Part shown: one piece after another, positions 1 to 64,000 of the stretch
Layout: every line of letters begins with the position of its first letter
Position numbering within the stretch: the stretch's first letter is position 1
Assembly (NCBI RefSeq): GCF_017068395.1
Contig: NZ_CP070619.1
Span: 6,200,001 to 6,264,000, forward strand
DNA: 64,000 nt
Source of the DNA: Rhodococcus pseudokoreensis
GTDB taxonomy: Bacteria > Actinomycetota > Actinomycetes > Mycobacteriales > Mycobacteriaceae
Direction: 5' to 3'
Translations under genes and position numbers: made by a program
The notes under the pieces: generated by a model
Told to the model about the DNA's origin: nothing
Databases searched by the model: none
The model's input: only the letters and a program-made list of their open reading frames with translations

Positions 1-142
1 TCATCAGCGTCGGGAGGATGGTGCCGTAGACGACGAGGTCGTACCCGTCGAAGATGATCGCGATCGTGGCGATGGCGACGATCCAGGTGACGGCGCTGCG
101 GTGTCTCGGACTTGCCCAGGTGCCGGGGGTTGATTGAGTCAT
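1..142 (-). CDS. benK: Benzoate/aromatic acid MFS transporter, N-terminal part (cut by window edge)
   Basis: Only the first 47 codons lie in the window. The protein starts at an ATG at 142, has a short polar N-terminus and then a first hydrophobic segment that runs into the motif DGYDLVVYGT. That motif is typical of the first transmembrane helix of the aromatic acid:H+ symporter (AAHS) family, such as BenK and PcaK. It lies 144 bases downstream of benD in the same orientation, which matches the known benABCDK order. The substrate is therefore probably benzoate, inferred from context; the rest of the protein cannot be checked. A possible CRP-like site in the benD-benK gap suggests it may have its own promoter. 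Confidence 0.8.
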   Translation of the reverse strand, partial: MTQSTPGTWASPRHRSAVTWIVAIATIAIIFDGYDLVVYGTILPTLM

Positions 143-189
143 GGTGATCTCCGCTCGGTGGTGTGACGGGGAATCGGGCCTTGCATGAA

Positions 190-205
190 AGTGTGCTGTG
201 TCACA
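190..205. promoter_or_regulatory. Weak CRP-like palindrome between benD and benK
   Basis: The sequence fits AGTG-N8-CACA, one base away from the TGTG-N8-CACA pattern of CRP/GlxR-type sites. It lies 48 bases upstream of the benK start. The match is weak alone but similar motifs occur before benA, catA and the dioxygenase-like gene at 12634. Confidence 0.3.
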
Positions 206-286
206 GTTGAATTCGGGTAGAGAAATGCCCCATCGGCGAGGCGGTGCAACGCGCCCCGCCGATGAGGCGGTCGAGATCTGTGGGGG

Positions 287-1081
287 CTAGCCGAGGTCGC
301 CACCGGCGACGGGCAGGACCGAGCCGGTGATGTAGGAGGCCTCGTCCGAGGCGAGGAAGACGATCGCGGCGGCCTGCTCGTCGAGCGTGCCGTACCGCTT
401 CATCAGGGACGAGTCGACCGTCTGGTCGACGATCTGCTGGTACCAGGCCTTTTCCTGATCGGTGTCCGCGCCGGGGCCGCGGGGAACACGGCGTGCGGGC
501 GCCTCGGTGCCGCCGGGGGCGGTGGCCACCACGCGGATTCCGTACTGCGCCGCTTCGAGTGCGAGGGCGGCGGTGAGCGCGTTGACCCCGCCCTTCGACG
601 CCGCGTAGGGCGCGCGGTTGACGCCCCGGGTGGCCACCGAGGACACGTTGACGATGGTGCCCGACTGCTGCGCGATGAGGTGGGGGAGGGCGGCGCGGCA
701 CGTCCACAGGGTCGGGAACAGGGAGCGCTGCACCTCCGCCTGGATCTGCTCGGCAGTGTAGTGCTCGTACGGCTTGGCCCAGATGGTGCCGCCGACGTTG
801 TTGATCAGCACGTCGAGCCTGCCGTGCTGCTGCCGCGCCTCACCGATCGCCGCCTCGGCGTCGGCGAACTGCTCCAGGTCGGCGGTGATGCTGTGCGCCT
901 CGGTGCCGTTCTCCCGCAATCCCTTCGCGACGTCGTGGACGAGGTCGGCGCGATCGATGAGGATCAGCGACGCGCCCTCGGCCGCGAGCCGGGTCGCGAC
1001 CGTCAGTCCGATGCCCTGCGCTGCGCCGGTGACGGCGACGACCTTGCCGTCGAAACGGTGCGGAGTGACGAATCCACTCAT
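287..1081 (-). CDS. benD: 1,6-dihydroxycyclohexa-2,4-diene-1-carboxylate dehydrogenase
   Basis: This 264-residue short-chain dehydrogenase oxidises the cis-diol made from benzoate by BenABC, giving catechol, CO2 and NADH. The N-terminus shows the NAD-binding motif TGAAQGIG at about residues 18-25, then NNVGG, and the catalytic pair PYAASK. The size is usual for BenD. The ATG overlaps the stop codon of benC (ATGA), so the two are translationally coupled, and benK follows. Position and fold together make the assignment strong. Regulation is shared with the benA promoter upstream of 4564. Confidence 0.93.
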   Translation of the reverse strand: MSGFVTPHRFDGKVVAVTGAAQGIGLTVATRLAAEGASLILIDRADLVHDVAKGLRENGTEAHSITADLEQFADAEAAIGEARQQHGRLDVLINNVGGTIWAKPYEHYTAEQIQAEVQRSLFPTLWTCRAALPHLIAQQSGTIVNVSSVATRGVNRAPYAASKGGVNALTAALALEAAQYGIRVVATAPGGTEAPARRVPRGPGADTDQEKAWYQQIVDQTVDSSLMKRYGTLDEQAAAIVFLASDEASYITGSVLPVAGGDLG

Positions 1082-2628
1082 GCGACGGCACTCCTCTCGA
1101 TGGCGCGGCACATGGTGGCCTTCGCGTGCGCGCTGTGGCTGACGATCAGGTCGTGGGCGGCAGCGCGGTCGCCCTTCTCGAACGCGGCGACGATGTCGAG
1201 GTGGTCGTGCTGGATGTGCTCGTCCACCCAGTCCGCGGTGCGGAGCACCTTGGTCATCAGCTGCGTGACCTCGAGGCGGTTGTACGCCTCCAGCAGCACG
1301 TCGTTGGCGGTGCACCGGAACAGGAACTCGTGGAACGAGGCGTTGGTGTCGGTGAACGCGCCCGCGTCCGTGAAGTGGTCGTTCTCGATCGATTCGCAGG
1401 AGGTCTCGGCGAGGATCCGGTACTCGGACAGCTGTTCCCGCGTCATCCGGCCGATGGTCAGTTCCATCGCACCCAGTTCGAGGGCCATGCGGGCGTCGAA
1501 CTGCGCGTCCGACTCGGACAGCGGCTGGTGCTCCTCGCCGATCTCGTACTCGGGCGCAGTCGGGGCCGCGACCGCGCCCGGGTCGGCCGCCGGTGCTGCG
1601 GATCCTTCGGACCCACTCGGCGTGGCCGCGTTGTTGAACTTCTCGAAGTAGAAGTTCGCCGGCGTGACGCCCTCCGACTTCAGGTGGTCGCGCACCGCCT
1701 CGACCATCGGAGGCGGGCCGCACAGGTACACGTCCACGTCGCCGTCGTTCAGGTGCGCGGGTTCGAACAGGCCGGTCACGTACCCCTTGTTGGGGGCACT
1801 GCTCGCCGGGTCGGACACGCAGTAGTCGAACGTGAACTGCGGCAGCGACTTCGCGTAGTCCTCGAGCTTCTCCAGTTCCACCAGGTCCGCGTCGGACGAC
1901 ACACCGTAGATCAGGTGCACGGGGTGGTCGGCGGCGTCGGCGCGCATCTTGTCGAGGATCGACAGCAGCGGGGCCAGCCCGGTGCCGCCTGCGAGCAGCA
2001 GGGCGCGGCGCTTCTGCTCGCGCAGGAAGAAGCTTCCCATCGGGCCGGTGAACTCGAGAGTGTCGCCGACCTGGGCGCGGTCACGGAGGTATTCCGACAT
2101 CAGGCCGCCGTCGGTGATCTTGACCAGGAACGACAATTCCTTCGACGTGGGTCCGGTGCTGAACGAGTACGAGCGCGTCGCCTCCGTCCCGGGAACGGTG
2201 ATGTTGACGTACTGCCCGGGGAGGAAGACGAGGTCGTCCCGGTTCGCGATGTCGATGGTGAACCCGATGGTGGTGTCGGAGAACTTGCGGATCTCCGTGA
2301 TCGTCGACGTGAACGTGCCTGCCGCCGTCTTCGCGACGTCCGACGTCGTCGGGATCTGCAGCACCAGATCGCTTTCCGGCATCATCTGGCACGGGAGGCA
2401 GTAGCCCTGCTCCGCCTCGTCGTCGGTGAGCGCTTCCTCGATGTAGTCGCCGCCGTCGTACGTGCCGGACTCGCAGAGCGACTTGCAGGTGCCGCACGCC
2501 CCGTCCCGGCAGTCGAGGGGAATGTTGATGCGTGCGCGGTAGGACGCGTCGGCGACCGTCTCGTCGCCGTCACACTTGATGAAGCGGGTGATCCCGTCCT
2601 CGAAACTCAGTGCAACTTGGAAAGTCAT
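1078..2628 (-). CDS. benC: Benzoate 1,2-dioxygenase reductase with a C-terminal FCD (GntR-type) domain
   Basis: Residues 1-95 form a plant-type [2Fe-2S] ferredoxin with ligands C40, C45, C48 and C80. Residues 105-335 form the FAD/NADH reductase, with RSYSFS for FAD, GGTGLAP for NADH and the CGPPPMV end motif. It passes electrons from NADH to BenAB. Ordinary BenC ends near residue 335-340. Here an Ala/Pro-rich linker (about 338-362) leads into some 150 further residues that look like an FCD domain, with D427, FH at 432-433, a QHDH cluster at 473-476 and SHSAH at 497-501. FCD domains are the metal and ligand sensing half of FadR-type GntR regulators. There is no DNA-binding domain. The reading frame is continuous, so the fusion appears real; its role is unknown. 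Confidence 0.93.
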   Translation of the reverse strand: MTFQVALSFEDGITRFIKCDGDETVADASYRARINIPLDCRDGACGTCKSLCESGTYDGGDYIEEALTDDEAEQGYCLPCQMMPESDLVLQIPTTSDVAKTAAGTFTSTITEIRKFSDTTIGFTIDIANRDDLVFLPGQYVNITVPGTEATRSYSFSTGPTSKELSFLVKITDGGLMSEYLRDRAQVGDTLEFTGPMGSFFLREQKRRALLLAGGTGLAPLLSILDKMRADAADHPVHLIYGVSSDADLVELEKLEDYAKSLPQFTFDYCVSDPASSAPNKGYVTGLFEPAHLNDGDVDVYLCGPPPMVEAVRDHLKSEGVTPANFYFEKFNNAATPSGSEGSAAPAADPGAVAAPTAPEYEIGEEHQPLSESDAQFDARMALELGAMELTIGRMTREQLSEYRILAETSCESIENDHFTDAGAFTDTNASFHEFLFRCTANDVLLEAYNRLEVTQLMTKVLRTADWVDEHIQHDHLDIVAAFEKGDRAAAHDLIVSHSAHAKATMCRAIERSAVA

Positions 2629-2663
2629 GGAAAACAGCTCGATTCGCGAAGAATGGAAGGAAA

Positions 2664-3173
2664 TCAGATGTGATAGATGTCGACCACGTGGTGGATGTAG
2701 TCGTTCTTGAGCACGACCTTCTTCTTCATGATCAGAGGCTGCTCACCGGAAAAGTCGATCGTGTAGAACGAATTCCCGAAATACGTGTCGACCGTGTTGT
2801 ACCGGAAGTACAGGGTGAACCAGTTGAACCGGACATCCACGACGTCGCCGCGGCGCTCGACCACCTCGACGTTGGAGATGTTGTGCCCGGTGCGCGGTTC
2901 CGGAAGGCTCGTCGCGCTCGACCGGTCGGTCTTGATGCGGAACACCCGGTCCTCGATGCCGCCGCGGTTGGCGTAGTAGATCAGGGAGATCTCGGTCATC
3001 GGGTCGGTGGTCAGTTCACCGTCGTCGGCCCACGCCGGCATCCAGAACTCGGAGTCGGGGTGATAGCACTCGATCCACTTCTCGAACTCGCGGTCGTCGA
3101 GGTAGCGGGCCTCACGGTAGAGGAACTGCTCGATGTCGTGCTGGGTGACGGTGCTTTCGGCTACTGCAGTCAT
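2664..3173 (-). CDS. benB: Benzoate 1,2-dioxygenase, beta (small) subunit
   Basis: A 169-residue protein of the ring-hydroxylating dioxygenase beta-subunit family (NTF2-like fold). It starts at an ATG at 3173, 14 bases after the benA stop. The N-terminal part (QFLYREARYLDDREF) and the FRIKTDRSS and NWFTLYFRY segments are typical of BenB/XylY-type subunits. The beta subunit is structural and pairs with BenA in an alpha3beta3 complex. It lies inside the ben operon, 35 bases before benC. Confidence is high from sequence and from context. Confidence 0.95.
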   Translation of the reverse strand: MTAVAESTVTQHDIEQFLYREARYLDDREFEKWIECYHPDSEFWMPAWADDGELTTDPMTEISLIYYANRGGIEDRVFRIKTDRSSATSLPEPRTGHNISNVEVVERRGDVVDVRFNWFTLYFRYNTVDTYFGNSFYTIDFSGEQPLIMKKKVVLKNDYIHHVVDIYHI

Positions 3174-3187
3174 GGTGATCGTCTCCC

Positions 3188-4564
3188 TCAGCGGTTGTTC
3201 GCGGCAACGTCGGCGTCGAGCGCCTTGGTGAGCGCCTGCACCCAGTAGCCGTGCTGGATCGGGTAGAGGCCCTCGTCCTCGGTCTTCACGCCACTGGAGA
3301 TCGGGTTGATGCCGATCTTCTTGGCGTCCTCGTCGGGCCCCTGGAGTTGGTGGGTGACACCGCGGCTGAGGTCGTTGAACGGTGCGGCCCCGGCCTGGTA
3401 CGTCTTCTGGCAGGAGCGGAACTCCTCGAGATCGTCCGGGGTGGCCATACCGGTGGCGTTGAAGAAGTCCTCGTACTGGCGGATGCGGGCGGCGCGGGCC
3501 GTCCGGCTCTCACCCTTCGGGGCGATGCAGTAGATGGTGACCTCGGTCTTGTCGACGGAGATCGGGCGGAAGTGCCGGATCTGCGAACCGAACTGGTCCA
3601 TCAGGTACACGTTCGGGTACAGGCACAGGTTGCGGGACACCCCGATCATCCAGTCGGCGCGGTCCTCGCCGTACTCGGCGACCAGTTCGTCGCGGCGCTC
3701 GTTGAGGGGGCGGTTGGCGGGGTCGGCCCACTTGGTCCACAGCAGCAGGTGGCCGTTGTCGAACGAGTAGTAGCCGCCCTGCTGCTTCGACCACTTGCCG
3801 GCGTCCATCGCCTTCGTGGCGTTGGTGGACTCACCGGACTCGCGCCTCGACGTGGTCGCCGCGTAGTTCCAGTGCGTGGCGGACACGTGGTAGCCGTCGG
3901 CGCCGTTCTCGGTCTGCAGCTTCCAGTTGCCGTCGTAGGTGTAGGTGGACGCACCGCGCAGCACCTCGAGTCCGTCGGGCGACTGGTCGACGATCATGTC
4001 GATGATCTTCGTGGTGTCCCCGAGGTGTTCCTCGAGCGGCGGGACGTCGGCGTTGAGGCTGCCGAACAGGAATCCGCGGTAGTTCTCGAACCGAGCGACC
4101 TTGGTGAGGTCGTGGGAGCCGTCCTTGTTGAACTGCTCCGGGTAGCCGGCCTCGCGGGGGTCCTTGACCTTGAGCAGCTTGCCGGAGTTGTTGAACGTCC
4201 AGCCGTGGAACGGGCAGGTGAACGTGGTCCGGTTGTCCGTCTTGCGCCGGCAGAGCATGGCACCGCGGTGGCTGCACGCGTTCACCAGGGCGTTGAGTTC
4301 GCCCTCCTTGTTGCGGGAGATCACGACCGGCTGGCGGCCCATGTACGTGGTGAAGTAGTCGCCGACGTTCGGGATCTGGCTCTCGTGGGCCAGGTAGATC
4401 CAGTTGCCCTCGAAGATGTGCTTCATCTCCAGTTCGAACAGGTCCTCGTCGGTGAAGACGCTGCGTCGCACCTGGTAGCGGCCGGTTTCCGGGTCTTCGA
4501 TGAGCGCGTCGGCCAGCTTGGCGCGCACGTCCTCGGACGGCGCTGAGTACAGGGTTTCAGTCAT
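3188..4564 (-). CDS. benA: Benzoate 1,2-dioxygenase, alpha (large) subunit
   Basis: A 458-residue Rieske oxygenase subunit that adds both atoms of O2 to benzoate, giving a cis-diol carboxylate. The Rieske centre is visible as C97, H99, C117 and H120 (CSHRG and CPFHGW). The mononuclear iron segment reads [16 protein letters not shown] chose the ATG at 4564 over in-frame codons further upstream because the homologous N-terminus ([13 protein letters not shown]) begins here and GGAGG-like sequence (GATCTTGGAGGATCCC) precedes it. It is the first gene of the benABCDK operon. The 179-base gap before it holds a CRP-like palindrome and the hairpin that ends gcoAB. Confidence 0.95.
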
Positions 4565-4641
4565 GGGATCCTCCAAGATCTCCGGGGGCTTGCGCCCTGC
4601 GAGGGCGCCCGGGTCCGGCAATGGATTCCACTCTTGCAGCC

Positions 4642-4657
4642 TGTGCGCTGCATCACA
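4642..4657. promoter_or_regulatory. CRP-like site upstream of benA
   Basis: A 16-base match to TGTG-N8-CACA, 78 bases upstream of the benA start codon. The same pattern occurs in front of catA and of the gene at 12634. In actinobacteria such sites are bound by CRP/GlxR-type cAMP-dependent regulators; binding here is inferred. Confidence 0.45.
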
Positions 4658-4699
4658 CTAGGCATTTACCGAGTACTGACTAGGACGTGTTCGGCATGC

Positions 4700-4730
4700 G
4701 CACGCCGGGGTCTCGGAGGCCCCGGCGTGC
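4700..4730 (-). terminator. Hairpin downstream of gcoB
   Basis: A perfect 11-base inverted repeat (GCACGCCGGGG and its complement) with a 9-base loop starts 14 bases past the gcoB stop codon and lies before the benA promoter. There is no clear T-run on the minus strand. It probably separates the gcoAB and ben transcripts. Confidence 0.6.
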
Positions 4731-4743
4731 GTCGGTGCGGTGA

Positions 4744-5739
4744 TCAGCCGGCGGGGGTGAACTTCTCCCGGAAGATGCGCCGCGGAGCCATCCGCCGGCG
4801 TTTGAACGCCTTGATCCCGGCGTCGACCATCGCGGGTGGCCCGCACAGGTACCCGGAGTGGCCGCGGCAGGTGTCGAAGTCCGCCACGAACGCATCGGTG
4901 ACGTACCCGGACCGCCCGGACCACGTCTCGTCGCTCAGACACGGAACGTATCGGAACCCCGAGTGGGCCCGTTCCCATTCCCGCAGCAGGTCCACGTCGT
5001 ACAGGTCGGCTTCCCCGCGCACCCCGTGATACAGGTGGACCGCCCGGTCCGGTTGCGTCGTCAGTGCCTGGCGAGCTATCGATTTCAGCGGGGCGAGACC
5101 GGTTCCGCCGCCGAGCAGGATCATCGGACCGGCTTCCTCCGGGTCGAGCCGGAAGTCGCCGAGCGGGCCAACCATGTCCACTCGCTCCCCGACGGACATC
5201 GAGCCGAACACCCAGCCGTCCGTCGCCAGTCCGCCCGGTTGCCTACGGATGTGGAACTCGAGCTGTTTCGACTCGCCCGGCGTGTTCGCCATCGAGTACT
5301 GGCGACCGTGGCCGGTGCCGGGGACCCGCAGTTCGACGTACTGCCCCGCGGAGAATTCGAGCGGGCTGTCGAGCGTGACGAGAACGCGCCTCGTGTCGCG
5401 GGCGACGTCCTCGATCGCGCTCACGGTGCCGACGAGGTCCCGCAATGCGTGGACGTCGCCCGCGGGAGCCGCGTCCAGGCGTTCGACCACCGTGTCGCTG
5501 CACGGGGTCGCCTGGCAGGCCAGCGCGAACCCCTGTTCGCGCTCGGCCGGGGACAGGGTGTTCTTCGGCGACGGTCCGTGGTCGACGGACCCCGACACCA
5601 CCCGCAGCTTGCACGTCCCGCATGTGCCCTGATTACACGAATTCGGCATCCACACGCTGCCCCGCAGGAACGCGTCCAGTATCGGCTGGTCGGGGCGGCA
5701 GTCCACGCTGTCGGTGCCGACCGAGACGGTGAAGGTCAC
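4744..5739 (-). CDS. gcoB: Guaiacol O-demethylase reductase (2Fe-2S/FAD/NADH)
   Basis: A 331-residue single-chain reductase. The N-terminal [2Fe-2S] domain has C35, C40, C43 and C75. The FAD segment reads RQYSMAN, the NADH segment GGGTGLAP, and the C-terminal motif CGPPAMV. It feeds electrons from NADH to the P450 GcoA, as in the described Amycolatopsis GcoAB system; this three-domain reductase replaces the separate ferredoxin and ferredoxin reductase used by most bacterial P450s. The GTG start at 5739 is chosen because a GGGAGG site lies 7 bases upstream and the start falls 2 bases after the gcoA stop. A longer open frame upstream lies inside gcoA and is rejected. Confidence 0.9.
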   Translation of the reverse strand: MTFTVSVGTDSVDCRPDQPILDAFLRGSVWMPNSCNQGTCGTCKLRVVSGSVDHGPSPKNTLSPAEREQGFALACQATPCSDTVVERLDAAPAGDVHALRDLVGTVSAIEDVARDTRRVLVTLDSPLEFSAGQYVELRVPGTGHGRQYSMANTPGESKQLEFHIRRQPGGLATDGWVFGSMSVGERVDMVGPLGDFRLDPEEAGPMILLGGGTGLAPLKSIARQALTTQPDRAVHLYHGVRGEADLYDVDLLREWERAHSGFRYVPCLSDETWSGRSGYVTDAFVADFDTCRGHSGYLCGPPAMVDAGIKAFKRRRMAPRRIFREKFTPAG

Positions 5740-5741
5740 GG

Positions 5742-6953
5742 CTACACCTCCCACGTGGTCCGCAGTGCGGTCGGGCCGCGGAAACCCCAGCCCCAGAACT
5801 CGACGTCCGCGCCGGAGTCGCGTTCGAGGTTCGGTATCGCCTCGAACAGTTCCTCCAGGCCGATCCGGCACACGTGGTTGGCGAAGTAGATGCCCGCACA
5901 TGCGTGGTTTCCGGAACCGAACGCCAGGTGGGGGAGCGGGGGACGCGTCATGTCGTAGTCGGTGGGGGCGTCGTAGACGGCGGTGTCGTGGTTTGCCGAA
6001 CCGTAGGACAGCAGCACCACGGAACCCTCGGGAAGGAACACGTCGCCGAGCGTGACGTCCCGGGTGCTGATGCGGGCGGTGGCCGACCAGATCGGGGAGG
6101 TCCAGCGCATTCCCTCGGAGATCGCCCGCGGAATCAGGGCGGGCTCGTCGACGACGGCCTCCAGCTGCTCGGGGCGGGTGAACAGACCGACGAGCGTCGA
6201 CGCCATGCCGTGGCCGGGCTCCTGCATCGCGCCCAGCAGGTAGACGAACAGGGTGGGGTAGATGTACTCGCGGTCGCGGACCTGCCCCTCGGGCATGCCG
6301 TCGTGCAACCAGTGCGAGATGGCGCTGTCGTCGGGGTCGACGGTCCACTTGTCGATGAGCGGATCGACGACCGCCCGGATCTCGGCCTTCGCCTCGTCAC
6401 CCTGCACGAAGCCCTCCGGGTTCGTGAAATCTCCGTTCGCGTCCACGCCCGCGTTGGTGAAGGAGTTCGACAGCCGGTGGAACCAGTCGCGCAACGTGTC
6501 CGAGCTGACGTCGTTCAGGCCCAGCAGATCACCGAGAGCGCGCACGCTGACCGGCTCGCAGTACTGCGACACCAGATCGGCGCTGCCGTCGTTCTCGAAC
6601 TGCTCCACGTAGCGCCGCGCGATGGGCCGGACGAGCCCGTCGACCCACCGATCCACCTCCGACGGTTGCAGCGCCGGGTCGACCATCGACCGCAGGTCGC
6701 GGTGGATCTCACCGTTGACTCCGATCACCGCCGGGTGGCCGAACGTGCGTCCGCCCGCCTTCGTGATGATCCCCTCGAAGTCGGGGCTGTTGGCGATGGT
6801 GCGGCACAGGTCGGCGGTGGTCGCGACGAACGAACCGAGGACCGGGACGTACGCCAGCGGCGCCTCGGCGCGCAGCCGTTCGTAGACCGGATACGGGTTG
6901 CGCTCCAGTTCCGTCATCGTGATCTCATCGATCCAGGACAGCGTGGCGGTCAT
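5742..6953 (-). CDS. gcoA: Guaiacol O-demethylase, cytochrome P450 of the CYP255A type
   Basis: A 403-residue P450 that removes the O-methyl group of guaiacol to give catechol and formaldehyde. It is nearly collinear with Amycolatopsis GcoA as I recall it, with an offset of four residues: the three phenylalanines that enclose the substrate there (75, 169, 395) fall on F71, F165 and F391 here. The heme ligand is C352 in [10 protein letters not shown]. The I-helix segment reads [12 protein letters not shown] and lacks the usual acid-threonine pair, as in GcoA. It forms an operon with gcoB. A divergent AraC-type gene 206 bases away is the likely activator. Preference for guaiacol over other aryl ethers is inferred. 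Confidence 0.9.
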
Positions 6954-7037
6954 GTCAATTCTCCTCTTCGGAAACAACTTTCGCGGCCGTGGCGGCGTGG
7001 AGGAGAACGTATTGCGCAGGCCGGCGGGCCGTCTAGC

Positions 7038-7072
7038 CACTCTGCGCGGGGCCTGGACGATGTGCGCGACAA
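7038..7072. promoter_or_regulatory. Direct repeats in the gcoA/AraC divergent region
   Basis: Two related copies, CCACTCTGCGCGGGG (7038-7052) and ACGATGTGCGCGACA (7058-7072), are spaced exactly 20 bases start to start. They resemble the stronger repeat pair at 10408-10445 in front of pheA2. Spacing of about two helical turns is typical for AraC-family activators. The binding protein is inferred to be the product of the gene at 7160. Confidence 0.45.
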
Positions 7073-7159
7073 GTTGTGATCGGCATCTCAGTTACCCTCG
7101 ACTCGGAGTCCCGGCGCAGCTTCAATTGGTCGGAAGAGATACTTCAGCGAGGCAGGTGC

Positions 7160-8107
7160 ATGACGATGGCATCGACGATCACCGAGACCCGGGACTGGGA
7201 TGCGGCGTCGCGAGCGGTGGCCGGTGCGTACTTTCCCCATACACTGACCGACCTGTCGTCGGGCGGTGCGATGACCCTGTCGATGCGGACCGTCGACTTC
7301 GGTCCCGTCACGCTCGGCAGGCTGGGCTGGGGCGCGGACGTGTCGATCGAATGCGACTACCCGGGCGCCTACGAGGTCAACATCCCGCTGTCCGGCTCGC
7401 TGGAGTCCAGTGCGCCGGGCGGCACGGTGGTGTCGCGGCCGGGGCAGGCCACCGTCTTCCGGGCGGACGAACCGACCCTGATCACCCGGTGGAGCGGCGA
7501 CTGCTCGGTGCTCGGCGTCAAATTCGACGGCGACTTCCTCGAGCAGGAGGCCGACCGGATCCTCGGTTCCGAGCTGCGGACCGGGCTGCGCCTGCCCGCA
7601 CAGCTGGATCTCACCGGTGCCGCGGGAAACAGCTGGTTTCGTCTGGTGCGCTCACTGACCGCGCAACTGCGGGAGCCGGCCGACCTCCTCGCGAACCCGG
7701 TGGTCGGCCCGCAACTCGCCGGCGCGATCACGTCGGCGTTCATCCTCGCCGTCACCCCCGACGAGGACGCCCGCCCGAGCGCCCCGCGGCCGCGGATCGT
7801 CAAACGCGTCCTCGACGGACTCCACGACGATCCGGCCCGTGCCTGGACCGCGGCCGACATGGCCGAGCTGGCGGGCACCAGTGTCCGCCGCCTGCAGGAA
7901 GGGTTCCGGCAGTACGTCGGGCGCAGCCCGTCCGAATGCCTCCTCGACATCCGGCTGAGCCGCGCCCACGAAGACCTGAAGGCGCTGGGGTCGAGTGTCA
8001 CCGTGTCCGAAGTCGCTGCCCGGTGGGGCTTCACGCACGCGGGCCGGTTCTCCGCCGCGTACCGCCGCAGGTACGGCAAATCCCCGTCAGAGCTCGTTCG
8101 CTTCTGA
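7160..8107 (+). CDS. AraC-family regulator, probable activator of gcoAB
   Basis: A 315-residue protein. Residues 1-200 resemble the AraC-type ligand-binding half found in regulators of aromatic pathways (motifs FPHTLT and NIPLSGSLES). The last 100 residues are a two-helix-turn-helix AraC domain (AWTAADMAELAGTSVRRLQ, then VSEVAARWGFTHAGRFSAAYRRRYG). The ATG at 7160 follows GAGGCAGG; an upstream in-frame start at 7076 lacks a good site and would cross the repeats. It is divergent from gcoA and strongly similar to the PheR-type protein at 10501, so the two are likely duplicates. An effector of the guaiacol or phenol type is inferred. Confidence 0.85.
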   Translation: MTMASTITETRDWDAASRAVAGAYFPHTLTDLSSGGAMTLSMRTVDFGPVTLGRLGWGADVSIECDYPGAYEVNIPLSGSLESSAPGGTVVSRPGQATVFRADEPTLITRWSGDCSVLGVKFDGDFLEQEADRILGSELRTGLRLPAQLDLTGAAGNSWFRLVRSLTAQLREPADLLANPVVGPQLAGAITSAFILAVTPDEDARPSAPRPRIVKRVLDGLHDDPARAWTAADMAELAGTSVRRLQEGFRQYVGRSPSECLLDIRLSRAHEDLKALGSSVTVSEVAARWGFTHAGRFSAAYRRRYGKSPSELVRF

Positions 8108-8129
8108 CGGGGAGTGCGCGTGTGTGTGG

Positions 8130-9746
8130 CTACTTGTTACCGAAGTACGAGACGTCGTCGTTTCCGATGAGGTCGGGTACTGTCCAGCCGTCGAGGTCGT
8201 ACTCGGCGAGGCACTGCTCGGCGAGGCCCTTCATGGAGGCGACGTCGCCACGGTTCTCGGCGGCGAACAGCAGTTCGGCCTTGACGTTCTCGTGGTTGCC
8301 GGAGTAGTTCCGCTCGTACAGTTCGTGGCGGCCACCGAACTCGCTGCCGATCGAATCCCACAGGGCCTTCATGATCTTCACGCGTTCGACGGCGGTCATG
8401 CCGTCCGAGCCGCGGACGTACTTGTCGAGGTACGGGCGGACGTCGGGCGACTTGAAGTCGCGGGCGCTCGACGGCAGGTAGATCAGGCCGGACGCGACGT
8501 CCTGCTCGATGATCTCCTTGATCCGCGGGTAGCCCTGGATCATGAACATGCGGTACGTGAGGCCGTATTCGAGCTTGGGGATGACGGTGTCGCCGATCCA
8601 CGGCTCGGGGTTGCGGGCCATGGATTCGGTGAGTGACCAGAACAGGTTTCGCCAGCCGATCACTTCACCGACGCGGGTCTGCACACCCCGGAACCCGCCG
8701 GCTCCGGTGGCGTCGAGCGCCTTCATCAGCATGCCTGCGATGAAGTCGAGCTTGACCGCGAGACGCGTGCAGCCCTGGAACGTGAAGCGGGGCAGGAACC
8801 CCGACTGCGGGAAGAACCCGTTGATCTTGTCCACGTCGCCGTACATGAAGACGTTCTCCCACGGCACGAGCACCTTGTCGAAGATGAAGATGGTGTCGTT
8901 CTCGTCCATCCGCGACGACAGGGGGTAGTCGAACGGGGTGCCCATCACGGCGGCGTTCTGCGTGAACGAGGACCGGCAGATCAGCTTCACCCCGGGCGCG
9001 TCCATCGGGACGGTGCAGATGAGGGCGAATTCCTTCTTCTTGATCGGCAGGCCGTAGTGGGCGATGAAGTTGTAGTTGGTGATCGCCGATCCGGTGGCCA
9101 CGACCTTCGCGCCGGACACGATCAGGCCCGCGTCGGTTTCCTTCTCCACCTTCATGAACACATCGCCGACCTCGTCCGGCGGCAGTTGCCGGTCGACGGG
9201 CGGGTTGATGATCGCGTGGTTCCAGTAGAGAACCTTCTCCTGCGATTCCTTGTACCAGCGCTCGGCGTTGTCCTGGAATGGTGAATACAGTTCCTTGTTC
9301 GCGTGCAGGGTGCCGAGGAACGACGCCTTGTAGTCGGGGGAGCGGCCCATCCAGCCGTACGTCATGCGCGCCCAGGTGGCGATGGCGTCGCGTTCCTTCA
9401 GCAGGTCGTCGGAGGACTTCGGCGCCTTGAAGAACGGCATCGTCACGCCGCCGTTGCCGGTGTCGGTGGAGGTGGTGACCTTGTCGACGTGCTCGCCGGT
9501 GTGCATCGAGTCGTAGAGGCGGGCGGTCATCCGGATCGGGTTGCGGAACGCGGGATGCGTCGTGACGTCCTTCACCCGTTCCCCGTGCAGCCAGATCTCG
9601 CGGTCGTCGCGCAGCGACTCGATGTACTCGTCGCCGGTCATCGGGCGGGTGGCGAAGTTGGCGGTGCGGTTGGCCTCACAGTCCGCGGCGGGGTTGACCT
9701 TCGTCGGGTCGACCGCGGTCTCGGGAGCGCTTTCGGTGGTGGTCAT
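8130..9746 (-). CDS. pheA1: Phenol 2-monooxygenase, FADH2-dependent oxygenase component
   Basis: A 538-residue member of the HpaB/PheA family of two-component flavin monooxygenases, which hydroxylate phenol to catechol using FADH2 supplied by a separate reductase. Family-like segments include [18 protein letters not shown] near the N-terminus, [23 protein letters not shown], and the C-terminal [20 protein letters not shown]. The ATG at 9746 is chosen because AAAGGA lies upstream at suitable spacing; an earlier start at 9773 has no such site. It follows pheA2 closely. The pairing with a flavin reductase and an AraC regulator matches the known Rhodococcus phe loci. Activity on chlorophenols or nitrophenols cannot be judged. 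Confidence 0.9.
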
Positions 9747-9773
9747 GGAGTGAAGTCCTTTCGGATTCGGCAA

Positions 9774-10334
9774 TCAGTGGGCGGGCTGAAGATGGAATGG
9801 GGTGAAGGTGGCGGTGGAGTCGAACCATCCGTTGTTCGGATCGTCCATCGATCCGTTCCACGCGGCCGACGCGGACGGCGAACCGAGATCGTGGAAGGTG
9901 CTCCGGTAGAACAGCAGCGGATCCTTGCCGCTGGATTCGGCGGCCACGATCTCACCGATGAAGATGATGTGGTCGCCGCCGTCGTACTCCGCCCACGGAT
10001 CGCAGGACAGCGTGGCCGCGGCGCCGCAGATGACGGGGGCCGTCGGTCCGTCGGCCCACACGGGTTCGGGGTTCTGCGGGCGGCCGGCGAAATGCATCGC
10101 GGTGTCCACCTGGTCCGCGGCGAGGATGTTGACGGCGAACGGAGACTTGCTCAAGTAATTGCAGGCCTTCGACTTTCGGGTCAGGGTGATCTGGCACAGC
10201 CTCGGTTCGATCGAGACGGCGGTGAAGGCCGTGACCGTCGCTCCGTGCGGCAGACCGTCGGAGTTGGCGCACGTGATGACCGTGACTCCGCTGGCAAACT
10301 GCCCGAAAATGTTTCGGAGTTCGCGCTGCTCCAT
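9774..10334 (-). CDS. pheA2: Flavin reductase component of phenol hydroxylase
   Basis: A 186-residue protein of the HpaC/flavin-reductase-like domain family, which reduces FAD with NAD(P)H and supplies it to PheA1. It begins with a family-typical segment (FGQFASGVTVITC) and carries GATVTAFTAVSIEPRLC and a GDHIIFIGEI segment near residues 120-130. It is the first gene of the minus-strand phe operon, 27 bases upstream of pheA1. The promoter region between this gene and the divergent regulator at 10501 has a strong direct repeat pair about 75-110 bases before the start codon. Confidence 0.9.
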   Translation of the reverse strand: MEQRELRNIFGQFASGVTVITCANSDGLPHGATVTAFTAVSIEPRLCQITLTRKSKACNYLSKSPFAVNILAADQVDTAMHFAGRPQNPEPVWADGPTAPVICGAAATLSCDPWAEYDGGDHIIFIGEIVAAESSGKDPLLFYRSTFHDLGSPSASAAWNGSMDDPNNGWFDSTATFTPFHLQPAH

Positions 10335-10407
10335 GTTCGGAGCCTCCCTTCCTGTCCGGGGCGCTGTTGAGGTACGGAGAAACGTACGACTGCGGGAACG
10401 GGGCGTC

Positions 10408-10445
10408 GATCCGCTGAGCGCGGAGGTGATCCGCTTTGCGCGGAG
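10408..10445. promoter_or_regulatory. Paired 18-base direct repeats, likely AraC-type operator for pheA2A1
   Basis: Two copies of GATCCGCTNNGCGCGGAG (10408-10425 and 10428-10445) differ at only two positions and are spaced 20 bases start to start. Each copy is itself partly palindromic (CCGC...GCGG). They lie in the divergent region between pheA2 and the AraC-type gene, where an AraC-family activator would bind. The same pattern in weaker form occurs before gcoA. Confidence 0.6.
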
Positions 10446-10476
10446 AGTTGAGGCGGGGGCCTCGATTGCATTGCGG

Positions 10477-10492
10477 AGTGTGCGCGGTCACA
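10477..10492. promoter_or_regulatory. CRP-like palindrome just upstream of the pheR-type gene
   Basis: AGTG-N8-CACA, embedded in an AGTGTG-N6-CACACT palindrome that ends 7 bases before the ATG at 10501. It could repress that gene or help control the divergent phe promoter. The position so close to the start codon is unusual. Confidence 0.35.
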
Positions 10493-10500
10493 CTGGTGCC

Positions 10501-11439
10501 ATGTCGGCCACGTCGAAGATTTCCCGCCCCGAGGACTGGGACGAGGCGTCACACGTCGTGTCGGACGTGTACTTCCCGCACACCCTCACACCGCTGAGCA
10601 GGTCGAAGGCGACCAATACGGTCGCGGAGGCCGTAGAACTGGGCCCGGTGAAGATCACGCACATCGGCTGGGGTGCGGACGTGTCGATCCGGTCCGACCA
10701 CCCCGGCGCGTACGCCGTCAACGTCCCGCTGTCGGGGCACCTCGAGTCGGTGACCGGCAGGAACGAGGTGCTCTCGGCGCCGGGTTCCGGGATGATCTGC
10801 CCGCCCGACACGTCGACGGTCATCACCACCTGGAGCGAGGAGTGCTCCATCATCGGGGTCCGCGTCGACCGGGACCACCTGCACCGGGAGATGTCGCGGA
10901 TCCTCGCCCGGCCCGACATCCAGCTACCGCCGCAGATCGACGTGACCACGGAGAACGGTGCGAGTTGGCTCGCGCTGGTGCGGTCGTTGCTGAAGCAGAT
11001 GCTGGAGTCCGACGGGGTGCTGAACAACGCGCTCGTCGCGGAGCAGTTGTCGGGCGCGGTCACCACCGCGCTCGTGCTCGCCGCGGTCCCGGACGACGGG
11101 GCCGGGGTGGGATGCGCCCGTCCGCGGATCGTGAAGCGGGTGGTCGACGAGATCCACGCCGACCCGTCCCGCGCCTGGACGGCGGCCGACATGGCCGAGG
11201 TCGCCGGGGTCAGCGTCCGCCGGTTGCAGGAAGGGTTCCGCGACTACGTCGGGGTGAGCCCCCGCGACTACCTGCTGGACGTGCGACTCGAACGCGTCCA
11301 CGACGACCTGCTGCGCGCGAACGGTGCACACACGGTCGCCGAGGTCGCGATGCGCTGGGGTTTCACCCACACCGGCCGGTTCGCGGCGGCGTACCGCCGC
11401 AAGTACGGTGTGGCGCCCTCGGAGGCGCTCCGCGGCTGA
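10501..11439 (+). CDS. pheR: AraC-family regulator of phenol hydroxylase genes
   Basis: A 312-residue AraC-type protein divergent from pheA2A1. The N-terminal sensor half (FPHTLTPLSR, NVPLSGHLES) and the C-terminal DNA-binding half (AWTAADMAEVAGVSVRRLQ, WGFTHTGRFAAAYRRKYG) align along the whole length with the protein at 7160. The shared stretch before the HTH (PRIVKRV) is also conserved. By position it should be the phenol-responsive activator PheR known from Rhodococcus; the symbol rests on synteny. It ends 13 bases before the convergent thioesterase gene. Confidence 0.85.
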   Translation: MSATSKISRPEDWDEASHVVSDVYFPHTLTPLSRSKATNTVAEAVELGPVKITHIGWGADVSIRSDHPGAYAVNVPLSGHLESVTGRNEVLSAPGSGMICPPDTSTVITTWSEECSIIGVRVDRDHLHREMSRILARPDIQLPPQIDVTTENGASWLALVRSLLKQMLESDGVLNNALVAEQLSGAVTTALVLAAVPDDGAGVGCARPRIVKRVVDEIHADPSRAWTAADMAEVAGVSVRRLQEGFRDYVGVSPRDYLLDVRLERVHDDLLRANGAHTVAEVAMRWGFTHTGRFAAAYRRKYGVAPSEALRG

Positions 11440-11452
11440 CGGCCCGGACGGG

Positions 11453-12400
11453 TTACGCCAGGGCGCCGATTCGCGCCCGGTCGCGGAGGGCGATGAGTTC
11501 GCGGGCGTGCGCTTCCAGCTTGCGATCCTCGTCCGACTGCGGAACCCATTGCCGCGCAGCCGTTGCCGCGCCGTCGTCGTCGACAGCGGCGACGACGGTG
11601 AGGCAGTGGGTGGTGAGGTTCATTTCCCGGGTACGCGGGTCGCCCGATCGCACGTGCACCGAGATGTGCATGGTCTGCGCGCCCGTGTGCAGCAGGCGGG
11701 CGTCGACCTCGACGACGTGCCCGATCTGGATCGGACGGTAGAACCGGACACCGCCGGCGTACACGGACACGCACGGGGTGCCGTTCCACGACGTGCCGCA
11801 CAGGTAGGCGGCCTCGTCGATCCAGCGCATCACGGTCCCGCCGTGCGTCTTCCCGCCCCAGTTGACGTCGGTGGGCGCGGCCAGGAAACGGGTCAGTGAT
11901 TCCGGTGCGGTGCCCGCGTCGGTGTAGGTCTGCTTGCTCATCGCCTCTTCGATGTCGGCCCGCAGGCCGATGCGCATGACGGCCTCCTCGGACTCGGCGT
12001 GGTCGGTGGCGGTGACGGGCTTCCACGGCGGCACGGTCGTCGGCTTTCCGGAGTCGTCGACGGCCACGAAGATGATCAGGCAGTTGCTGGCCTCGGTGAA
12101 CTGGCCGGTCCGCGGGTCGGCGGACGAGACCGTGCACTGGATGTGCATGCTGGAGCGCCCGGTGTGGACGAGCCGCGCTTCGACCTCCACGAGGTGTCCG
12201 GACTCGATGGACCGGGTGAATTTGATGTTTCCGACGTACGCGGTGACGCAGTAACTCCCGCTCCAGCCGACCGCGCAGGCATACGCGGCCTTGTCGATCC
12301 ATTCGAGGATGCGGCCGCCCTGGACTGCACCTCCGAGTGTCGCGACCTCGGTGGGTGCGGCGAGGAAGCGGAGGGTGATGCTGCGGGGAGGGGTGCTCAT
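11453..12400 (-). CDS. Acyl-CoA thioesterase with two hotdog domains
   Basis: A 315-residue protein made of two similar hotdog domains of the acyl-CoA thioesterase (YciA/BFIT-like) type. Each repeat has a matching core: GGRILEWIDKAAYACA and GGTVMRWIDEAAYLCG, then VEVEARLVHTGRSSMHI and VEVDARLLHTGAQTMHI. The aspartate in each WIDxAAY is the likely catalytic acid. It hydrolyses an acyl-CoA; the substrate is not evident. I chose the ATG at 12400 because the homologous start (MSTPPRSITLRF) is there and the upstream frame is GC-rich non-coding sequence. It lies between phe and cat genes without an obvious link to aromatic breakdown. Confidence 0.85.
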   Translation of the reverse strand: MSTPPRSITLRFLAAPTEVATLGGAVQGGRILEWIDKAAYACAVGWSGSYCVTAYVGNIKFTRSIESGHLVEVEARLVHTGRSSMHIQCTVSSADPRTGQFTEASNCLIIFVAVDDSGKPTTVPPWKPVTATDHAESEEAVMRIGLRADIEEAMSKQTYTDAGTAPESLTRFLAAPTDVNWGGKTHGGTVMRWIDEAAYLCGTSWNGTPCVSVYAGGVRFYRPIQIGHVVEVDARLLHTGAQTMHISVHVRSGDPRTREMNLTTHCLTVVAAVDDDGAATAARQWVPQSDEDRKLEAHARELIALRDRARIGALA

Positions 12401-12553
12401 CGATGTGTTCCTCGGGTGTTCGACGTGGCCGGCGCGAGGGCGCGCACCGGGCGACGGCGAAACGTCGTTGTCCGCCGGTGGCGGGGAAATTATCCCACAG
12501 TTGCCCCGGACCGACCCGTTCGCGATGTGAACGGACCGCGGTTGACGAACGCC

Positions 12554-12569
12554 TGTGACTGCGGGCACA
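12554..12569. promoter_or_regulatory. CRP-like site upstream of the dioxygenase-like gene
   Basis: TGTGACTGCGGGCACA, a 16-base TGTG-N8-CACA match that differs by one base from the site at 14014-14029 before catA. In both promoters a GTTGAC element lies just upstream, at 12541 and at 14001. Confidence 0.5.
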
Positions 12570-12577
12570 CTCGACCA

Positions 12578-12615
12578 GTACCGCACAGCGTTCCCTGTGT
12601 ACGCACAGCGTGCAC
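12578..12615. promoter_or_regulatory. CatR-type operator pair upstream of the dioxygenase-like gene
   Basis: Two CGCACAGCG cores (12582-12590 and 12602-12610) are spaced 20 bases. The downstream copy sits in a nearly perfect 19-base palindrome, GTGTACGCACAGCGTGCAC (12597-12615). The catA promoter has the same pair at the same 20-base spacing, so both are probably bound by the IclR-type CatR. Confidence 0.6.
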
Positions 12616-12633
12616 GAGTGATCGGATCAGGTG

Positions 12634-13200
12634 ATGACCTCAACGTCGACGACGACCGCACCCCGGGCGGATCTGGCCCGCCTCGACTACGTGGACCGGG
12701 AGTTCTACCTCCCCGCCCAGCGGGTTCTGCCGTGGACCGCGAACCTCGCCGCGCTTCCCGGCGAGCCCGGGACGCCGCTGCGGATGACGGGCGTCGTCCG
12801 GTCCCGCACCGGCGAACCGCTGTCGGGTGCGGAGATCGAGATCTGGCACGCGGACGCCGACGGATGCTATTCCGGGTACTCCGTGGAGATCCTGCGCAAC
12901 AACCTGCGCGGTATCGTCGTCACGTGTGCGGGCGGTCGCTTCGACATTGCCACGGTGCAGCCCGCGCCGTGCGAATTCTCCAGTGCCCGAAGTGATGCCG
13001 ACGTGGGTCACCTCAACGTGATCGTGCACGCGCGCGGCTACCGGCCGCTCGAGACGCGCGTCGTTCCCAGTGTGGGCGGTGCGCGAGTGGTGGGGGAGTC
13101 CGCCGTCGAGACATTCGTCGACGTCGATGCCGGCGGTGCGGTCTCCTGCGACTTCGTGCTCGACCCGATCCGACCGGCGTGCGGCCCTCAGCCGGTGTAG
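12634..13200 (+). CDS. Intradiol-dioxygenase-like protein lacking two iron ligands
   Basis: A 188-residue protein similar to the catalytic half of catechol 1,2-dioxygenase, without the N-terminal helical dimer domain. The match is clear in GAEIEIWHADADGCYS, NNLRGIVV, FDIATVQPAP and FVLDP. Aligned to CatA from this window, the iron ligands Y162, Y196, H220 and H222 correspond to Y79, C113, H126 and N128. Two of four ligands are thus replaced, so normal ferric intradiol cleavage is unlikely. The frame is intact, which argues against a decayed copy. The start is ATG 12634; a GTG directly before it is also possible. The promoter carries the same operator array as catA, so it probably belongs to the CatR regulon. 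Its stop overlaps the end of convergent catR by 13 bases. Function unknown. Confidence 0.8.
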   Translation: MTSTSTTTAPRADLARLDYVDREFYLPAQRVLPWTANLAALPGEPGTPLRMTGVVRSRTGEPLSGAEIEIWHADADGCYSGYSVEILRNNLRGIVVTCAGGRFDIATVQPAPCEFSSARSDADVGHLNVIVHARGYRPLETRVVPSVGGARVVGESAVETFVDVDAGGAVSCDFVLDPIRPACGPQPV

Positions 13201-13958
13201 CCCATGTCTGCACTCAGGGCGGCCGCGGCGGCGAGGACGCACGGAACGGCCTGTTCCCGGAACTGCGCCGGAGTGTTGCGTGCCGACGACGTGGAGCATG
13301 CGACCACGCCGACCACCGTGCCGCCGGCGTCGCGGACGGGTGCGGCGAGCGAGATCAGCCCCTTCTCCAGTTCCTCGGCCGTGAGCGCGAAGCCCTGCTC
13401 CCGGACCTTGGCGAGTTCGCGGTCGAGTTCGGCCGCGGAGCCGATGGTCTCCGGCCCCAGCTTCTGGAACGTCGACTCGGCGATCACCCGCTCGACGACG
13501 TCGGCGGGGGCCCAGGCGAGGAGGGCGCGGCCCATGGACGTGGCGTACGCGGGGACGCGGGTGCCCACGGAGACGTTGATGCTCATGATTCGCCGGACGG
13601 GGACGCGCGCCGCGTAGACCACGTCGGCGCCGTCGAGCACGCCGAGCGACGCGGACTCCTGAGTCTTCTCGGCCACTTCGAGCAGTCGGGGCATCGCCGC
13701 CTCGATCAGCGCGTGCGACTCCGAGTAGTGCTGTCCGATGCTGAGCACGCGAGGGGTGAGCGACCACCGGCCTCCCGCCCCCGCGACGTACCCCAGCTTC
13801 TGCAGGGTGAGCAGGATCCGGCGGACGGCGGGGCGCGACAGTCCCGCTTCCGTCGCGAGTTCGGCGAGCGTCGGGTTCGGGCGCTGGGCGTCGAACGCCA
13901 GGAGCACTGCGAAACCGCGCTCGATGCTTTGGATGTAATCGCGATCGCTCTCGGTCAT
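13188..13958 (-). CDS. catR: IclR-family regulator of the catechol genes
   Basis: A 256-residue IclR-type regulator. Residues 1-70 hold the winged helix-turn-helix (PTLAELATEAGLSRPAVRRILLTLQKLGY), followed by the IclR effector domain with ARVPVRRIMSINVSVGTRVPAYATSMGRALLA. The ATG at 13958 is chosen because GGAGG lies six bases upstream; a GTG at 13970 is in frame but overlaps that site. It is divergent from catA across a 205-base region that contains two palindromic operators. In Rhodococcus and relatives, IclR-type CatR controls catABC in response to pathway intermediates; this role is taken from synteny. Confidence 0.88.
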   Translation of the reverse strand: MTESDRDYIQSIERGFAVLLAFDAQRPNPTLAELATEAGLSRPAVRRILLTLQKLGYVAGAGGRWSLTPRVLSIGQHYSESHALIEAAMPRLLEVAEKTQESASLGVLDGADVVYAARVPVRRIMSINVSVGTRVPAYATSMGRALLAWAPADVVERVIAESTFQKLGPETIGSAAELDRELAKVREQGFALTAEELEKGLISLAAPVRDAGGTVVGVVACSTSSARNTPAQFREQAVPCVLAAAAALSADMGYTG

Positions 13959-14013
13959 TGCGGCCTCCACCAGCGATTCGTGTGCTTCTTCGGACTCGGG
14001 GTTGACATTTCAA

Positions 14014-14029
14014 TGTGACTGCGCGCACA
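14014..14029. promoter_or_regulatory. CRP-like site in the catR-catA region
   Basis: TGTGACTGCGCGCACA, a TGTG-N8-CACA match. It lies directly downstream of a TTGACA element (14002-14007) that could be a -35 box, so a bound protein might overlap the promoter. Confidence 0.5.
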
Positions 14030-14035
14030 GTAGTG

Positions 14036-15006
<971 letters not shown>

Positions 15007-15035
15007 CCCGTTCCACCCGTACAGAAAGTGATCCG

Positions 15036-16157
15036 ATGACCGACCTGTCGATCGTCTCCGTCGAAACGACGATCCTCGATGTGCCGCTGGTGCGTCCCCA
15101 CAAGTTCGCGACCACGTCGATGACCGCGCAACCGCTCCTACTCGTCGCGGTCAGGACCGCGGGCGGCGTGACCGGCCACGGCGAGGGCGTCGTCCCCGGC
15201 GGCCCCTGGTGGGGTGGTGAGTCGGTGGAGACGATGCAGGCGATCATCGAGAAGTACATCGTCCCGGTCCTGCTGGGGCGCGGTGTCGACGAGATCACCG
15301 GCATCATGTCGGACATCGAAAGGGTGGTCGCGGGCGCACGTTTCGCGAAGGCCGCCGTCGACGTCGCGTTGCACGACGCCTGGGCGCGCAGCCTGGGTGT
15401 GCCCGTGCACACGCTGCTCGGCGGCGCCTTCCGAAAGGGCGTCGACGTCACCTGGGCCCTCGGCGCCGCACCCGCCGACGAGATCATCGAGGAGGCCCTG
15501 GGTCTCGTCGAGTCGAAGCGGCACTTCAGTTTCAAGTTGAAGATGGGCGCGCTCGACCCCGCCGTCGACACCGCGCGGGTGATCCGGATCGCGCAGGCGC
15601 TCGAGGGCAAGGCCGGCGTCCGGATCGACGTCAACGCCCGATGGGACCGGCTGACCGCGCTGAAGTACGTGCCCCGGCTCGTCGAGGGCGGCGTCGAACT
15701 GATCGAGCAGCCCACGCCCGGTGAGCAACTCGAGGTCCTCGCCGAACTGAACCGCCTCGTCCCCGTCCCGGTGATGGCCGACGAGAGCGTCCAGACTCCG
15801 CACGACGCGCTCGAGGTCGCCCGCCGCGGCGCCGCCGACGTCATCGCGCTCAAGACCACCAAGTGCGGTGGCCTCGCCAAGAGCCGCGAAGTGGTCGCCA
15901 TCGCCAAGGCCGCCGGAATCGCCTGCCACGGAGCCACGTCCATCGAAGGCCCGATCGGGACCGCGGCGTCCATCCAGTTCGCCTGCGCCGAGCCCGGCAT
16001 CAACTTCGGCACCGAACTGTTCGGGCCCCTGCTGTTCAGCGAGGAACTGCTGCAGGAACCGATCCGCTACGCCGACGGCCAGGTGTCCCTGCCCGAAGGC
16101 CCCGGACTCGGAGTCGAGCTCAACATGGACGCAGTCAAGACCTGGACCAGGAACTGA
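15036..16157 (+). CDS. catB: Muconate cycloisomerase
   Basis: A 373-residue enolase-superfamily enzyme that converts cis,cis-muconate to muconolactone with a divalent metal. The catalytic lysine motif FKLKMG is near residue 167, and the metal ligands lie in RIDVNARWD, ELIEQPTPG and MADESVQT. The second lysine motif IALKTTKCGG follows. The gene starts 29 bases after catA and is followed by catC after 16 bases, so the three form one operon. Its length is normal for CatB. A chloromuconate preference is possible but not indicated by the context. Confidence 0.95.
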   Translation: MTDLSIVSVETTILDVPLVRPHKFATTSMTAQPLLLVAVRTAGGVTGHGEGVVPGGPWWGGESVETMQAIIEKYIVPVLLGRGVDEITGIMSDIERVVAGARFAKAAVDVALHDAWARSLGVPVHTLLGGAFRKGVDVTWALGAAPADEIIEEALGLVESKRHFSFKLKMGALDPAVDTARVIRIAQALEGKAGVRIDVNARWDRLTALKYVPRLVEGGVELIEQPTPGEQLEVLAELNRLVPVPVMADESVQTPHDALEVARRGAADVIALKTTKCGGLAKSREVVAIAKAAGIACHGATSIEGPIGTAASIQFACAEPGINFGTELFGPLLFSEELLQEPIRYADGQVSLPEGPGLGVELNMDAVKTWTRN

Positions 16158-16173
16158 GGAGGACACCACCCCG

Positions 16174-16455
16174 ATGGCACTCTTTCACGTCCGCATGGAC
16201 GTCGCCATTCCCCGCGACCTCGACCCGAAGGTCCGGGACGAGACCATTGCCAAGGAGAAGGCCTACTCGCAGGAGCTCCAGCGCTCCGGCAAGTGGCCCG
16301 AGATCTGGCGGATCGTCGGTCAGTACAGCAACATCAGCATCTTCGACGTCGAGTCGGCCGACGAACTGCACGAGATCCTGTGGAACCTTCCCCTGTTCCC
16401 GTACATGAAGATCGAGATCATGCCGCTCACCCGGCACGGTTCCGACATCAAGTAG
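16174..16455 (+). CDS. catC: Muconolactone delta-isomerase
   Basis: A 93-residue protein with typical CatC features: MALFHVRMDVAIP at the start, AKEKAYSQELQRSGKWPEIWRIVGQYSN in the middle, and LWNLPLFPYMKIEIMPLTRH at the end. It moves the double bond of muconolactone to form 3-oxoadipate enol-lactone and works as a decamer in known cases. It ends the catABC operon and is followed by a strong nested hairpin. A GGAGGA site lies upstream of the start. Confidence 0.95.
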   Translation: MALFHVRMDVAIPRDLDPKVRDETIAKEKAYSQELQRSGKWPEIWRIVGQYSNISIFDVESADELHEILWNLPLFPYMKIEIMPLTRHGSDIK

Positions 16456-16463
16456 GCCTCCGG

Positions 16464-16509
16464 CCCGTGCGTGCCTAGCGAGTCTCTGGACTCGTTAACC
16501 ACGCACGGG
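16464..16509. terminator. Nested hairpin between convergent catC and the ROK gene
   Basis: Outer stem CCCGTGCGTG (16464-16473) with its complement (16500-16509) encloses an inner stem CGAGTC/GACTCG (16479-16484 and 16489-16494) with a four-base loop. It starts 8 bases after catC and ends 12 bases before the ROK gene, so it can serve both directions. Confidence 0.7.
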
Positions 16510-16521
16510 CGGCGGAGCCGC

Positions 16522-17718
16522 CTATTTCTGCTGCGCGAGCAGCCGGTCGACGGCCCGCACGCTGAGCACGTGGTCGAGCGCCATGGTGGCGCTGCCGACG
16601 ACACCCGACAGCTCCCCGTGCGTCCAGGGGAGGATCTGAAGCTGCTGGGTGGCGACGGCGATCGCGTTGCCGTACAGGGTTTCGCGTAGCCCGGCGACGA
16701 ACGTGTCGTACGCCTGCGCCATGTCGCCGCCGACGATCACGACCTCCGGGTTGAGGAGGTTGATCGCCCCCGACAGGACCTCGCCGATCTGACGCCCGCT
16801 CTCGCGGATCATCCGCCGGGCCTCGGCGTCGCCGGCGAGCGCGAGGGTGATCACGTCGCGGATGTGGGTGACTTCGCGTCCCTGCTCCTGCAGGTTGCGG
16901 ACCAGTGCCCACCCGCCGGCGACGGCCTCGATACATCCCACATCACCGCAGCGGCACACCACTCCTTGTGCCGCTGCGGTTTTCGTGTGTCCGATCTCGC
17001 CTGCCGCGCCCAGGGCGCCCCGCTGCAGCACGCCGCCGGACACGAGTCCGGCGCCGAGCCCGGTCGATGCCTTGATGAGCAGCATGTCGGCGAAGTCGCG
17101 GCGTTCCCCGCGCCGCTCGGCCAGGACCATGACGTTGGCGTCGTTGTCGACGAAGACGGGCGCGTCGGTGACGTCGGCGAGGAACGGCTGCAGCGGGACG
17201 CCGTCCCAGCCCGACATCATGGGGGAGTTCAGGCTGCACCCCCGTTCGGTGTCGACGGTGCCGGGGAGGCTGATCCCGATCCCGACCGTCCGCCCCGCGG
17301 TCTCGCCCAGGCCCTCGCGCAGCGCGAGGAGGCGCCTCGCGATGACGGGCATCAGCTCGGCCGGACTCGTGCCGATCTCCTGCTCCACGTCCTCGGCGAC
17401 GAGGACGTCGCCTGCGAGGTCGCAGATGGCCAGCTGGGTGCGGCTGCGGCCGATGGCGGCCGACAGCACCACACCGGCCTGCACGTGAAACGAGAGTTTC
17501 ACCGGCGGGCGTCCGCCGGTCGAGACGCCTTCTTCTCGTTCGACGACGAGTCCCGACGCCTGCAGTGACGACACCCGGGCCGCGACGGCCGTGCGGGACA
17601 GCCCGGTGAGGTTGCCGATCTCGGTGCGCGTGGTGGCTAGCCCTGCACGAATGAGGGCGAAAACGTCGCCACCCGTCGCCGGGGAGGTCGTCGAGCGAGG
17701 CGTCCGCATGCAGGCCAT
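16522..17718 (-). CDS. ROK-family transcriptional regulator
   Basis: A 398-residue regulator with an N-terminal winged helix (residues 15-60, TRTEIGNLTGLSRTAVAARVSSL) and a C-terminal ROK sugar-kinase-like domain. The ROK zinc motif is complete: H244 in GEIGH, then CRCGDVGC with C255, C257 and C262. The DNDAN segment at about 191 is also kept. It is divergent from zwf-edd-eda across 142 AT-richer bases, so it probably controls that operon in response to a sugar or sugar phosphate. The repressor or activator role is not visible. Confidence 0.88.
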   Translation of the reverse strand: MACMRTPRSTTSPATGGDVFALIRAGLATTRTEIGNLTGLSRTAVAARVSSLQASGLVVEREEGVSTGGRPPVKLSFHVQAGVVLSAAIGRSRTQLAICDLAGDVLVAEDVEQEIGTSPAELMPVIARRLLALREGLGETAGRTVGIGISLPGTVDTERGCSLNSPMMSGWDGVPLQPFLADVTDAPVFVDNDANVMVLAERRGERRDFADMLLIKASTGLGAGLVSGGVLQRGALGAAGEIGHTKTAAAQGVVCRCGDVGCIEAVAGGWALVRNLQEQGREVTHIRDVITLALAGDAEARRMIRESGRQIGEVLSGAINLLNPEVVIVGGDMAQAYDTFVAGLRETLYGNAIAVATQQLQILPWTHGELSGVVGSATMALDHVLSVRAVDRLLAQQK

Positions 17719-17860
17719 TCAACCAACCGGACACGCGTCTGACAACGTAAGGTTCAGATCTTTGTTCGTGAAAATACTTAAGTCTGTATTGATCAAAAGC
17801 CAAAGGTCGCCTACTCTCGTCTGTGATGGCCCACACATCCGGCTTTCAGAGGGAGATGAC

Positions 17861-19339
17861 ATGTCACCAGCGACCACCGTGGAACCGTGCGATTTCGTCG
17901 TGTTCGGCGGCACCGGCGACCTGGCGGTTCGTAAGCTGCTTCCCGCGCTCTACCTGCGCGACAGGGACGGTCAGCTGCCCGCCGAAACCCGCGTGATCGG
18001 TGCCTCGCGAGCCGGTCTCGACACCGACGGCTACCGCGACAAGGTGCGAGGAGAACTCGCGCGGTTCGTCTCCGGCGATCAGCTGGATTCGGACACCTGT
18101 GAGCGATTTCTCAATCGCCTCGAATACGTCACCGTCGACGTCGCGGACTCGGCGGACTGGGCGGGCCTGCAGGACTGTCTCGTCGACCGGGAAGGTGCCA
18201 TCCGGGTCTTCTACCTGGCGTGCGCCCCCGGCCTGTTCGGGCCGATCTGCGAGAACCTCGCCCTGAACGGTCTCGCCGACGCGCAGTCCCGCGTCGTGCT
18301 GGAGAAGCCCATCGGCCACGACCTCGCCTCGGCCCGCGCCGTCAACGACGCGGTCGGCGCAGTGTTCGAGGAATCGCAGATCTTCCGCATCGACCACTAC
18401 CTCGGCAAGGAGAGCGTCCAGAACCTGCTGGTCACTCGATTCGCCAACACGTTCCTCGAACCGCTGTGGAACTCCTCGTCGATCGACCACGTGCAGATCA
18501 ACGTTGCCGAGTCGCTCGGAGTGGGCAGCCGCGGCGGCTACTACGAGTCGGCGGGCGCGCTGCGCGACATGCTGCAGAACCACCTGCTGCAGATGCTCTG
18601 CCTCGTCGCGATGGAGCCGCCCACCTACGTCGACCGCGAGACCGTGCGCGACGAGAAGCTGAAGGTGCTCCAGGCCCTCAAGCCGATGAGCCCGCAGGAC
18701 GTCGAACGCTGCACGGTCGCAGGCCAGTACGGCCCCGGGCTCGCCGACGGCAAGGCCGTCCCCGGATACCAGGACGACGTCGAGAACCCGGACAGCACCA
18801 CCGAGACGTTCATCGCCGTCAAGGCCGAGATCCAGAACTGGCGGTGGGCCGGCGTGCCGTTCTACCTGCGCACCGGCAAGCGCATGGACCGGCGCTGCTC
18901 GGAGATCGTCGTGCAGTTCAAGCCCGTCCCGCACCCCATGTTCCCGGGCAGCGAGGGTCACAGCGAACCCAACCGCCTGGTCATCCAGTTGCAGCCCCAC
19001 GAGGGCATGCGGCTGCACATGACGGCGAAGGAACCCGGCCCCGGCGGTATCCGCCTCAAGCCGGTGTCGCTGGACCTCAACTACATCGAAACGTTCAAGC
19101 GTCCGTCGCCCGACGCCTACGAGCGGCTGCTGATGGACGTGGTCCGGGGCAACCCGACCCTGTTCATGCGCCGCGACGAGGTGGAGGCCGCCTGGGAGTG
19201 GGTCGAGCAGATCCTCGTCGGGTGGCAGAAGTCCGAGCGCGCACCGCGGCGGTACCCGGCCGGCACCAACGGACCCACCGACGCGACCACCCTGATCGAG
19301 CGCGACGGCCGCGCCTGGCACGAAGGAGTTACCGCATGA
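17861..19339 (+). CDS. zwf: Glucose-6-phosphate 1-dehydrogenase
   Basis: A 492-residue enzyme that oxidises glucose 6-phosphate to 6-phosphogluconolactone with NADP. The dinucleotide motif [11 protein letters not shown] is at residues 16-26, and the substrate signature RIDHYLGKE is intact. The ATG at 17861 follows GAGGGAGA; the ATG at 17856 is out of frame. Its stop overlaps the edd start (ATGA). Being coupled to edd and eda rather than to pentose phosphate genes suggests a dedicated role in the Entner-Doudoroff route; another zwf for the pentose pathway may lie elsewhere. No pgl lactonase gene lies in the window. Confidence 0.95.
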
Positions 19340-21189
19340 CCGACGCGCCCACACCCACCGCCGACGTACACCCCGTCCTCGCCGCCGTCACCGAACGCAT
19401 CATCGAGCGCAGCAGGCCCGAGCGCACGGTCTACCTCGACCGCATCCGGCAGGCCGCCGACCGCGGTCCGGCACGCGGCAAGCTGGCCTGCGCGAACCTG
19501 GCGCACGGCTTCGCGGCGTCCGGCCCGGCCGACAAGAAGGCGCTGCGCGCCTTCGTCAAGCCCAACATCGCGATCGTCTCGTCGTACAACGACATGCTGT
19601 CGGCGCACCAGCCGTTCGAGCACTTCCCCCGGCAGCTGAAGGCCGCGGTCATGGAGGCAGGCGGCATCGCCCAGTTCGCCGGCGGCGTCCCCGCCATGTG
19701 TGACGGCATCACCCAGGGCCGCGACGGAATGCAGTTGTCGCTGTTCAGCCGCGACGTCATCGCGATGGCGACGGCGATCGGCCTGTCCCACGACATGTTC
19801 GACGGCGCCCTCATGCTCGGTGTGTGCGACAAGATCGTGCCCGGAATGCTGATCGGCGCACTCGGATTCGGTCACCTGCCGACGATCTTCGTGCCCGCCG
19901 GGCCGATGACGTCCGGTCTGCCCAACAACGAGAAGTCCCGCGTCCGCCAGCTGTACGCGGAGGGCAAGGCCGACCGCGAGCAACTGCTCGACGCCGAGGC
20001 CGCGTCCTACCACGGTGTCGGCACCTGCACGTTCTTCGGCACGGCCAACTCCAACCAGCTGCTCATGGAGGTCATGGGCCTGCACCTGCCCGGATCGAGC
20101 TTCGTGAACCCGGGCACCCCGCTGCGGGAAGCCCTCACCTGGGAGGCGGGAAAGCGCGTCACCGGTCTCACCTCGCTCGGCGACGACTACACACCGGTCG
20201 GTGAGGTCGTGGACGAGAAGGCCGTGGTCAACGGTTGCGTCGCACTGCTCGCGACCGGCGGTTCGACCAACCACACGATGCACCTCGTGGCGATCGCCCG
20301 CGCCGCAGGCATCACCCTCACATGGGACGACCTGTCGGAACTGTCCGCGGTGGTGCCGCTGCTCGCCCGGATCTACCCCAACGGCTCGGCGGACGTAAAC
20401 CACTTCCACGCGGCGGGCGGCCTCGGCTACGTCGTGTCGTCGATGCTGGACGCGGGACTGTTGCACGAGGACGTGAAGACCGTCGTCGGCGCCGGGCTCC
20501 GCCGGTACACCGAGGAGCCGAAGCTGTCCGGCGAGGGCGTCGAATGGCAGCCGGGCACCCGAATCAGCCTGGACACCAGCGTGTTGCGCGGACCGGAAGA
20601 TCCGTTCGACGTCAACGGCGGTCTGAAGATGCTGACCGGAAACCTGGGTTCGTGCGTGATGAAGACGTCGGCGGTCCACCCGGACCACCGTGTGGTGACG
20701 GCCCCGGCCCGGGTGTTCGACGATCAGCTCGACTTCCTCGCCGCGTTCGAGGCGGGCACGCTGACCGGCGATTTCGTGGCCGTGCTCCGGTACCAGGGGC
20801 CGCGCGCCAACGGCATGCCCGAATTGCACAAGCTCACACCGGTACTCGGTGTGCTGCAGGACCAGGGCCGCAAGGTCGCACTGGTCACCGACGGCCGGAT
20901 GTCCGGCGCGTCCGGGAAGGTGCCCGCGGCCATCCACCTCACCCCCGAGGCGGCGGCCGACGGACCGCTCGCGCGGGTGCGTGACGGCGACGTCCTCACC
21001 GTCGATGCCGTGACCGGATCCGTGAACGTGCACCTGAGCGACGAAGAACTGGCCGCCCGCCCAGCGACCGGTCGTGCGCCGGGCGCCGACGAATGGGTCG
21101 GCACGGGCCGCGAACTCTTCGCCGGCCTGCGTGCCGCTGTCGGACCGGCGACCCAGGGCGCCAGCGTTTTCCACCCCCAACCCGTCTAA
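19336..21189 (+). CDS. edd: 6-phosphogluconate dehydratase
   Basis: A 617-residue member of the IlvD/Edd family, which dehydrates 6-phosphogluconate to 2-keto-3-deoxy-6-phosphogluconate and uses an iron-sulfur cluster. Segments typical of Edd include [68 protein letters not shown] and [19 protein letters not shown]. The length separates it from the shorter IlvD. It is translationally coupled to zwf and lies 10 bases before eda. Confidence 0.95.
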
Positions 21190-21199
21190 GGAGTATTCA

Positions 21200-21826
21200 G
21201 TGACGAACAGCCCCTCCCTCCTCGACCGCGTCCCGGTCATCCCCGTCGTCGTCGTCGACGACCTCGGCGACGCGGTGCCGGTGGCCCGCGCGCTGGTGGC
21301 CGGCGGCATCCCGATGATCGAACTGACCCTGCGGACTCCGTGCGCCCTCGACGCCATCAAGGCGATCGCGACCGAGGTGCCGGAGATCTGCGTCGGCGCG
21401 GGCACGATCGTGGAACCGGTGCAGGCGGCGCAGGCGGCCGACGCGGGAGCGCAGTTCCTGGTCTCGCCGGGCAGCACCGAAACCCTGCTGAAGGCGATGA
21501 CGGACACCGGACTGCCGCACCTCCCGGGCGCGGCGACCGTCTCCGAGGTGCTGTTCCTGCTCGAGCACGGCTACCGCGAACTCAAGTTCTTCCCCGCCGA
21601 GGCGTCGGGCGGCGCGAAGTTCCTCGGCTCGATCCACTCACCCGTTCCGGCGGCCCGGTTCTGTCCCACCGGCGGTATCTCCACGTCGAACGTCGGCGAC
21701 TACCTGTCGCTGCCCAACGTCGGCTGCGTCGGCGGATCCTGGCTCACGCCCGCCGACGCCGTGAAGCAGCAGGACTGGGACCGCATCAGCGGACTCGCAC
21801 GTGAGGCGGCGGCACTCGCCCGGTAG
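21200..21826 (+). CDS. eda: 2-keto-3-deoxy-6-phosphogluconate aldolase
   Basis: A 208-residue class I aldolase that splits KDPG into pyruvate and glyceraldehyde 3-phosphate. The Schiff-base lysine is K129 in ELKFFPAE, with E41 and R45 in IELTLRTP. GAGTI and FCPTGGIS are further family segments. The GTG start at 21200 follows AAGGAG at good spacing. With zwf and edd it completes a functional Entner-Doudoroff module in one operon. Confidence 0.95.
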   Translation: MTNSPSLLDRVPVIPVVVVDDLGDAVPVARALVAGGIPMIELTLRTPCALDAIKAIATEVPEICVGAGTIVEPVQAAQAADAGAQFLVSPGSTETLLKAMTDTGLPHLPGAATVSEVLFLLEHGYRELKFFPAEASGGAKFLGSIHSPVPAARFCPTGGISTSNVGDYLSLPNVGCVGGSWLTPADAVKQQDWDRISGLAREAAALAR

Positions 21827-21854
21827 CGCGTGAAGCGGCGCGGTACGGTGAATC

Positions 21855-23033
21855 GTGCGCGACAGTGACAACGGTGATTCCCAGCGGCCGGGTTCTCAGT
21901 CCTCGCTGAAATCCGCCAACCAGCACCGTGTGGTCCGCGCGCTCCAGACGTCGGGTGAGCTCACCCAGGCGGAGATCGCGCGTCGCACCGGATTGGCCCC
22001 CGCCACCGTCTCCAACATGGTCAAGGAATTGACCGCGGCCGGGATGGTCGCCGTGCCCGGCGGCGACCATCCCGGTCAGCGCGGCCGGGCGGTCCGGCTG
22101 ACCCGCCGGATGGGCCTCGCGGTCGGGATCGACTTCGGGCACCGCCATCTCACCGTCGCCGTCGCCGACATGGCACACGAGGTGCTCGCCGAGGAGCGCG
22201 TCGAACTCGGTGCGGGTCACCGCGCGGAGGACGGCGTGGTGCAGGCGGGCGCCCTTCTCGACGCGGCCCTCGATCGACTCGGCTGCGACCGCACCTCAGT
22301 CCTCGCGGTCGGCATGGGTCTGCCCGCGCCGCTCGAGACGGACACGGGCGAGGTCGGCGGACCGTCCATCCTCCCCGGCTGGGTGGGTGTCGACGCGGCC
22401 GCCATCGCGTCGGAGTATCTCGGCACCGCCGTGCACGTCGACAACGACGCGAACCTCGGTGTGCTCGCCGAACACATGTGGGGAGCGGGCCGCGGCACCA
22501 CCGATCTCGCCTACATCAAATTGTCCGACGGTGTGGGTGCCGGCCTCGTCCTCGACGGCCGGCTGTACCGCGGAAGAGGCGGCACCGCAGGCGAAATCGG
22601 CCACCTGACCCTCGACGAGTTCGGGCAGGTGTGCCGCTGCGGCAACCGCGGCTGCCTCGAGACCCTCGTCGCCTCGCACGTCGTGATCGGGCTGCTCGCC
22701 CCGAGTCGCGGTCCCGATCTGAGCATCGCCGACATCGTCGCGATGGCCGAGGGCGGCGACGCCGCCTGCATCCGGGTACTCGCCGACACCGGCCGGCACG
22801 TGGGTGTCGCGGCAGCGAGCCTGTGCAACCTCGTCAATCCCGAACGTCTCGTCATCGGCGGCGAACTCGCGCTGGCCGGCGAACTGCTCCTCGGGCCGAT
22901 GCGTGAGGTCGTCGGCCGTTATGCGGTGCCCAGTGCGGTCCGCTCCCTGGACATCCGCGTCGCCGAACTCGGCCCCCGCGCTCAGGTGCTCGGCGCCGTC
23001 GCGCTGGGTCTCCGATCCGCGCTTCCCGCCTGA
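21855..23033 (+). CDS. ROK-family transcriptional regulator
   Basis: A 392-residue regulator, again with an N-terminal winged helix (LTQAEIARRTGLAPATVSNMVKEL, about residues 36-60) and a ROK domain with GEIGH and CRCGNRGC. The start is a GTG at 21855, 28 bases past eda, so it may be cotranscribed with zwf-edd-eda. It stands directly upstream of the sugar transporter at 23261, which it may control. It resembles the ROK protein at 16522 only at family level. The inducing sugar is unknown. Confidence 0.87.
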   Translation: MRDSDNGDSQRPGSQSSLKSANQHRVVRALQTSGELTQAEIARRTGLAPATVSNMVKELTAAGMVAVPGGDHPGQRGRAVRLTRRMGLAVGIDFGHRHLTVAVADMAHEVLAEERVELGAGHRAEDGVVQAGALLDAALDRLGCDRTSVLAVGMGLPAPLETDTGEVGGPSILPGWVGVDAAAIASEYLGTAVHVDNDANLGVLAEHMWGAGRGTTDLAYIKLSDGVGAGLVLDGRLYRGRGGTAGEIGHLTLDEFGQVCRCGNRGCLETLVASHVVIGLLAPSRGPDLSIADIVAMAEGGDAACIRVLADTGRHVGVAAASLCNLVNPERLVIGGELALAGELLLGPMREVVGRYAVPSAVRSLDIRVAELGPRAQVLGAVALGLRSALPA

Positions 23034-23098
23034 CCGTTCGCCGCTGAATTCCCGCTCCAGGTCAGGGGCTGAGTCCTGCGCTCGACGCGATACTTGTG

Positions 23099-23110
23099 TT
23101 CATTAGTGAA
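23099..23110. promoter_or_regulatory. AT-rich inverted repeat upstream of the sugar transporter
   Basis: TTCATTAGTGAA is palindromic at 10 of 12 positions and lies in an AT-rich patch (23095-23165) unlike the flanking DNA. It could be the operator of one of the ROK regulators. No binding data are available, so this is a proposal. Confidence 0.3.
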
Positions 23111-23260
23111 TATAAATCGGACAAATACGCCTTCATATGTTCATGTCTTGACGATTCGTGGTTTCGTTGCCTACTGTGTTCCACACCACAACGATTGCGC
23201 ACTCTGCGCAGGCCTCGGCCCGATCCGAGTCTCGATCACCCCTTGCTCACGAGGAGTCCC

Positions 23261-24712
23261 ATGACTGAACACGTCCTGTTGCCCGGCGCGGAAGCGCCCG
23301 GTGACACCGCAGAGGGCACTTCGGTTCCCGTCCGGATCGCGGCCGTCGCCGCACTCGGCGGCCTACTGTTCGGCTACGACAGCGCAGTGATCAACGGCGC
23401 CGTGTCGGCGATCGAGGGCAAGTTCCAGGTCGAGTCCGCACTCCTCGGATTCGCGATCGCCTCGGCACTGCTCGGTGCCGCGGCGGGAGCGATGCTGGCC
23501 GGGCGGATCGCCGACCGGTACGGACGCCTCGTCACCATGCGGGCCGCCGCGGTGATGTTCCTGCTGAGCGCCATCGGCACCGGATTCGCGGCCAATGTCG
23601 AGATGCTGGTGACGTTCCGGATCGTCGGCGGCATCGGTGTGGGTCTGGCCTCGGTCATCGCACCCGCCTACATCGCCGAGATCTCGCCCGCCCGGGTGCG
23701 TGGACGTCTCGGATCGCTGCAGCAACTCGCGATCGTCACCGGCATCTTCGTCTCGCTCCTGGTCGACTACGCCCTCGCCGCGCTCGCCGGCGGATCGCAG
23801 GAAGAACTGTGGTTCGGGCTCGAGGCCTGGCGCTGGATGTTCCTCGCGATGTGTGTGCCCGCGCTGGCCTACGGTCTGCTGTCGCTGACGATTCCCGAAT
23901 CCCCCCGCTACCTGATCGCTCAGGGACGCATCGCCGAGGCCCGCGGCATCCTCGCGGTTCTGCTCGGCGAGAAGGGCCTCGACCTCAAGATCGAGAGCAT
24001 CCGTTCGACGCTGGCCCGCGAGACGCAGCCGTCGATCCGCGATCTGAAGGGCTCCGCGTTCGGCCTGATGCCGATCGTGTGGATCGGTATCGGACTCTCG
24101 GTTTTCCAGCAGTTCGTCGGCATCAACGTGATCTTCTACTACTCGAGCGTCCTGTGGCAGGCCGTCGGCTTCGACGAGGGCAGCTCCCTGAAGATCACGG
24201 TCATCACGTCCGTGGTCAACATCGCCACCACCCTCATCGCCATCGCCTACATCGACCGGGTGGGCCGTCGACCGTTGCTCATCATCGGCTCCGCCGGCAT
24301 GGCCGTGACGCTCGCGACCATGGCGTTCATCTTCGGAACCGCCTCCACGACCGTCGTGAACGGTGTCACGACTCCGCAGCTCACCGGGCTGCAGGGCCCG
24401 ATCGCGCTCGTCGCCGCCAACCTCTTCGTGGTCGCCTTCGGAATGTCGTGGGGCCCGGTCGTGTGGGTCTTGCTCGGCGAGGCGTTCCCCAACCGCATCC
24501 GGGCCGCCGCGCTGTCGCTCGCCGCGGGTGCCCAGTGGGCGGCGAACTGGCTGATCACCGTGACGTTCCCGTCCATGAAGGACTTCTCGCTCGGAATCTC
24601 CTACGGCTTCTACGCCGTCTGCGCGGTGCTGTCGCTCGTCTTCGTGCTGCGCTGGGTCAAGGAGACGAAGGGCGTGGAACTCGAAGCCATGCACTCCGAT
24701 TCGGTCGTGTAG
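23261..24712 (+). CDS. Sugar:proton symporter, MFS sugar-porter family
   Basis: A 483-residue twelve-helix transporter with the sugar-porter signatures: GGLLFGYDSAVINGA in helix 1, GRIADRYGR after helix 2, RVRGRLGSLQQ after helix 4, PESPRYLI after helix 6, QQFVGINVIFYYSS in helix 7 and DRVGRRPLL later. The family takes up hexoses; glucose is the best guess given the adjacent Entner-Doudoroff genes, but fructose or others cannot be excluded. The ATG at 23261 follows GAGGAG. It ends just before a strong hairpin shared with the convergent GntR gene. Confidence 0.88.
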   Translation: MTEHVLLPGAEAPGDTAEGTSVPVRIAAVAALGGLLFGYDSAVINGAVSAIEGKFQVESALLGFAIASALLGAAAGAMLAGRIADRYGRLVTMRAAAVMFLLSAIGTGFAANVEMLVTFRIVGGIGVGLASVIAPAYIAEISPARVRGRLGSLQQLAIVTGIFVSLLVDYALAALAGGSQEELWFGLEAWRWMFLAMCVPALAYGLLSLTIPESPRYLIAQGRIAEARGILAVLLGEKGLDLKIESIRSTLARETQPSIRDLKGSAFGLMPIVWIGIGLSVFQQFVGINVIFYYSSVLWQAVGFDEGSSLKITVITSVVNIATTLIAIAYIDRVGRRPLLIIGSAGMAVTLATMAFIFGTASTTVVNGVTTPQLTGLQGPIALVAANLFVVAFGMSWGPVVWVLLGEAFPNRIRAAALSLAAGAQWAANWLITVTFPSMKDFSLGISYGFYAVCAVLSLVFVLRWVKETKGVELEAMHSDSVV

Positions 24713-24733
24713 ACCCTGCTGCGCTACGACGAC

Positions 24734-24763
24734 GACACCCGCGAGATCTCACTCGCGGGTGTC
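24734..24763. terminator. Bidirectional hairpin between the sugar transporter and the GntR gene
   Basis: A perfect 12-base stem, GACACCCGCGAG with its complement, and a 6-base loop. It lies 21 bases after the transporter stop and covers the last codons of the convergent regulator gene, so it is a terminator for the plus strand and overlaps coding sequence on the minus strand. Confidence 0.75.
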
Positions 24764-25480
24764 TTCGTCGTCCTTCATCTGCTCGACGGCGGTCGCGGAT
24801 TCGCTCACGATCGCGCGCATGGCCGCCTCCGCCGCGTCCGCGTCGCCCATCTGGATGGACGACGCCACCACGCCGTGCAGGCGGATCGCTTCGGTCTCCG
24901 CGACGTGCGGCATCAGTGAGTGCCGGGTGCGGCCCTCCAATACCTCCACGACGATCTGCGACATCGCACGCAGCAGGGGATTTCCCGACGCGGTCAGCAG
25001 GGTGCGGTGAAAGTCGGAATCGTGGGCCAGGTACGCGTCCGTGTCTGCCGCACGGGACGTCGACGACATTCCGATCACGGCCGCCGTGAGCGCCCCGCAC
25101 TGCTCCGGCGTCGCCCGTGTCGCCGCGAGACGTGCAGCGAGCGGTTCGATGCCCGACCGCAGTTCGCTCAGGCTCGACAGCTGTTCGAACCGCTGCGGTC
25201 CGGCGAGCTTCCAGCGAATCACGCTCGGATCCAGAGAATTCCAGTGCTCCTCGCCGAGGACGGTGATCCCCACGCGGCGACGAACGGCCAGGAGTCCGAG
25301 GGATTCGAGAACCCGGACCACCTCGCGGACGACGGTGCGGGAGACGGAGTACTGGGTGACCACGTCGTCGGCGGAGATGCGGGTGCCGGGTGCCAGGGCT
25401 CCGGCCACGATGTCGCTGCCGAGCCGGTCGAGCACCGTTTCGTGCAATTGCCGGTACTCGGCGCCCTCTGCGTTGGTCAT
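24749..25480 (-). CDS. GntR-family (FadR/FCD subgroup) regulator, probable gluconate regulator
   Basis: A 243-residue protein. Residues 10-80 are a GntR winged helix (LGSDIVAGALAPGTRISADDVVTQYSVSRTVVREVVRVLESLGLL). Residues 95-235 are an FCD effector domain with DSDFHRTLLTASGNPLL and RLHGVVASSIQMGDADAAEAAM. It is divergent from gntP-gntK, and the 167-base gap holds a perfect palindrome that fits this regulator family. The likely effector is gluconate or a phosphorylated product, inferred from neighbours. Confidence 0.87.
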   Translation of the reverse strand: MTNAEGAEYRQLHETVLDRLGSDIVAGALAPGTRISADDVVTQYSVSRTVVREVVRVLESLGLLAVRRRVGITVLGEEHWNSLDPSVIRWKLAGPQRFEQLSSLSELRSGIEPLAARLAATRATPEQCGALTAAVIGMSSTSRAADTDAYLAHDSDFHRTLLTASGNPLLRAMSQIVVEVLEGRTRHSLMPHVAETEAIRLHGVVASSIQMGDADAAEAAMRAIVSESATAVEQMKDDEDTRE

Positions 25481-25538
25481 CCGCCGATGGTCCCACGGCC
25501 AACCCTGCTGAACACACGTTGGCGCGCGATCGCACTTC

Positions 25539-25551
25539 TAAGTAGTACTTA
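25539..25551. promoter_or_regulatory. Perfect palindrome in the GntR-gntP divergent region
   Basis: TAAGTAGTACTTA, a 13-base palindrome around a central G, lies 58 bases upstream of the GntR gene start and 97 bases upstream of gntP. Its size and form fit FadR/GntR-type operators. It probably controls both genes. Confidence 0.5.
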
Positions 25552-25647
25552 TTTGAGTTCTGCCTTGAAATCATATGGTTTATGAGGCAGAGTGACCTGA
25601 GTCACGAACAACGGTCATTCCAACACCGATCTCCCTGGAGCAACAGA

Positions 25648-27042
25648 ATGAGTACCGCGTCACTACTCGCAGCGGCCGACAGCGCCGGCACCGACGCGCA
25701 GCTGATCACGGCTGCCGTCGTCGGCGTCGCCGTCATCATCGCGCTGATCACCTGGCTCAAACTCCACCCGTTCCTCGCGCTGTCGATCGGCGCCGTCGGC
25801 GTCGGCATCGGCGCAGGGCTCGGCGCCACGGACTCGGTGAAATCGTTCGTCGAGGGCTTCGGCGCCACGATGGGCAGCGTCGGAATCCTGATCGGATTCG
25901 GTGCCATGTTCGGCAAGCTGCTCGCCGATTCGGGTGGCGCCGACCGCGTCGTCGACACCCTCGTCGGGCGTGCAGGACCGCGGACGCTGCCCTGGATGAT
26001 GGCACTGGTCGGCGCGGTGATCGGCCTGCCGATGTTCTTCGAGATCGGCCTCGTTCTGCTGATGCCGGTCATCATTCTCGTCGCGCGCCGTTCGGGGCTG
26101 TCGCTGATGCGCATCGCGATCCCCACCCTCGCCGGTCTGTCGGCGATGCACGGTCTCGTTCCGCCCCACCCCGGGCCGCTGGTCGCGGTGGCGGCCCTCA
26201 ATGCGAACCTCGGACTCACCCTCGCGCTCGGCGTCGTCGTCGCGATTCCGACCGTCATCGTCGCCGGACCGCTGTTCAGCAAGCTGGCCGCACGCTGGGT
26301 GGACGTGCCCGTCCCCGAGCTCTACGTGACCGTCGAAGACAGGGAAGGCGCGGAGGTCGCCGCCGAGCGTCGCCGCCCCAGCTTCGCGGCCACCCTGTCC
26401 GCCATCCTGCTCCCGGTCGTCCTGATGCTGGGCAAGGCGATTGCCGACGTCGCCGCCGCCGACTCGGACTCGCCCGCGAAGGCACTGCTCGACTTCCTCG
26501 GAACGCCGGTCGTGGCCCTCGGACTCGCGGTGCTCGCCGGAATGCTGCTCCTCGGCCGGGGCGGTGGCATGGACCGCAACGCCATCGCGGCCTCGCTGGA
26601 GAGCTCGCTGCCCCCGATCGCCGGAATCCTCCTCATCGTCGGTGCGGGCGGCGGATTCAAGCAGGTCCTGATCGACACCGGCATCGCCGACGTGATCGCC
26701 GAAGCGATCAAGGGCAGTGCCCTTCCGGTTCTGTTCCTCGCCTGGCTCGTGGCCGTGCTGATCCGGGTCGCCACCGGATCGGCCACCGTCGCGACCGTCA
26801 CCGCGTCCGGCATCCTCGCGCCCGTCGCCGCCGAGCTGACGTCCACGCACGTCTCGCTGATGGTGCTCGCGATCGGCTCCGGCTCGCTGTTCCTGTCGCA
26901 CGTCAACGACGCGGGATTCTGGCTGGTGAAGGAATACCTCGGCGTCACGGTGGTACAGAACCTGAAGACGTGGACGGTGATGGAGTGCATCATCTCCGTC
27001 ACCGGTCTGGCCGGTGTCCTCGCGCTCAGCGTGTTCATCTAA
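25648..27042 (+). CDS. gntP: Gluconate:H+ symporter, GntP family
   Basis: A 464-residue hydrophobic protein with the GntP layout of about 12-14 membrane segments. Typical segments are GFGAMFGKLLADSGGADRV, GLPMFFEIGLVLLMPV, HGLVPPHPGPLVAV, RVATGSATVATVTASGI and SHVNDAGFWLVKEYLG. It imports gluconate, which the gluconokinase 12 bases downstream phosphorylates for the Entner-Doudoroff enzymes. The ATG at 25648 follows CTGGAG. Related aldonates are possible substrates. Confidence 0.92.
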   Translation: MSTASLLAAADSAGTDAQLITAAVVGVAVIIALITWLKLHPFLALSIGAVGVGIGAGLGATDSVKSFVEGFGATMGSVGILIGFGAMFGKLLADSGGADRVVDTLVGRAGPRTLPWMMALVGAVIGLPMFFEIGLVLLMPVIILVARRSGLSLMRIAIPTLAGLSAMHGLVPPHPGPLVAVAALNANLGLTLALGVVVAIPTVIVAGPLFSKLAARWVDVPVPELYVTVEDREGAEVAAERRRPSFAATLSAILLPVVLMLGKAIADVAAADSDSPAKALLDFLGTPVVALGLAVLAGMLLLGRGGGMDRNAIAASLESSLPPIAGILLIVGAGGGFKQVLIDTGIADVIAEAIKGSALPVLFLAWLVAVLIRVATGSATVATVTASGILAPVAAELTSTHVSLMVLAIGSGSLFLSHVNDAGFWLVKEYLGVTVVQNLKTWTVMECIISVTGLAGVLALSVFI

Positions 27043-27054
27043 AGGGGGTCGAGA

Positions 27055-27627
27055 ATGTCGAGTGAGGTTGGTGAGATGCACGTGAGTACGCGCGAACCGG
27101 TAGGACGCACGCCGCAGACCGCGGATCCCGTCCTGGTGCTGATGGGCGTGTCCGGGTCCGGGAAGTCGACGGTCGCGGGAATCATCGCCGGCGCGATGGG
27201 CTGGGACCTGCAGGAGGGCGACGCGCTGCACCCACCCGCGAATGTCGCGAAGATGGCGTCGGGGCAGCCGTTGACCGACGAGGACCGCTGGCCGTGGCTC
27301 GATCTCGTCGCGGGATGGATCCGGGACCACACCGACAACGGTCTTCCCGGGGTCATCACCTGCTCCGCGCTCAAGCGCAGCTACCGCGACGTCCTGCGGG
27401 GAGACAACGTCGTGTTCGTGCATCTCGCCGGGTCGCGCGCGCAGATCGGGGAACGGCTGACTGCCCGGCTGGACCACTTCATGCCCCCGTCGTTGCTGGA
27501 CACGCAGATCTCGACGCTCGAGCCGATCGAACCCGACGAGGACGCCATCGTGGTGGACGTGGGTGGATCGCCGACACAGGTGGCGACCGAGATCATCGCT
27601 CGGCTGGAGCAGCGGCTCGGCCGGTGA
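27055..27627 (+). CDS. gntK: Gluconokinase
   Basis: A 190-residue kinase with a P-loop GVSGSGKS at residues 31-38, followed by EGDALHPPANVAKMASGQPLTDEDRWPWL and CSALKRSYRD, all typical of GntK/IdnK. It makes 6-phosphogluconate, the substrate of Edd. The start at 27055 gives a 25-residue leader before the core; an ATG at 27076 would shorten it by seven residues and cannot be ruled out. It forms an operon with gntP and is followed by a hairpin. Confidence 0.93.
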   Translation: MSSEVGEMHVSTREPVGRTPQTADPVLVLMGVSGSGKSTVAGIIAGAMGWDLQEGDALHPPANVAKMASGQPLTDEDRWPWLDLVAGWIRDHTDNGLPGVITCSALKRSYRDVLRGDNVVFVHLAGSRAQIGERLTARLDHFMPPSLLDTQISTLEPIEPDEDAIVVDVGGSPTQVATEIIARLEQRLGR

Positions 27628-27653
27628 ACTTCCGGTAATCGGACGGAAATTCA

Positions 27654-27685
27654 GTCGAAGTCGCTCGGTAACGGGCGGCTTCGAC
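27654..27685 (+). terminator. Hairpin after gluconokinase
   Basis: An 11-base stem, GTCGAAGTCGC with GCGGCTTCGAC including one T-G wobble, and a 10-base loop. It starts 26 bases after the gntK stop. A TTACC follows but no long T-run. Confidence 0.55.
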
Positions 27686-27744
27686 TTACCGTGGCGTGAG
27701 GTCCCGGGGGATATGGGTGCGTTTCTCCCCGGATCGCCCTAGGG

Positions 27745-27762
27745 TGTCCAGTTAGCTGGACA
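27745..27762. promoter_or_regulatory. 18-base palindrome upstream of the esterase gene
   Basis: TGTCCAGTTAGCTGGACA has perfect 7-base arms around TTAG. It lies 25 bases upstream of the start at 27788, so it would overlap the promoter or leader. Such sites are usual for TetR-type repressors, but no TetR gene is adjacent; the regulator may lie elsewhere. Confidence 0.55.
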
Positions 27763-27787
27763 AGCGTCCGATACAACGGAGGGCAGT

Positions 27788-28759
27788 ATGCGAACGCGAG
27801 GATCGATCGTGTGGCACTGGGATGTCAGTCGACGGGCGCGCATGACGTTCTGGTTTGCCAGGGCTTTCGTCAAACCGCTGTTCACGATATGGCCGACGAC
27901 GGACCGCGGCATCGAACTGCTGGCGGCCCTCGACGAACTCATCGACCGGCTACCCAAGCCGAAGGGGCTCGACATCGAAGTGATCTCGCTCGGCGGTGTG
28001 CCGTGCGAGAAGATCACCCACCCGCGACCCACCGTCACCTCGATGGACGGCGCCACCATCCTCTACTTCCACGGCGGCGGATTCGTGTTCTGCGGGCTCG
28101 CCACCCACCGGGCGCTGTGCGGTCTGCTCGCCGCGCGGTCGGGTGCGCCCGTCGTCTCGGTCGAGTACCGGCAGCTTCCCAAGGGTGCGATCGGGGCGTC
28201 GCTGGTGGACGCCATGACCGCATACACCGAGGTACTGAAGGTCTGCGACGACCCCAGTCGGGTGATCGTCGCGGGGGACTCGGCGGGCGGGTACCTCGCG
28301 ATGAAGGTCGCCGAAGTCGCCGCGCTGCGGGGCATCACCCGGCCGGCGGCCGTCATCGGATACTCCCCGCTGCTCAACCTCGACCTCGAGGATCACGACC
28401 CCGATTTCATGAAGCGCGACGCGTACCTGCCGATGTCGCAGGTGGCCAAGCTGAAGGACCGCTGGCTGGCCGGGCCCGACCAGATTCCGGGTGCCCAGTC
28501 GCCGGTGAACGCGGATCCCGGACTGTTCCCGCCGGTCTTCCTCACCGCCGCCGAATACGAGATCATGCGGCCCGACGTCGAGATCCTCACCGACCGGTTC
28601 GACCGAGAGGGCCGGCAGATCGAGACCCACATCTGGAGTGGGCAGATCCACGCGTTCCCGGTGATCGGCAAGGTGCTGCGGGAAAGCCGCACGATCATCG
28701 GTCTCACCGTCGACTTCGCGTCCCGCGCACTCACGGAGTCGAAGCGGCACTCGGCCTGA
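27788..28759 (+). CDS. Alpha/beta-hydrolase fold-3 esterase, HSL family
   Basis: A 323-residue hydrolase of the hormone-sensitive-lipase type. The oxyanion motif HGGGF is near residue 97, the nucleophile serine is in GDSAGG near residue 162, and the late AEYEIMRPDVE and QIHAFPVIG segments supply the acid and histidine. No signal peptide is obvious; the basic N-terminus (RRARMTFWFARAFVKPLF) could associate with the membrane. It likely hydrolyses short acyl esters. Mycobacterial Lip proteins are the closest family I recognise. It converges on the transporter gene with a one-base gap. Confidence 0.85.
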   Translation: MRTRGSIVWHWDVSRRARMTFWFARAFVKPLFTIWPTTDRGIELLAALDELIDRLPKPKGLDIEVISLGGVPCEKITHPRPTVTSMDGATILYFHGGGFVFCGLATHRALCGLLAARSGAPVVSVEYRQLPKGAIGASLVDAMTAYTEVLKVCDDPSRVIVAGDSAGGYLAMKVAEVAALRGITRPAAVIGYSPLLNLDLEDHDPDFMKRDAYLPMSQVAKLKDRWLAGPDQIPGAQSPVNADPGLFPPVFLTAAEYEIMRPDVEILTDRFDREGRQIETHIWSGQIHAFPVIGKVLRESRTIIGLTVDFASRALTESKRHSA

Positions 28760-28760
28760 G

Positions 28761-30221
28761 TTACGCGGGGTTGAGCACCCTGCGCAGCAGCGGTGACACC
28801 GTGATCAGCAGTCCCAGCAGCGCGACTCCCGTGACGAGCACGAGGCCGGAGTGGAACTGGTGGAACCCGGCGCCGCTGATGCCGGTGGCGGTGTGCGAGC
28901 CCGCGGTGACGAGCGCGGTGGTCAGCGCCAGCACGAGCGCGGCACCGACCTGTGCGGACGTCTGCACGAGCCCCGACGCCAACCCCTGCTCGGAGTCGTC
29001 GACACCCGATGTGGCCTGGGCCATGATCGACGTGAAGCCCAGTGCGAAACCGACGCCCAGCAGCACCACGCTCGGCAGGATCGCGATCGTGTAGTTCGGC
29101 TGATCGCTCCCGGCGAAGAGGAACCACAGGTAGCCGAGGCTCAGCGACGTGAGTGCCGCGATGATCATCCGGGCGGTGCCGAACGCGTCGATCAGACGGC
29201 CCACGAACGGCGACCCGAAGGCCACGATGATGCCCGCGGGGAGGAGACCCAGCGCCATCTCCAGCGGTGACCATCCGAGCACCGACTGCAGGAAGATCGT
29301 CATCATGAACTGGAAGCTCAGGTAGGAGCCGAACAGGGCGACGATGCTGAGATTCGCCCGCACGATCGAGCCGACCCGCAGAATGCTCAGCCGCACGAGC
29401 GGGTGCGCGACCCGGTTCTCCACGACGAAGAACGAGGCCAGCAGGGCGGCGGCCAGTGCGAACGAGCCCAGCGTGAGCGGATCGGCCCAGCCGCGGGCCG
29501 GCGCCGACACGACGGTGTAGACGGCGAGCAGCATGCCCGACACCAGCGTCGCGGCTCCGACGATGTCGTGGCCGCCGGTGTCGGCGGCACGGTCGCGGGG
29601 GATCAGGACGGTGCCTGCGACCAGGGCGAGCACCGCGAAGGGCACCGGCATCAGGAACGTCCAGCGCCACCCGGCGCTGGTCAGCAGTCCGCCCAGGACC
29701 AGGCCGGACGAATAGCCGCTGGCTCCGAAGACGGAGAAGATCGACAGCGCCCGGTTGCGGGCGGGGCCCTCCTTGAACGTGGTGGTGAGGATCGACATCG
29801 CGGTCGGCGCAGTGAACGCGGCGGCGAGTCCCTTCACGAAGCGGCTCGCGATGAGCAGCGTGCCGTTGTCGACGAGTCCGCCGACCAGGGACGCGATCGC
29901 GAACACGGTCAGCGCGATCAGGAAGACGCGGCGGCGTCCGAGGAGATCGGCGGTGCGTCCGCCCAGCAGCAGCAGACCACCGAAGCCGAGGACGTATCCG
30001 TTGATGATCCATTGCAGCGAGGTGGTCGACAGCCCGAGTTCGGTTCCGATGGAGGGGAGCGCAACACCCACCATCGAGACGTCGAGACCGTCGAGGAACA
30101 TCACGAGGCACAGCACGGCCAGGACGCCCCAGAGGCGGGGAGTCCAGGCCTGGTCGGTCGGCGGGGCGGTGGTGGCGCCCGACGAGGTGGCGAGGTCCGG
30201 GGTGGCGTCGCTGATAGTCAC
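28761..30221 (-). CDS. MFS drug exporter, DHA2 (14-helix) family
   Basis: A protein of about 486 residues with the DHA2 motifs: LDGLDVSMVGVALPSIGTELGLS in helix 1, LLLGGRTADLLGRRRVFL after helix 2, and a long series of hydrophobic segments. It is expected to export hydrophobic compounds by proton antiport. I prefer the GTG at 30221 because the conserved sequence starts there; a TTG at 30257 would add 12 poorly conserved residues. The divergent MarR-type gene is the likely repressor. The substrate is unknown. Confidence 0.83.
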   Translation of the reverse strand: MTISDATPDLATSSGATTAPPTDQAWTPRLWGVLAVLCLVMFLDGLDVSMVGVALPSIGTELGLSTTSLQWIINGYVLGFGGLLLLGGRTADLLGRRRVFLIALTVFAIASLVGGLVDNGTLLIASRFVKGLAAAFTAPTAMSILTTTFKEGPARNRALSIFSVFGASGYSSGLVLGGLLTSAGWRWTFLMPVPFAVLALVAGTVLIPRDRAADTGGHDIVGAATLVSGMLLAVYTVVSAPARGWADPLTLGSFALAAALLASFFVVENRVAHPLVRLSILRVGSIVRANLSIVALFGSYLSFQFMMTIFLQSVLGWSPLEMALGLLPAGIIVAFGSPFVGRLIDAFGTARMIIAALTSLSLGYLWFLFAGSDQPNYTIAILPSVVLLGVGFALGFTSIMAQATSGVDDSEQGLASGLVQTSAQVGAALVLALTTALVTAGSHTATGISGAGFHQFHSGLVLVTGVALLGLLITVSPLLRRVLNPA

Positions 30222-30231
30222 AGGAAGAATG

Positions 30232-30295
30232 TAGATGCACGTGCAATCAATGCGCAAGCACTAATTTCGTTTGCATTTAATTCGCTTGCACGTTT
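30232..30295. promoter_or_regulatory. AT-rich divergent promoter region with repeated TTGCA elements
   Basis: This AT-rich gap between the exporter and the MarR gene contains the palindrome TGCACGTGCA (30236-30245) and several TTGCA/TGCAA copies, two of them preceded by CG (CGTTTGCA and CGCTTGCA). They are good candidates for MarR operators. Exact borders are uncertain. Confidence 0.4.
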
Positions 30296-30321
30296 TTCGT
30301 CTGCGCGCTAGGGTGCGGATC

Positions 30322-30702
30322 ATGAGCTCAGAAGCGGACCTGCGCGACACGTGGCGGCTGCTCGCGAGCCGATACAACTCGATTGCGTGCGAGTTGGATC
30401 GTGAGATGCAACACGCGCACGGGCTGAGTATGAGTGACTTCGAGGCGCTCGACCGACTGATGGACACCACCTGCGACCGCCCGCGGATGCAGGACCTGGC
30501 CGCCGAGATGTATCTCAGCCCCAGCGCCCTGTCCCGGAGTGTGGCCCGGCTGGAGAAGGCGGGCCTGGTCGCCAGGGCGCTGTGCGAGGCGGACCGCCGG
30601 GGCGTCTTCGTCGACGTCACCGACGCCGGCCGCGAGGTGCACGCCGACGCCAAGAAGATTCAGCTGGGCGTGCTCGCCGAAAGGCTTGCGGAAACAACCT
30701 GA
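30322..30702 (+). CDS. MarR-family transcriptional regulator
   Basis: A 126-residue winged-helix protein. The recognition region reads MQDLAAEMYLSPSALSRSVARLEKAGLV, followed by a wing with LCEADRRGVFVDVTDAGREV, typical of MarR. It starts at the ATG at 30322; an in-frame start at 30271 lies inside the divergent promoter and is rejected. It is divergent from the DHA2 exporter, a common arrangement for drug-responsive repression. It ends 4 bases before the convergent transglutaminase-like gene. Confidence 0.87.
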   Translation: MSSEADLRDTWRLLASRYNSIACELDREMQHAHGLSMSDFEALDRLMDTTCDRPRMQDLAAEMYLSPSALSRSVARLEKAGLVARALCEADRRGVFVDVTDAGREVHADAKKIQLGVLAERLAETT

Positions 30703-30706
30703 TTCG

Positions 30707-31510
30707 TCACGTCAACGAGGTGGGTGTCGCGTAGTCGTCGGACGGGAACTCGCCGTCGACGACGGCGGTCACCACCGTGTTCTCGAGTGTGATCGCCCCG
30801 CCGTGATTGTCCAGGAACGCGGTGTCCGCGGCGTCGCGCCCCGTCGCGATCCGCAGCAGTGCCGACCGCGGGGCCAGTCGGGTGGCGTCGACCACCCGCC
30901 ACTCGGAATCGACGAACGCCTCGACGACGGCGTGGAAGTCCATCGGATCGCACCCCGGCGCATACACCGCCGCCAGCCGCGCCGGGATGGTGACGGCCCG
31001 CAGCAGCGCCACCGTGAGGTGGGCGAAGTCACGGCACACCCCGGCCCCGGACAGCATCGTGTCGACGGCGCTGTCGGTGGATCTGCTCGATCCCGCCTGA
31101 TACAGCAGCCGCGACCCCACCCATGTGGTGATGTCCTGCAGCAGTTCCGGGTGCGGCTTGGACAGGTTGAACTCCCCGCCGGTGAAACCGAAGAACTTGT
31201 CCGCCTCGGCATACCGGCTCGGGCGCAGATACTTCGACAGGTCGTAGTCGGTGACCGGAGGCGAATCAGACTTACCCACAACCGAAGCCGCGTACTCGAC
31301 GTGCAGCGAGCCGCGTGGGCTGTCCAGTAGGTGGACGCGAGTACCGTGCTCCGCCAACATCTCTCGTGCCTCGACCGGGTTACCGTCGAGGGTGAACTTC
31401 AGCGACTCCGACAGCTCCGAACCGGGCGTCCGGGCCACCGCGATCTTGAATTCGAGACTGGTGGCGTCGGTGACCTCGATGTCCAGGGTGGCGGTGACGT
31501 GACGTTTCAT
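30707..31510 (-). CDS. Transglutaminase-like cysteine protease family protein
   Basis: A 267-residue protein with an N-terminal beta-rich region (residues 1-100) and a C-terminal transglutaminase-like core. The catalytic triad is visible: cysteine in GAGVCRDFAHL, histidine in DFHAVVEAF and aspartate in VVDATRLAP. Bacterial members are thought to act as proteases or amidases; the substrate is not known. The ATG at 31510 is chosen because the frame upstream of it is antisense sequence of the hydrolase gene. No signal peptide is visible. Confidence 0.82.
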   Translation of the reverse strand: MKRHVTATLDIEVTDATSLEFKIAVARTPGSELSESLKFTLDGNPVEAREMLAEHGTRVHLLDSPRGSLHVEYAASVVGKSDSPPVTDYDLSKYLRPSRYAEADKFFGFTGGEFNLSKPHPELLQDITTWVGSRLLYQAGSSRSTDSAVDTMLSGAGVCRDFAHLTVALLRAVTIPARLAAVYAPGCDPMDFHAVVEAFVDSEWRVVDATRLAPRSALLRIATGRDAADTAFLDNHGGAITLENTVVTAVVDGEFPSDDYATPTSLT

Positions 31511-31560
31511 CCGCCCATCCTGGCATCCCGCGTCCGGGGGTGCAGAATCCCCCGGCGGAG

Positions 31561-32400
31561 TCAGGCCTGAACGCGTGGCCGCAGCCACTCGACGAGGTCG
31601 TCGAGTACCTCCTCGTTCTCCGGTTCGTTGAACACCTCGTGGAACAGGTTTTCGTAGATCTCCACCGTGAGATCCTCCGACCCGGCGTACTCCGCGATGA
31701 GTTCCGTGCCGTGCACGTTCGCGAGCCCGTCGTCCCGCCCGTGCTGCAGCAGCAGGGGAACCTTCAACGACGGGAGGCGCTCCGGCAAATGTTCGGCAGC
31801 CAGAATCATTCCGCGCGCAATCCCCGCGGGCACCTTCCCGTGGTGGACGAGGGGATCCTCCTCGTAGGCTGCCACGACGGCCGGATCCCGGGACACCAGC
31901 TTCGCGTCGAGCGACTCGACGGGCACTCCGGGGAGGAATCGGCCCACCAGCTTGCCGATCTCGACCACCACGCGCGGTGTCCCGCTCGTCACGTCGACCG
32001 CGGGCCCGGACAGCATGAGTGCCTTCAGATCCTGCTGGTGGTCGAGGGCGTACGTCAGTGCGATGGAACCGCCCATGCTGTGCCCGAGGAGGAACCGGTC
32101 GGTGCCCGGCCAGTCCGTCGACGCGATGCCGAACAACTGGTGCAGATCGTCGGTGAATTCGCGCCAGTCCTTCAGGTGAACCCGTTTGCCGCCCGACCGC
32201 CCGTGTCCGCGGTGGTCGGGCGCGTAAATCGCGAGGTCGAGTTCGCCGAGTCGCTCGATCACGTGGTCGTAGCGCCGGGCGTGCTCGCCGAAGCCGTGGC
32301 ACAGCACCAGCACGCCGCGCGGGCGCCGCTCGGGAAGCCATACGTCGTAGACGATGGGAATTCCGCCGACGCCGGCGAAGGACGATTCTCGATGCTGCAT
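31561..32400 (-). CDS. Monoacylglycerol lipase-like alpha/beta hydrolase
   Basis: A 279-residue hydrolase with CHGFGEHARRYDHV near residue 34, the nucleophile elbow GHSMGG near residue 110, and a late HGRDDGLANVHG supplying the acid. The catalytic histidine is probably in LFHEVFNEP near the end. This pattern matches bacterial monoacylglycerol lipases such as the mycobacterial Rv0183 type. It probably releases fatty acids from monoglycerides or lysophospholipids. It stands alone between genes on the same strand. Confidence 0.85.
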   Translation of the reverse strand: MQHRESSFAGVGGIPIVYDVWLPERRPRGVLVLCHGFGEHARRYDHVIERLGELDLAIYAPDHRGHGRSGGKRVHLKDWREFTDDLHQLFGIASTDWPGTDRFLLGHSMGGSIALTYALDHQQDLKALMLSGPAVDVTSGTPRVVVEIGKLVGRFLPGVPVESLDAKLVSRDPAVVAAYEEDPLVHHGKVPAGIARGMILAAEHLPERLPSLKVPLLLQHGRDDGLANVHGTELIAEYAGSEDLTVEIYENLFHEVFNEPENEEVLDDLVEWLRPRVQA

Positions 32401-32470
32401 GATGCCCCTTCGTGGTCCGAATTCGACGACTCAGATCATTGCACGGTGAGGTACCCCGACAAGCGGAAAA

Positions 32471-34069
32471 TTAGGGGATCGGTCCCTTCGACAGCAGGTC
32501 GATCACGGCGCGGGAGGTGCGTCGCCGCAGCCATCCGCGGGGTCCGTCCTCGCCGAGCGCGGCGCGGGCGGCGTTGAGGCCCGACACGCCGTGCACGCCG
32601 CCACCCGGGTGCGCGGACGCGCTGCCCAGGTACAGGCCCTGAACAGGGGTTTCCGAGCGGGAGATGCCCGGCCCCGGCCGGAAGACCAACTGCTGATGGA
32701 GTTGCGCCGTACCTCCGTTGACGGCGCCGCCCACGAGATTCGCGTCGGCCGTCTCGAGATCCGACGGGCGCTGGACGACACGCCCGACGACCCGCTCCGC
32801 GAAACCCGGCGCGTGTGCCTCGAGGACGTCGTCGACCCGCGCTGCCAGCAGATCGGCGGACGCGTCGTCGGTGATGTCGCGTGGCAGATGTGTATATGCC
32901 CAGGCGCTTTCGGTGCCCTCCGGTGACCTACTGGGATCGGCGGTCGTCATCTGCCCGAACAGCAGGAACGGGCTGGCCGGGACGGTGCCGGTGGTCAGGT
33001 CGGCCATCCAGCGGACGAGGCCGTTGTCGTCGGCGCCCAGGTGGACGGTCCCGGCACCGCTCAGGCTGGGCGAACGCCACGGAATCTTCTGTGACAAGGC
33101 GTAATTGACCTTCAACACCGGCGTGTCCCACTCGAAATGCTCGAGGTCGGCGCGCACCCGGGCGGGGACGGCGTGGTCCGGGAGCAGCGACCCGTACAGC
33201 GCGGGCGCCGAGACGTCGGCGATCACCGCCCGGCGGGCCGTGTAGCGGACACCCGACGCGGTCAGCACGCCGACGGCGCGACCGGACCGAACATCGATCC
33301 CGGTCACCGCGTCGCCGTAGTGGAAATGCGCGCCCGCGTGCTCGGCCCGGCGCACCATCGCGGCCGACAACTCGCCGGCGCCGCCCACCGGGACCGGGTA
33401 CCCGCCGTCTTGGGCGAGCATCGTCAGGATGTACCCCATGACGCCGCTGCCCGGTGCGTCCGGAGGAGTGTCGGCGTGCATCGCGTTGCCCAGCAACAGC
33501 AGTCGTGCCGCCTCGCCGCGGAACAGTTCGTGCGCCATCCGCCGCGCAGGCAGGAGCAGGAATCGGGCCACCCGCAGCGACTCGGCGGTGCCCAGCCTGC
33601 GCAGCAGTGCGCTCGGACCACGCACCGGCGGGAACGGGCTGAACAGGGTGCTCAGCAGCGGTTCCTTGATGTGATGCCACTGCTCGACCAGCGCCGTCCA
33701 CGCGACGCCGTCGCCGGGTTGCCTGCGTTCGAGGTCGGCGGCCGTGTCCGCCGGGTCGGGATGAATCACCGGCGCATCCTCGTCGGCGGCCGAGCGGGCG
33801 TGCCCGACCGCGTGCGGCGCATGACTCCACCGCAGCCCGTGCGACTCGAGGTCCAGCCCGCGAATTGCGGGGGACACGGTCGACAGGGGATAAAACGCGC
33901 TGAACAGGTCCGACGTGAAACCGGGAACTAGTTCGGCCGACTTCACCGCGCCGCCCGGCGTCGGCTGCGCCTCCACGACCGCGACGTCCCAGCCCGCATC
34001 GGCGAGCGTCGCGGCCGCGACGAGCCCGTTGGGACCGGATCCGATGACCACTGCGTCGACGTTGCTCAC
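32471..34069 (-). CDS. FAD-dependent phytoene-dehydrogenase-like oxidoreductase
   Basis: A 532-residue flavoprotein. The N-terminal dinucleotide fold reads VIGSGPNGLVAAATLADAGWDVAVVEAQPTPGGA, and the C-terminal FAD motif is GLYLGSASAHPGGGVHGVSGLNAA. This is the layout of the CrtI/amine-oxidase-like group common in mycolic-acid actinomycetes. No carotenoid genes lie nearby, so a carotenoid role is not supported. The start is a GTG at 34069. The P450 gene lies upstream in the same orientation with a 33-base gap, so the two may act on the same compound. Confidence 0.78.
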   Translation of the reverse strand: MSNVDAVVIGSGPNGLVAAATLADAGWDVAVVEAQPTPGGAVKSAELVPGFTSDLFSAFYPLSTVSPAIRGLDLESHGLRWSHAPHAVGHARSAADEDAPVIHPDPADTAADLERRQPGDGVAWTALVEQWHHIKEPLLSTLFSPFPPVRGPSALLRRLGTAESLRVARFLLLPARRMAHELFRGEAARLLLLGNAMHADTPPDAPGSGVMGYILTMLAQDGGYPVPVGGAGELSAAMVRRAEHAGAHFHYGDAVTGIDVRSGRAVGVLTASGVRYTARRAVIADVSAPALYGSLLPDHAVPARVRADLEHFEWDTPVLKVNYALSQKIPWRSPSLSGAGTVHLGADDNGLVRWMADLTTGTVPASPFLLFGQMTTADPSRSPEGTESAWAYTHLPRDITDDASADLLAARVDDVLEAHAPGFAERVVGRVVQRPSDLETADANLVGGAVNGGTAQLHQQLVFRPGPGISRSETPVQGLYLGSASAHPGGGVHGVSGLNAARAALGEDGPRGWLRRRTSRAVIDLLSKGPIP

Positions 34070-34102
34070 CCGACCAGGCTGTCAGAAAAGACGGCGCTCC
34101 GC

Positions 34103-35326
34103 TCAGAGGGACGAGGGTGTGAACGTCACCGGCAGATGCTTGAGCCCGTTGATGAAGTTGGAGCGCAGCCGCTGGGCCGGCGCCGTCTGCTCCATGTCCG
34201 GCATCCGACGCAGAATCTCACTCAGCATCACCTTCATCTCGGCGCGAGCGAGGTTGGCGCCGAGACAGAAATGGTGACCGCCGCCGCCGAACGCGATGTG
34301 CTGGGAGTAGTGGCCGGTGGGCCGGTCGATGTCGAACGTGTACGGGTCGTCGAACACCGCCTCGTCACGGTTCCCCGACATGTGCCAGATGACCACCCGG
34401 TCGCCCTCGGCGATCTCGACGTCGTGCAGCACCGTGTCCCTGGTCACGGTCCGGCGGAACTGCATGACCGGTGTGGCCCATCGCAACCCCTCCTCGATCA
34501 GGGCGTCGAGCTTCGACGGATCCTCGAGCACCTTGCGGCGCTCGTCGGGATGCTCCATCAGCGCCAGCTGGGTGTGCGAGATCGCGTTGCGGGTGGTCTC
34601 GTTGCCTGCGACCGCGAGCAGCATGAAGAACATGTTGAAGTCGAGTTCGCCGAGCTTCTCGCCGTGCACGTCGGCCTGGATGAGAGCGGTCGCGATGTCG
34701 TCGCGCGGGTGCCGCTTGCGGTCCTCGAACATCTCCAGGCTGTAGGCGAACATCTGGCCGGCCGCCGCGCGTTCCTGACCTTCCTCGCGGTGGAATTCGG
34801 GATCGGACGAGCCGATCATCTGATTCGTCAGGTCGAAGATCAGCTTGCGGTCCTCCTGGGGCACGCCCAGGAAATCGGCGATCGCCTGCAGCGGCAGTTC
34901 GGATGCGACGTCGACGACGAAGTCGCACTCGCCGCGCTCGATCACCGCGTCGACGATGCTCGTGGCGCGCTCCGCGAGAATGTCGTGCAACTGGCCGATC
35001 CGTCGGGGCGTGAAGCCCTTGCTCACGATCTTCCGCAGCGCGGTGTGGTCCGGTGGATCCATGTTCAGCATCATCAGCTGCTGGCCCGCCAGGTCGTCGG
35101 GGGCCAGATCGTCGATGTAGGTGGCGCCCCGCCACGACGAATACGTCTCGGCGTCCCGGTTCACCGTCACGATGTCCGCATGCCGGGTGACGCACCAGAA
35201 AGGGTCGCCGCGCTCGTCGAGGTGCCGGTAGACGGGGGCCTCGCGCCGCAACGTGGCGAACATCTCGTGGGGCACGCCCTGCACGAAGGTGTCCGGGTTG
35301 TAGAGATCGACGTCGGCGAGCTGCAC
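34103..35326 (-). CDS. Cytochrome P450, similar to the CYP124/125/142 lipid-hydroxylase clade
   Basis: A 407-residue P450. The I-helix reads VAGNETTR at 239-246, EGLR lies at 279-282, and the heme ligand is C354 in FGGGGHHFCLGANLAR. The end NFINGLKHLPVTFTPS recalls P450s that hydroxylate terminal methyl groups of sterols and branched lipids, but the subfamily is not certain. The GTG at 35326 is chosen because AGGAGG lies four bases upstream; a start at 35386 would be inside the tRNA terminator area. No ferredoxin gene is adjacent. Confidence 0.85.
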   Translation of the reverse strand: MQLADVDLYNPDTFVQGVPHEMFATLRREAPVYRHLDERGDPFWCVTRHADIVTVNRDAETYSSWRGATYIDDLAPDDLAGQQLMMLNMDPPDHTALRKIVSKGFTPRRIGQLHDILAERATSIVDAVIERGECDFVVDVASELPLQAIADFLGVPQEDRKLIFDLTNQMIGSSDPEFHREEGQERAAAGQMFAYSLEMFEDRKRHPRDDIATALIQADVHGEKLGELDFNMFFMLLAVAGNETTRNAISHTQLALMEHPDERRKVLEDPSKLDALIEEGLRWATPVMQFRRTVTRDTVLHDVEIAEGDRVVIWHMSGNRDEAVFDDPYTFDIDRPTGHYSQHIAFGGGGHHFCLGANLARAEMKVMLSEILRRMPDMEQTAPAQRLRSNFINGLKHLPVTFTPSSL

Positions 35327-35390
35327 GGTCCCTCCTGAGGCCTCACGTACGAGAATACGTTCTAGTCCTGGAGGATGTGGAGACAACGAA

Positions 35391-35424
35391 AACGGCCCCG
35401 GAGAATTGAATCTCCGGAGCCGTT
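35391..35424 (-). terminator. Terminator after the initiator tRNA
   Basis: Arms AACGGCCCCGGAGA and TCTCCGGAGCCGTT pair over 14 positions with one mismatch and a 6-base loop. On the minus strand the stem is followed by a TTTTCGTT stretch. It lies 7 bases past the tRNA 3' end. Confidence 0.8.
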
Positions 35425-35430
35425 TCCACT

Positions 35431-35507
35431 TGGTAGCGGGGACAGGATTTGAACCTGCGACCTCTGGGTTATGAGCCCAGCGAGCTACCGAGCTGCTCCA
35501 CCCCGCG
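35431..35507 (-). tRNA. Initiator tRNA-Met (anticodon CAU)
   Basis: A 77-base cloverleaf with an encoded CCA end. The anticodon loop is CTCATAA, and the anticodon stem has the three consecutive G-C pairs (GGG and CCC) that mark initiator tRNAs. The first base C1 faces U72, an unpaired end as expected for initiators. The T-loop region GGTTCAAATCC is intact. Confidence 0.95.
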
Positions 35508-35526
35508 TTGCATTGACAACACTACA

Positions 35527-35563
35527 CCCTTCCCGGAGTGCTCTTGACCAACCCCGGGGAGGG
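35527..35563 (-). terminator. Hairpin downstream of the LON-domain gene
   Basis: CCCTTCCCGG (35527-35536) pairs with CCGGGGAGGG (35554-35563) with one wobble pair. It lies 6 bases past the stop of the minus-strand gene and separates it from the tRNA gene. Confidence 0.6.
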
Positions 35564-35568
35564 CTAGG

Positions 35569-36207
35569 TCACATCAGCCGGAACTGGACCATTTCGATGG
35601 CGTTCTCGATCGCCTCGGAAACTTCCCGCAGGCGCTCGTCCGCGCCGGCCGCCGCGAGAATCTGCAGGCGGTCGGCGTCGCCCATCGGAATGTAGGTGGC
35701 GATCTCGTACAGCCTCGTACCGAGCGACCCGCGGAACCCGCCGATGACCGGAACATCGGGCGGGACATTCCCCGTCTCCGTCGCGAGACGGCGGAGGAGG
35801 CCGTACAGGAATTCGAGTCTCTCGATCAGCGACGGGAATTCGTAATCCGCCGTCTGGGTGCCGGTGTTCTCATCCGGCCACACATCCACCTCGGCGATCG
35901 GATACGGATTGTCCGGCAACCACTTCGACACCTTGATGCGTTCCTCGGTGCGGCAGAACAACTCGTACCGGCCGTCGCCGATCGACGCGTGGGACTCGAT
36001 CCGCGCGATCGTGCCCACATCGTGGCGCACGTCGCCGCCGCCCACCTCGTTGCCGCGAGCAATGAGCACCACCCCGAATCGCGGACCGTCCGGTGCGTCC
36101 AGGCAGTCGCGGACCAGTTCCTGGTAGCGAGGTTCGAAGACGTGGAGGGGGAGCTGCTGACCGGGCAGCATCGTCGAGCCCAGCGGGAACATGGGGAGCA
36201 GAGTCAT
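35569..36207 (-). CDS. LON N-terminal (substrate-binding) domain protein
   Basis: A 212-residue protein made only of the LON N-terminal domain: LPMFPLGSTMLPGQQLPLHVFEPRYQELVRDCL at the start, then GVVLIARGNEVGGGD. It has no ATPase or protease part. Stand-alone LON-domain proteins are widespread in actinobacteria and have no settled function; substrate recognition for a protease is a guess. Its ATG overlaps the stop codon of the DUF309 gene (ATGA), so the two are coupled. Confidence 0.88.
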   Translation of the reverse strand: MTLLPMFPLGSTMLPGQQLPLHVFEPRYQELVRDCLDAPDGPRFGVVLIARGNEVGGGDVRHDVGTIARIESHASIGDGRYELFCRTEERIKVSKWLPDNPYPIAEVDVWPDENTGTQTADYEFPSLIERLEFLYGLLRRLATETGNVPPDVPVIGGFRGSLGTRLYEIATYIPMGDADRLQILAAAGADERLREVSEAIENAIEMVQFRLM

Positions 36208-36680
36208 CAGGGGATTCTCAATCGGGGTACGGGCGTCGCCGGCAACGGGTCGACGCGATCGATCTCGTCCGTCAGGTGTTCCGACCACGTCAGGAGGCCG
36301 GCGATGTCGAGGCCGTGTGGCGCCTCCACCTCGTAATGCCGGATCCGGTCGTGGCCCTGGCGCAGCAGTGACCGCGCACCGGTCTTGTTGCCCCGCATCA
36401 GGTGGGTGAGACCCACCGCGAGCTGCGCGAGCCCCTGCCACAGTTCCCGCTCGTCCTCGGGGGCGATCTTCCACGTTCCCTCGAGGATTTCGTGGGCGTG
36501 GAACGGCATGCCGTGGTCGAGTAGCCGCTGAGCCTCGGTGATCGCCTCGTCGGGCGGTAACCGCAGGTCGTCGGGGACGCGCGGCACACCCTCGGCGTCG
36601 TGAGGCAGGGGCCGGCCGAGTTCGTCGCGGGGGCGTGCGTTGAGGGGCTTGCCCGTCCCGTCCCTGTCCCGATCGGTCAT
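36207..36680 (-). CDS. DUF309 domain protein
   Basis: A 157-residue protein with an Arg/Pro/Asp-rich N-terminus (residues 1-40) and a helical DUF309 core. The core has the family motif HAHEILEGTWK, with paired histidines near residue 63, then WQGLAQLAVGLTHLMRGN. The function of DUF309 is not established. It lies 16 bases after the EspG gene and is coupled to the LON-domain gene, so it may share a transcript with the ESX-type cassette. Confidence 0.83.
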   Translation of the reverse strand: MTDRDRDGTGKPLNARPRDELGRPLPHDAEGVPRVPDDLRLPPDEAITEAQRLLDHGMPFHAHEILEGTWKIAPEDERELWQGLAQLAVGLTHLMRGNKTGARSLLRQGHDRIRHYEVEAPHGLDIAGLLTWSEHLTDEIDRVDPLPATPVPRLRIP

Positions 36681-36696
36681 GGGACAAGGGTAACGC

Positions 36697-37458
36697 TCAG
36701 CCGCGGGTCGGCGAAGGGTTGGCAGAGGTGTTGGCAAGGGCCGCGGCCACGCGTTTCGACAGCTCGTCGCGAACCACCCGGACCGTCGCCGACCGCAGGT
36801 GGACACGGTCGTCCTGGTGATAGAGGTAGCGGCCGTCCGCTTCCACATCGATCCACGTCAGTTCGCCCAGAACCGGCTCGTCGAGCCCGCTGCGCGCACC
36901 GCGGATGCAGATGTACCCGATCCCGGTCCGTGGTCGGCCGACGATCCCGCGCAGCCGAGTGCCGTCGGAGGCTCGGGCATTCTGCAGGACGGAAGTGCCG
37001 GTGCCTCGGTTCTGGACGTCGTCGGGGTGCGCGGTCAGCGACGGAGTTCGTCCGGGAGCGCAGTCGGGCAGGTCGTCCAGAAGTCGGTCGGTGAACCCGT
37101 CGACGCTCTCCGCGCCCGCGTCGATGCGGATGTCGCCGCGGCCCGGTTCGCCGCGGAGTTGTTCGGCGACGACGGCGACCCGGCCCCGGATGCTGCCCCG
37201 CCGCCGAATCCCGGAGTCGAGTTCGGGGGAGGGGGCGAGCACCGTGACGGACACTTGTGGGTTCCGCAGCGCCTGGATCGCCGCGACCAGTTTCGGTTCG
37301 TCGAGCGCGGACCGCCACTGCTCCAGTTCGCGTTGCTGGATCGCATACTGGTCTTCCGTTGCGGCCGCGGACCGGTACTTCAGTGGGTACGGCATCCGGT
37401 CGAGATCGGTTGCCTCCCAAAGGTACATGAATTGGGCTGACGTCAGCCGCCAGTTCAT
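36697..37458 (-). CDS. EspG-family ESX secretion-associated protein
   Basis: A 253-residue protein that fits the EspG family: an N-terminal WRLTSAQFMYLWEATDLDRMPYPL, a middle VSVTVLAPSPE strand, and a C-terminal HLRSATVRVVRDELSKRVAAAL. EspG proteins are cytosolic chaperones that bind PE-PPE substrates of type VII secretion. The gene is coupled by ATGA to the PPE-like gene upstream, which is its likely client. No ESX core (EccC, EccD, MycP) lies in this window, so export would use a system encoded elsewhere. Confidence 0.82.
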   Translation of the reverse strand: MNWRLTSAQFMYLWEATDLDRMPYPLKYRSAAATEDQYAIQQRELEQWRSALDEPKLVAAIQALRNPQVSVTVLAPSPELDSGIRRRGSIRGRVAVVAEQLRGEPGRGDIRIDAGAESVDGFTDRLLDDLPDCAPGRTPSLTAHPDDVQNRGTGTSVLQNARASDGTRLRGIVGRPRTGIGYICIRGARSGLDEPVLGELTWIDVEADGRYLYHQDDRVHLRSATVRVVRDELSKRVAAALANTSANPSPTRG

Positions 37459-38810
37459 GCGCCGATCACCGGCGGTGCGACGGGGTCGAGTTTGCCGATC
37501 AGTTCGTTGCCGTTGTCGACGGTGATGAGGTAGCTCGGCGTCTGATGCTCCGTGTCGCCCTCGCCGTGTCCGCCTGCCCGGCCGGGCGCACCCATCATGC
37601 CGGGTGCCATACCCATCCCCGGACGACTCATGCTCGGCTTCACCGGTGTCGCCGCTGCGGCAGCGGCAGCCGCCCCGGCCCCCGCTGCGGCACCCCCCGA
37701 CGGGATCGGGCCACCCGGAACCACACCGCCCGAGTTGGACTCGGAGTCGCGTTTGTCGTTCTTCCGGCGCGTGCTCGACGCCGAACCCCCGACGCCCGAC
37801 CCGCCGGCACCGGACCTCCCACTACCGCCGATTCCGCCATAACCCGCGCCGCCCGCGCCGCTGCCCTGGGGGCCCGCACCAGCAGCGTTCTGCGCATTCG
37901 CAGCCGCAGTCTGTGCAGCCGAACCGGATCCGGCGTTGGCGCCGGGTCCCTGATTTGCGGCGGCCTGATTTGCAGCGGCCTCGGCATTCGCTGCAGACGT
38001 GGTCGCGGCATCATCCCCCGCGGACTCCGCGTCCCCAGGGGTCTCGCCATTCACAGACGCATCGCCATATCCCGACGCGGAGGAGGTACTGCTGTCGGAC
38101 GCGCTCCAGGGGTTCGAACCCTGTGGCACCGTTCCGTACGTACTCGGCACGCCACCGGAGCCGGAACCGTCGCCAGATGGGGTATAGGGCTCCGGCAACT
38201 GCGGGACGTTCGTGCCGACATCCCGGTAGTTCGGCACGTAGATCGCTTCCAACCTCCGAACCGCCTCGAGACGTGCAGCTTCCCTCTCGGTCTCGGACCT
38301 TTCGGCCGCGAGCGGACTCAGCGGGAGTTGAGACAGGACACCTTCGGAACTAGCCGGCTGAGGCACAGAGGCTTTCACATCCGCAGCCGCACTGCTCAGG
38401 ATATCGAGCTTGACGGCGATTGCCGCGATACTCGATGTCAACTGACCACTCGTTGCAGCGAGTCTCTCGGTCGCCTGTGCCGCGGCGTCCGCCGCGGCAC
38501 CCTCCCAACGTTCGGAAATCGTGTTGCGAAGAATCGCGAAGCCGAATGCAAGAGGAAGCGAATTCGAGATGCTGTGGCAGACCTGGGCGAGATCACCGAT
38601 CGCGTCGGGAACCATGGCTTGGGTTTTGTCGTACATCTCCACATGGCTCATGCCGTGGAAGCTCTCCATGGTGTTGATGTACGGATCGTCGGGCTGAGAA
38701 CCGTGGGATAGCTTGTCGGCAGAATCCTGCAAGCTTGATCGTCGTTGATGGTCTGCGCCGTGAGGGCTCAGCGAGTCAAGGATCACGGAGCGTGGGTCCT
38801 TAGGTGCCAT
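37455..38810 (-). CDS. PPE-like ESX substrate with a low-complexity middle
   Basis: A 451-residue protein. Residues 45-165 are helical with a WXG motif in RWEGAAADAAAQATERL, as in PPE/WXG100-type proteins, though a true Pro-Pro-Glu start is absent. Residues about 205-400 are Gly, Ala, Ser and Asn rich with no clear fold. The last 30 residues (SYLITVDNGNELIGKLDPVAPPVIG) are ordered and resemble a tail I associate with Nocardia and Rhodococcus proteins of this type. It lies between a DUF3558 lipoprotein and its probable chaperone EspG. Export by type VII secretion is inferred. Confidence 0.75.
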   Translation of the reverse strand: MAPKDPRSVILDSLSPHGADHQRRSSLQDSADKLSHGSQPDDPYINTMESFHGMSHVEMYDKTQAMVPDAIGDLAQVCHSISNSLPLAFGFAILRNTISERWEGAAADAAAQATERLAATSGQLTSSIAAIAVKLDILSSAAADVKASVPQPASSEGVLSQLPLSPLAAERSETEREAARLEAVRRLEAIYVPNYRDVGTNVPQLPEPYTPSGDGSGSGGVPSTYGTVPQGSNPWSASDSSTSSASGYGDASVNGETPGDAESAGDDAATTSAANAEAAANQAAANQGPGANAGSGSAAQTAAANAQNAAGAGPQGSGAGGAGYGGIGGSGRSGAGGSGVGGSASSTRRKNDKRDSESNSGGVVPGGPIPSGGAAAGAGAAAAAAAATPVKPSMSRPGMGMAPGMMGAPGRAGGHGEGDTEHQTPSYLITVDNGNELIGKLDPVAPPVIGA

Positions 38811-38813
38811 CGC

Positions 38814-39398
38814 CTAGCTCTCCTTCGGTATATAGCGTTCGAAGATGCGGGCCGTGTCCTCCAAGCCGGCGCACCATTCTGCTTCCGGTGCGGCGCCTGA
38901 ATAGTCGGGAAATATGCTGCGGGTGAGGCCGAAGATTCCATACGAAGTTTCCATGCTGAGATCGCACGAGTTTGTGACGCCGCTGTTGAACTTCAAGAGT
39001 CCTCGTCGCCCGTTGATTTCGATCGGGGTGGAGTGTTCTCTCGACTTCTCTTCTTCCTCAGCAAAAGTGATGTTTCCTGAGAGTACGTTCATCCCATAAA
39101 GCCGCTGAGGCGTCTTATAGCTGCATCCGAGGAAGGTGTACTCGTCTGGAGTGAAGTCCGCGTTCTTCTCAGTCGCAGGGTTATAGCCAGCCTCAATCAA
39201 CGCTGAGTCAGGGATGTCCAGGCATGGATCAAAAGTGACTTGCGGGCGATCGGATTTGTCGACATGACGCGGTGCTCGAATTGTGGGTTGTACTTCAGAG
39301 TTGTCCGAACCGGCTGATGCCGTCGTGGCCTGAGTGCTGCAGCCAACGAGGATCAAAGCGACCGACGCAACGCCTATGACTTCTCTTGTGCGATTCAT
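38814..39398 (-). CDS. DUF3558 lipoprotein
   Basis: A 194-residue lipoprotein: a short basic N-terminus, a hydrophobic stretch VIGVASVALILVG and a lipobox with C20 (ILVGCS). The mature part carries a DUF3558-like pattern, with FDPCLDIPDSALIEAGYNP, FLGCSYKT and a late WCAGLEDTARIFERYIP, giving four likely disulfide cysteines. DUF3558 lipoproteins often accompany PPE and EspG genes in Rhodococcus and Nocardia. The base composition is visibly lower in GC than its neighbours. The ATG overlaps the stop of the small gene upstream. Confidence 0.83.
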   Translation of the reverse strand: MNRTREVIGVASVALILVGCSTQATTASAGSDNSEVQPTIRAPRHVDKSDRPQVTFDPCLDIPDSALIEAGYNPATEKNADFTPDEYTFLGCSYKTPQRLYGMNVLSGNITFAEEEEKSREHSTPIEINGRRGLLKFNSGVTNSCDLSMETSYGIFGLTRSIFPDYSGAAPEAEWCAGLEDTARIFERYIPKES

Positions 39399-39736
39399 TT
39401 GTCTATCTGCTCCCGGATCGCAACAATGGCGTTGCCAATTGCACTGTCAGCGTCAGCGAATGCGTCCCCTCCAGCCAAGAACGTGTCTCGCATCAAGGTG
39501 ATTGCATCGCGAAACTGGTTCAATCGTTCATGAACTGAGCCGCCATCGCCGGTGAACTTTCTCGTGTACCCAGCTTGGAGTTCCAGTGCCGAGTCGAACC
39601 CACCGAAGCCGCTGACGAACCGAAGTCGATCGGCCAACATCACCGCATCGTCTAGTTGCTCGAGCATCGTGTTGCACACGCCAACACACTTCTCGATTGC
39701 GTCATCTTCCAGACGCAGTGTTTTGCTCATTCCCAT
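39395..39736 (-). CDS. Small helical WXG100-like protein of the ESX-type cassette
   Basis: A 113-residue, mostly helical protein without a signal peptide. It has an SGFGGFDSALELQAGY turn region between two predicted helices, which resembles the helix-turn-helix of WXG100/ESAT-6-type proteins though no WXG triplet is present. The start may be the ATG at 39736 or at 39730; both follow a G-rich stretch. It begins a minus-strand run through DUF3558, PPE-like and EspG genes, with ATGA coupling to the next gene. Secretion with the PPE-like protein is a hypothesis. Confidence 0.65.
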   Translation of the reverse strand: MGMSKTLRLEDDAIEKCVGVCNTMLEQLDDAVMLADRLRFVSGFGGFDSALELQAGYTRKFTGDGGSVHERLNQFRDAITLMRDTFLAGGDAFADADSAIGNAIVAIREQIDK

Positions 39737-39828
39737 CCCCCCCAGTGCTCGACAGGACCCCCTCGGCCGCGTGCGGAGATGCTACCGCACGGGTGTGTCA
39801 CTCGGTCTAGTGCGCAGCGCTGTGATAC

Positions 39829-41172
39829 TCAGGCTGCGTTGAGGAATTCGATGAGGATGCGTTCGACGGGTGAGTTGGTCTCAACTTCGCGGAATGGCAA
39901 TGGTTTCGGTAGTGGTGGTGCCGTCGATCGGTACCGGTGTCCGGTGGGGGTGTAGACCTCGATCTGGTGCAGACCTCCGGGCCGTTGACGAGGGGTGGCG
40001 TTCCACCCTGCGCCCTGCTTGGCGTAGTTGCAGGCTGCACACAGACCGGCGCCATTGTGCGCGGTGGTCGGGCCCTCGCTTTCGCGGGGTCGGATGTGGT
40101 CGTGGTGCCGGATCGGGGCATCGCACCAGGGTGTCCGGCAGGTTCGATCGCGTAGATCGATCAGCCTCGCCAACCCGGCGGGGAAGCAACGGGCCTGGGA
40201 CTCGGTCGCGGTCAGCGCTCCCGACTGCGGGTTGGCGTAGAGACGGCGCAGGTTCACCCGCGTCGCATCCCCGGTGTCCGGATCGATCGCGGCCTGGACT
40301 GCCTCGGAAATCCAGTGCCCCGCCAGTTCGGCGGGAACGGGACCGTATCCCTGCACGTAGGCGGGTTCGGATCCTCTGTCGAGGAGGGCACGGTCGGAGA
40401 TCACCAGGTTCACGGTGATCGGAGGTGTCGTCGCCGTGTGGTGCGTGCCGGTGATTCGGGACACGAGAAGGTCGGCCATGATCTGCGACCGCGTGCGTTC
40501 GTCGCCGGCGGCGAGGATCGAATCGGCGTCACGTGCGAGGGTGGCGTGCACTGCGACGCCTTCCGCGACCGGCAGCAGGGCGCTGACGTAGGCCATGGTG
40601 TCCGGGGCGGGACGGGAGGTGACCCGCCGATCCGACACGGCTTTGCGGGCCCGTCGCACCACGGCCTCGGCGTCGACTTCTGCGGCGGCCGCGCGGACTT
40701 TCGCGCACACCGCCCCGTCGCCGAGACCGTCCAGCGTCGCCGGGTCGCCGCACAGGAGGTGATCGAGTGCCGTGCGGTCCTCTCTGGTCAGGCATGCGGT
40801 TTCGCGGACGAGGATCGTTGCACGCCATTCGCTGAGCGCCCCTCGTTCGAGCAGGGCCAGGGTGCACGGCATCTCGTGGGCGAGCGCGGTCGCCATGCCG
40901 AGGTGGCGACCACCGCGAAATGGCGAGTCCCGTCGTGCCAGCGCCACCTGGTTGGCGATGCCGCGCCCTCGCTGCGGCAGCGGCACATTGCGGTTCGCTC
41001 GTTCGGCTCGGATGGAGGCGTCGAGGTCTGCGGTAACCCGGGCCTGCACGCCGGCGCATGCGGCCTTCACTTCTTCCAACACGCGGAGTACATCGATGCG
41101 CGTCGCATCGTCGATGTCCCGATCGAGTTTCGGCAACTCGGCCAGAAACGCGATTACCGCCCCTGCATCCAC
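39829..41172 (-). CDS. 13E12-repeat family protein, DUF222 with HNH endonuclease domain
   Basis: A 447-residue protein. Residues 1-300 match the DUF222 region of the 13E12 repeat family (AELPKLDRDIDDATRIDVLRVLEEVKAA, then GALSEWRATILVRETACLT). The C-terminal HNH nuclease reads CRTPWCDAPIRHHDHIRP, then NGAGLCAACNYAKQ. These proteins are multicopy in mycolic-acid actinomycetes and may have a mobile history, but no inverted repeats are seen here. The start is a GTG at 41172 after a G-rich site. Function unknown beyond probable DNA cleavage. Confidence 0.85.
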   Translation of the reverse strand: MDAGAVIAFLAELPKLDRDIDDATRIDVLRVLEEVKAACAGVQARVTADLDASIRAERANRNVPLPQRGRGIANQVALARRDSPFRGGRHLGMATALAHEMPCTLALLERGALSEWRATILVRETACLTREDRTALDHLLCGDPATLDGLGDGAVCAKVRAAAAEVDAEAVVRRARKAVSDRRVTSRPAPDTMAYVSALLPVAEGVAVHATLARDADSILAAGDERTRSQIMADLLVSRITGTHHTATTPPITVNLVISDRALLDRGSEPAYVQGYGPVPAELAGHWISEAVQAAIDPDTGDATRVNLRRLYANPQSGALTATESQARCFPAGLARLIDLRDRTCRTPWCDAPIRHHDHIRPRESEGPTTAHNGAGLCAACNYAKQGAGWNATPRQRPGGLHQIEVYTPTGHRYRSTAPPLPKPLPFREVETNSPVERILIEFLNAA

Positions 41173-41275
41173 CCCGACCCCCCACGATTGTCGAATCCCC
41201 CGAATCGAACGTATGTTCTATCTTAGCCCGATCCGGGGGCGCAGGCAATACCCAAGGCGATCCCTCAGGCAATGC

Positions 41276-41875
41276 CTACGCTGCCCCGACCAGTCGCATC
41301 GCGAGGCCGGCGTAGAGGTCCGCGACGGCTTCCGGTTCGGTGTAGGCGCCCGCGGGAAACCAGCGGCAGATGTCGACGCACAGTGACATGAGGGCGAGTG
41401 TGACGCCTTCGCCGTCGGGGACGGTGAATTCGCCGGATGCCGCGCCGGCGTCGACGACGGAGCGGACGATGTGGGTGATGTCGCGGCGGAGTTTGACCAC
41501 GTCGCGGTAGTGCTCCGGCGTGAGGGCGTTGAGTTCGTACTGCACGACGCGGGCCTGCGCGTGGTGGGTGGCCTGCCAGCTCGCGAACGCGCCGATCAGT
41601 GCCTGCAGCCTCGTTGACGGCGACTCGTCGGGTAGGTCGGCGTTCTTCACGATGTCGAGTGCGCCGGTGTGGCCTTCGTAACTGATCGCGAAGAGCAGTT
41701 CTTCCTTGGAGCGGTAGTGCGGGTACATCGCGGCCGGGCTCATGTCGAGGCGGGCGGCGATCTCGCGAGTGGTGGTGCCGCCGTATCCGCTGGTAGCAAA
41801 GGCGTCGACGGCTGCGGCTCGGATGCGGGCGGCAGCCTTGGACGGGCTGATCACCTGGCTGGGTGATTCGCTCAT
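41276..41875 (-). CDS. TetR-family transcriptional regulator
   Basis: A 199-residue regulator with an N-terminal HTH (RIRAAAVDAFATSGYGGTTTREIAARLDMSPAAMYPHYRSKEELL). The ATG at 41875 is chosen because GGAG precedes it; earlier in-frame starts lack a site. It is divergent from the acyl-CoA dehydrogenase gene at 42016, and two tandem palindromes lie between them. It likely represses that gene and its own transcription and is released by an acyl-CoA or related ligand. The ligand is inferred only from context. Confidence 0.87.
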   Translation of the reverse strand: MSESPSQVISPSKAAARIRAAAVDAFATSGYGGTTTREIAARLDMSPAAMYPHYRSKEELLFAISYEGHTGALDIVKNADLPDESPSTRLQALIGAFASWQATHHAQARVVQYELNALTPEHYRDVVKLRRDITHIVRSVVDAGAASGEFTVPDGEGVTLALMSLCVDICRWFPAGAYTEPEAVADLYAGLAMRLVGAA

Positions 41876-41932
41876 GTCTGTCTCCATCCTCGGCTGCGCG
41901 GCTGTTGACAATACCGCGTCACACATTCAGTA

Positions 41933-41965
41933 TAAGCAAGCGCTTAGAAAATAAGCAGACGCTTA
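41933..41965. promoter_or_regulatory. Two tandem TetR-type operators
   Basis: TAAGCAAGCGCTTA (41933-41946) and TAAGCAGACGCTTA (41952-41965) share perfect TAAGC/GCTTA arms around four bases and are spaced 19 bases. They lie in the divergent region between the TetR gene and the acyl-CoA dehydrogenase gene. Confidence 0.7.
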
Positions 41966-42015
41966 CATGCTCGAAGCGTGAACCAGTCAAAGCTCGACAT
42001 CCAGAAGGAGCGGTC

Positions 42016-43161
42016 ATGCGACGCACCCTGTACGGCCCCGATCACGAGGCGTTCCGCGAATCGGTCCGGGAGTTCGTGAACCGCAACCTGCTGCCGGTGG
42101 CAGACAAGCTCATCGCGCAGCGCTTCATCGACCGCGAGATCTGGCTCGAAGCGGGCCGCAACGGCTTCCTCGGCCTCGAGGTCCCCGAGGCGTACGGCGG
42201 AAGCGAGGCCGGCGACTACCGGTTCAACGCAGTCCTCGGAGAGGAACTCGCACGCGCAAGCGCCGCAGTGTCGTCGAGCTTCGGTATCCACGCCGACGTC
42301 GTCGCGCCCTACCTCGTGCAGCTCACGACCGAGGAGCAGAAGCAGCGCTGGCTGCCCAAGTTCTGCACCGGTGAACTGCTCACCGCGATCGGCATGACCG
42401 AGCCCTCCGGTGGTTCCGACCTCGCCTCGCTCAAGACCACCGCGGTCAAGGACGGCGACGACTGGATCATCAACGGTTCCAAGACATTCATCACCAACGG
42501 CTACAACGCCGACCTGGTGATCGTCGCCGCCCGCACCAGCCCCGAGAAGAAGTCCAAGGGCATCACCCTGTTCGCCGTCGAGACGGGCATGGAGGGCTTC
42601 GAACGTGGACGCAAGCTCGACAAGGTCGGCCAGCACGAGTCCGACACCGCCGAGCTGTTCTTCGAGAACGTGCGGGTGCCGTCGACGAACATCATCGGCG
42701 AGATCGACCGCGGATTCATCCACATGATGGAGATGCTGCCGCAGGAGCGTGTCGGCGCCGCCGTCTCGAACATCGCGCACGCCGCGCCGATTCTCGAGGA
42801 GACGATCCAGTACGCAAAGGACCGCAAGGCATTCGGGCAGCCCATCGGGTCGCTGCAGTGGAACAAATTCCTGCTCGCCGACCTCGTCACCCGCGTCGAG
42901 GTCACCCAGGCCTACGTCGACAACTGCGTCGCCGCACACGCCGACGGCGAGCTGACGGCAGTGGACGCCGCGAAGGCCAAGTGGTGGACTGCTCAGGTGC
43001 AGAACGAGGTCCTCGACCACTGCGTGCAGCTGCACGGTGGCTACGGGTTCATGACCGAATACCGTGCCGCGCGTGCGTGGATGGATGCCCGTGTCACCAA
43101 GATCTGGGCGGGTTCGAACGAGATCATGAAGGAACTGATCGGCCGCGACCTCGGCCTCTGA
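42016..43161 (+). CDS. Acyl-CoA dehydrogenase
   Basis: A 381-residue flavoprotein of the acyl-CoA dehydrogenase family. Key segments are GMTEPSGGSDLASLKTTAVKDGDDWIINGSKTFITNG for FAD and substrate, QERVGAAVSNIAHAA, and the C-terminal QLHGGYGFMTEYRAARAWMDARVTKIWAGSNEIMKELIGR. It resembles long-chain-type enzymes. It introduces the first double bond in an acyl-CoA. The start at 42016 follows AAGGAG. The downstream short-chain dehydrogenase may act on the next step. Chain length cannot be told. Confidence 0.9.
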   Translation: MRRTLYGPDHEAFRESVREFVNRNLLPVADKLIAQRFIDREIWLEAGRNGFLGLEVPEAYGGSEAGDYRFNAVLGEELARASAAVSSSFGIHADVVAPYLVQLTTEEQKQRWLPKFCTGELLTAIGMTEPSGGSDLASLKTTAVKDGDDWIINGSKTFITNGYNADLVIVAARTSPEKKSKGITLFAVETGMEGFERGRKLDKVGQHESDTAELFFENVRVPSTNIIGEIDRGFIHMMEMLPQERVGAAVSNIAHAAPILEETIQYAKDRKAFGQPIGSLQWNKFLLADLVTRVEVTQAYVDNCVAAHADGELTAVDAAKAKWWTAQVQNEVLDHCVQLHGGYGFMTEYRAARAWMDARVTKIWAGSNEIMKELIGRDLGL

Positions 43162-43202
43162 GTCCGCACCCCCACAGCCCGACGACAAAGGAGTCGCTTC
43201 GT

Positions 43203-43964
43203 ATGTCCGTTCTCGACAAGTTCAGCTTGACCGATCGGGTGGTCGTCGTGACCGGTGCGTCGTCGGGCCTCGGGGTGGCGTTCGCGCAGGCGGCGGCGGA
43301 GGCAGGCGCCGACGTGGTGCTGGCTGCGCGCCGCACCGACCGTCTGGAGAAGACCGCCAAACTGGTGCGGGCGGCGGGACGTGAGGCGCTGTGCGTCGCG
43401 ACGGACATCGCCGACCCGGCGCAGGCGCAGAACATGATCGACGCGGCCATGGAGAAGTTCGGCCGCGTGGACGTTCTCGTCAACAACGCGGGCGTCGGTA
43501 CGGCCGTCCCCGCGACGAGGGAGACGCCCGAACAGTTCCGGCAGGTCGTCGACATCAACCTGAACGGCTCCTACTGGGCGGCGCAGGCGGCGGGCAGGGT
43601 CATGAAGCCGGGCAGCGCGATCGTGAACATCGCGAGCGTGCTGGGCCTCACGACCGCGGGACTTCCGCAGGCCGCGTACGCCGCGAGCAAGGCCGGGGTC
43701 ATCGGTCTGACCCGCGACCTCGCGCAGCAGTGGGGCGCTCGCAAGGGCATCCGGGTGAATGCGATCGCTCCCGGGTTCTTCGAGTCGGAGATGACCGACC
43801 AGTACCAGGACGGGTACCTCGAATCGATGAAATCGCGTCTGGTTCTCGGTCGCCTCGGTGATCCGGAGGAGCTGGCCGCGACCGTGGTCTGGCTCGCGTC
43901 GGACGCCGCGGCGTACGTCACCGGTCAGACGATCGCGGTGGACGGCGGCATCACGATCACCTGA
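43203..43964 (+). CDS. Short-chain dehydrogenase/reductase
   Basis: A 253-residue classical SDR with TGASSGLG at residues 18-25, NNAGVG, a catalytic serine in NIASVLG and the YAASK pair YxxxK. The C-terminus ends GQTIAVDGG, as in FabG-like enzymes. It follows the acyl-CoA dehydrogenase by 41 bases in the same orientation and may oxidise a 3-hydroxyacyl-CoA or a similar alcohol. A GGAG site lies upstream. The specific substrate is unknown. Confidence 0.87.
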   Translation: MSVLDKFSLTDRVVVVTGASSGLGVAFAQAAAEAGADVVLAARRTDRLEKTAKLVRAAGREALCVATDIADPAQAQNMIDAAMEKFGRVDVLVNNAGVGTAVPATRETPEQFRQVVDINLNGSYWAAQAAGRVMKPGSAIVNIASVLGLTTAGLPQAAYAASKAGVIGLTRDLAQQWGARKGIRVNAIAPGFFESEMTDQYQDGYLESMKSRLVLGRLGDPEELAATVVWLASDAAAYVTGQTIAVDGGITIT

Positions 43965-44008
43965 GCGCCGGGTTGGGCGGGGCTGCGGTGCTGGCGTATA
44001 AGTAGGAA

Positions 44009-44704
44009 ATGACCACGCGCACCGTCCATGAAGAGTGGGACGATCAGCCCGCCCCGTCGATGGCGGCCACCGATCTGCTGCGGGAGCCTCCGGCGACCCC
44101 TCGCGGTGCACGCACGCGCGCGGCGTTGGTGGCGGCCGCGCGGACGGTGTTCGAGCGGTCCGGGTACCTCGACGCCAGGCTCACCGACATCACGAAGGAA
44201 GCGAACTGCTCGACGGGGTCGTTCTACACGTACTTCGACAACAAGGAGCAGGTCTTCGCCGCCGTCCTCGAGGTCGCGCAGGAAGACATGATGCACCCGG
44301 GCATGAAGCGGGTGCAGGACACCGACGACCCCTACGCGGTGCTGGAGGCGAGCAACCGCGCCTACCTGGAGGCTTATCGGCGCAACGCCAAGCTGATGGG
44401 GCTGCTCGAGCAGGTGGCGCACATCGATCCGGCGTTCGCGGATCTGCGGCGTCAGCGGGCCGACGCGTTCATCGCGCGCAACGCGCGAGGTATCGCGGAG
44501 TTGCAGGCGCGGGGCATCGCCGACAAGGAACTGGATCCGATGCTGGCGTCGCGGGCGTTGTCGGGGATGGTCAGCAGGCTGGCGTACAACGTGTTCGTGG
44601 CCAGCGCGAACGGGACCGACGGCACTCCCGTCGACTTCGATGACGTCGTGTTCACCACGACGCGGATCTGGGCGAACGGACTGAGGTTCCCCGAGCGGAG
44701 CTGA
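44009..44704 (+). CDS. TetR-family transcriptional regulator
   Basis: A 231-residue regulator. A variable leader of about 30 residues precedes the HTH (RAALVAAARTVFERSGYLDARLTDITKEANCSTGSFYTYFDNKEQVF). The C-terminal ligand domain resembles those of actinobacterial TetR proteins near lipid genes. It lies between two SDR genes on the same strand, 44 bases after the first and 123 bases before the second. Its target is not clear; no palindrome as clear as those of the other two TetR loci was found. Confidence 0.85.
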   Translation: MTTRTVHEEWDDQPAPSMAATDLLREPPATPRGARTRAALVAAARTVFERSGYLDARLTDITKEANCSTGSFYTYFDNKEQVFAAVLEVAQEDMMHPGMKRVQDTDDPYAVLEASNRAYLEAYRRNAKLMGLLEQVAHIDPAFADLRRQRADAFIARNARGIAELQARGIADKELDPMLASRALSGMVSRLAYNVFVASANGTDGTPVDFDDVVFTTTRIWANGLRFPERS

Positions 44705-44827
44705 GCTCTCGCCGGCGGCGTGAGCGTGTGGGACACTTCGGTCCAGAAAACTGAATCCGACACCGGGTTCAAGTTATTTCTGTGGAAGACTGGGGCCACG
44801 TCCGTGTCCCCCCGAGGGAGGAATCTC

Positions 44828-45637
44828 GTGCAGGTTGCGCAGAAGGTCGCCGTCGTCACCGGTGGCGGCGGTGGAATCGGCAGTGCACTCGCGGAGCGGC
44901 TCGCCGCCGAGGGTGCCAAGGTCGTCGTCACCGACCTCGACGGCACCGGGCTGGAAGCGATCGTCCGGAGAATCGACGCCGACCATCCCGGCGCCGCCCT
45001 GGCAGTGCAGGCCGACGCGTCCGACGACGCTCAGATCGCGTCGGTCATCGACGCCGCGGAGCAGGCCTTCGGCCCCGTCGACCTCTACTTCGCCAATGCG
45101 GGTGTCGCGGCAGGCGACCAACTCGAACCCGACGACGCCGTGTGGGACCTCGCCCTCGACGTGAACGTCCGGGCGCACATCCGGGCCGCCCGCCGCCTCG
45201 TTCCCGGCTGGATCGAGCGCGGGGAGGGGTACTTCATCAGCACGGCGTCGGCTGCCGGGCTGCTCACACAGATCGGTTCCGCCCCCTACTCGGTGACCAA
45301 GCACGCCGCCGTCGGATTCGCCGAATGGCTGTCGGTCACCTACGGCGACAAGGGCGTCCGCGTCAGCTGCCTGTGCCCGATGGGCGTCAACACCAAACTG
45401 CTCACCGACGACGCCGCCCTGTCGGCCACCGCCGCACGCGCCGTCACCACCGCGGGTTCCGTGCTCGAGCCGTCCGAGGTGGCCGAATGCGTGCTCGCCG
45501 CAATGGAAGCCGAACAATTCCTGATCCTTCCGCACCCCGAGGTGCTGGAAATGTACCGGCACAAGGGTGCCGACTACGACCGATGGATCCGGGGCATGCG
45601 CCGCTATCAGGCGACGCTCCTGGCCCAGCCGTCCTGA
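44828..45637 (+). CDS. Short-chain dehydrogenase/reductase
   Basis: A 269-residue SDR with a glycine-rich TGGGGGIG motif, a FANAGVA segment, the serine in ISTASAAGLL and the YSVTK catalytic pair. The extended C-terminus (EAEQFLILPHPEVLEMYRHKGADYDRWIRGMRR) is typical of a subgroup common in mycobacteria. The GTG start at 44828 follows GGGAGGA. The next two genes follow on the same strand after 67 and 3 bases, so this is probably a three-gene operon. Substrate unknown. Confidence 0.85.
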   Translation: MQVAQKVAVVTGGGGGIGSALAERLAAEGAKVVVTDLDGTGLEAIVRRIDADHPGAALAVQADASDDAQIASVIDAAEQAFGPVDLYFANAGVAAGDQLEPDDAVWDLALDVNVRAHIRAARRLVPGWIERGEGYFISTASAAGLLTQIGSAPYSVTKHAAVGFAEWLSVTYGDKGVRVSCLCPMGVNTKLLTDDAALSATAARAVTTAGSVLEPSEVAECVLAAMEAEQFLILPHPEVLEMYRHKGADYDRWIRGMRRYQATLLAQPS

Positions 45638-45704
45638 CCCTACCGAGAAGCGAACTGCGCGAATACCGTACGAAGACCGAGAACAACCAGCATGGAGGAA
45701 ACAA

Positions 45705-46463
45705 GTGAGCCAGGAACGTAGAACCGCCATCGTCACCGGGTCGGCCAGGGGCATCGGCGCCGCCGTCGCGAAGCGGCTGGCGAGCGACGGGTACGCCGTC
45801 GCCGTGCTCGACCTCGACGAGGCCGCGTGCGCCGGCACCGTCGACGCGATCAAGGCCGCGGGCGGCGAAGCCCTGGCCGTGGGCGCGAACGTCGCCGACG
45901 AGGCGTCCGTTGCCGCGGCCGTCGAACGGGTGGCGACCGAACTCGGGGCCCCGACGATCCTGATCAACAACGCCGGAATCACCCGCGACAACCTGCTGTT
46001 CAAGATGACCGTCGACGACTGGGACGCCGTGATGAACGTGCACCTGCGTGGCGCGTTCCTGATGTCGCGCGCCGTGCAGAAGCACATGGTGGACGCCAAG
46101 TTCGGCCGCATCGTGAACCTGTCGAGCACGTCCGCGCTCGGCAACCGCGGCCAGGTCAACTACTCGGCAGCGAAGGCCGGCATGCAGGGCTTCACCAAGA
46201 CCCTGGCGTTCGAACTCGGCAAGTTCGGGGTCACCGCCAACGCAATCGCCCCCGGATTCATCGAGACCGAGATGACCGCCGCGACCGCCGAGCGGGTGGG
46301 TGTCGGCTTCGAAGACTTCAAGAAGGCGGCGGCGTCGCAGATCCCCGTCAACCGCGTCGGGCAGCCCGAGGACATCGCGCACACCGCGTCGTTCTTCGTC
46401 AGCGAGGGCGCCGGATTCGTGTCGGGTCAGGTCGTCTACGTCGCCGGTGGACCGAAGGACTGA
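45705..46463 (+). CDS. FabG-like 3-oxoacyl reductase (SDR)
   Basis: A 252-residue SDR close to FabG: TGSARGIG near the start, NNAGITRDNLLFKM, the serine in NLSSTSALGNRGQ, then YSAAK, and the ending IPVNRVGQPEDIAHTASFFVSEGAGFVSGQVVYVAGG. It probably reduces or oxidises a 3-oxo or 3-hydroxy acyl thioester. The GTG start at 45705 follows GGAGGAA. It is followed by the quinone oxidoreductase gene after 3 bases. The main fatty-acid-synthesis FabG is likely elsewhere. Confidence 0.87.
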   Translation: MSQERRTAIVTGSARGIGAAVAKRLASDGYAVAVLDLDEAACAGTVDAIKAAGGEALAVGANVADEASVAAAVERVATELGAPTILINNAGITRDNLLFKMTVDDWDAVMNVHLRGAFLMSRAVQKHMVDAKFGRIVNLSSTSALGNRGQVNYSAAKAGMQGFTKTLAFELGKFGVTANAIAPGFIETEMTAATAERVGVGFEDFKKAAASQIPVNRVGQPEDIAHTASFFVSEGAGFVSGQVVYVAGGPKD

Positions 46464-46466
46464 TCG

Positions 46467-47456
46467 ATGAAGGCGTGGCGTGTACACGAACTGGGTCAGC
46501 CGCGGGACGTCCTGACGTTCGAGGACATCCCCGACCTCGAGCCGAAGGCCGGAGCGTTGCTGGTCAAGGTGCTCTCCGCGGCCGCCAACTTCCCGGACGT
46601 GCTGTTGTGCCGCGGTGAGTACCAGATCAAGCCGCCGCTTCCGTTCACTCCCGGCGTCGAGCTGTGCGGCGAGGTGGTGGAGCTGGGAGAAGGCGTCACC
46701 GGGTTCGCCGTCGGCGACCGGGTGATCGGCATGCCGAGCCTGCCGAACGGCGGGTTCGCGGAGTTGGCCGTCATGTCGGCGGCCACCGCGTTCCCCGCCC
46801 CTGAGGCCCTCGACGACGCCGAAGCATCGGCACTGTCGATCGGGTACCAGACGGGATGGTTTGCGCTGCACCGCAGAACGCAGATCCGGCCCGGCGAAAC
46901 CCTGCTCGTGCAGGCCGCGGCAGGTGGCGTGGGCAGCGCGGCCGTGCAACTGGGCAAGGCGGCAGGCGCCAAGGTGATCGGCGTCGTCGGCGGGCCCGAG
47001 AAGGCCGCCTACACGCGGGAACTCGGTGCCGACCTCGTCATCGACCGGCACAGCGACGATTTCGTCCAGGTCGTGAAGGACTTCACGGACGGCCGCGGTG
47101 CGGACGTCGTGTTCGATCCGGTGGGCGGCGACTCCTACACGAAGTCGACCAAGTGCATCGCGTTCGAGGGACGCATCATCGTGATCGGGTTCGCGAGTGG
47201 CACCATCCCGTCACCCGGGTTGAACCATGCGCTGATCAAGAATTACTCGATCATCGGGCTGCACTGGGGTCTGTACAACGCCTACGACCCCGCCGCCATC
47301 CGGCAGTGTCACGACGAGCTGACGAGGATGGCCGCGGCAGGCGAGATCAAACCGATGATCAGCGAGCGACTCGGACTCACCGACGTCGCGGACGGCATCG
47401 GACGCCTCGGCGACGGGACGACGGTCGGACGGCTGGCGTTCCTGCCCGGACGCTAG
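46467..47456 (+). CDS. NADPH:quinone oxidoreductase-like protein (zinc-free MDR family)
   Basis: A 329-residue medium-chain dehydrogenase/reductase. It has FTPGVELCGEVVELGEGV and GDRVIGMP in the GroES-like half, then the nucleotide motif AAAGGVGSAAVQLGKAAGAKVIG. It lacks the structural zinc cysteines, as in quinone reductases and enoyl reductases. In this neighbourhood an enoyl thioester substrate is possible. It is tightly packed behind the FabG-like gene and overlaps the end of the convergent SRPBCC gene by 4 bases. Confidence 0.86.
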   Translation: MKAWRVHELGQPRDVLTFEDIPDLEPKAGALLVKVLSAAANFPDVLLCRGEYQIKPPLPFTPGVELCGEVVELGEGVTGFAVGDRVIGMPSLPNGGFAELAVMSAATAFPAPEALDDAEASALSIGYQTGWFALHRRTQIRPGETLLVQAAAGGVGSAAVQLGKAAGAKVIGVVGGPEKAAYTRELGADLVIDRHSDDFVQVVKDFTDGRGADVVFDPVGGDSYTKSTKCIAFEGRIIVIGFASGTIPSPGLNHALIKNYSIIGLHWGLYNAYDPAAIRQCHDELTRMAAAGEIKPMISERLGLTDVADGIGRLGDGTTVGRLAFLPGR

Positions 47457-47911
47457 CGGGCGCGCTTCGCGTACAACTCCTCGAGGTTCTGCCGCAGGGT
47501 GGCCTCGGTGTTCTTCACGGCCGTTTCGACGAACGGTTCGACGATGAGACCGAGGGCCTTGCCGGTGAGACCGCCGGGGAGTTTGTACGCGAAGTCCACG
47601 CTGATCTCGGTCTTGTCCTCACCGTGCGCGGTGAACTCCCAGGTGGAGGAGTTGGCGGCGCCGTCGAGCGACGCCAGGGTGATGACCCGGTCCTGCACCC
47701 ACTCGGTGACCTCGAGACGGGACCGCAGGGTGCTCGGGCCGATGTGTATCGCGGCGTCGAATGTCGACTCCAGCCCCTGGTCGAATTCGCCGATCGGACG
47801 GAACTCCGAGACCCCGAACATCCAGTCGGGCACCGTCCGGTAGTCGTCGATGTACGCGAAGGCCACGTGGAGGGGCACGGCTGCGATCGCGGAGTGACGG
47901 ACATGGATCAT
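47453..47911 (-). CDS. SRPBCC-fold (polyketide cyclase/START-like) protein
   Basis: A 152-residue protein with the SRPBCC layout: MIHVRHSAIAAVPLHVAFAYIDDYRTVPDWMFGVSEFRPIG at the start and a long C-terminal helix PGGLTGKALGLIVEPFVETAVKNTEATLRQNLEELY. Such proteins bind hydrophobic ligands; many in actinobacteria have no known role. It is convergent with the quinone oxidoreductase gene and divergent from the TetR gene at 48031. Confidence 0.82.
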   Translation of the reverse strand: MIHVRHSAIAAVPLHVAFAYIDDYRTVPDWMFGVSEFRPIGEFDQGLESTFDAAIHIGPSTLRSRLEVTEWVQDRVITLASLDGAANSSTWEFTAHGEDKTEISVDFAYKLPGGLTGKALGLIVEPFVETAVKNTEATLRQNLEELYAKRAR

Positions 47912-48030
47912 CGGGTGGTCCCTGGCTCTCTGTCGGAGAAGGCTGTCGATCTGGGCGACCTCGTTCGACTCTAGTCAACTCCCGCGACCACGGCAGGGGA
48001 CCGGCGGGTACCTGTTCTACCGTAGGACCC

Positions 48031-48651
48031 ATGACGGTAGAGGGCGCCCAGCGCAGCAGCTCCTGGCGCGAGTACACCGACCAGGGGTTGTCGAAGGTTC
48101 TGGCCGCGGCGCTGGCGGCGTTCGTCGAGAAGGGGTACGACGGCGCGTCGATCCGTGAGATCGCGTCACGTGCGGGGCTCTCGGTCCCCGGTCTCTATCA
48201 CCATTACCCGTCCAAGCAGGCGTTGCTGGTGGGGCTGACGAATGTCGTGATGCGAGATCTCCTCGATCGCAGTCGCGCGGCGGTGTCCGAGGCGGGCCCG
48301 ACACCGGGGGAGCGGTTCGACGCGGTCATCGAGTCGTTGCTGCGGTTCCACATGTACCGCCGCGAGCAGGCCTTCGTCGCCTCCCGTGAGACGCGGAGCA
48401 TGGAACCGGAGAGCAGGCAGGCGTACATCGCGCTGCGCGACGAGCAGCAGGAGATGCTCGACGACATCGTCCGCGACGGGGTGGCGGCCGGGCATTTCCG
48501 GACACCGTTCCCGGAGGACGCGAGCCGTGCCGTGGTCACCATGTGCGTCGCGGTGTCCACCTGGTACCGCGAGGACGGGCCGTTGTCGCCCGACGAACTG
48601 GTCGACCGGTACCTGGCGATCGCGAGGAGCGCCGTCGGCGCATCCGGCTGA
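48031..48651 (+). CDS. TetR-family transcriptional regulator
   Basis: A 206-residue TetR protein with the HTH VLAAALAAFVEKGYDGASIREIASRAGLSVPGLYHHYPSKQALL. The C-terminal domain contains FVASRETRSMEPESRQAYIALRDEQQEMLDDIVRDGV, a pattern common in regulators of acyl-CoA dehydrogenase clusters. It precedes the dehydrogenase gene at 48751 by 99 bases, and that gap holds a large palindrome that it probably binds. Confidence 0.87.
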   Translation: MTVEGAQRSSSWREYTDQGLSKVLAAALAAFVEKGYDGASIREIASRAGLSVPGLYHHYPSKQALLVGLTNVVMRDLLDRSRAAVSEAGPTPGERFDAVIESLLRFHMYRREQAFVASRETRSMEPESRQAYIALRDEQQEMLDDIVRDGVAAGHFRTPFPEDASRAVVTMCVAVSTWYREDGPLSPDELVDRYLAIARSAVGASG

Positions 48652-48689
48652 GGCTTGACCCCGTTCCGAACCTGTGGGATTCTCGGGAA

Positions 48690-48729
48690 CGACTCCGACC
48701 GAGCGAGTGATCGGTCGGTACCGGAGTCG
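48690..48729. promoter_or_regulatory. Nested palindrome upstream of the acyl-CoA dehydrogenase operon
   Basis: Inner arms CCGACCGA (48695-48702) and TCGGTCGG (48711-48718) lie within outer arms CGACTCCG (48690-48697) and CGGAGTCG (48722-48729). It lies between the TetR gene and the dehydrogenase gene, 22 bases before the GTG start, and fits a TetR operator. Confidence 0.6.
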
Positions 48730-48750
48730 CCGTACTGACTGGAGGTAGTT

Positions 48751-49962
48751 GTGGCGATCGATCTGTCCTATGCACCCGAGGTGACCGCACTCGTCGAGAA
48801 GACCGAGGCGTTCATCCGCGAAGTCGTGCTCCCCATCGAGGACGAGCACGGCGGCGACATCACCGCCGCCGGTGGCGACACCCTGCGCGTGCAGATGCAG
48901 AAGGCGGCCAAGGACGCCGGAGTCTTCGCCCCGCACGCACCCGTCGAGTACGGCGGACTCGGCCTGAACATGACCGACCGCGCGCCCGTCTTCGAGGCCG
49001 CCGGTTACTCGCTATTCGGACCGACGGCACTGAACATCGCCGCACCCGACGAGGGCAACGTCCACATGCTCGCGCACATCGCGAGCCCCGAGCAGAAGGA
49101 GCGGTTCCTCGCTCCGCTGGCGCACGGCGACGTGCGGTCGGCGTTCGCCATGACCGAGCCGTCGCCCGGAGCCGGCTCCGACCCGTCCGCGCTGACCACG
49201 CGCGCCGAGAAGGTGCCGGGCGGGTGGAAGATCAACGGCCACAAGTACTTCATCACCGGAGCCGACGGCGCCGGATTCTTCATCATCTTCGCCCGCACGT
49301 CCGGCGTGCCCGGCGACCGCGGCGGCGCCACGATGTTCCTCACGCCGGCCGACGCCGAGGGGCTGACGGTGGGGCGTCACATCGACACCCTCGACCGCTC
49401 GATGATCGGTGGGCACTGCGAGGTGTTCTTCGAGGATCTGTTCGTCCCCGACAGCGGGGTCCTCGGCGAGGTGGACCAGGGATTCGCCTACGCCCAGGTC
49501 CGGCTCGGGCCCGCCCGGATGACGCACGTCATGCGCTGGCTGGGCGCCGCGCGCCGCGGCCACGACGTCGCCGTGGCGCACGTCGCGCAGCGTGACGGTT
49601 TCGGCGGCAAGCTGGGCGATCTCGGCATGGTCCAGAAGATGATCGCGGACAACGAGATCGACATCGCCGCCACCCGGGCACTGTTGACTCAGGCCTGCTG
49701 GGAACTCGATCAGGGCGGCCACGCGAGCAACTCGACGTCCATCGCGAAGACCTACGCCGCGGAGGCGATTTTCCGGATCGTCGACAACTCCGTGCAGATG
49801 TGTGGCGGTCTCGGCGTGTCCGGCGACCTGCCCCTCGCCCGGCTGTCCCGCGAGGTGCGGCCGTTCCGCGTGTACGACGGGCCGTCCGAGGTGCACCGCT
49901 GGGCCATCGCCAAGCGCGTGGTGGGTGCCGCGAAGAAGGCCGCGCGGGAGGCAGGCGCATGA
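48751..49962 (+). CDS. Acyl-CoA dehydrogenase
   Basis: A 403-residue enzyme of the acyl-CoA dehydrogenase family. It has FAMTEPSPGAGSDPSALTTRAEKVPGGWKINGHKYFITGADGA, then RMTHVMRWLGAARRGHDVAVAHVAQR, and CGGLGVSGDLPLARLSREVRPFRVYDGPSEVHRWAIAKRV at the end. This longer pattern resembles the ACAD10/11-like and FadE-type enzymes that pair with APH-like kinases, as found here. The GTG start follows GGAGGTAG. It overlaps the next gene by ATGA. Confidence 0.89.
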   Translation: MAIDLSYAPEVTALVEKTEAFIREVVLPIEDEHGGDITAAGGDTLRVQMQKAAKDAGVFAPHAPVEYGGLGLNMTDRAPVFEAAGYSLFGPTALNIAAPDEGNVHMLAHIASPEQKERFLAPLAHGDVRSAFAMTEPSPGAGSDPSALTTRAEKVPGGWKINGHKYFITGADGAGFFIIFARTSGVPGDRGGATMFLTPADAEGLTVGRHIDTLDRSMIGGHCEVFFEDLFVPDSGVLGEVDQGFAYAQVRLGPARMTHVMRWLGAARRGHDVAVAHVAQRDGFGGKLGDLGMVQKMIADNEIDIAATRALLTQACWELDQGGHASNSTSIAKTYAAEAIFRIVDNSVQMCGGLGVSGDLPLARLSREVRPFRVYDGPSEVHRWAIAKRVVGAAKKAAREAGA

Positions 49963-50984
49963 CCGAACACCGCGGCCTCGATCTCGTTGCCCTGCAGAAG
50001 TTCCTGTCCGATTCGAATGTCCCTCTGAATGGCGAGTTGCGAGCCGACCTGATCTCGGGCGGCAAGTCCAACCTCACGTACGCCATTCACGACGACTCCT
50101 CGCGGTGGGTGCTGCGAAGGCCGCCCACCGCGGGGCTCACACCCTCGGCGCACGACGTGGCCCGCGAGTTCCGCATCACCTCGGCGCTGCAGGGCACCGA
50201 CGTGCCGGTCGCCGCGACCGTCGCGCTGTGCGAGGACGACAGCGTCATGGGCGCGTCGTTCACCGTGGTGGAACACGTGACGGGCCAGGTGATCCGGACC
50301 AAGTCGGACCTCGATGCGCTGTCCGACGCGGACATCGACTCGTGCACCGACGAACTGGTCCGCGTGCTCGGCGCGTTGCACAACGTCGACTACGACGCCG
50401 TCGGCCTGGGCGAACTCGGCCGCCCGGACGGGTACGTGGCCCGGCAGGTGAAGCTGTGGGCGAGTCAGTGGGCGCGGGTGAAGACGACGGATTCCGCCGA
50501 CGTCGACCGCCTCCATGCCGCGCTGGCCGAGTCGATTCCGCAGCAGTCGGAGTCGTCGATCGTGCACGGCGACTACCGCATCGACAACACGATCCTCGCG
50601 CCCGGTGACGTGAGCACCGTGGCGGCCGTCGTCGACTGGGAACTCTCGACCCTCGGTGACCCGCTCACCGACGTCGCTCTGATGTGCGTCTACCGGCATC
50701 CGGCTCTCGACCTGGTGCTCGGCGAACCCGCGGCGTGGACGAGCCCGCGACTGCCGTCGGCCGACGATCTCGCGCAGCGCTACACCGTGGCGTCGGGGCG
50801 TGACCTGGTGCACTGGAACTTCTACCTGGCCCTCGCGAACTTCAAGCTCGCCGTCATCGCCGAGGGCATCAACCACCGCTACCGGGCAGGCGCCACCGTC
50901 GGAGACGGCTTCGACAAGGCAGGCGACGCCGTGCCCGAATTCATCGCGGCCGGCCTGCGCGCCCTGAAAGGACAGACCGTATGA
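49959..50984 (+). CDS. Aminoglycoside-phosphotransferase-like kinase
   Basis: A 341-residue APH/choline-kinase-fold protein. The catalytic loop is IVHGDYRIDNTIL (Brenner-type HxDxxxxN) and the metal site follows in VVDWELSTLGDP. Such kinases are fused to or adjacent to acyl-CoA dehydrogenases in both bacteria and animals (ACAD10/11), where they phosphorylate hydroxy-acyl substrates on the route of 4-hydroxy acid breakdown. The coupling on both sides (ATGA with the dehydrogenase, and overlap with the SDR) supports a shared pathway. It is not expected to give drug resistance. Confidence 0.86.
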   Translation: MTEHRGLDLVALQKFLSDSNVPLNGELRADLISGGKSNLTYAIHDDSSRWVLRRPPTAGLTPSAHDVAREFRITSALQGTDVPVAATVALCEDDSVMGASFTVVEHVTGQVIRTKSDLDALSDADIDSCTDELVRVLGALHNVDYDAVGLGELGRPDGYVARQVKLWASQWARVKTTDSADVDRLHAALAESIPQQSESSIVHGDYRIDNTILAPGDVSTVAAVVDWELSTLGDPLTDVALMCVYRHPALDLVLGEPAAWTSPRLPSADDLAQRYTVASGRDLVHWNFYLALANFKLAVIAEGINHRYRAGATVGDGFDKAGDAVPEFIAAGLRALKGQTV

Positions 50985-51718
50985 GCCGCAGCGCACTGAT
51001 CACCGGCGCCTCGCGTGGCATCGGACTCGGCATCGCCACCCGCCTCGCGGAGCAGGGGTACGGGCTGACGATCACGGCCCGCGACCGGGAACGGCTCGAC
51101 GCGGTGGCCGCCGACCTGCGGACCGCAGGCGCGAAGGACGTCGTCGTGGTCGCGGGGGATCTCGCCGACGAGGAGTCGGCGGGACGAGTCGTCGAGGCGC
51201 ACGCCGACGGCTTCGGTTCGCTGAACGCACTGGTACTCAATGCCGGGGTAGGCACCGCCGGCGCCATCGGCGAATTCCCGATGCGCCGATTCGACAAGAG
51301 CCTGGGCGTCAACCTGCGGGCGCCGTTCAGCCTGTTGCAGCAGTCGCTGCCGCTGCTCCGGACGGGTGCGGCGGAGAACCCGGGACGCGGATCCAAGGTC
51401 GTCGCCCTGGCATCGATCACCGGTGTGTACGCCGAGGCAGGGCTCGCCGTCTACGGGGCGACCAAGGCCGCGCTGATCTCGCTCACCGAGACGCTGAACG
51501 TGGAGGAGTCGGGCAACGGGATCTCCGCGACCGCACTCGCCCCGGCCTACGTCGACACCGACATGGCCGCGTGGACGCACGACACGATTCCACCCGAGAC
51601 GATGATCGAGGTGAACGACATCGTCGAACTCGTCGACGCCGTGCTGCGGCTGTCCTCACGCGCGGTGGTCCCGAAGATCGTCGTCGGACGTGCCGGAACG
51701 GACGGGTACCGCGCCTAG
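50981..51718 (+). CDS. Short-chain dehydrogenase/reductase
   Basis: A 245-residue SDR with TGASRGIG at residues 8-15, LNAGVG, the serine in ALASITG and the YGATK pair. The ATG overlaps the stop of the kinase gene, making a three-gene coupled unit of dehydrogenase, kinase and SDR. It may oxidise a hydroxyacyl intermediate. The end converges with and overlaps the 183-residue gene by 4 bases. Confidence 0.87.
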   Translation: MSRSALITGASRGIGLGIATRLAEQGYGLTITARDRERLDAVAADLRTAGAKDVVVVAGDLADEESAGRVVEAHADGFGSLNALVLNAGVGTAGAIGEFPMRRFDKSLGVNLRAPFSLLQQSLPLLRTGAAENPGRGSKVVALASITGVYAEAGLAVYGATKAALISLTETLNVEESGNGISATALAPAYVDTDMAAWTHDTIPPETMIEVNDIVELVDAVLRLSSRAVVPKIVVGRAGTDGYRA

Positions 51719-52266
51719 TCCTCGTCCTCCTGCGCCTCGCCGCGCTTGCGGAAGAACTTGAACCCGGGGACGCCCTGGATCGCCTGACGCACCCCCTGGA
51801 CCTCCTCGAGGAGCTGGTGGATCTCCGGCGACACGGTGTCGAGGGTCGCCAGGATCGGCATGAGCCCCTCCATGCGCATCGTCAGCTCGGGCAGGTGGTC
51901 CACCAACCCGATCGCGGCGTGAATCTCCTCCTCGGTGAGGTCGTCGACGAACCGCTGCGCGAGTGGGGCGGCCTTCGTCGCGAGCGGTTCGTACAGGTCG
52001 ATCAGGGTTTGCGCCGACGCGGACGTGGTCCCCGCCGTGGCGACGACGGTGGCCGCCGCTTCCGCAACCGCGTTCGCCCGCGCCACCGCGATCTCGGCGC
52101 CGCCGCTGATCGCCTCGATGCGGGCGATCAGCACCTCGACCTGGTCCAGGAGGACGCCGATCCGGCCGGGAAGGGAGACGACGAGTTCAGCGGTGTCCGC
52201 CGACCACCGGGCGATTCCGGTGACGGTACGCACCAGGTCGCGGGTGCCGAGTTGTACGAGAGACAT
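51715..52266 (-). CDS. Conserved-looking helical protein of unknown function
   Basis: A 183-residue protein that appears almost wholly helical, with long runs of Ala, Val, Leu and Ile in amphipathic spacing ([27 protein letters not shown], then [46 protein letters not shown]). A charged acidic tail ([10 protein letters not shown]) ends it. No signal peptide or clear membrane helix is present. The pattern recalls phasin-like or other surface-coating helical proteins, but I cannot assign it. It is divergent from the alkylation-repair operon (start 94 bases away) and could share control with it. Confidence 0.6.
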
Positions 52267-52360
52267 CGGCCCATCCTGCCTGATGCATTCCGCACCTCAC
52301 GTTTCGGTCGTGGCAGACGTCTACCTTTCAGACGCCCGTACACCTGGAAGGATTGGCACC

Positions 52361-52867
52361 GTGAATGCCGACCGAGCAGCACACACTGTCATCGATTCGC
52401 CGATCGGCCCCCTGACGCTGGCGAGCGTCGGCGGGGTGCTGAGCGGCATCTACATGGTCGAACACCGGCACCAGCCGAATCCCGCGACGTTCGGGGACCG
52501 CGACACCGCAGGGTTCGACGAGGCAACCACTCAGCTCGCCGAATACTTCGACGGACGGCGCACCGATTTCACCGTTCCGCTCGCCGCGCGGGGCACCCCG
52601 TTCCAGAAACGGGTGTGGGACGCACTGCGCACCATCCCGTACGGCGACACGTGGACGTATGGTCAGCTGGCCGATTCCCTCGGCACCCCGACTGCGGTGC
52701 GCGCGGTGGCGGCGGCGAACGGCAGGAATCCGATCAGCATCATCATTCCCTGTCACCGAGTGATCGGGAGCAACGGCAGCCTGACGGGGTATGCGGGCGG
52801 TCTCGACCGCAAACGGTTCCTGCTCGAACGCGAAGCGGAACGGGCGGGGCTCCGGCTGAGCCGATGA
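52361..52867 (+). CDS. ogt: Methylated-DNA-protein cysteine methyltransferase (first copy)
   Basis: A 168-residue suicide methyltransferase that moves alkyl groups from O6-alkylguanine to its own cysteine. The acceptor is C131 in IPCHRVIG, with the usual [24 protein letters not shown] and the C-terminal [12 protein letters not shown]. All conserved parts are present, so it should be active. The GTG start follows GGAAGGA at workable distance. It opens a six-gene operon and overlaps the sigma-factor gene by ATGA. Confidence 0.92.
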
Positions 52868-53355
52868 CCCTGAAGCCGTTCGAAGACGTCGTGGCCGAGC
52901 ACGGCCCGACGGTCCTGCGGGTCTGCCGGGCCGTGGTCGGTCCGGTGGACGCCGAGGACGCCTGGTCGGAGACGTTCATCGCCGCGATGCGCGCGTACCC
53001 CGACCTGAGTCCGGAGAGCAACGTCGAGGCGTGGCTGGTGACGATCGCCCACCGGAAGGCGCTCGACCACATCCGTGCCCGCGACCGGCGGCCCGTCCCC
53101 ACCGACGAACTGCCGGAGCAGACCACCGACCGCGGACTTCCCGGCGGCCACGACCCGGAGTTGTGGAAGGCGGTCGGCGCCCTGCCGATGAAGCAGCGGG
53201 CAGCGGTGGCGTATCACTACCTGGCCGGGCTGCCGTACACGGAGATCGCGGTGATCCTGGGCAACTCCCCGGCCGCGTCGCGGCGGGCGGCCGCGGACGG
53301 CGTTGCGGCGCTACGCAAGACCCTCTCGATCTCTGTGAGTGGAGACATCACATGA
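52864..53355 (+). CDS. ECF-type RNA polymerase sigma factor inside an alkylation-repair operon
   Basis: A 163-residue sigma factor. Region 2 spans about residues 5-75 ([20 protein letters not shown], then [23 protein letters not shown]). Region 4 spans about 105-155 ([46 protein letters not shown]). It has no C-terminal extension. It overlaps the MGMT gene before it and the second MGMT gene after it by ATGA, so all three are made in fixed proportion. No gene with recognisable anti-sigma features is adjacent. I infer that it directs transcription of the repair operon; this is not shown by the sequence. Confidence 0.88.
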
Positions 53356-53954
53356 ACATGCCCGACATCGTCTATTCCCTGTACCCGCTGGACTCCCCGG
53401 TGGAGCAGAAACTGCGTGAGCGTCTCGCCGTCGCCGCCGCCGAAGCCGGGCTCCTCGACGTCGCGTACCGGACACTCGACACCCCGGTCGGTTCGCTGCT
53501 GCTCGCCGCCACCGATCGCGGGCTGGTGCGGGTCGCCTTCCCCAGCCAGGATCACGATGCCGTGCTGCAGACCCTCGCCGAGCAGATCAGTCCCCGGATC
53601 CTGCGCGCACCGGCCCGGCTCGACCGGGTCGCCCACGAGATCGACGAGTACTTCCTCGGCAGGCGCACGAGCTTCGACGTCCCGCTGGACTTCCGGCTGT
53701 CCAAGGGATTCCGGCTCGAGGTGCTGCGCCATCTCCCCGACATCGACTACGGGCACACCGCCAGTTACGCTGCGGTCGCGGTCGCCGCGGGCAGTCCGAA
53801 AGCGGTGCGTGCGGTCGGCACCGCGTGCGCGCTCAATCCGCTGCCCGTGGTGGTGCCCTGCCACCGGGTGGTCCGCAGCGACGGCAGCATGGGCCAATAC
53901 GCCGGCGGGCCGGAGGCCAAGTCGATTCTGCTGACCCTGGAGGCGGCGGCATGA
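53352..53954 (+). CDS. Divergent methylated-DNA-protein cysteine methyltransferase (second copy)
   Basis: A 200-residue protein with an MGMT domain from about residue 37 to 200 and acceptor C170 in VPCHRVVRSDGS. An extra N-terminal segment (residues 1-36, VYSLYPLDSPVEQKLRERLAVAAAEAG) looks helical and is not part of the usual MGMT fold. The usual FQxxVW motif is replaced by FRLEVLRHLPDIDYGHTASYAAVA, as in Ada C-terminal domains. It lacks the Ada N-terminal zinc and AraC domains. Its place right behind a sigma factor suggests it may sense alkylation and control that factor, as well as repair DNA. That is a hypothesis. Confidence 0.88.
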   Translation: MNMPDIVYSLYPLDSPVEQKLRERLAVAAAEAGLLDVAYRTLDTPVGSLLLAATDRGLVRVAFPSQDHDAVLQTLAEQISPRILRAPARLDRVAHEIDEYFLGRRTSFDVPLDFRLSKGFRLEVLRHLPDIDYGHTASYAAVAVAAGSPKAVRAVGTACALNPLPVVVPCHRVVRSDGSMGQYAGGPEAKSILLTLEAAA

Positions 53955-54661
53955 GCACCGTGACGCACCGCGTGAACGCTCTGGATTGGCCGACACTGCA
54001 CGCCGAGACCGACGCCGCGGGATGCGCGCAATCGGAGCAGATCCTGACCGCCGAGGAGTGCGGGCAGATCGCGGACATGTACGAGGAGGTCGAGCGTTTC
54101 CGGTCCACCGTCGACATGGCCCGGCACCGCTTCGGCTCGGGACAGTACCGGTACTTCGACTATCCGCTGCCGGAGGTCGTGGCCGAACTCCGCGCCGCGT
54201 TCTACCCGAAACTGCTTCCCGTGGCTCGGGACTGGGCGGTCAAGCTGAGGCAGCCGTCGCCCTGGCCGGACACCCTGGACGAATGGCTTGATCTGTGCCA
54301 CGACGCCGGTCAGAAACGGGCCACGCCGATCCTGCTCAGTTACCGCGCGAACGACTGGAACGCCCTGCACCGCGATCTCTACGGCGAACTCGTGTTCCCG
54401 TTGCAGGTGGTGATCGGACTCGACCGTCCGGGGGTGGATCACGAGGGCGGCGAGTTCATGCTGGTGGAGCAGCGGCCCCGCGCCCAGTCGCGAGGCACGG
54501 TGACGACGCTGCGGCAAGGGCATGCGCTGATCTTCACCACCCGGGACCGTCCCGTACGTTCGACCCGCGGTTGGTCGACGGGACCGGTACGGCACGGCGT
54601 CAGCACCATCAGACGCGGCACCCGCCGGACCCTCGGCCTGGTCCTGCACGATGCCGAGTGA
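53951..54661 (+). CDS. 2-oxoglutarate/Fe(II)-dependent oxygenase
   Basis: A 236-residue oxygenase of the prolyl-hydroxylase-like 2OG-Fe(II) superfamily. The iron triad is H140 and D142 in ALHRDLYG with H215 in VRHGVS, and R225 or R226 in IRRGTRRTLGL would bind 2-oxoglutarate. It is distinct from AlkB, which is the next gene. Its place in the repair operon, coupled on both sides, suggests it removes alkyl lesions or modifies a protein in the same response. The substrate is unknown. Confidence 0.82.
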   Translation: MSTVTHRVNALDWPTLHAETDAAGCAQSEQILTAEECGQIADMYEEVERFRSTVDMARHRFGSGQYRYFDYPLPEVVAELRAAFYPKLLPVARDWAVKLRQPSPWPDTLDEWLDLCHDAGQKRATPILLSYRANDWNALHRDLYGELVFPLQVVIGLDRPGVDHEGGEFMLVEQRPRAQSRGTVTTLRQGHALIFTTRDRPVRSTRGWSTGPVRHGVSTIRRGTRRTLGLVLHDAE

Positions 54662-55323
54662 CCGTGATGTCTGCCTTGATACCCCGCCCCCGGACCGTGG
54701 TCGCGCCCGGTGCCGTCCACGTCCCCGACTGGCTCACGCTGGAAGAGCAACGCCACCTGGTGGCCGAATGCCGGGGATGGGCCACCGCGCCGGTCCCGAT
54801 GCGGGCCGCGCAACTGCCGACGGGCCACCGCATGTCGGTGCAGACGGTGTGCCTCGGCTGGCACTGGAAGCCGTATTCCTACTCGCGGACCGCCGACGAC
54901 GCGGGCGGTGGGCGTGTCGCGCCGGTGCCCGACTGGCTGGTCGAACTCGGCAGGCGGGCGGTCGGCGAGGCCTACGGGCAGCCCGCCGCCGGGTACACAC
55001 CCGATGCCGCGCTGATCAACTTCTACGACGACGCCGCGAAGATGGGCATGCACCAGGACAAGGAGGAACGATCCGACGCGCCCGTGGTGTCGTTGAGCAT
55101 CGGCGACACGTGCACGTTCCGGTTCGGGAACACCGCCACCCGCACCAAGCCGTACACCGACGTCGAACTGCTGTCCGGCGACCTGTTCGTGTTCGGCGGC
55201 GAGTCCCGCTTCGCGTATCACGGAGTGCCGAAAGTGTTTCCCGGCACGAGTGATCCGGACTGCGGGTTGACTACGGGCCGATTGAACATCACGTTGCGGG
55301 TGACGGGTCTCGAGGACACATGA
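54658..55323 (+). CDS. alkB: AlkB-type DNA dealkylating dioxygenase
   Basis: A 221-residue AlkB-family protein that oxidatively removes methyl groups from N1-methyladenine and N3-methylcytosine. The signature is complete: INFYDDAAKMGMHQDKEE with H132 and D134, H188 in AYHGVPK, and R208 and R214 in GRLNITLR. The start is a GTG whose TGA context overlaps the previous stop; an ATG three codons on (54667) is possible. It overlaps alkA by ATGA. Confidence 0.93.
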   Translation: MTVMSALIPRPRTVVAPGAVHVPDWLTLEEQRHLVAECRGWATAPVPMRAAQLPTGHRMSVQTVCLGWHWKPYSYSRTADDAGGGRVAPVPDWLVELGRRAVGEAYGQPAAGYTPDAALINFYDDAAKMGMHQDKEERSDAPVVSLSIGDTCTFRFGNTATRTKPYTDVELLSGDLFVFGGESRFAYHGVPKVFPGTSDPDCGLTTGRLNITLRVTGLEDT

Positions 55324-56171
55324 GAGTGCGCTTGCCGTATCGGGGTCCGTTCACCCATGCACCGCTGTGGGGTGCGCTCCGCGCGCACACCGTGTCCGGG
55401 CTCGAGCGGCACGACCCCGACGGAACCCACACCCGGGTGGTGGACGGACCGCACGGGCCTGCGCTGGTGTCCGTTCTCGTGCGTTCCGCCGACGGGTACG
55501 TCGAGGCGCACCTGACACCGGCGGACCCGGACGATGTCGAGGCGTTGACCGCCACGATCCGGCGCTGGCTCGACCTCGATGCGGATCCGCTGCCGATCGA
55601 CGTCGCGTTGAGCCGCCACCCGCAGCTTGCTCCGCTGGTGGCGCAGCGGCCGGGACTGCGGCGCCTGGGGAGCGTGGACGGGTTCGAGACGGCGGTCCTG
55701 ACCGTTCTCGGGCAACAGGTTTCGCTGGCCGCTGCCCGGACGTTCGGCAGCCGCCTCGTGGCCGCGTACGGCCGACCCGTTCACGACGGCTTCTTCGCGT
55801 TCCCCGCACCGCAGACGCTGGCGGCGCTCGCACCCGAACAGTTCCGTTCGACCCTCGGTCTCACCGGGGCCCGGGCCAGGACGGTGCTCGCACTCGCCGA
55901 GGCCGCGTCGAACGGACTTCGCCTCGGAGCGGACACCGACCCGGCCGAGTTCCGGGCCGGTCTGCTCGCGCTGCCCGGCATCGGTCCGTGGACGGCGGAC
56001 TATCTGACGGTGCGGGTACTGGGCGACCCGGACGCGTTCACACCCGACGACCTCGTCCTCAAACGCGCGCTGGGGGTCAAGACCGGCAGGCAGGCAGCGG
56101 AACTCGCCGAGGCGTGGCGGCCCTGGCGGGCCTACGCCCTGTTCCACCTGTGGACGGACGAAGCGTATTAG
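55320..56171 (+). CDS. alkA: DNA-3-methyladenine glycosylase II
   Basis: A 283-residue glycosylase of the helix-hairpin-helix family. The HhH motif LPGIGPWTADYLTVR spans about residues 218-232, and the catalytic aspartate is D243 or D244 in FTPDDLVLKRALG. LGQQVSLAAAR is also typical of AlkA. It removes 3-methyladenine and related bases. It ends the six-gene operon and overlaps the convergent MMPL gene by 4 bases. In Mycobacterium, AlkA is fused to an Ada-type domain; here it is separate. Confidence 0.93.
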   Translation: MRVRLPYRGPFTHAPLWGALRAHTVSGLERHDPDGTHTRVVDGPHGPALVSVLVRSADGYVEAHLTPADPDDVEALTATIRRWLDLDADPLPIDVALSRHPQLAPLVAQRPGLRRLGSVDGFETAVLTVLGQQVSLAAARTFGSRLVAAYGRPVHDGFFAFPAPQTLAALAPEQFRSTLGLTGARARTVLALAEAASNGLRLGADTDPAEFRAGLLALPGIGPWTADYLTVRVLGDPDAFTPDDLVLKRALGVKTGRQAAELAEAWRPWRAYALFHLWTDEAY

Positions 56172-58390
56172 TCCTTGGCTTTCGCCAGGGCGGACGGCCA
56201 CCAGATCTTCTTGCCGATGTCGTGGGAGAGCGCCGGGACGAGGATGCTGCGCACGACGATCGTGTCGAGCAGCACGCCGAACGCGACCGCGAAGCCGACC
56301 TCGGCGAGGAACACCAGAGGCAGCACACCCAGCACCGCGAACGTCGCGGCGAGCACCACACCGGCCGACGTGATGACCCCACCGGTCACCGCCAGTCCGC
56401 GCAGCACACCGGATTTGGTGCCGTGTTCCTCGGTTTCCTCGCGGACCCGCGTCATCAGGAAGATGTTGTAGTCGATGCCGAGGGCCACCAGGAACACGAA
56501 CGCGAACAGCGGGAACGCGGGATCCGCGTTCGCGAAATGGAAGACGTGAGTGAAGAAGAGCCCGCACACCCCGAGCGTCGCCGCGAATGACAGGACTACG
56601 GTCGCGATGAGGATGATCGGGGTGAGCAACGCGCGGAGCAGGAGGGACAGCACGACGAAGATGACGACGAGAACGATCGGGATGATCAGGTTCCGGTCGT
56701 GCACCGACGCCGTCTGCACATCGAGAGTGGTTGCCGTGCTGCCACCGACCAGCGCATCGGCGCCGGGCACGGCGTGCGCCGCGTCCCGCAGTCGTTTCAC
56801 CGTCTCGAGGGCTTCTGGCGAATCGTACGAGTCGGCGAGGGTCACGTTGACGACCATTCGCCCGTCGATCGGTGCGGCCGTGAGGAAGTCGGGTGCGCAC
56901 CCCTGCCCGGCCGCCGAGGCCACTGCCGCCGGGTTCGACTTGACGAGGGCGGACAGCTTCTCGACATCGACCTGCGGGCACACCGCGCCGGGATCCGTCG
57001 ACACACCCTCCACGCCGCTCACGGCCGCGATGACCGCGTCCGTCTGATCGGCGTTGGTGACGATGACGGCGGGCGCGCCTGCGCCCGGATCGAATTTGGA
57101 GTCGTACAACTCCTGGCCGACGACGGCGTCGGGCCGGTTGGTGAAGTTCTCCGAAGACGACAGCCCGTCCGTCTTCAGACTGCCGATGCCCACCAGGAAC
57201 AGCACGGCCAGTAGCACCGTCGTGCCGATCCAGAGGGATCGGTCCTTGCTTCCGACCTGGGCGGCGATCTTGCCCCACAGGCCGTGCGTGGTGAGGTCGG
57301 CGGCCTGATCCACCTTGGGTTTCCGCGGCCAGAACACCCACCGTCCCGCCGCGGACAGTGCCACCGGCAGGAACGTCATCATCACGAGATAGGTGCACGC
57401 GATGCCGATCGCGGCGACCGGCCCGAGGCTCTTGTTGGAGTTCAGTTCGGAGAACGTCAGGCACAGCAGACCGAGGATGACGGTGACCGCCGACGCCGTG
57501 ATGGCGGGAGCGGATTCCTTCCAAGCCTTGATCATGGCGTCGAACCGGCTGGGATAGAAGTGCAGTTCTTCCCGATAGCGGGAGATCAGGAGCAGCGCGT
57601 AGTCGGTGCCCGCCCCGATCACGAGGACGAACAGGATGCCCTGACTCTGCCCGGTGAGCGTGAGCACGTCGGCCTTCGCGAGGAAGTAGATGACCATCGA
57701 CGCCAGACCGAGCGCGAGCAGCGCCGAGAACAGCGGGAAGAACCACAGCACCGGGGAGCGGTATACCACCAGCAGGATCAGGACCACCACGAGCAGTGCC
57801 GCCCCCAGCAAAGCGCCGTCGAGACCCGCGAACGCGTCGATGAACGCCACCAGTAGGCCGCCGGGACCGGCGGGGAGCACCTCGAGTCCGGTGGCCGCGT
57901 CCTTCGCGGCGGTGAGGACGTTCTCCTCCGTGGCGGCGAGCACGTCGCCGGCGACCGCCGTGCCGTCCTCTTTCGCGACGAGGGGTACGAAGATCGACGC
58001 CGTGGTGCCGTCCTCCGAGAACTGCGGCTGCGACATGCCTTCGGCGTCGACGCCGTCGACGGCCGCGATGGCGTCGTGAGCCTGGGCGACGGCGGCCTTG
58101 TCCTGGTCGGTGAGCGGTGCGTCGCTGTGGAACATCACGAAACCGGGGATGGTTTCGACGGTGAGGAACTTGGACGCTTCGTTGGTGACGATCGTCGATT
58201 CGGCGGAACTCGACAGGTAGGCGGCGTTGTCGTTCTTCTGGACCTCGGTGAGCTTCCCCTGGAACGTCCCCCCGAATCCGCCCGCGAAGAACGCGACGAT
58301 CGCGATGGCCACGATGGTGAACGCGGGCCAGCGAAATCTGCGCGACTTCTCGCCGCTCGTGCTCGAGTCCGTCGAATCCAACTTCGTCAT
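56168..58390 (-). CDS. MMPL/RND-type membrane transporter
   Basis: A 740-residue protein with two copies of the MMPL layout: an N-terminal helix and outer domain, then a cluster of five to six membrane segments, repeated. Key segments are LVIGAGTDYALLLISRYREEL in the first half and VALGIDYNIFLMTRVREETEE in the second, the family's proton-relay regions. The ATG at 58390 is chosen because the first basic and hydrophobic segment starts there; the frame upstream is antisense to other DNA. It probably exports a lipid or drug. No other transport gene is adjacent. Confidence 0.88.
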   Translation of the reverse strand: MTKLDSTDSSTSGEKSRRFRWPAFTIVAIAIVAFFAGGFGGTFQGKLTEVQKNDNAAYLSSSAESTIVTNEASKFLTVETIPGFVMFHSDAPLTDQDKAAVAQAHDAIAAVDGVDAEGMSQPQFSEDGTTASIFVPLVAKEDGTAVAGDVLAATEENVLTAAKDAATGLEVLPAGPGGLLVAFIDAFAGLDGALLGAALLVVVLILLVVYRSPVLWFFPLFSALLALGLASMVIYFLAKADVLTLTGQSQGILFVLVIGAGTDYALLLISRYREELHFYPSRFDAMIKAWKESAPAITASAVTVILGLLCLTFSELNSNKSLGPVAAIGIACTYLVMMTFLPVALSAAGRWVFWPRKPKVDQAADLTTHGLWGKIAAQVGSKDRSLWIGTTVLLAVLFLVGIGSLKTDGLSSSENFTNRPDAVVGQELYDSKFDPGAGAPAVIVTNADQTDAVIAAVSGVEGVSTDPGAVCPQVDVEKLSALVKSNPAAVASAAGQGCAPDFLTAAPIDGRMVVNVTLADSYDSPEALETVKRLRDAAHAVPGADALVGGSTATTLDVQTASVHDRNLIIPIVLVVIFVVLSLLLRALLTPIILIATVVLSFAATLGVCGLFFTHVFHFANADPAFPLFAFVFLVALGIDYNIFLMTRVREETEEHGTKSGVLRGLAVTGGVITSAGVVLAATFAVLGVLPLVFLAEVGFAVAFGVLLDTIVVRSILVPALSHDIGKKIWWPSALAKAKD

Positions 58391-58473
58391 GGGTTCTCCT
58401 TCGCCGCCCCCGCCAGCAGTGCGTCCCAGTACACCATGCCGGGCGCACCCGCGACACCGGAAACCTGCGCGGG

Positions 58474-60015
58474 TCAGGCCTCGTCGGAGGTTTCCGCGTA
58501 GCAGTCGCGCACGGCCACATCCATGGGAAATCGCACCCGCGTCTTGCCGAACAGCAACCGGGTGGCTACGTCGACCGCGCCCAGCACGTGCCGCGTCGCG
58601 GACTCCGGGTCCCGGGTGTGCACCATCACCTCGTCGTGCTGGAAGAAGACCAGTTCGCTGTCCGGTTCGTCGGCCAGCCTGCGTCGCAGGTCGGCGAGCA
58701 CGCACAGCGCCCACTCGGATGCCGTGGCCTGCACCACGAAGTTTCGGGTGAACCGGCCGCGGGACCGCGCATCGCCGTGGGACCAGAAGTCGGGGGACGG
58801 CGGCGGGCAGGCCCGGCCGAGCCACGAGTGCACGACCTCGCCGCGTTCACCGGCGCGGGCCGCCCGCTCGACGTATTCGACGGCGACGGGAAAGCGGGTG
58901 CGCAACAGCGTGAGCAGGGAACGGGCCTCGCCGGCGGTGGCGCCGTACAGCACCCCGAGGATCGCGACCTTGGCCTTGCCGCGGTCGCCGTCGAACGTCT
59001 CCGCCGCGACCGGTGCGTACAGGTCGTCGGCGCCCGCGGCGGCGACCATGCGGGTATCACCCGACATGGCGGCCAGGATGCGGGGTTCGAGTTGGCCGGC
59101 GTCGGCGATGACGAACGTATGGCCCGGGTCGGCGATCACGCTCGACCGCAGCGGTTTCGGAATCTGCAGTGCGCCGCCGCCGCGGCTCGCCCAGCGGCCC
59201 GACACCACGCCGCCGGGAACGTAGACGGGGCGGAACCGGTCGTCGCGGACCCAGCTCTCCAGCCACTGCCAGCCGTTCGTGCTGAACAGCTTGGACAGAT
59301 CCCGATGGTGCAGGAGCAGCGGGACGGCGGGGTGATCGATCTCGCGCAGCAGGCGCTTGCGGGTCGACGCCAGTTCGATGCCCTCCCGGCGAAAGGCGTC
59401 GACGACCTCGACGTGGGATGCCGGGTTGATGCGACGGCCGAACGCCGCCCCGATCTCCACGGTGACGTCCTGGATGCGCTGCGGCGGGTCGTACCCGGCG
59501 GGCCGGGGCCCGAGCGTCGTCTCGAGGAACGCGCGGTGGGCGGCGGTGGAGAACGGCAGACCGTCGAAACTCATCTCCGCGGCGGCCAGCGCTCCCGCGG
59601 ACTCGGCGGCCACCAGCAGGTCGAGTTTCGCGTCGTCACCGATCGTCTTCCGCTGTTCCGCGAAGTCGGCGACCACCTGCGCCGGATCCGTGGCGGGTGC
59701 GGTGTCGAACAGGCCGGGGCGTTCGTCGACGGGTTCGTCGGGAGGCGGCGCGGGAACACCGTCGCGCATGCTGAGGACTGCGTGGGTGAGCGCGAGGTCG
59801 TGGCAGCGCCGGACCCGCACCCCGGCCCGCAGCAGCGCCGGATAGACGGTGGCGGTGCTCGTCCACACCCAGCGAGGGTGTTCGGTTGCTTCGATGTCGC
59901 GGACCGCGGCCACGGCGTCGGAGTGCCGACGCGGCGACTCGACCGGAACTCCCGCGGGATCGGTGCGAACGGTCGTCGCGCCACCCTCGGCGCCGGGAAC
60001 CATGACCACTCTCAC
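58474..60015 (-). CDS. Stand-alone family-A DNA polymerase (actinobacterial PolA-like)
   Basis: A 513-residue protein similar to the polymerase part of DNA polymerase I. Motif A is D305 in IADAGQLEPRILA, motif B has K347/K349 and Y357 in RGKAKVAILGVLYG, and motif C is H460-D461-E462 in FFQHDEV. The N-terminal 200 residues replace the 3'-5' exonuclease domain and show no intact exonuclease acids, although HDLALTHAVL keeps its shape. There is no 5' nuclease domain. It is smaller than PolA (about 900 residues) and is likely a second polymerase used in repair. The start is a GTG at 60015; an ATG at 60003 is also possible. Confidence 0.83.
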   Translation of the reverse strand: MRVVMVPGAEGGATTVRTDPAGVPVESPRRHSDAVAAVRDIEATEHPRWVWTSTATVYPALLRAGVRVRRCHDLALTHAVLSMRDGVPAPPPDEPVDERPGLFDTAPATDPAQVVADFAEQRKTIGDDAKLDLLVAAESAGALAAAEMSFDGLPFSTAAHRAFLETTLGPRPAGYDPPQRIQDVTVEIGAAFGRRINPASHVEVVDAFRREGIELASTRKRLLREIDHPAVPLLLHHRDLSKLFSTNGWQWLESWVRDDRFRPVYVPGGVVSGRWASRGGGALQIPKPLRSSVIADPGHTFVIADAGQLEPRILAAMSGDTRMVAAAGADDLYAPVAAETFDGDRGKAKVAILGVLYGATAGEARSLLTLLRTRFPVAVEYVERAARAGERGEVVHSWLGRACPPPSPDFWSHGDARSRGRFTRNFVVQATASEWALCVLADLRRRLADEPDSELVFFQHDEVMVHTRDPESATRHVLGAVDVATRLLFGKTRVRFPMDVAVRDCYAETSDEA

Positions 60016-60131
60016 GGGCCCAGTCTGCTCTGCGCCACCGACAGGCGATAATCCGCCGCCGGACGGGGGTGAATCCGCAGGTCGGCACTACACTGAACGC
60101 AGACGCTTCTCGCCGGAAGGAGGGGCATCCG

Positions 60132-60341
60132 ATGGCAACCATCGAAGAGTTCGAGCAGACGGTGACCGACAAGGTGATCGCCGGACTGCACGACCGATTC
60201 GCCGACTACGAGCGCCGCGGAGTCGGACTCGCCGAACTCGGCGACCCCGATCGGTTCGTCGAGCGGATCCTGGCGGCGGTGCCCGCCCCGCATCCCTGGT
60301 ACGAACAGTTCGGCACGGCCTGGTCGTCCGCGCCCGCGTGA
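60132..60341 (+). CDS. Small protein of unknown function
   Basis: A 69-residue protein beginning MATIEEFEQTVTDKVIAGLHDRF, probably helical, and ending in an aromatic tail (PWYEQFGTAWSS). A strong GGAGG site precedes the ATG, which supports expression. It is divergent from the PolA-like gene with a 116-base gap and overlaps no other gene; its stop lies one base before the convergent membrane-protein gene. I recognise no domain. Confidence 0.6.
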   Translation: MATIEEFEQTVTDKVIAGLHDRFADYERRGVGLAELGDPDRFVERILAAVPAPHPWYEQFGTAWSSAPA

Positions 60342-60342
60342 C

Positions 60343-61686
60343 TCATGCCCCGGCCGCGTCCACCTGTTCGGGTTCGGTCTGTGCCTTGTGACGGCGGTGC
60401 AGGCCCTTGCGGTCGTAGAACCGGGTGATGACCGCACCGAAGACGAGGCCGATGAGCAGGCCGGCGAGGGTCATCCACACGGCGTGGATGAGGCCGGCGT
60501 CGCCTGATGCGCCGAAGAACATGATGGCGCGCACCCCGATGTAGATCTGGTGCATCGGCTCGAACTCACCGAGCCAGCTGTACAGCCGCGGCGCCGCCTC
60601 GAGCGGGATCGTGCCCCCGGACGAGGGGAGCGCCAGGACGACGAAGACCATCAGGTTGATGAGCAGGCCCAGGTTCCCGAACGCGGCCATCACCGACATC
60701 GCCGTGATCCCGACGGCGGCGATCGCGAACGCGCCGTACTCCCACAGCGCGAGCGGATCGGTGATCGGCAGCCCGAGGGCGGAGCTGATCCACAGGTACA
60801 ACCCCGACACGATCATCGCCAGCGCCACCATCACCGCCCACTTGATCAGCAGGGTGTTGAACCGGGAGATCGGGACCGCCTCGTTGTGCAGGTACAGCGG
60901 CCCGACCTCGGTCGGGGTGAATCCGAGCATGCCGTCGATCAGCGTGCTCGCGATGGTCGCACCGGTGAATCCGGCCAGGACGATCAGCAGCGCGTAGTAG
61001 AACGCAGCCAGCCCGAAACCGGTGCCGTCCGGCAGCGGGTTGTGCGCCACGACCCGCACGTCGATGGGGTCGTCGAGCACCAGCCGGCTGGCCCCCGACA
61101 GCTGGAGGTCGGGGGCCGTCGTCTGGAGTTGCTGCGTCACCTGGGTGGTGAGCTGCTCGCCCATCGTCTGGTTGGCCTTGTCCATCGCCATCTCACCGAT
61201 GTTCTGGACGAGGTTCGCGCTGATCGTGCCGGCGCGGGGGTTCGTGTAGATGGTGATCACGGGTCGCTCGACGTCCCCGGGGATCACGCTCGCCTGGGCG
61301 AGGATGAAGGTGCGTTTCGTGAAGTCGCTCGGGATGACGATCGCGCCGTAGATTTCGCCGTTGTCCAGTGCGGACTGGGCCTGCGCGATCCCGATCTGCC
61401 GCAGTTCGATCTTGTTCGGATCGACGCCCTCGAGAAGACCTGCGGCGATCTGGTTGCCGAAGTTCTGCTGCTGCGGCGGATCGGAGTTGGGCAGGGTGTC
61501 GCCCTCGTCCTGGTTGACGAGGGCGATGGGGAAGTGGTTGAGGTGCTTGGGGGGATTGAGCATGCCGCCCATGTAGAGAGCGGCGAGCAGGGACATGACG
61601 ACGGAGACGAGGAGTACGGGGGCTATCCAGAACCGTGGTGTCCGCAGCACGCTCATCTTGCTGGTATCGCTGGTTTCGTGTGCCAT
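60343..61686 (-). CDS. DUF3533/YhgE-like ABC-2-type membrane protein
   Basis: A 447-residue membrane protein with one N-terminal helix (FWIAPVLLVSVVMSLLAALYMG), a large extracytoplasmic domain (about residues 45-215), and five or six helices in the C-terminal half. This is the layout of the YhgE/Pip and DUF3533 (SNG1-like) proteins. The segment FPIALVNQDEGDTLP after the first helix is a family feature. Members are linked to export and phage infection, but the role here is unknown. It sits before an acyl carrier gene on the same strand. Confidence 0.8.
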   Translation of the reverse strand: MAHETSDTSKMSVLRTPRFWIAPVLLVSVVMSLLAALYMGGMLNPPKHLNHFPIALVNQDEGDTLPNSDPPQQQNFGNQIAAGLLEGVDPNKIELRQIGIAQAQSALDNGEIYGAIVIPSDFTKRTFILAQASVIPGDVERPVITIYTNPRAGTISANLVQNIGEMAMDKANQTMGEQLTTQVTQQLQTTAPDLQLSGASRLVLDDPIDVRVVAHNPLPDGTGFGLAAFYYALLIVLAGFTGATIASTLIDGMLGFTPTEVGPLYLHNEAVPISRFNTLLIKWAVMVALAMIVSGLYLWISSALGLPITDPLALWEYGAFAIAAVGITAMSVMAAFGNLGLLINLMVFVVLALPSSGGTIPLEAAPRLYSWLGEFEPMHQIYIGVRAIMFFGASGDAGLIHAVWMTLAGLLIGLVFGAVITRFYDRKGLHRRHKAQTEPEQVDAAGA

Positions 61687-61797
61687 GGCCCCTCGCGTCC
61701 TCCCGTGTCCGTGTCGCTCCCCGGATCGACCAGCCCGGTCAAGCGTAAGCGGTGGGGCGGGAATTTCAGGGCCGAGTGGACGACCGGGCCGCGTCGG

Positions 61798-62046
61798 TCA
61801 TCGCGCGGCGGTGACCTCGAACCAGGCGTCGAGCGTCGGCTCTCCGACGAGGTCGACGAGATCGACCTGGACGCCGTCCGCCCGCCACCGTTCGACCAGC
61901 GCCATCACGCGCACGGAGTCCATTCCCTCGTCGAGGAGGTTGGCGTCGTCGTCGATGTCGGCGACCGGGACGTCGAGGACGTCGGCGACGTCGGCGCGGA
62001 TTCGGTCGCGGGTCGGAACTGTGCTGGGAGCGGAACTCACTGTCAT
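61798..62046 (-). CDS. Stand-alone aryl/acyl carrier protein of siderophore-synthesis type
   Basis: An 82-residue carrier protein with phosphopantetheine site S44 in DEGMDSVRVMALVERWR. The sequence after the site (GVQVDLVDLVGEPTLDAWFEV) is very like the aryl carrier domain of EntB/VibB-type proteins, which hold 2,3-dihydroxybenzoate or salicylate. In EntB the domain is fused to an isochorismatase; here it is separate. It is divergent from the EntS-like exporter with an IdeR-like box between, so iron control is likely. The rest of the synthetase must lie elsewhere. Confidence 0.85.
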   Translation of the reverse strand: MTVSSAPSTVPTRDRIRADVADVLDVPVADIDDDANLLDEGMDSVRVMALVERWRADGVQVDLVDLVGEPTLDAWFEVTAAR

Positions 62047-62112
62047 CCTCCGGTTCGTCGGCCGGACCACGGCGCGTTGAGCCGCTTCGGCCGCATGGGG
62101 TAGGTTGCTGGG

Positions 62113-62131
62113 TTAGTGAAGCCTAAGCATA
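62113..62131. promoter_or_regulatory. IdeR/DtxR-like iron box
   Basis: The 19 bases starting TTAGTGAAGCCTAAGC match the IdeR/DtxR consensus TWAGGTWAGSCTWACCTWA at 15 positions. The site lies between the carrier protein gene and the EntS-like exporter gene and could repress both when iron is plentiful. Confidence 0.6.
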
Positions 62132-62186
62132 GTTGCTCTCCGCGCGAACGGCGAAACGGAGAGCTGTTGCAACCGAATGTGAATGG

Positions 62187-63458
62187 ATGACAATGGCTGG
62201 ATTATCGCGATACGCAATCGACTTGACGCCTCTCCGGACGAGTCGCGAGTTCCGATACATCTTCATCGCCCGCACGATCTCCATCTTCGGTCTGGGTCTG
62301 CTTCTGGTGGCCGTGCCGCTGCAGGTGTACGACATGACGAATTCCACACTGGCAGTGGGCGCGGCGAGCATCGTCGTGGGCTCCTCGGTGTTCGTCGGCA
62401 CCCTGTTCGGCGGCGTGATCGCCGACCGGTACGACCGCAGGCCGGTCATCTCGCTCGCCCGCGCCGCCGCGGGTGTGGCGTTCGCGATCCTCGCGGTCAA
62501 CGCGTTCCTCCCCACACCCCAGTTGTGGATCATCTACCTGTGCGGCGTGATCGAGGGCCTCGCGGGCGGCATCTCCGCGACCGCACTGATGGCGGTGATC
62601 CCGTCGCTGCTGCCCAAGGACAAGATGGCCGCCGCCGGCGCCCTGATGACCGTGATGGCCGATCTCGGGACTGTCGCGTCGCCCGCCATCGGCGGTGTGA
62701 TCATCGCGGCCACGTCCGTGGGCACCAACTACGTTCTCGCCGCGGTGTCGTCGGGGATCACCGCGTACTGCATCGCCAGGCTGCCGTCGCTGCCGCCGCC
62801 GGTCAAGAACACCGAAAGTCCGCTGCGGTCGATCGCCAGCGGTTTCACGTACGCCGCCAAGGACTCCGTGGTCGGCGGAACGCTGCTGGTCGGCTTCTGC
62901 GCGATGATGCTGACCGGCTGGAACGTGCTGCTGCCCGCCTACGCGAGCCAGGTGCTGCATGCCGGACCGGCCGCCACCGGGCTTCTCTACAGCGCGCCCG
63001 CCGTCGGCGCCCTCACCGGGTCGCTCACGAGCGGCTGGACGGGTACCGCGCGGCGCGGTGGCCTGATCGTGTTCCTCGCGGCGATGATCGCGTCGGCCGG
63101 GCTGGTCGGCGTCGGCGCGGTCCCGATGATTGCGGTCACGTTCCTCGGTCTCGCCGCCCACGGTTTCGGGCGTGTGCTCGGCGACATCCTCCGGTACGCG
63201 GTCATCCAGACCGAGACCCCCGAGGAATACCGCGGACGCGTCGCGGGTGTGTGGGGCGCCCAGATCTCCACCGGCTCGGCGGCCGGAGCGCTCGTCGCGG
63301 GCGCCGTCGGCGCCGCGGTGGGCCCGCGGGAGGCGTTCCTCCTCTACGGGACCGGCGGCATCGTGGTGCTGGCGGTTCTCGCGGTGGCCTTGAAGGGACT
63401 ACGCACCTACAGCAGTGCCGCTGCCGAAGAGGACGACCTCTCGGCAGCGGCACAGTGA
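62187..63458 (+). CDS. EntS-like MFS siderophore exporter
   Basis: A 423-residue MFS protein with about 12 helices. It starts with a short polar region that includes TSREFRYIFIARTISIFGLGLLLVAVPLQVYDMTNSTLAVG, then GTLFGGVIADRYDRRPVI, both typical of EntS (YbdA), the enterobactin exporter. The frame is open further upstream, but the ATG at 62187 is favoured because the IdeR-like box lies before it. It probably exports a catecholate or related siderophore built using the carrier protein nearby. Substrate identity is inferred. Confidence 0.85.
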   Translation: MTMAGLSRYAIDLTPLRTSREFRYIFIARTISIFGLGLLLVAVPLQVYDMTNSTLAVGAASIVVGSSVFVGTLFGGVIADRYDRRPVISLARAAAGVAFAILAVNAFLPTPQLWIIYLCGVIEGLAGGISATALMAVIPSLLPKDKMAAAGALMTVMADLGTVASPAIGGVIIAATSVGTNYVLAAVSSGITAYCIARLPSLPPPVKNTESPLRSIASGFTYAAKDSVVGGTLLVGFCAMMLTGWNVLLPAYASQVLHAGPAATGLLYSAPAVGALTGSLTSGWTGTARRGGLIVFLAAMIASAGLVGVGAVPMIAVTFLGLAAHGFGRVLGDILRYAVIQTETPEEYRGRVAGVWGAQISTGSAAGALVAGAVGAAVGPREAFLLYGTGGIVVLAVLAVALKGLRTYSSAAAEEDDLSAAAQ

Positions 63459-63474
63459 CGCTGTCAGGCGGGAA

Positions 63475-64000
63475 CTAGCTGGCCTGAGCGTTGTTCGCGG
63501 CCTGCGACAGCTGCGGGAGCAGCTTGTCGAGCAGCCACGGCACGCTGAGCACGTTCGGCGAGCTCGACGCGAACACCAGCGGCGGATCGGTCAGACCCAC
63601 GTAGGCGTTGTCGCGCACGGCCTTCACGCCGGCGAACAGCGGGTTCGACTGGACCTCGTTCTGCAGTTCGGGCGAGAGGTACCAGGCGAGCAGCACATCC
63701 GGGTTGTACGTCGGCAGCAGTTCCATGCTGACCGGGGCGGCGAACTTGGTCTGGTCACTGCTCTCGCGCAACTTCTGGGCGAGCGGGTCGACCGTGAAAC
63801 CGAGGCTTGCCAGCATCTTCAGGCGAGGGTCGGTGTCGAAGTAGAAGTTGTACGACCCCGGCTCGGTGCCGCTGCCGAAGGCCACCGTCTTGCCGGCGAA
63901 TTCGGGGTGCTGCGACTTCGCCTGCGCCAGGGTGTCCTGCGTCTGCGTCACCAGCGCCTCGGCCTGTGCCGACCGGCCGAGGGCCTTGCCGACGGTGGTG
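63475..64000 (-). CDS. Iron-siderophore ABC transporter binding protein, C-terminal part (cut by window edge)
   Basis: The last 174 codons of a periplasmic-type binding protein of the FepB/FecB class; the N-terminus with any lipobox lies outside the window. Segments visible are TVAFGSGTEPGSYNFYFDTDPRLKMLASLGF, the typical domain-closing PTYNPDVLLAWYLSPELQNEVQSNPLFAGVKAVRDNAYVGL, and FASSSPNVLSVPWLLDKLLPQL at the end. It captures ferric siderophore for an ABC importer. It converges on the exporter gene with a 16-base gap. A GTG at 63951 is an internal codon, not the start. Confidence 0.85.
   Translation of the reverse strand, partial: TTVGKALGRSAQAEALVTQTQDTLAQAKSQHPEFAGKTVAFGSGTEPGSYNFYFDTDPRLKMLASLGFTVDPLAQKLRESSDQTKFAAPVSMELLPTYNPDVLLAWYLSPELQNEVQSNPLFAGVKAVRDNAYVGLTDPPLVFASSSPNVLSVPWLLDKLLPQLSQAANNAQAS

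Follow-up and report, generated by a model that had tools for sequence, protein, structure and literature searches.

The window analysed in this study is a stretch of 64,000 nt of Rhodococcus pseudokoreensis NZ_CP070619.1, and all coordinates are positions in it. At 52361-56171 on the forward strand it carries six genes, ogt, a sigma factor, a second methyltransferase (MGMT2), a 2OG oxygenase, alkB and alkA, which had been named in an initial annotation and on which the reading frames and Pfam agree. The first of them, ogt (52361..52867; GTG start; PF01035, PF02870), encodes a methylated-DNA-protein-cysteine methyltransferase that is variable among relatives, and GGAAGGA at 52346..52352 is, by sequence reading, its likely ribosome-binding site. 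It is followed by an ECF sigma factor of 163 aa with regions 2 and 4 only (52864..53355; PF04542, Sigma70_r2; PF08281, r4_2) and by MGMT2 (53352..53954; PF01035, PF02870), an Ada-C-like alkyltransferase. The 2OG oxygenase is a member of the Oxygenase-NA family (53951..54661; PF09859, 266 bits), a predicted 2OG-Fe(II) oxygenase on damaged nucleic acid, and the last two genes are alkB, for an oxidative DNA demethylase (54658..55323; GTG start; PF13532, 2OG-FeII_Oxy_2), and alkA, for a 3-methyladenine DNA glycosylase that lacks an Ada domain (55320..56171; PF06029, AlkA_N; PF00730, HhH-GPD). As first described, every one of the five junctions is a 4-base overlap, ATGA at 52864, 53352, 53951 and 55320 and GTGA at 54658. 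NCBIfam matches agree with the Pfam naming, the named equivalog models, including the AlkB equivalog for alkB, scoring below their cut-offs. Both MGMTs contain the acceptor motif PCHR and the sigma factor contains DAED (sequence reading); in MGMT2 the cysteine of the motif is Cys170 (codon at 53859..53861), which is, by membership of the family, the predicted alkyl acceptor. MGMT2 is 100% identical to its counterpart in Rhodococcus koreensis DSM 44498.

Among relatives, the constant unit is the pair of sigma factor and MGMT2, while the remaining operon genes vary. A search with MGMT2 gave 180 loci, of which we examined the best 80, a choice that biases the counts to close relatives. In this set the sigma gene lies directly upstream of MGMT2 in 77/80 loci. 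The 80 fetched stretches contain ogt in 39 cases, Oxygenase-NA in 37, alkA in 15 and alkB in 12; because 12 of the stretches are shorter than 12 kb, some of the apparent absences of these four genes may be genes out of view. All six gene types fall within the fetched stretch in 6 of these best 80 loci, in the compact order in four (L027-L030) and with a more distant alkA in two (L089, L098). Two loci of the set (L093, L099) have non-actinobacterial record titles. Taking the candidate MGMT2 start nearest to the sigma stop, the two genes overlap by 4 bases in 62 of the 77 loci (best 80 of 180 searched), by 1 base in 6 and by 8 bases in 5. The search of actinobacterial genomes for the pair, which the initial annotation had proposed, found the sigma factor in 26 of 28 genomes of the genus (24/24 among those of good quality; the two without it are 74-75% complete), with MGMT2 directly downstream in 25 of the 26. 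In a class sample of 148 genomes, where the sigma factor was counted at E <= 1e-20 and the resulting set takes in seven homologues of 42-46% identity, it was present in 23 genomes; MGMT2 adjoins it in 22, and the 23rd is interrupted by a contig end. The pair was found in Cellulomonas too (L059, L078, L083, L100).

Either of the alkyl-acceptor proteins flanking the sigma factor had been put forward as its source of information on damage. Of the two, it is MGMT2 and not ogt that is inseparable from the sigma factor, and the standing of MGMT2 as its near-obligate partner is well supported by the sequence comparisons. No recurring anti-sigma gene emerged from clustering of the neighbours, in which gene calls recovered the sigma factor in just 31/80 of the best 80 of 180 loci, nor by eye among same-strand neighbours (18 downstream; 25 of 31 upstream listed). 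These neighbour surveys, of low sensitivity, found no other constant neighbour of the sigma factor besides MGMT2.

Upstream of the operon, CTCACGTT-N14-CGTCTAC (52296..52324, forward strand) forms a promoter-like element, with a -35-like box at 52296-52303 and a -10-like box at 52318-52324. It is the sole CTCAC-N17-CGTYT site in the window and is putatively recognised by the sigma factor that the operon encodes. We compared 97 distinct sequences from upstream of the operon's first gene, which is ogt or sigma; they are related and not independent samples. Of these, 93 contain the pattern, with a spacer of 17 in 92 of the 93, and dinucleotide shuffles match it in 7/1940. The strict element is missing in the other four (L046, L089, L094, L098). 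In the class sample, 13 of 16 close homologues have it before the sigma gene or before a unit of ogt and sigma, and in the other three, all loci of one genus (L162, L163, L169), it occurs in its strict form only after MGMT2, not before sigma. Immediately upstream of the sigma gene of the seven distant homologues, reading by eye showed CGT or CGA with a box, CTCAC or ATCAC, 17 bases before it. Strict sites were found in 12 of the 23 class genomes with the sigma factor versus 5 of the 125 without it (Fisher 4e-8), and the reversed pattern has 3 occurrences in all 148. The sigma-bearing class genomes hold 15 sites, 10 of them before sigma, ogt or oxygenase units, 2 after MGMT2, 1 before a different ECF-like gene and 2 unassigned, whereas none of the 5 sites in genomes without the sigma factor is near any of the six operon genes.

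The element also marks repair genes that lie outside the sigma operon. In R. erythropolis-like genomes the oxygenase is located apart from that operon; at L108 and L119 the element ends 5 bases before the start codon of the stand-alone oxygenase, and coordinates, the only data used for these five genomes, suggest the same arrangement in G001, G003, G011, G017 and G022. Elsewhere it precedes a remote oxygenase (G070, L148), an ogt-alkA pair on a different contig (G018, L125) and an ogt on a different contig (G099, L156), and it faces a divergent ogt-oxygenase unit in G084 (L147). Among the best 80 of 180 loci, it was seen before Oxygenase-NA (L031, L032), ogt-like genes (L038, L053, L091), a SnoaL-like gene (five loci, one Pfam-checked) and, by eye, a dehydrogenase-like gene (L052). 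Beyond the operon, the R. pseudokoreensis genome itself has one site with 1 mismatch and two sites of a looser pattern; one of these three sites (L117) has none of the six operon genes nearby, and no second target is established in this genome. From this distribution we strongly infer that the ECF sigma factor recognises CTCAC-N17-CGTYT before its own operon and, elsewhere, before separate alkylation-repair genes. We consider it very probable that this sigma factor directs transcription of the operon and also, in relatives, of a small alkylation regulon. Because the conserved element precedes the operon as well as separate oxygenase and ogt genes elsewhere, the sigma factor is likely to be dedicated to alkylation repair.

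Exceptions to the adjacency of the pair are found in draft genomes (G013, G175 and those of L077 and L092). In two lineages sigma and MGMT2 are split, and both halves keep the element or a variant of it. G013 has a sigma gene (L024) with the element upstream and no MGMT2 beside it, and its MGMT2 (62% identical) lies on another contig with the element 5 bases before its ATG; in G175 (L057) the element is found 54 bases upstream of MGMT2, and the sigma gene, on another contig, is preceded by a CGTTTA variant. At L077 and L092, MGMT2 occurs without a close relative of the sigma factor (best sigma matches in these genomes of just 33-35%), and the element is absent before MGMT2. There are also apparent sigma-MGMT fusion proteins: of 120 proteins listed for a joined sigma-MGMT query, at least 21 bear both Pfam labels, and we read 16 of these by eye. 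In five (P0006-P0009, P0011) sigma region 4 appears intact and is joined by a linker to a complete MGMT; in seven (P0010, P0013, P0028, P0031-P0034) region 4 is scrambled or missing, which looks like a frameshift or deletion, and four are partial or mixed. As the fusions are mostly single records, we use them as supporting evidence only. A structure model of P0006 has a helix at 185-201, and its domain arrangement is not confident (pTM 0.54), so that no sigma-MGMT interface can be claimed from it. Alignment A1, of 111 rows, includes 10 fusion proteins, four of them frameshift-suspect.

MGMT2 has the PCHR motif in 80/80 cases among the best 80 of 180 loci, and among solved structures it best matches the C-terminal domain of E. 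coli Ada, at residues 35-198. It is about 35 residues longer than ogt at the N-terminus, where it has a conserved helix-like stretch, L..RL...A. We considered this helix as the contact to the sigma factor, but the two MGMT2s without sigma disagree, the helix being degraded in L092 and kept in L077. Pfam assigns MGMT domains only, and no known anti-sigma domain was found in the protein. In the sigma factor, we considered Cys21 as a general acceptor of the alkyl group and rejected it: the residue is Val in 5 of 77 sigma factors (best 80 of 180 searched) and therefore cannot be required. The surrounding RVCRA is found in 71 of the same 77, and L038 keeps the Cys in a different context.

The initial annotation held that no Ada activator domain is present and that the sigma factor replaces Ada. 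The first statement extends from the operon to the whole genome (9.87 Mb, 6 contigs), with 0 matches to PF02805. The second fits Rhodococcus, where none of 28 genomes has a full-length Ada-domain match: 19 have no match, and 9 pass the PF02805 cut-off with matches that cover profile positions 20-65 of 65 only, which in the two loci that we read correspond to a small protein encoded beside a stand-alone oxygenase. It does not carry over to the class, across which Ada and the sigma factor coexist. PF02805 matches occur in 14 of 23 class genomes with the sigma factor versus 96 of 125 without it, and mutual exclusion of the two was not supported (Fisher p = 0.12; 148 genomes).

A self-amplifying sigma factor requires a brake, and MGMT2, the sole constant candidate found, could for this reason be that brake. 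Our best inference is that MGMT2 is the cognate regulator and sensor of the sigma factor and acts negatively. The reading that we prefer, at a probability of about 0.45, is a sigma-driven alkylation response in which MGMT2 sequesters the sigma factor and its own alkylation at Cys170 releases it. In such a response, the sigma factor would bind the CTCAC-N17-CGTYT promoter of its own operon, and sigma and MGMT2 would be produced in a coupled fashion, unmodified MGMT2 keeping the sigma factor bound. On accepting an alkyl group from DNA onto Cys170, MGMT2 would change shape and let go of the sigma factor, which would then transcribe the operon so that additional MGMT2 is made; once damaged guanine is exhausted, new unmodified MGMT2 would turn the response off. 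The stricter form, in which MGMT2 is a suicide-enzyme anti-sigma factor and each repaired O6-alkylguanine consumes one MGMT2 and frees one sigma factor, is put forward a shade more tentatively. For regulation by MGMT2 we count the adjacency, the 4-base overlap, the conserved element, the split pairs that keep it, the fusions, PCHR in all 80 of the best 80 of 180 loci, and the two MGMT2s that have neither a close sigma factor nor an element before them. Against it we count the lack of a known anti-sigma domain, the fusion model without a confident arrangement, the many frameshift-like fusion records, the N-terminal helix degraded in one of two sigma-less MGMT2s, the element after MGMT2 in L162, L163 and L169, and the own genome without an established second target.

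MGMT2 might instead be merely a repair target, kept beside the sigma factor as its most useful product, with a self-amplifying sigma factor controlled from outside by a transcription factor or proteolysis. We consider this rather unlikely, although MGMT2 appears from its sequence to be an intact repair enzyme, a separated MGMT2 has its own element as other targets do, and control by transcription or proteolysis is described, in the relevant part of a 2022 review (PMC8999054), for ECF sigma factors without an anti-sigma factor. However, the other targets are variable where MGMT2 is constant, and the overlap of MGMT2 with the end of the sigma gene at most loci, together with the apparent fusions, suggests a tighter tie. 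As for an outside regulator, control by LexA was rejected: with <=2 mismatches allowed, the surroundings of the operon promoter have no LexA-like box. At this threshold the window has 11 matches versus 4.68 expected by shuffling, none of them between 47541 and 55163, and the match at 55163 is inside alkB; an alkB of Streptomyces venezuelae is under LexA, a different control (PMC9380542, in the part that treats this gene).

Less probable again is that alkylated MGMT2 serves as an Ada-like co-activator that promotes binding of the sigma factor to RNA polymerase or to the promoter. E. coli Ada becomes a transcription activator once methylated and acts on RNA polymerase (PMC4437013, whose references include a title on an Ada-sigma interaction). 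Among solved structures, the nearest to MGMT2 is the C-terminal half of Ada. The trigger in E. coli Ada, however, is methylation of the N-terminal domain, which is absent from MGMT2, and an inhibitor of a sigma factor is usually encoded where MGMT2 is, in an overlapping gene on the downstream side. That ogt or either 2OG oxygenase is the sensor, or that a free metabolite is sensed, is very improbable: ogt and the oxygenases co-reside in the operon of this genome, but each is often missing elsewhere, as in the counts given above for the best 80 of 180 loci and their 12 short stretches.

The operon can be set against known systems. It resembles the E. coli Ada response in its inducible-looking set of alkyltransferase, AlkB and AlkA and in a possible self-alkylated signal, and differs from it in that operon and genome have no Ada metal-binding domain and a sigma factor takes the activator's place. 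Like ECF sigma/anti-sigma pairs, the unit combines a promoter that is probably under its own sigma factor with a partner gene that overlaps on the downstream side; unlike in those pairs, the partner is a DNA-repair enzyme with no known anti-sigma domain. Mycobacteria likewise have separate Ogt and AlkA-type proteins, but there, as the relevant part of PMC7432924 describes, AlkA carries a fused Ada A domain, whereas the AlkA found here is without it. The sigma factor probably belongs to ECF122 (Casas-Pastor et al. 2021, as cited in PMC8999054), an assignment made by its architecture and MGMT neighbour. In its passages on the group, PMC8999054 places ECF122 among those without an anti-sigma factor. 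The neighbours that it lists as conserved are 6-O-methylguanine DNA methyltransferases, which "could be involved", and its model member, WP_057211282.1 of Cellulomonas sp. Root930, stands under "Unknown mechanism"; these passages name no regulon or mechanism. The likeness lies in regions 2 and 4 without an extension (163 aa), in the conserved methyltransferase neighbour (25/26 genus genomes and 22/23 class genomes, the 23rd at a contig end) and in Cellulomonas, which holds both the listed model member and pairs found here. The sigma-MGMT association is therefore already in print, the idea of the initial annotation is a sharper form of it, and, relative to what that review lists, the new weight falls on the element, the regulon and the split pairs. 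No paper testing the pair was found by title or abstract start in open-licence PubMed Central, where ECF122 appears in one paper.

Several ECF groups without an anti-sigma factor have no known input, and in this case a guess at the input is possible. Members of the regulon can be predicted from the promoter element in many actinobacteria. If our reading is true, a self-consumed repair enzyme as the partner of a sigma factor would constitute an adaptive response without Ada, in which transcription would be a stoichiometric count of lesions that resets once repair is complete. In Rhodococcus, a genus employed in pollutant degradation, it may be the principal response to alkylation.

Of the 50 loci with the sigma factor as first gene, 46 have its start codon 6–10 bases past the -10-like hexamer, and this spacing suggests that the mRNA is leaderless at such loci.

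In two loci of relatives, the gene for Oxygenase-NA, the predicted 2OG-Fe(II) oxygenase, has as its neighbour a gene for a small, stand-alone protein that matches part of the Ada metal-binding domain (L108:2244-2534 and L119:2244-2534). The partial domain spans positions 20–65 of PF02805, with a score of 28.3 bits for the L108 copy, and, as read by eye, it carries glycine at the position equivalent to Cys38, the methyl acceptor of E. coli Ada. ORFs resembling this protein were found close to the sigma-MGMT2 pair in L038, L053, L069, L072, L091 and L166. The genome of the window holds a third MGMT-like match (G000:C6:1813730-1814014, L193), 41% identical to MGMT2 over residues 105–197, and in L070 and L101 the pair is followed on its 3' side by a gene that we named, by eye, a Tag-like 3-methyladenine glycosylase. 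The pair is also present on contigs titled Sporosarcina (L099) and Melainabacteria (L093), which reflects either horizontal transfer or mis-assigned contigs.

The promoter-like element CTCAC-N17-CGTYT stands before further genes. Five loci have a copy of their own ahead of a gene for a SnoaL-like protein (L044:8763, L064:4481, L066:385, L088:4517 and L094:4935(-); the naming was checked against Pfam for the L044 copy only), and another copy precedes a short-chain-dehydrogenase-like gene, so named by eye, immediately 3' of MGMT2 (L052:6644, L138:1501 and L169:825(-)). Finally, the strict form lies upstream of another ECF-like sigma gene (L143:1501; 31% identical), which may share its promoter type with the sigma factor of the operon.
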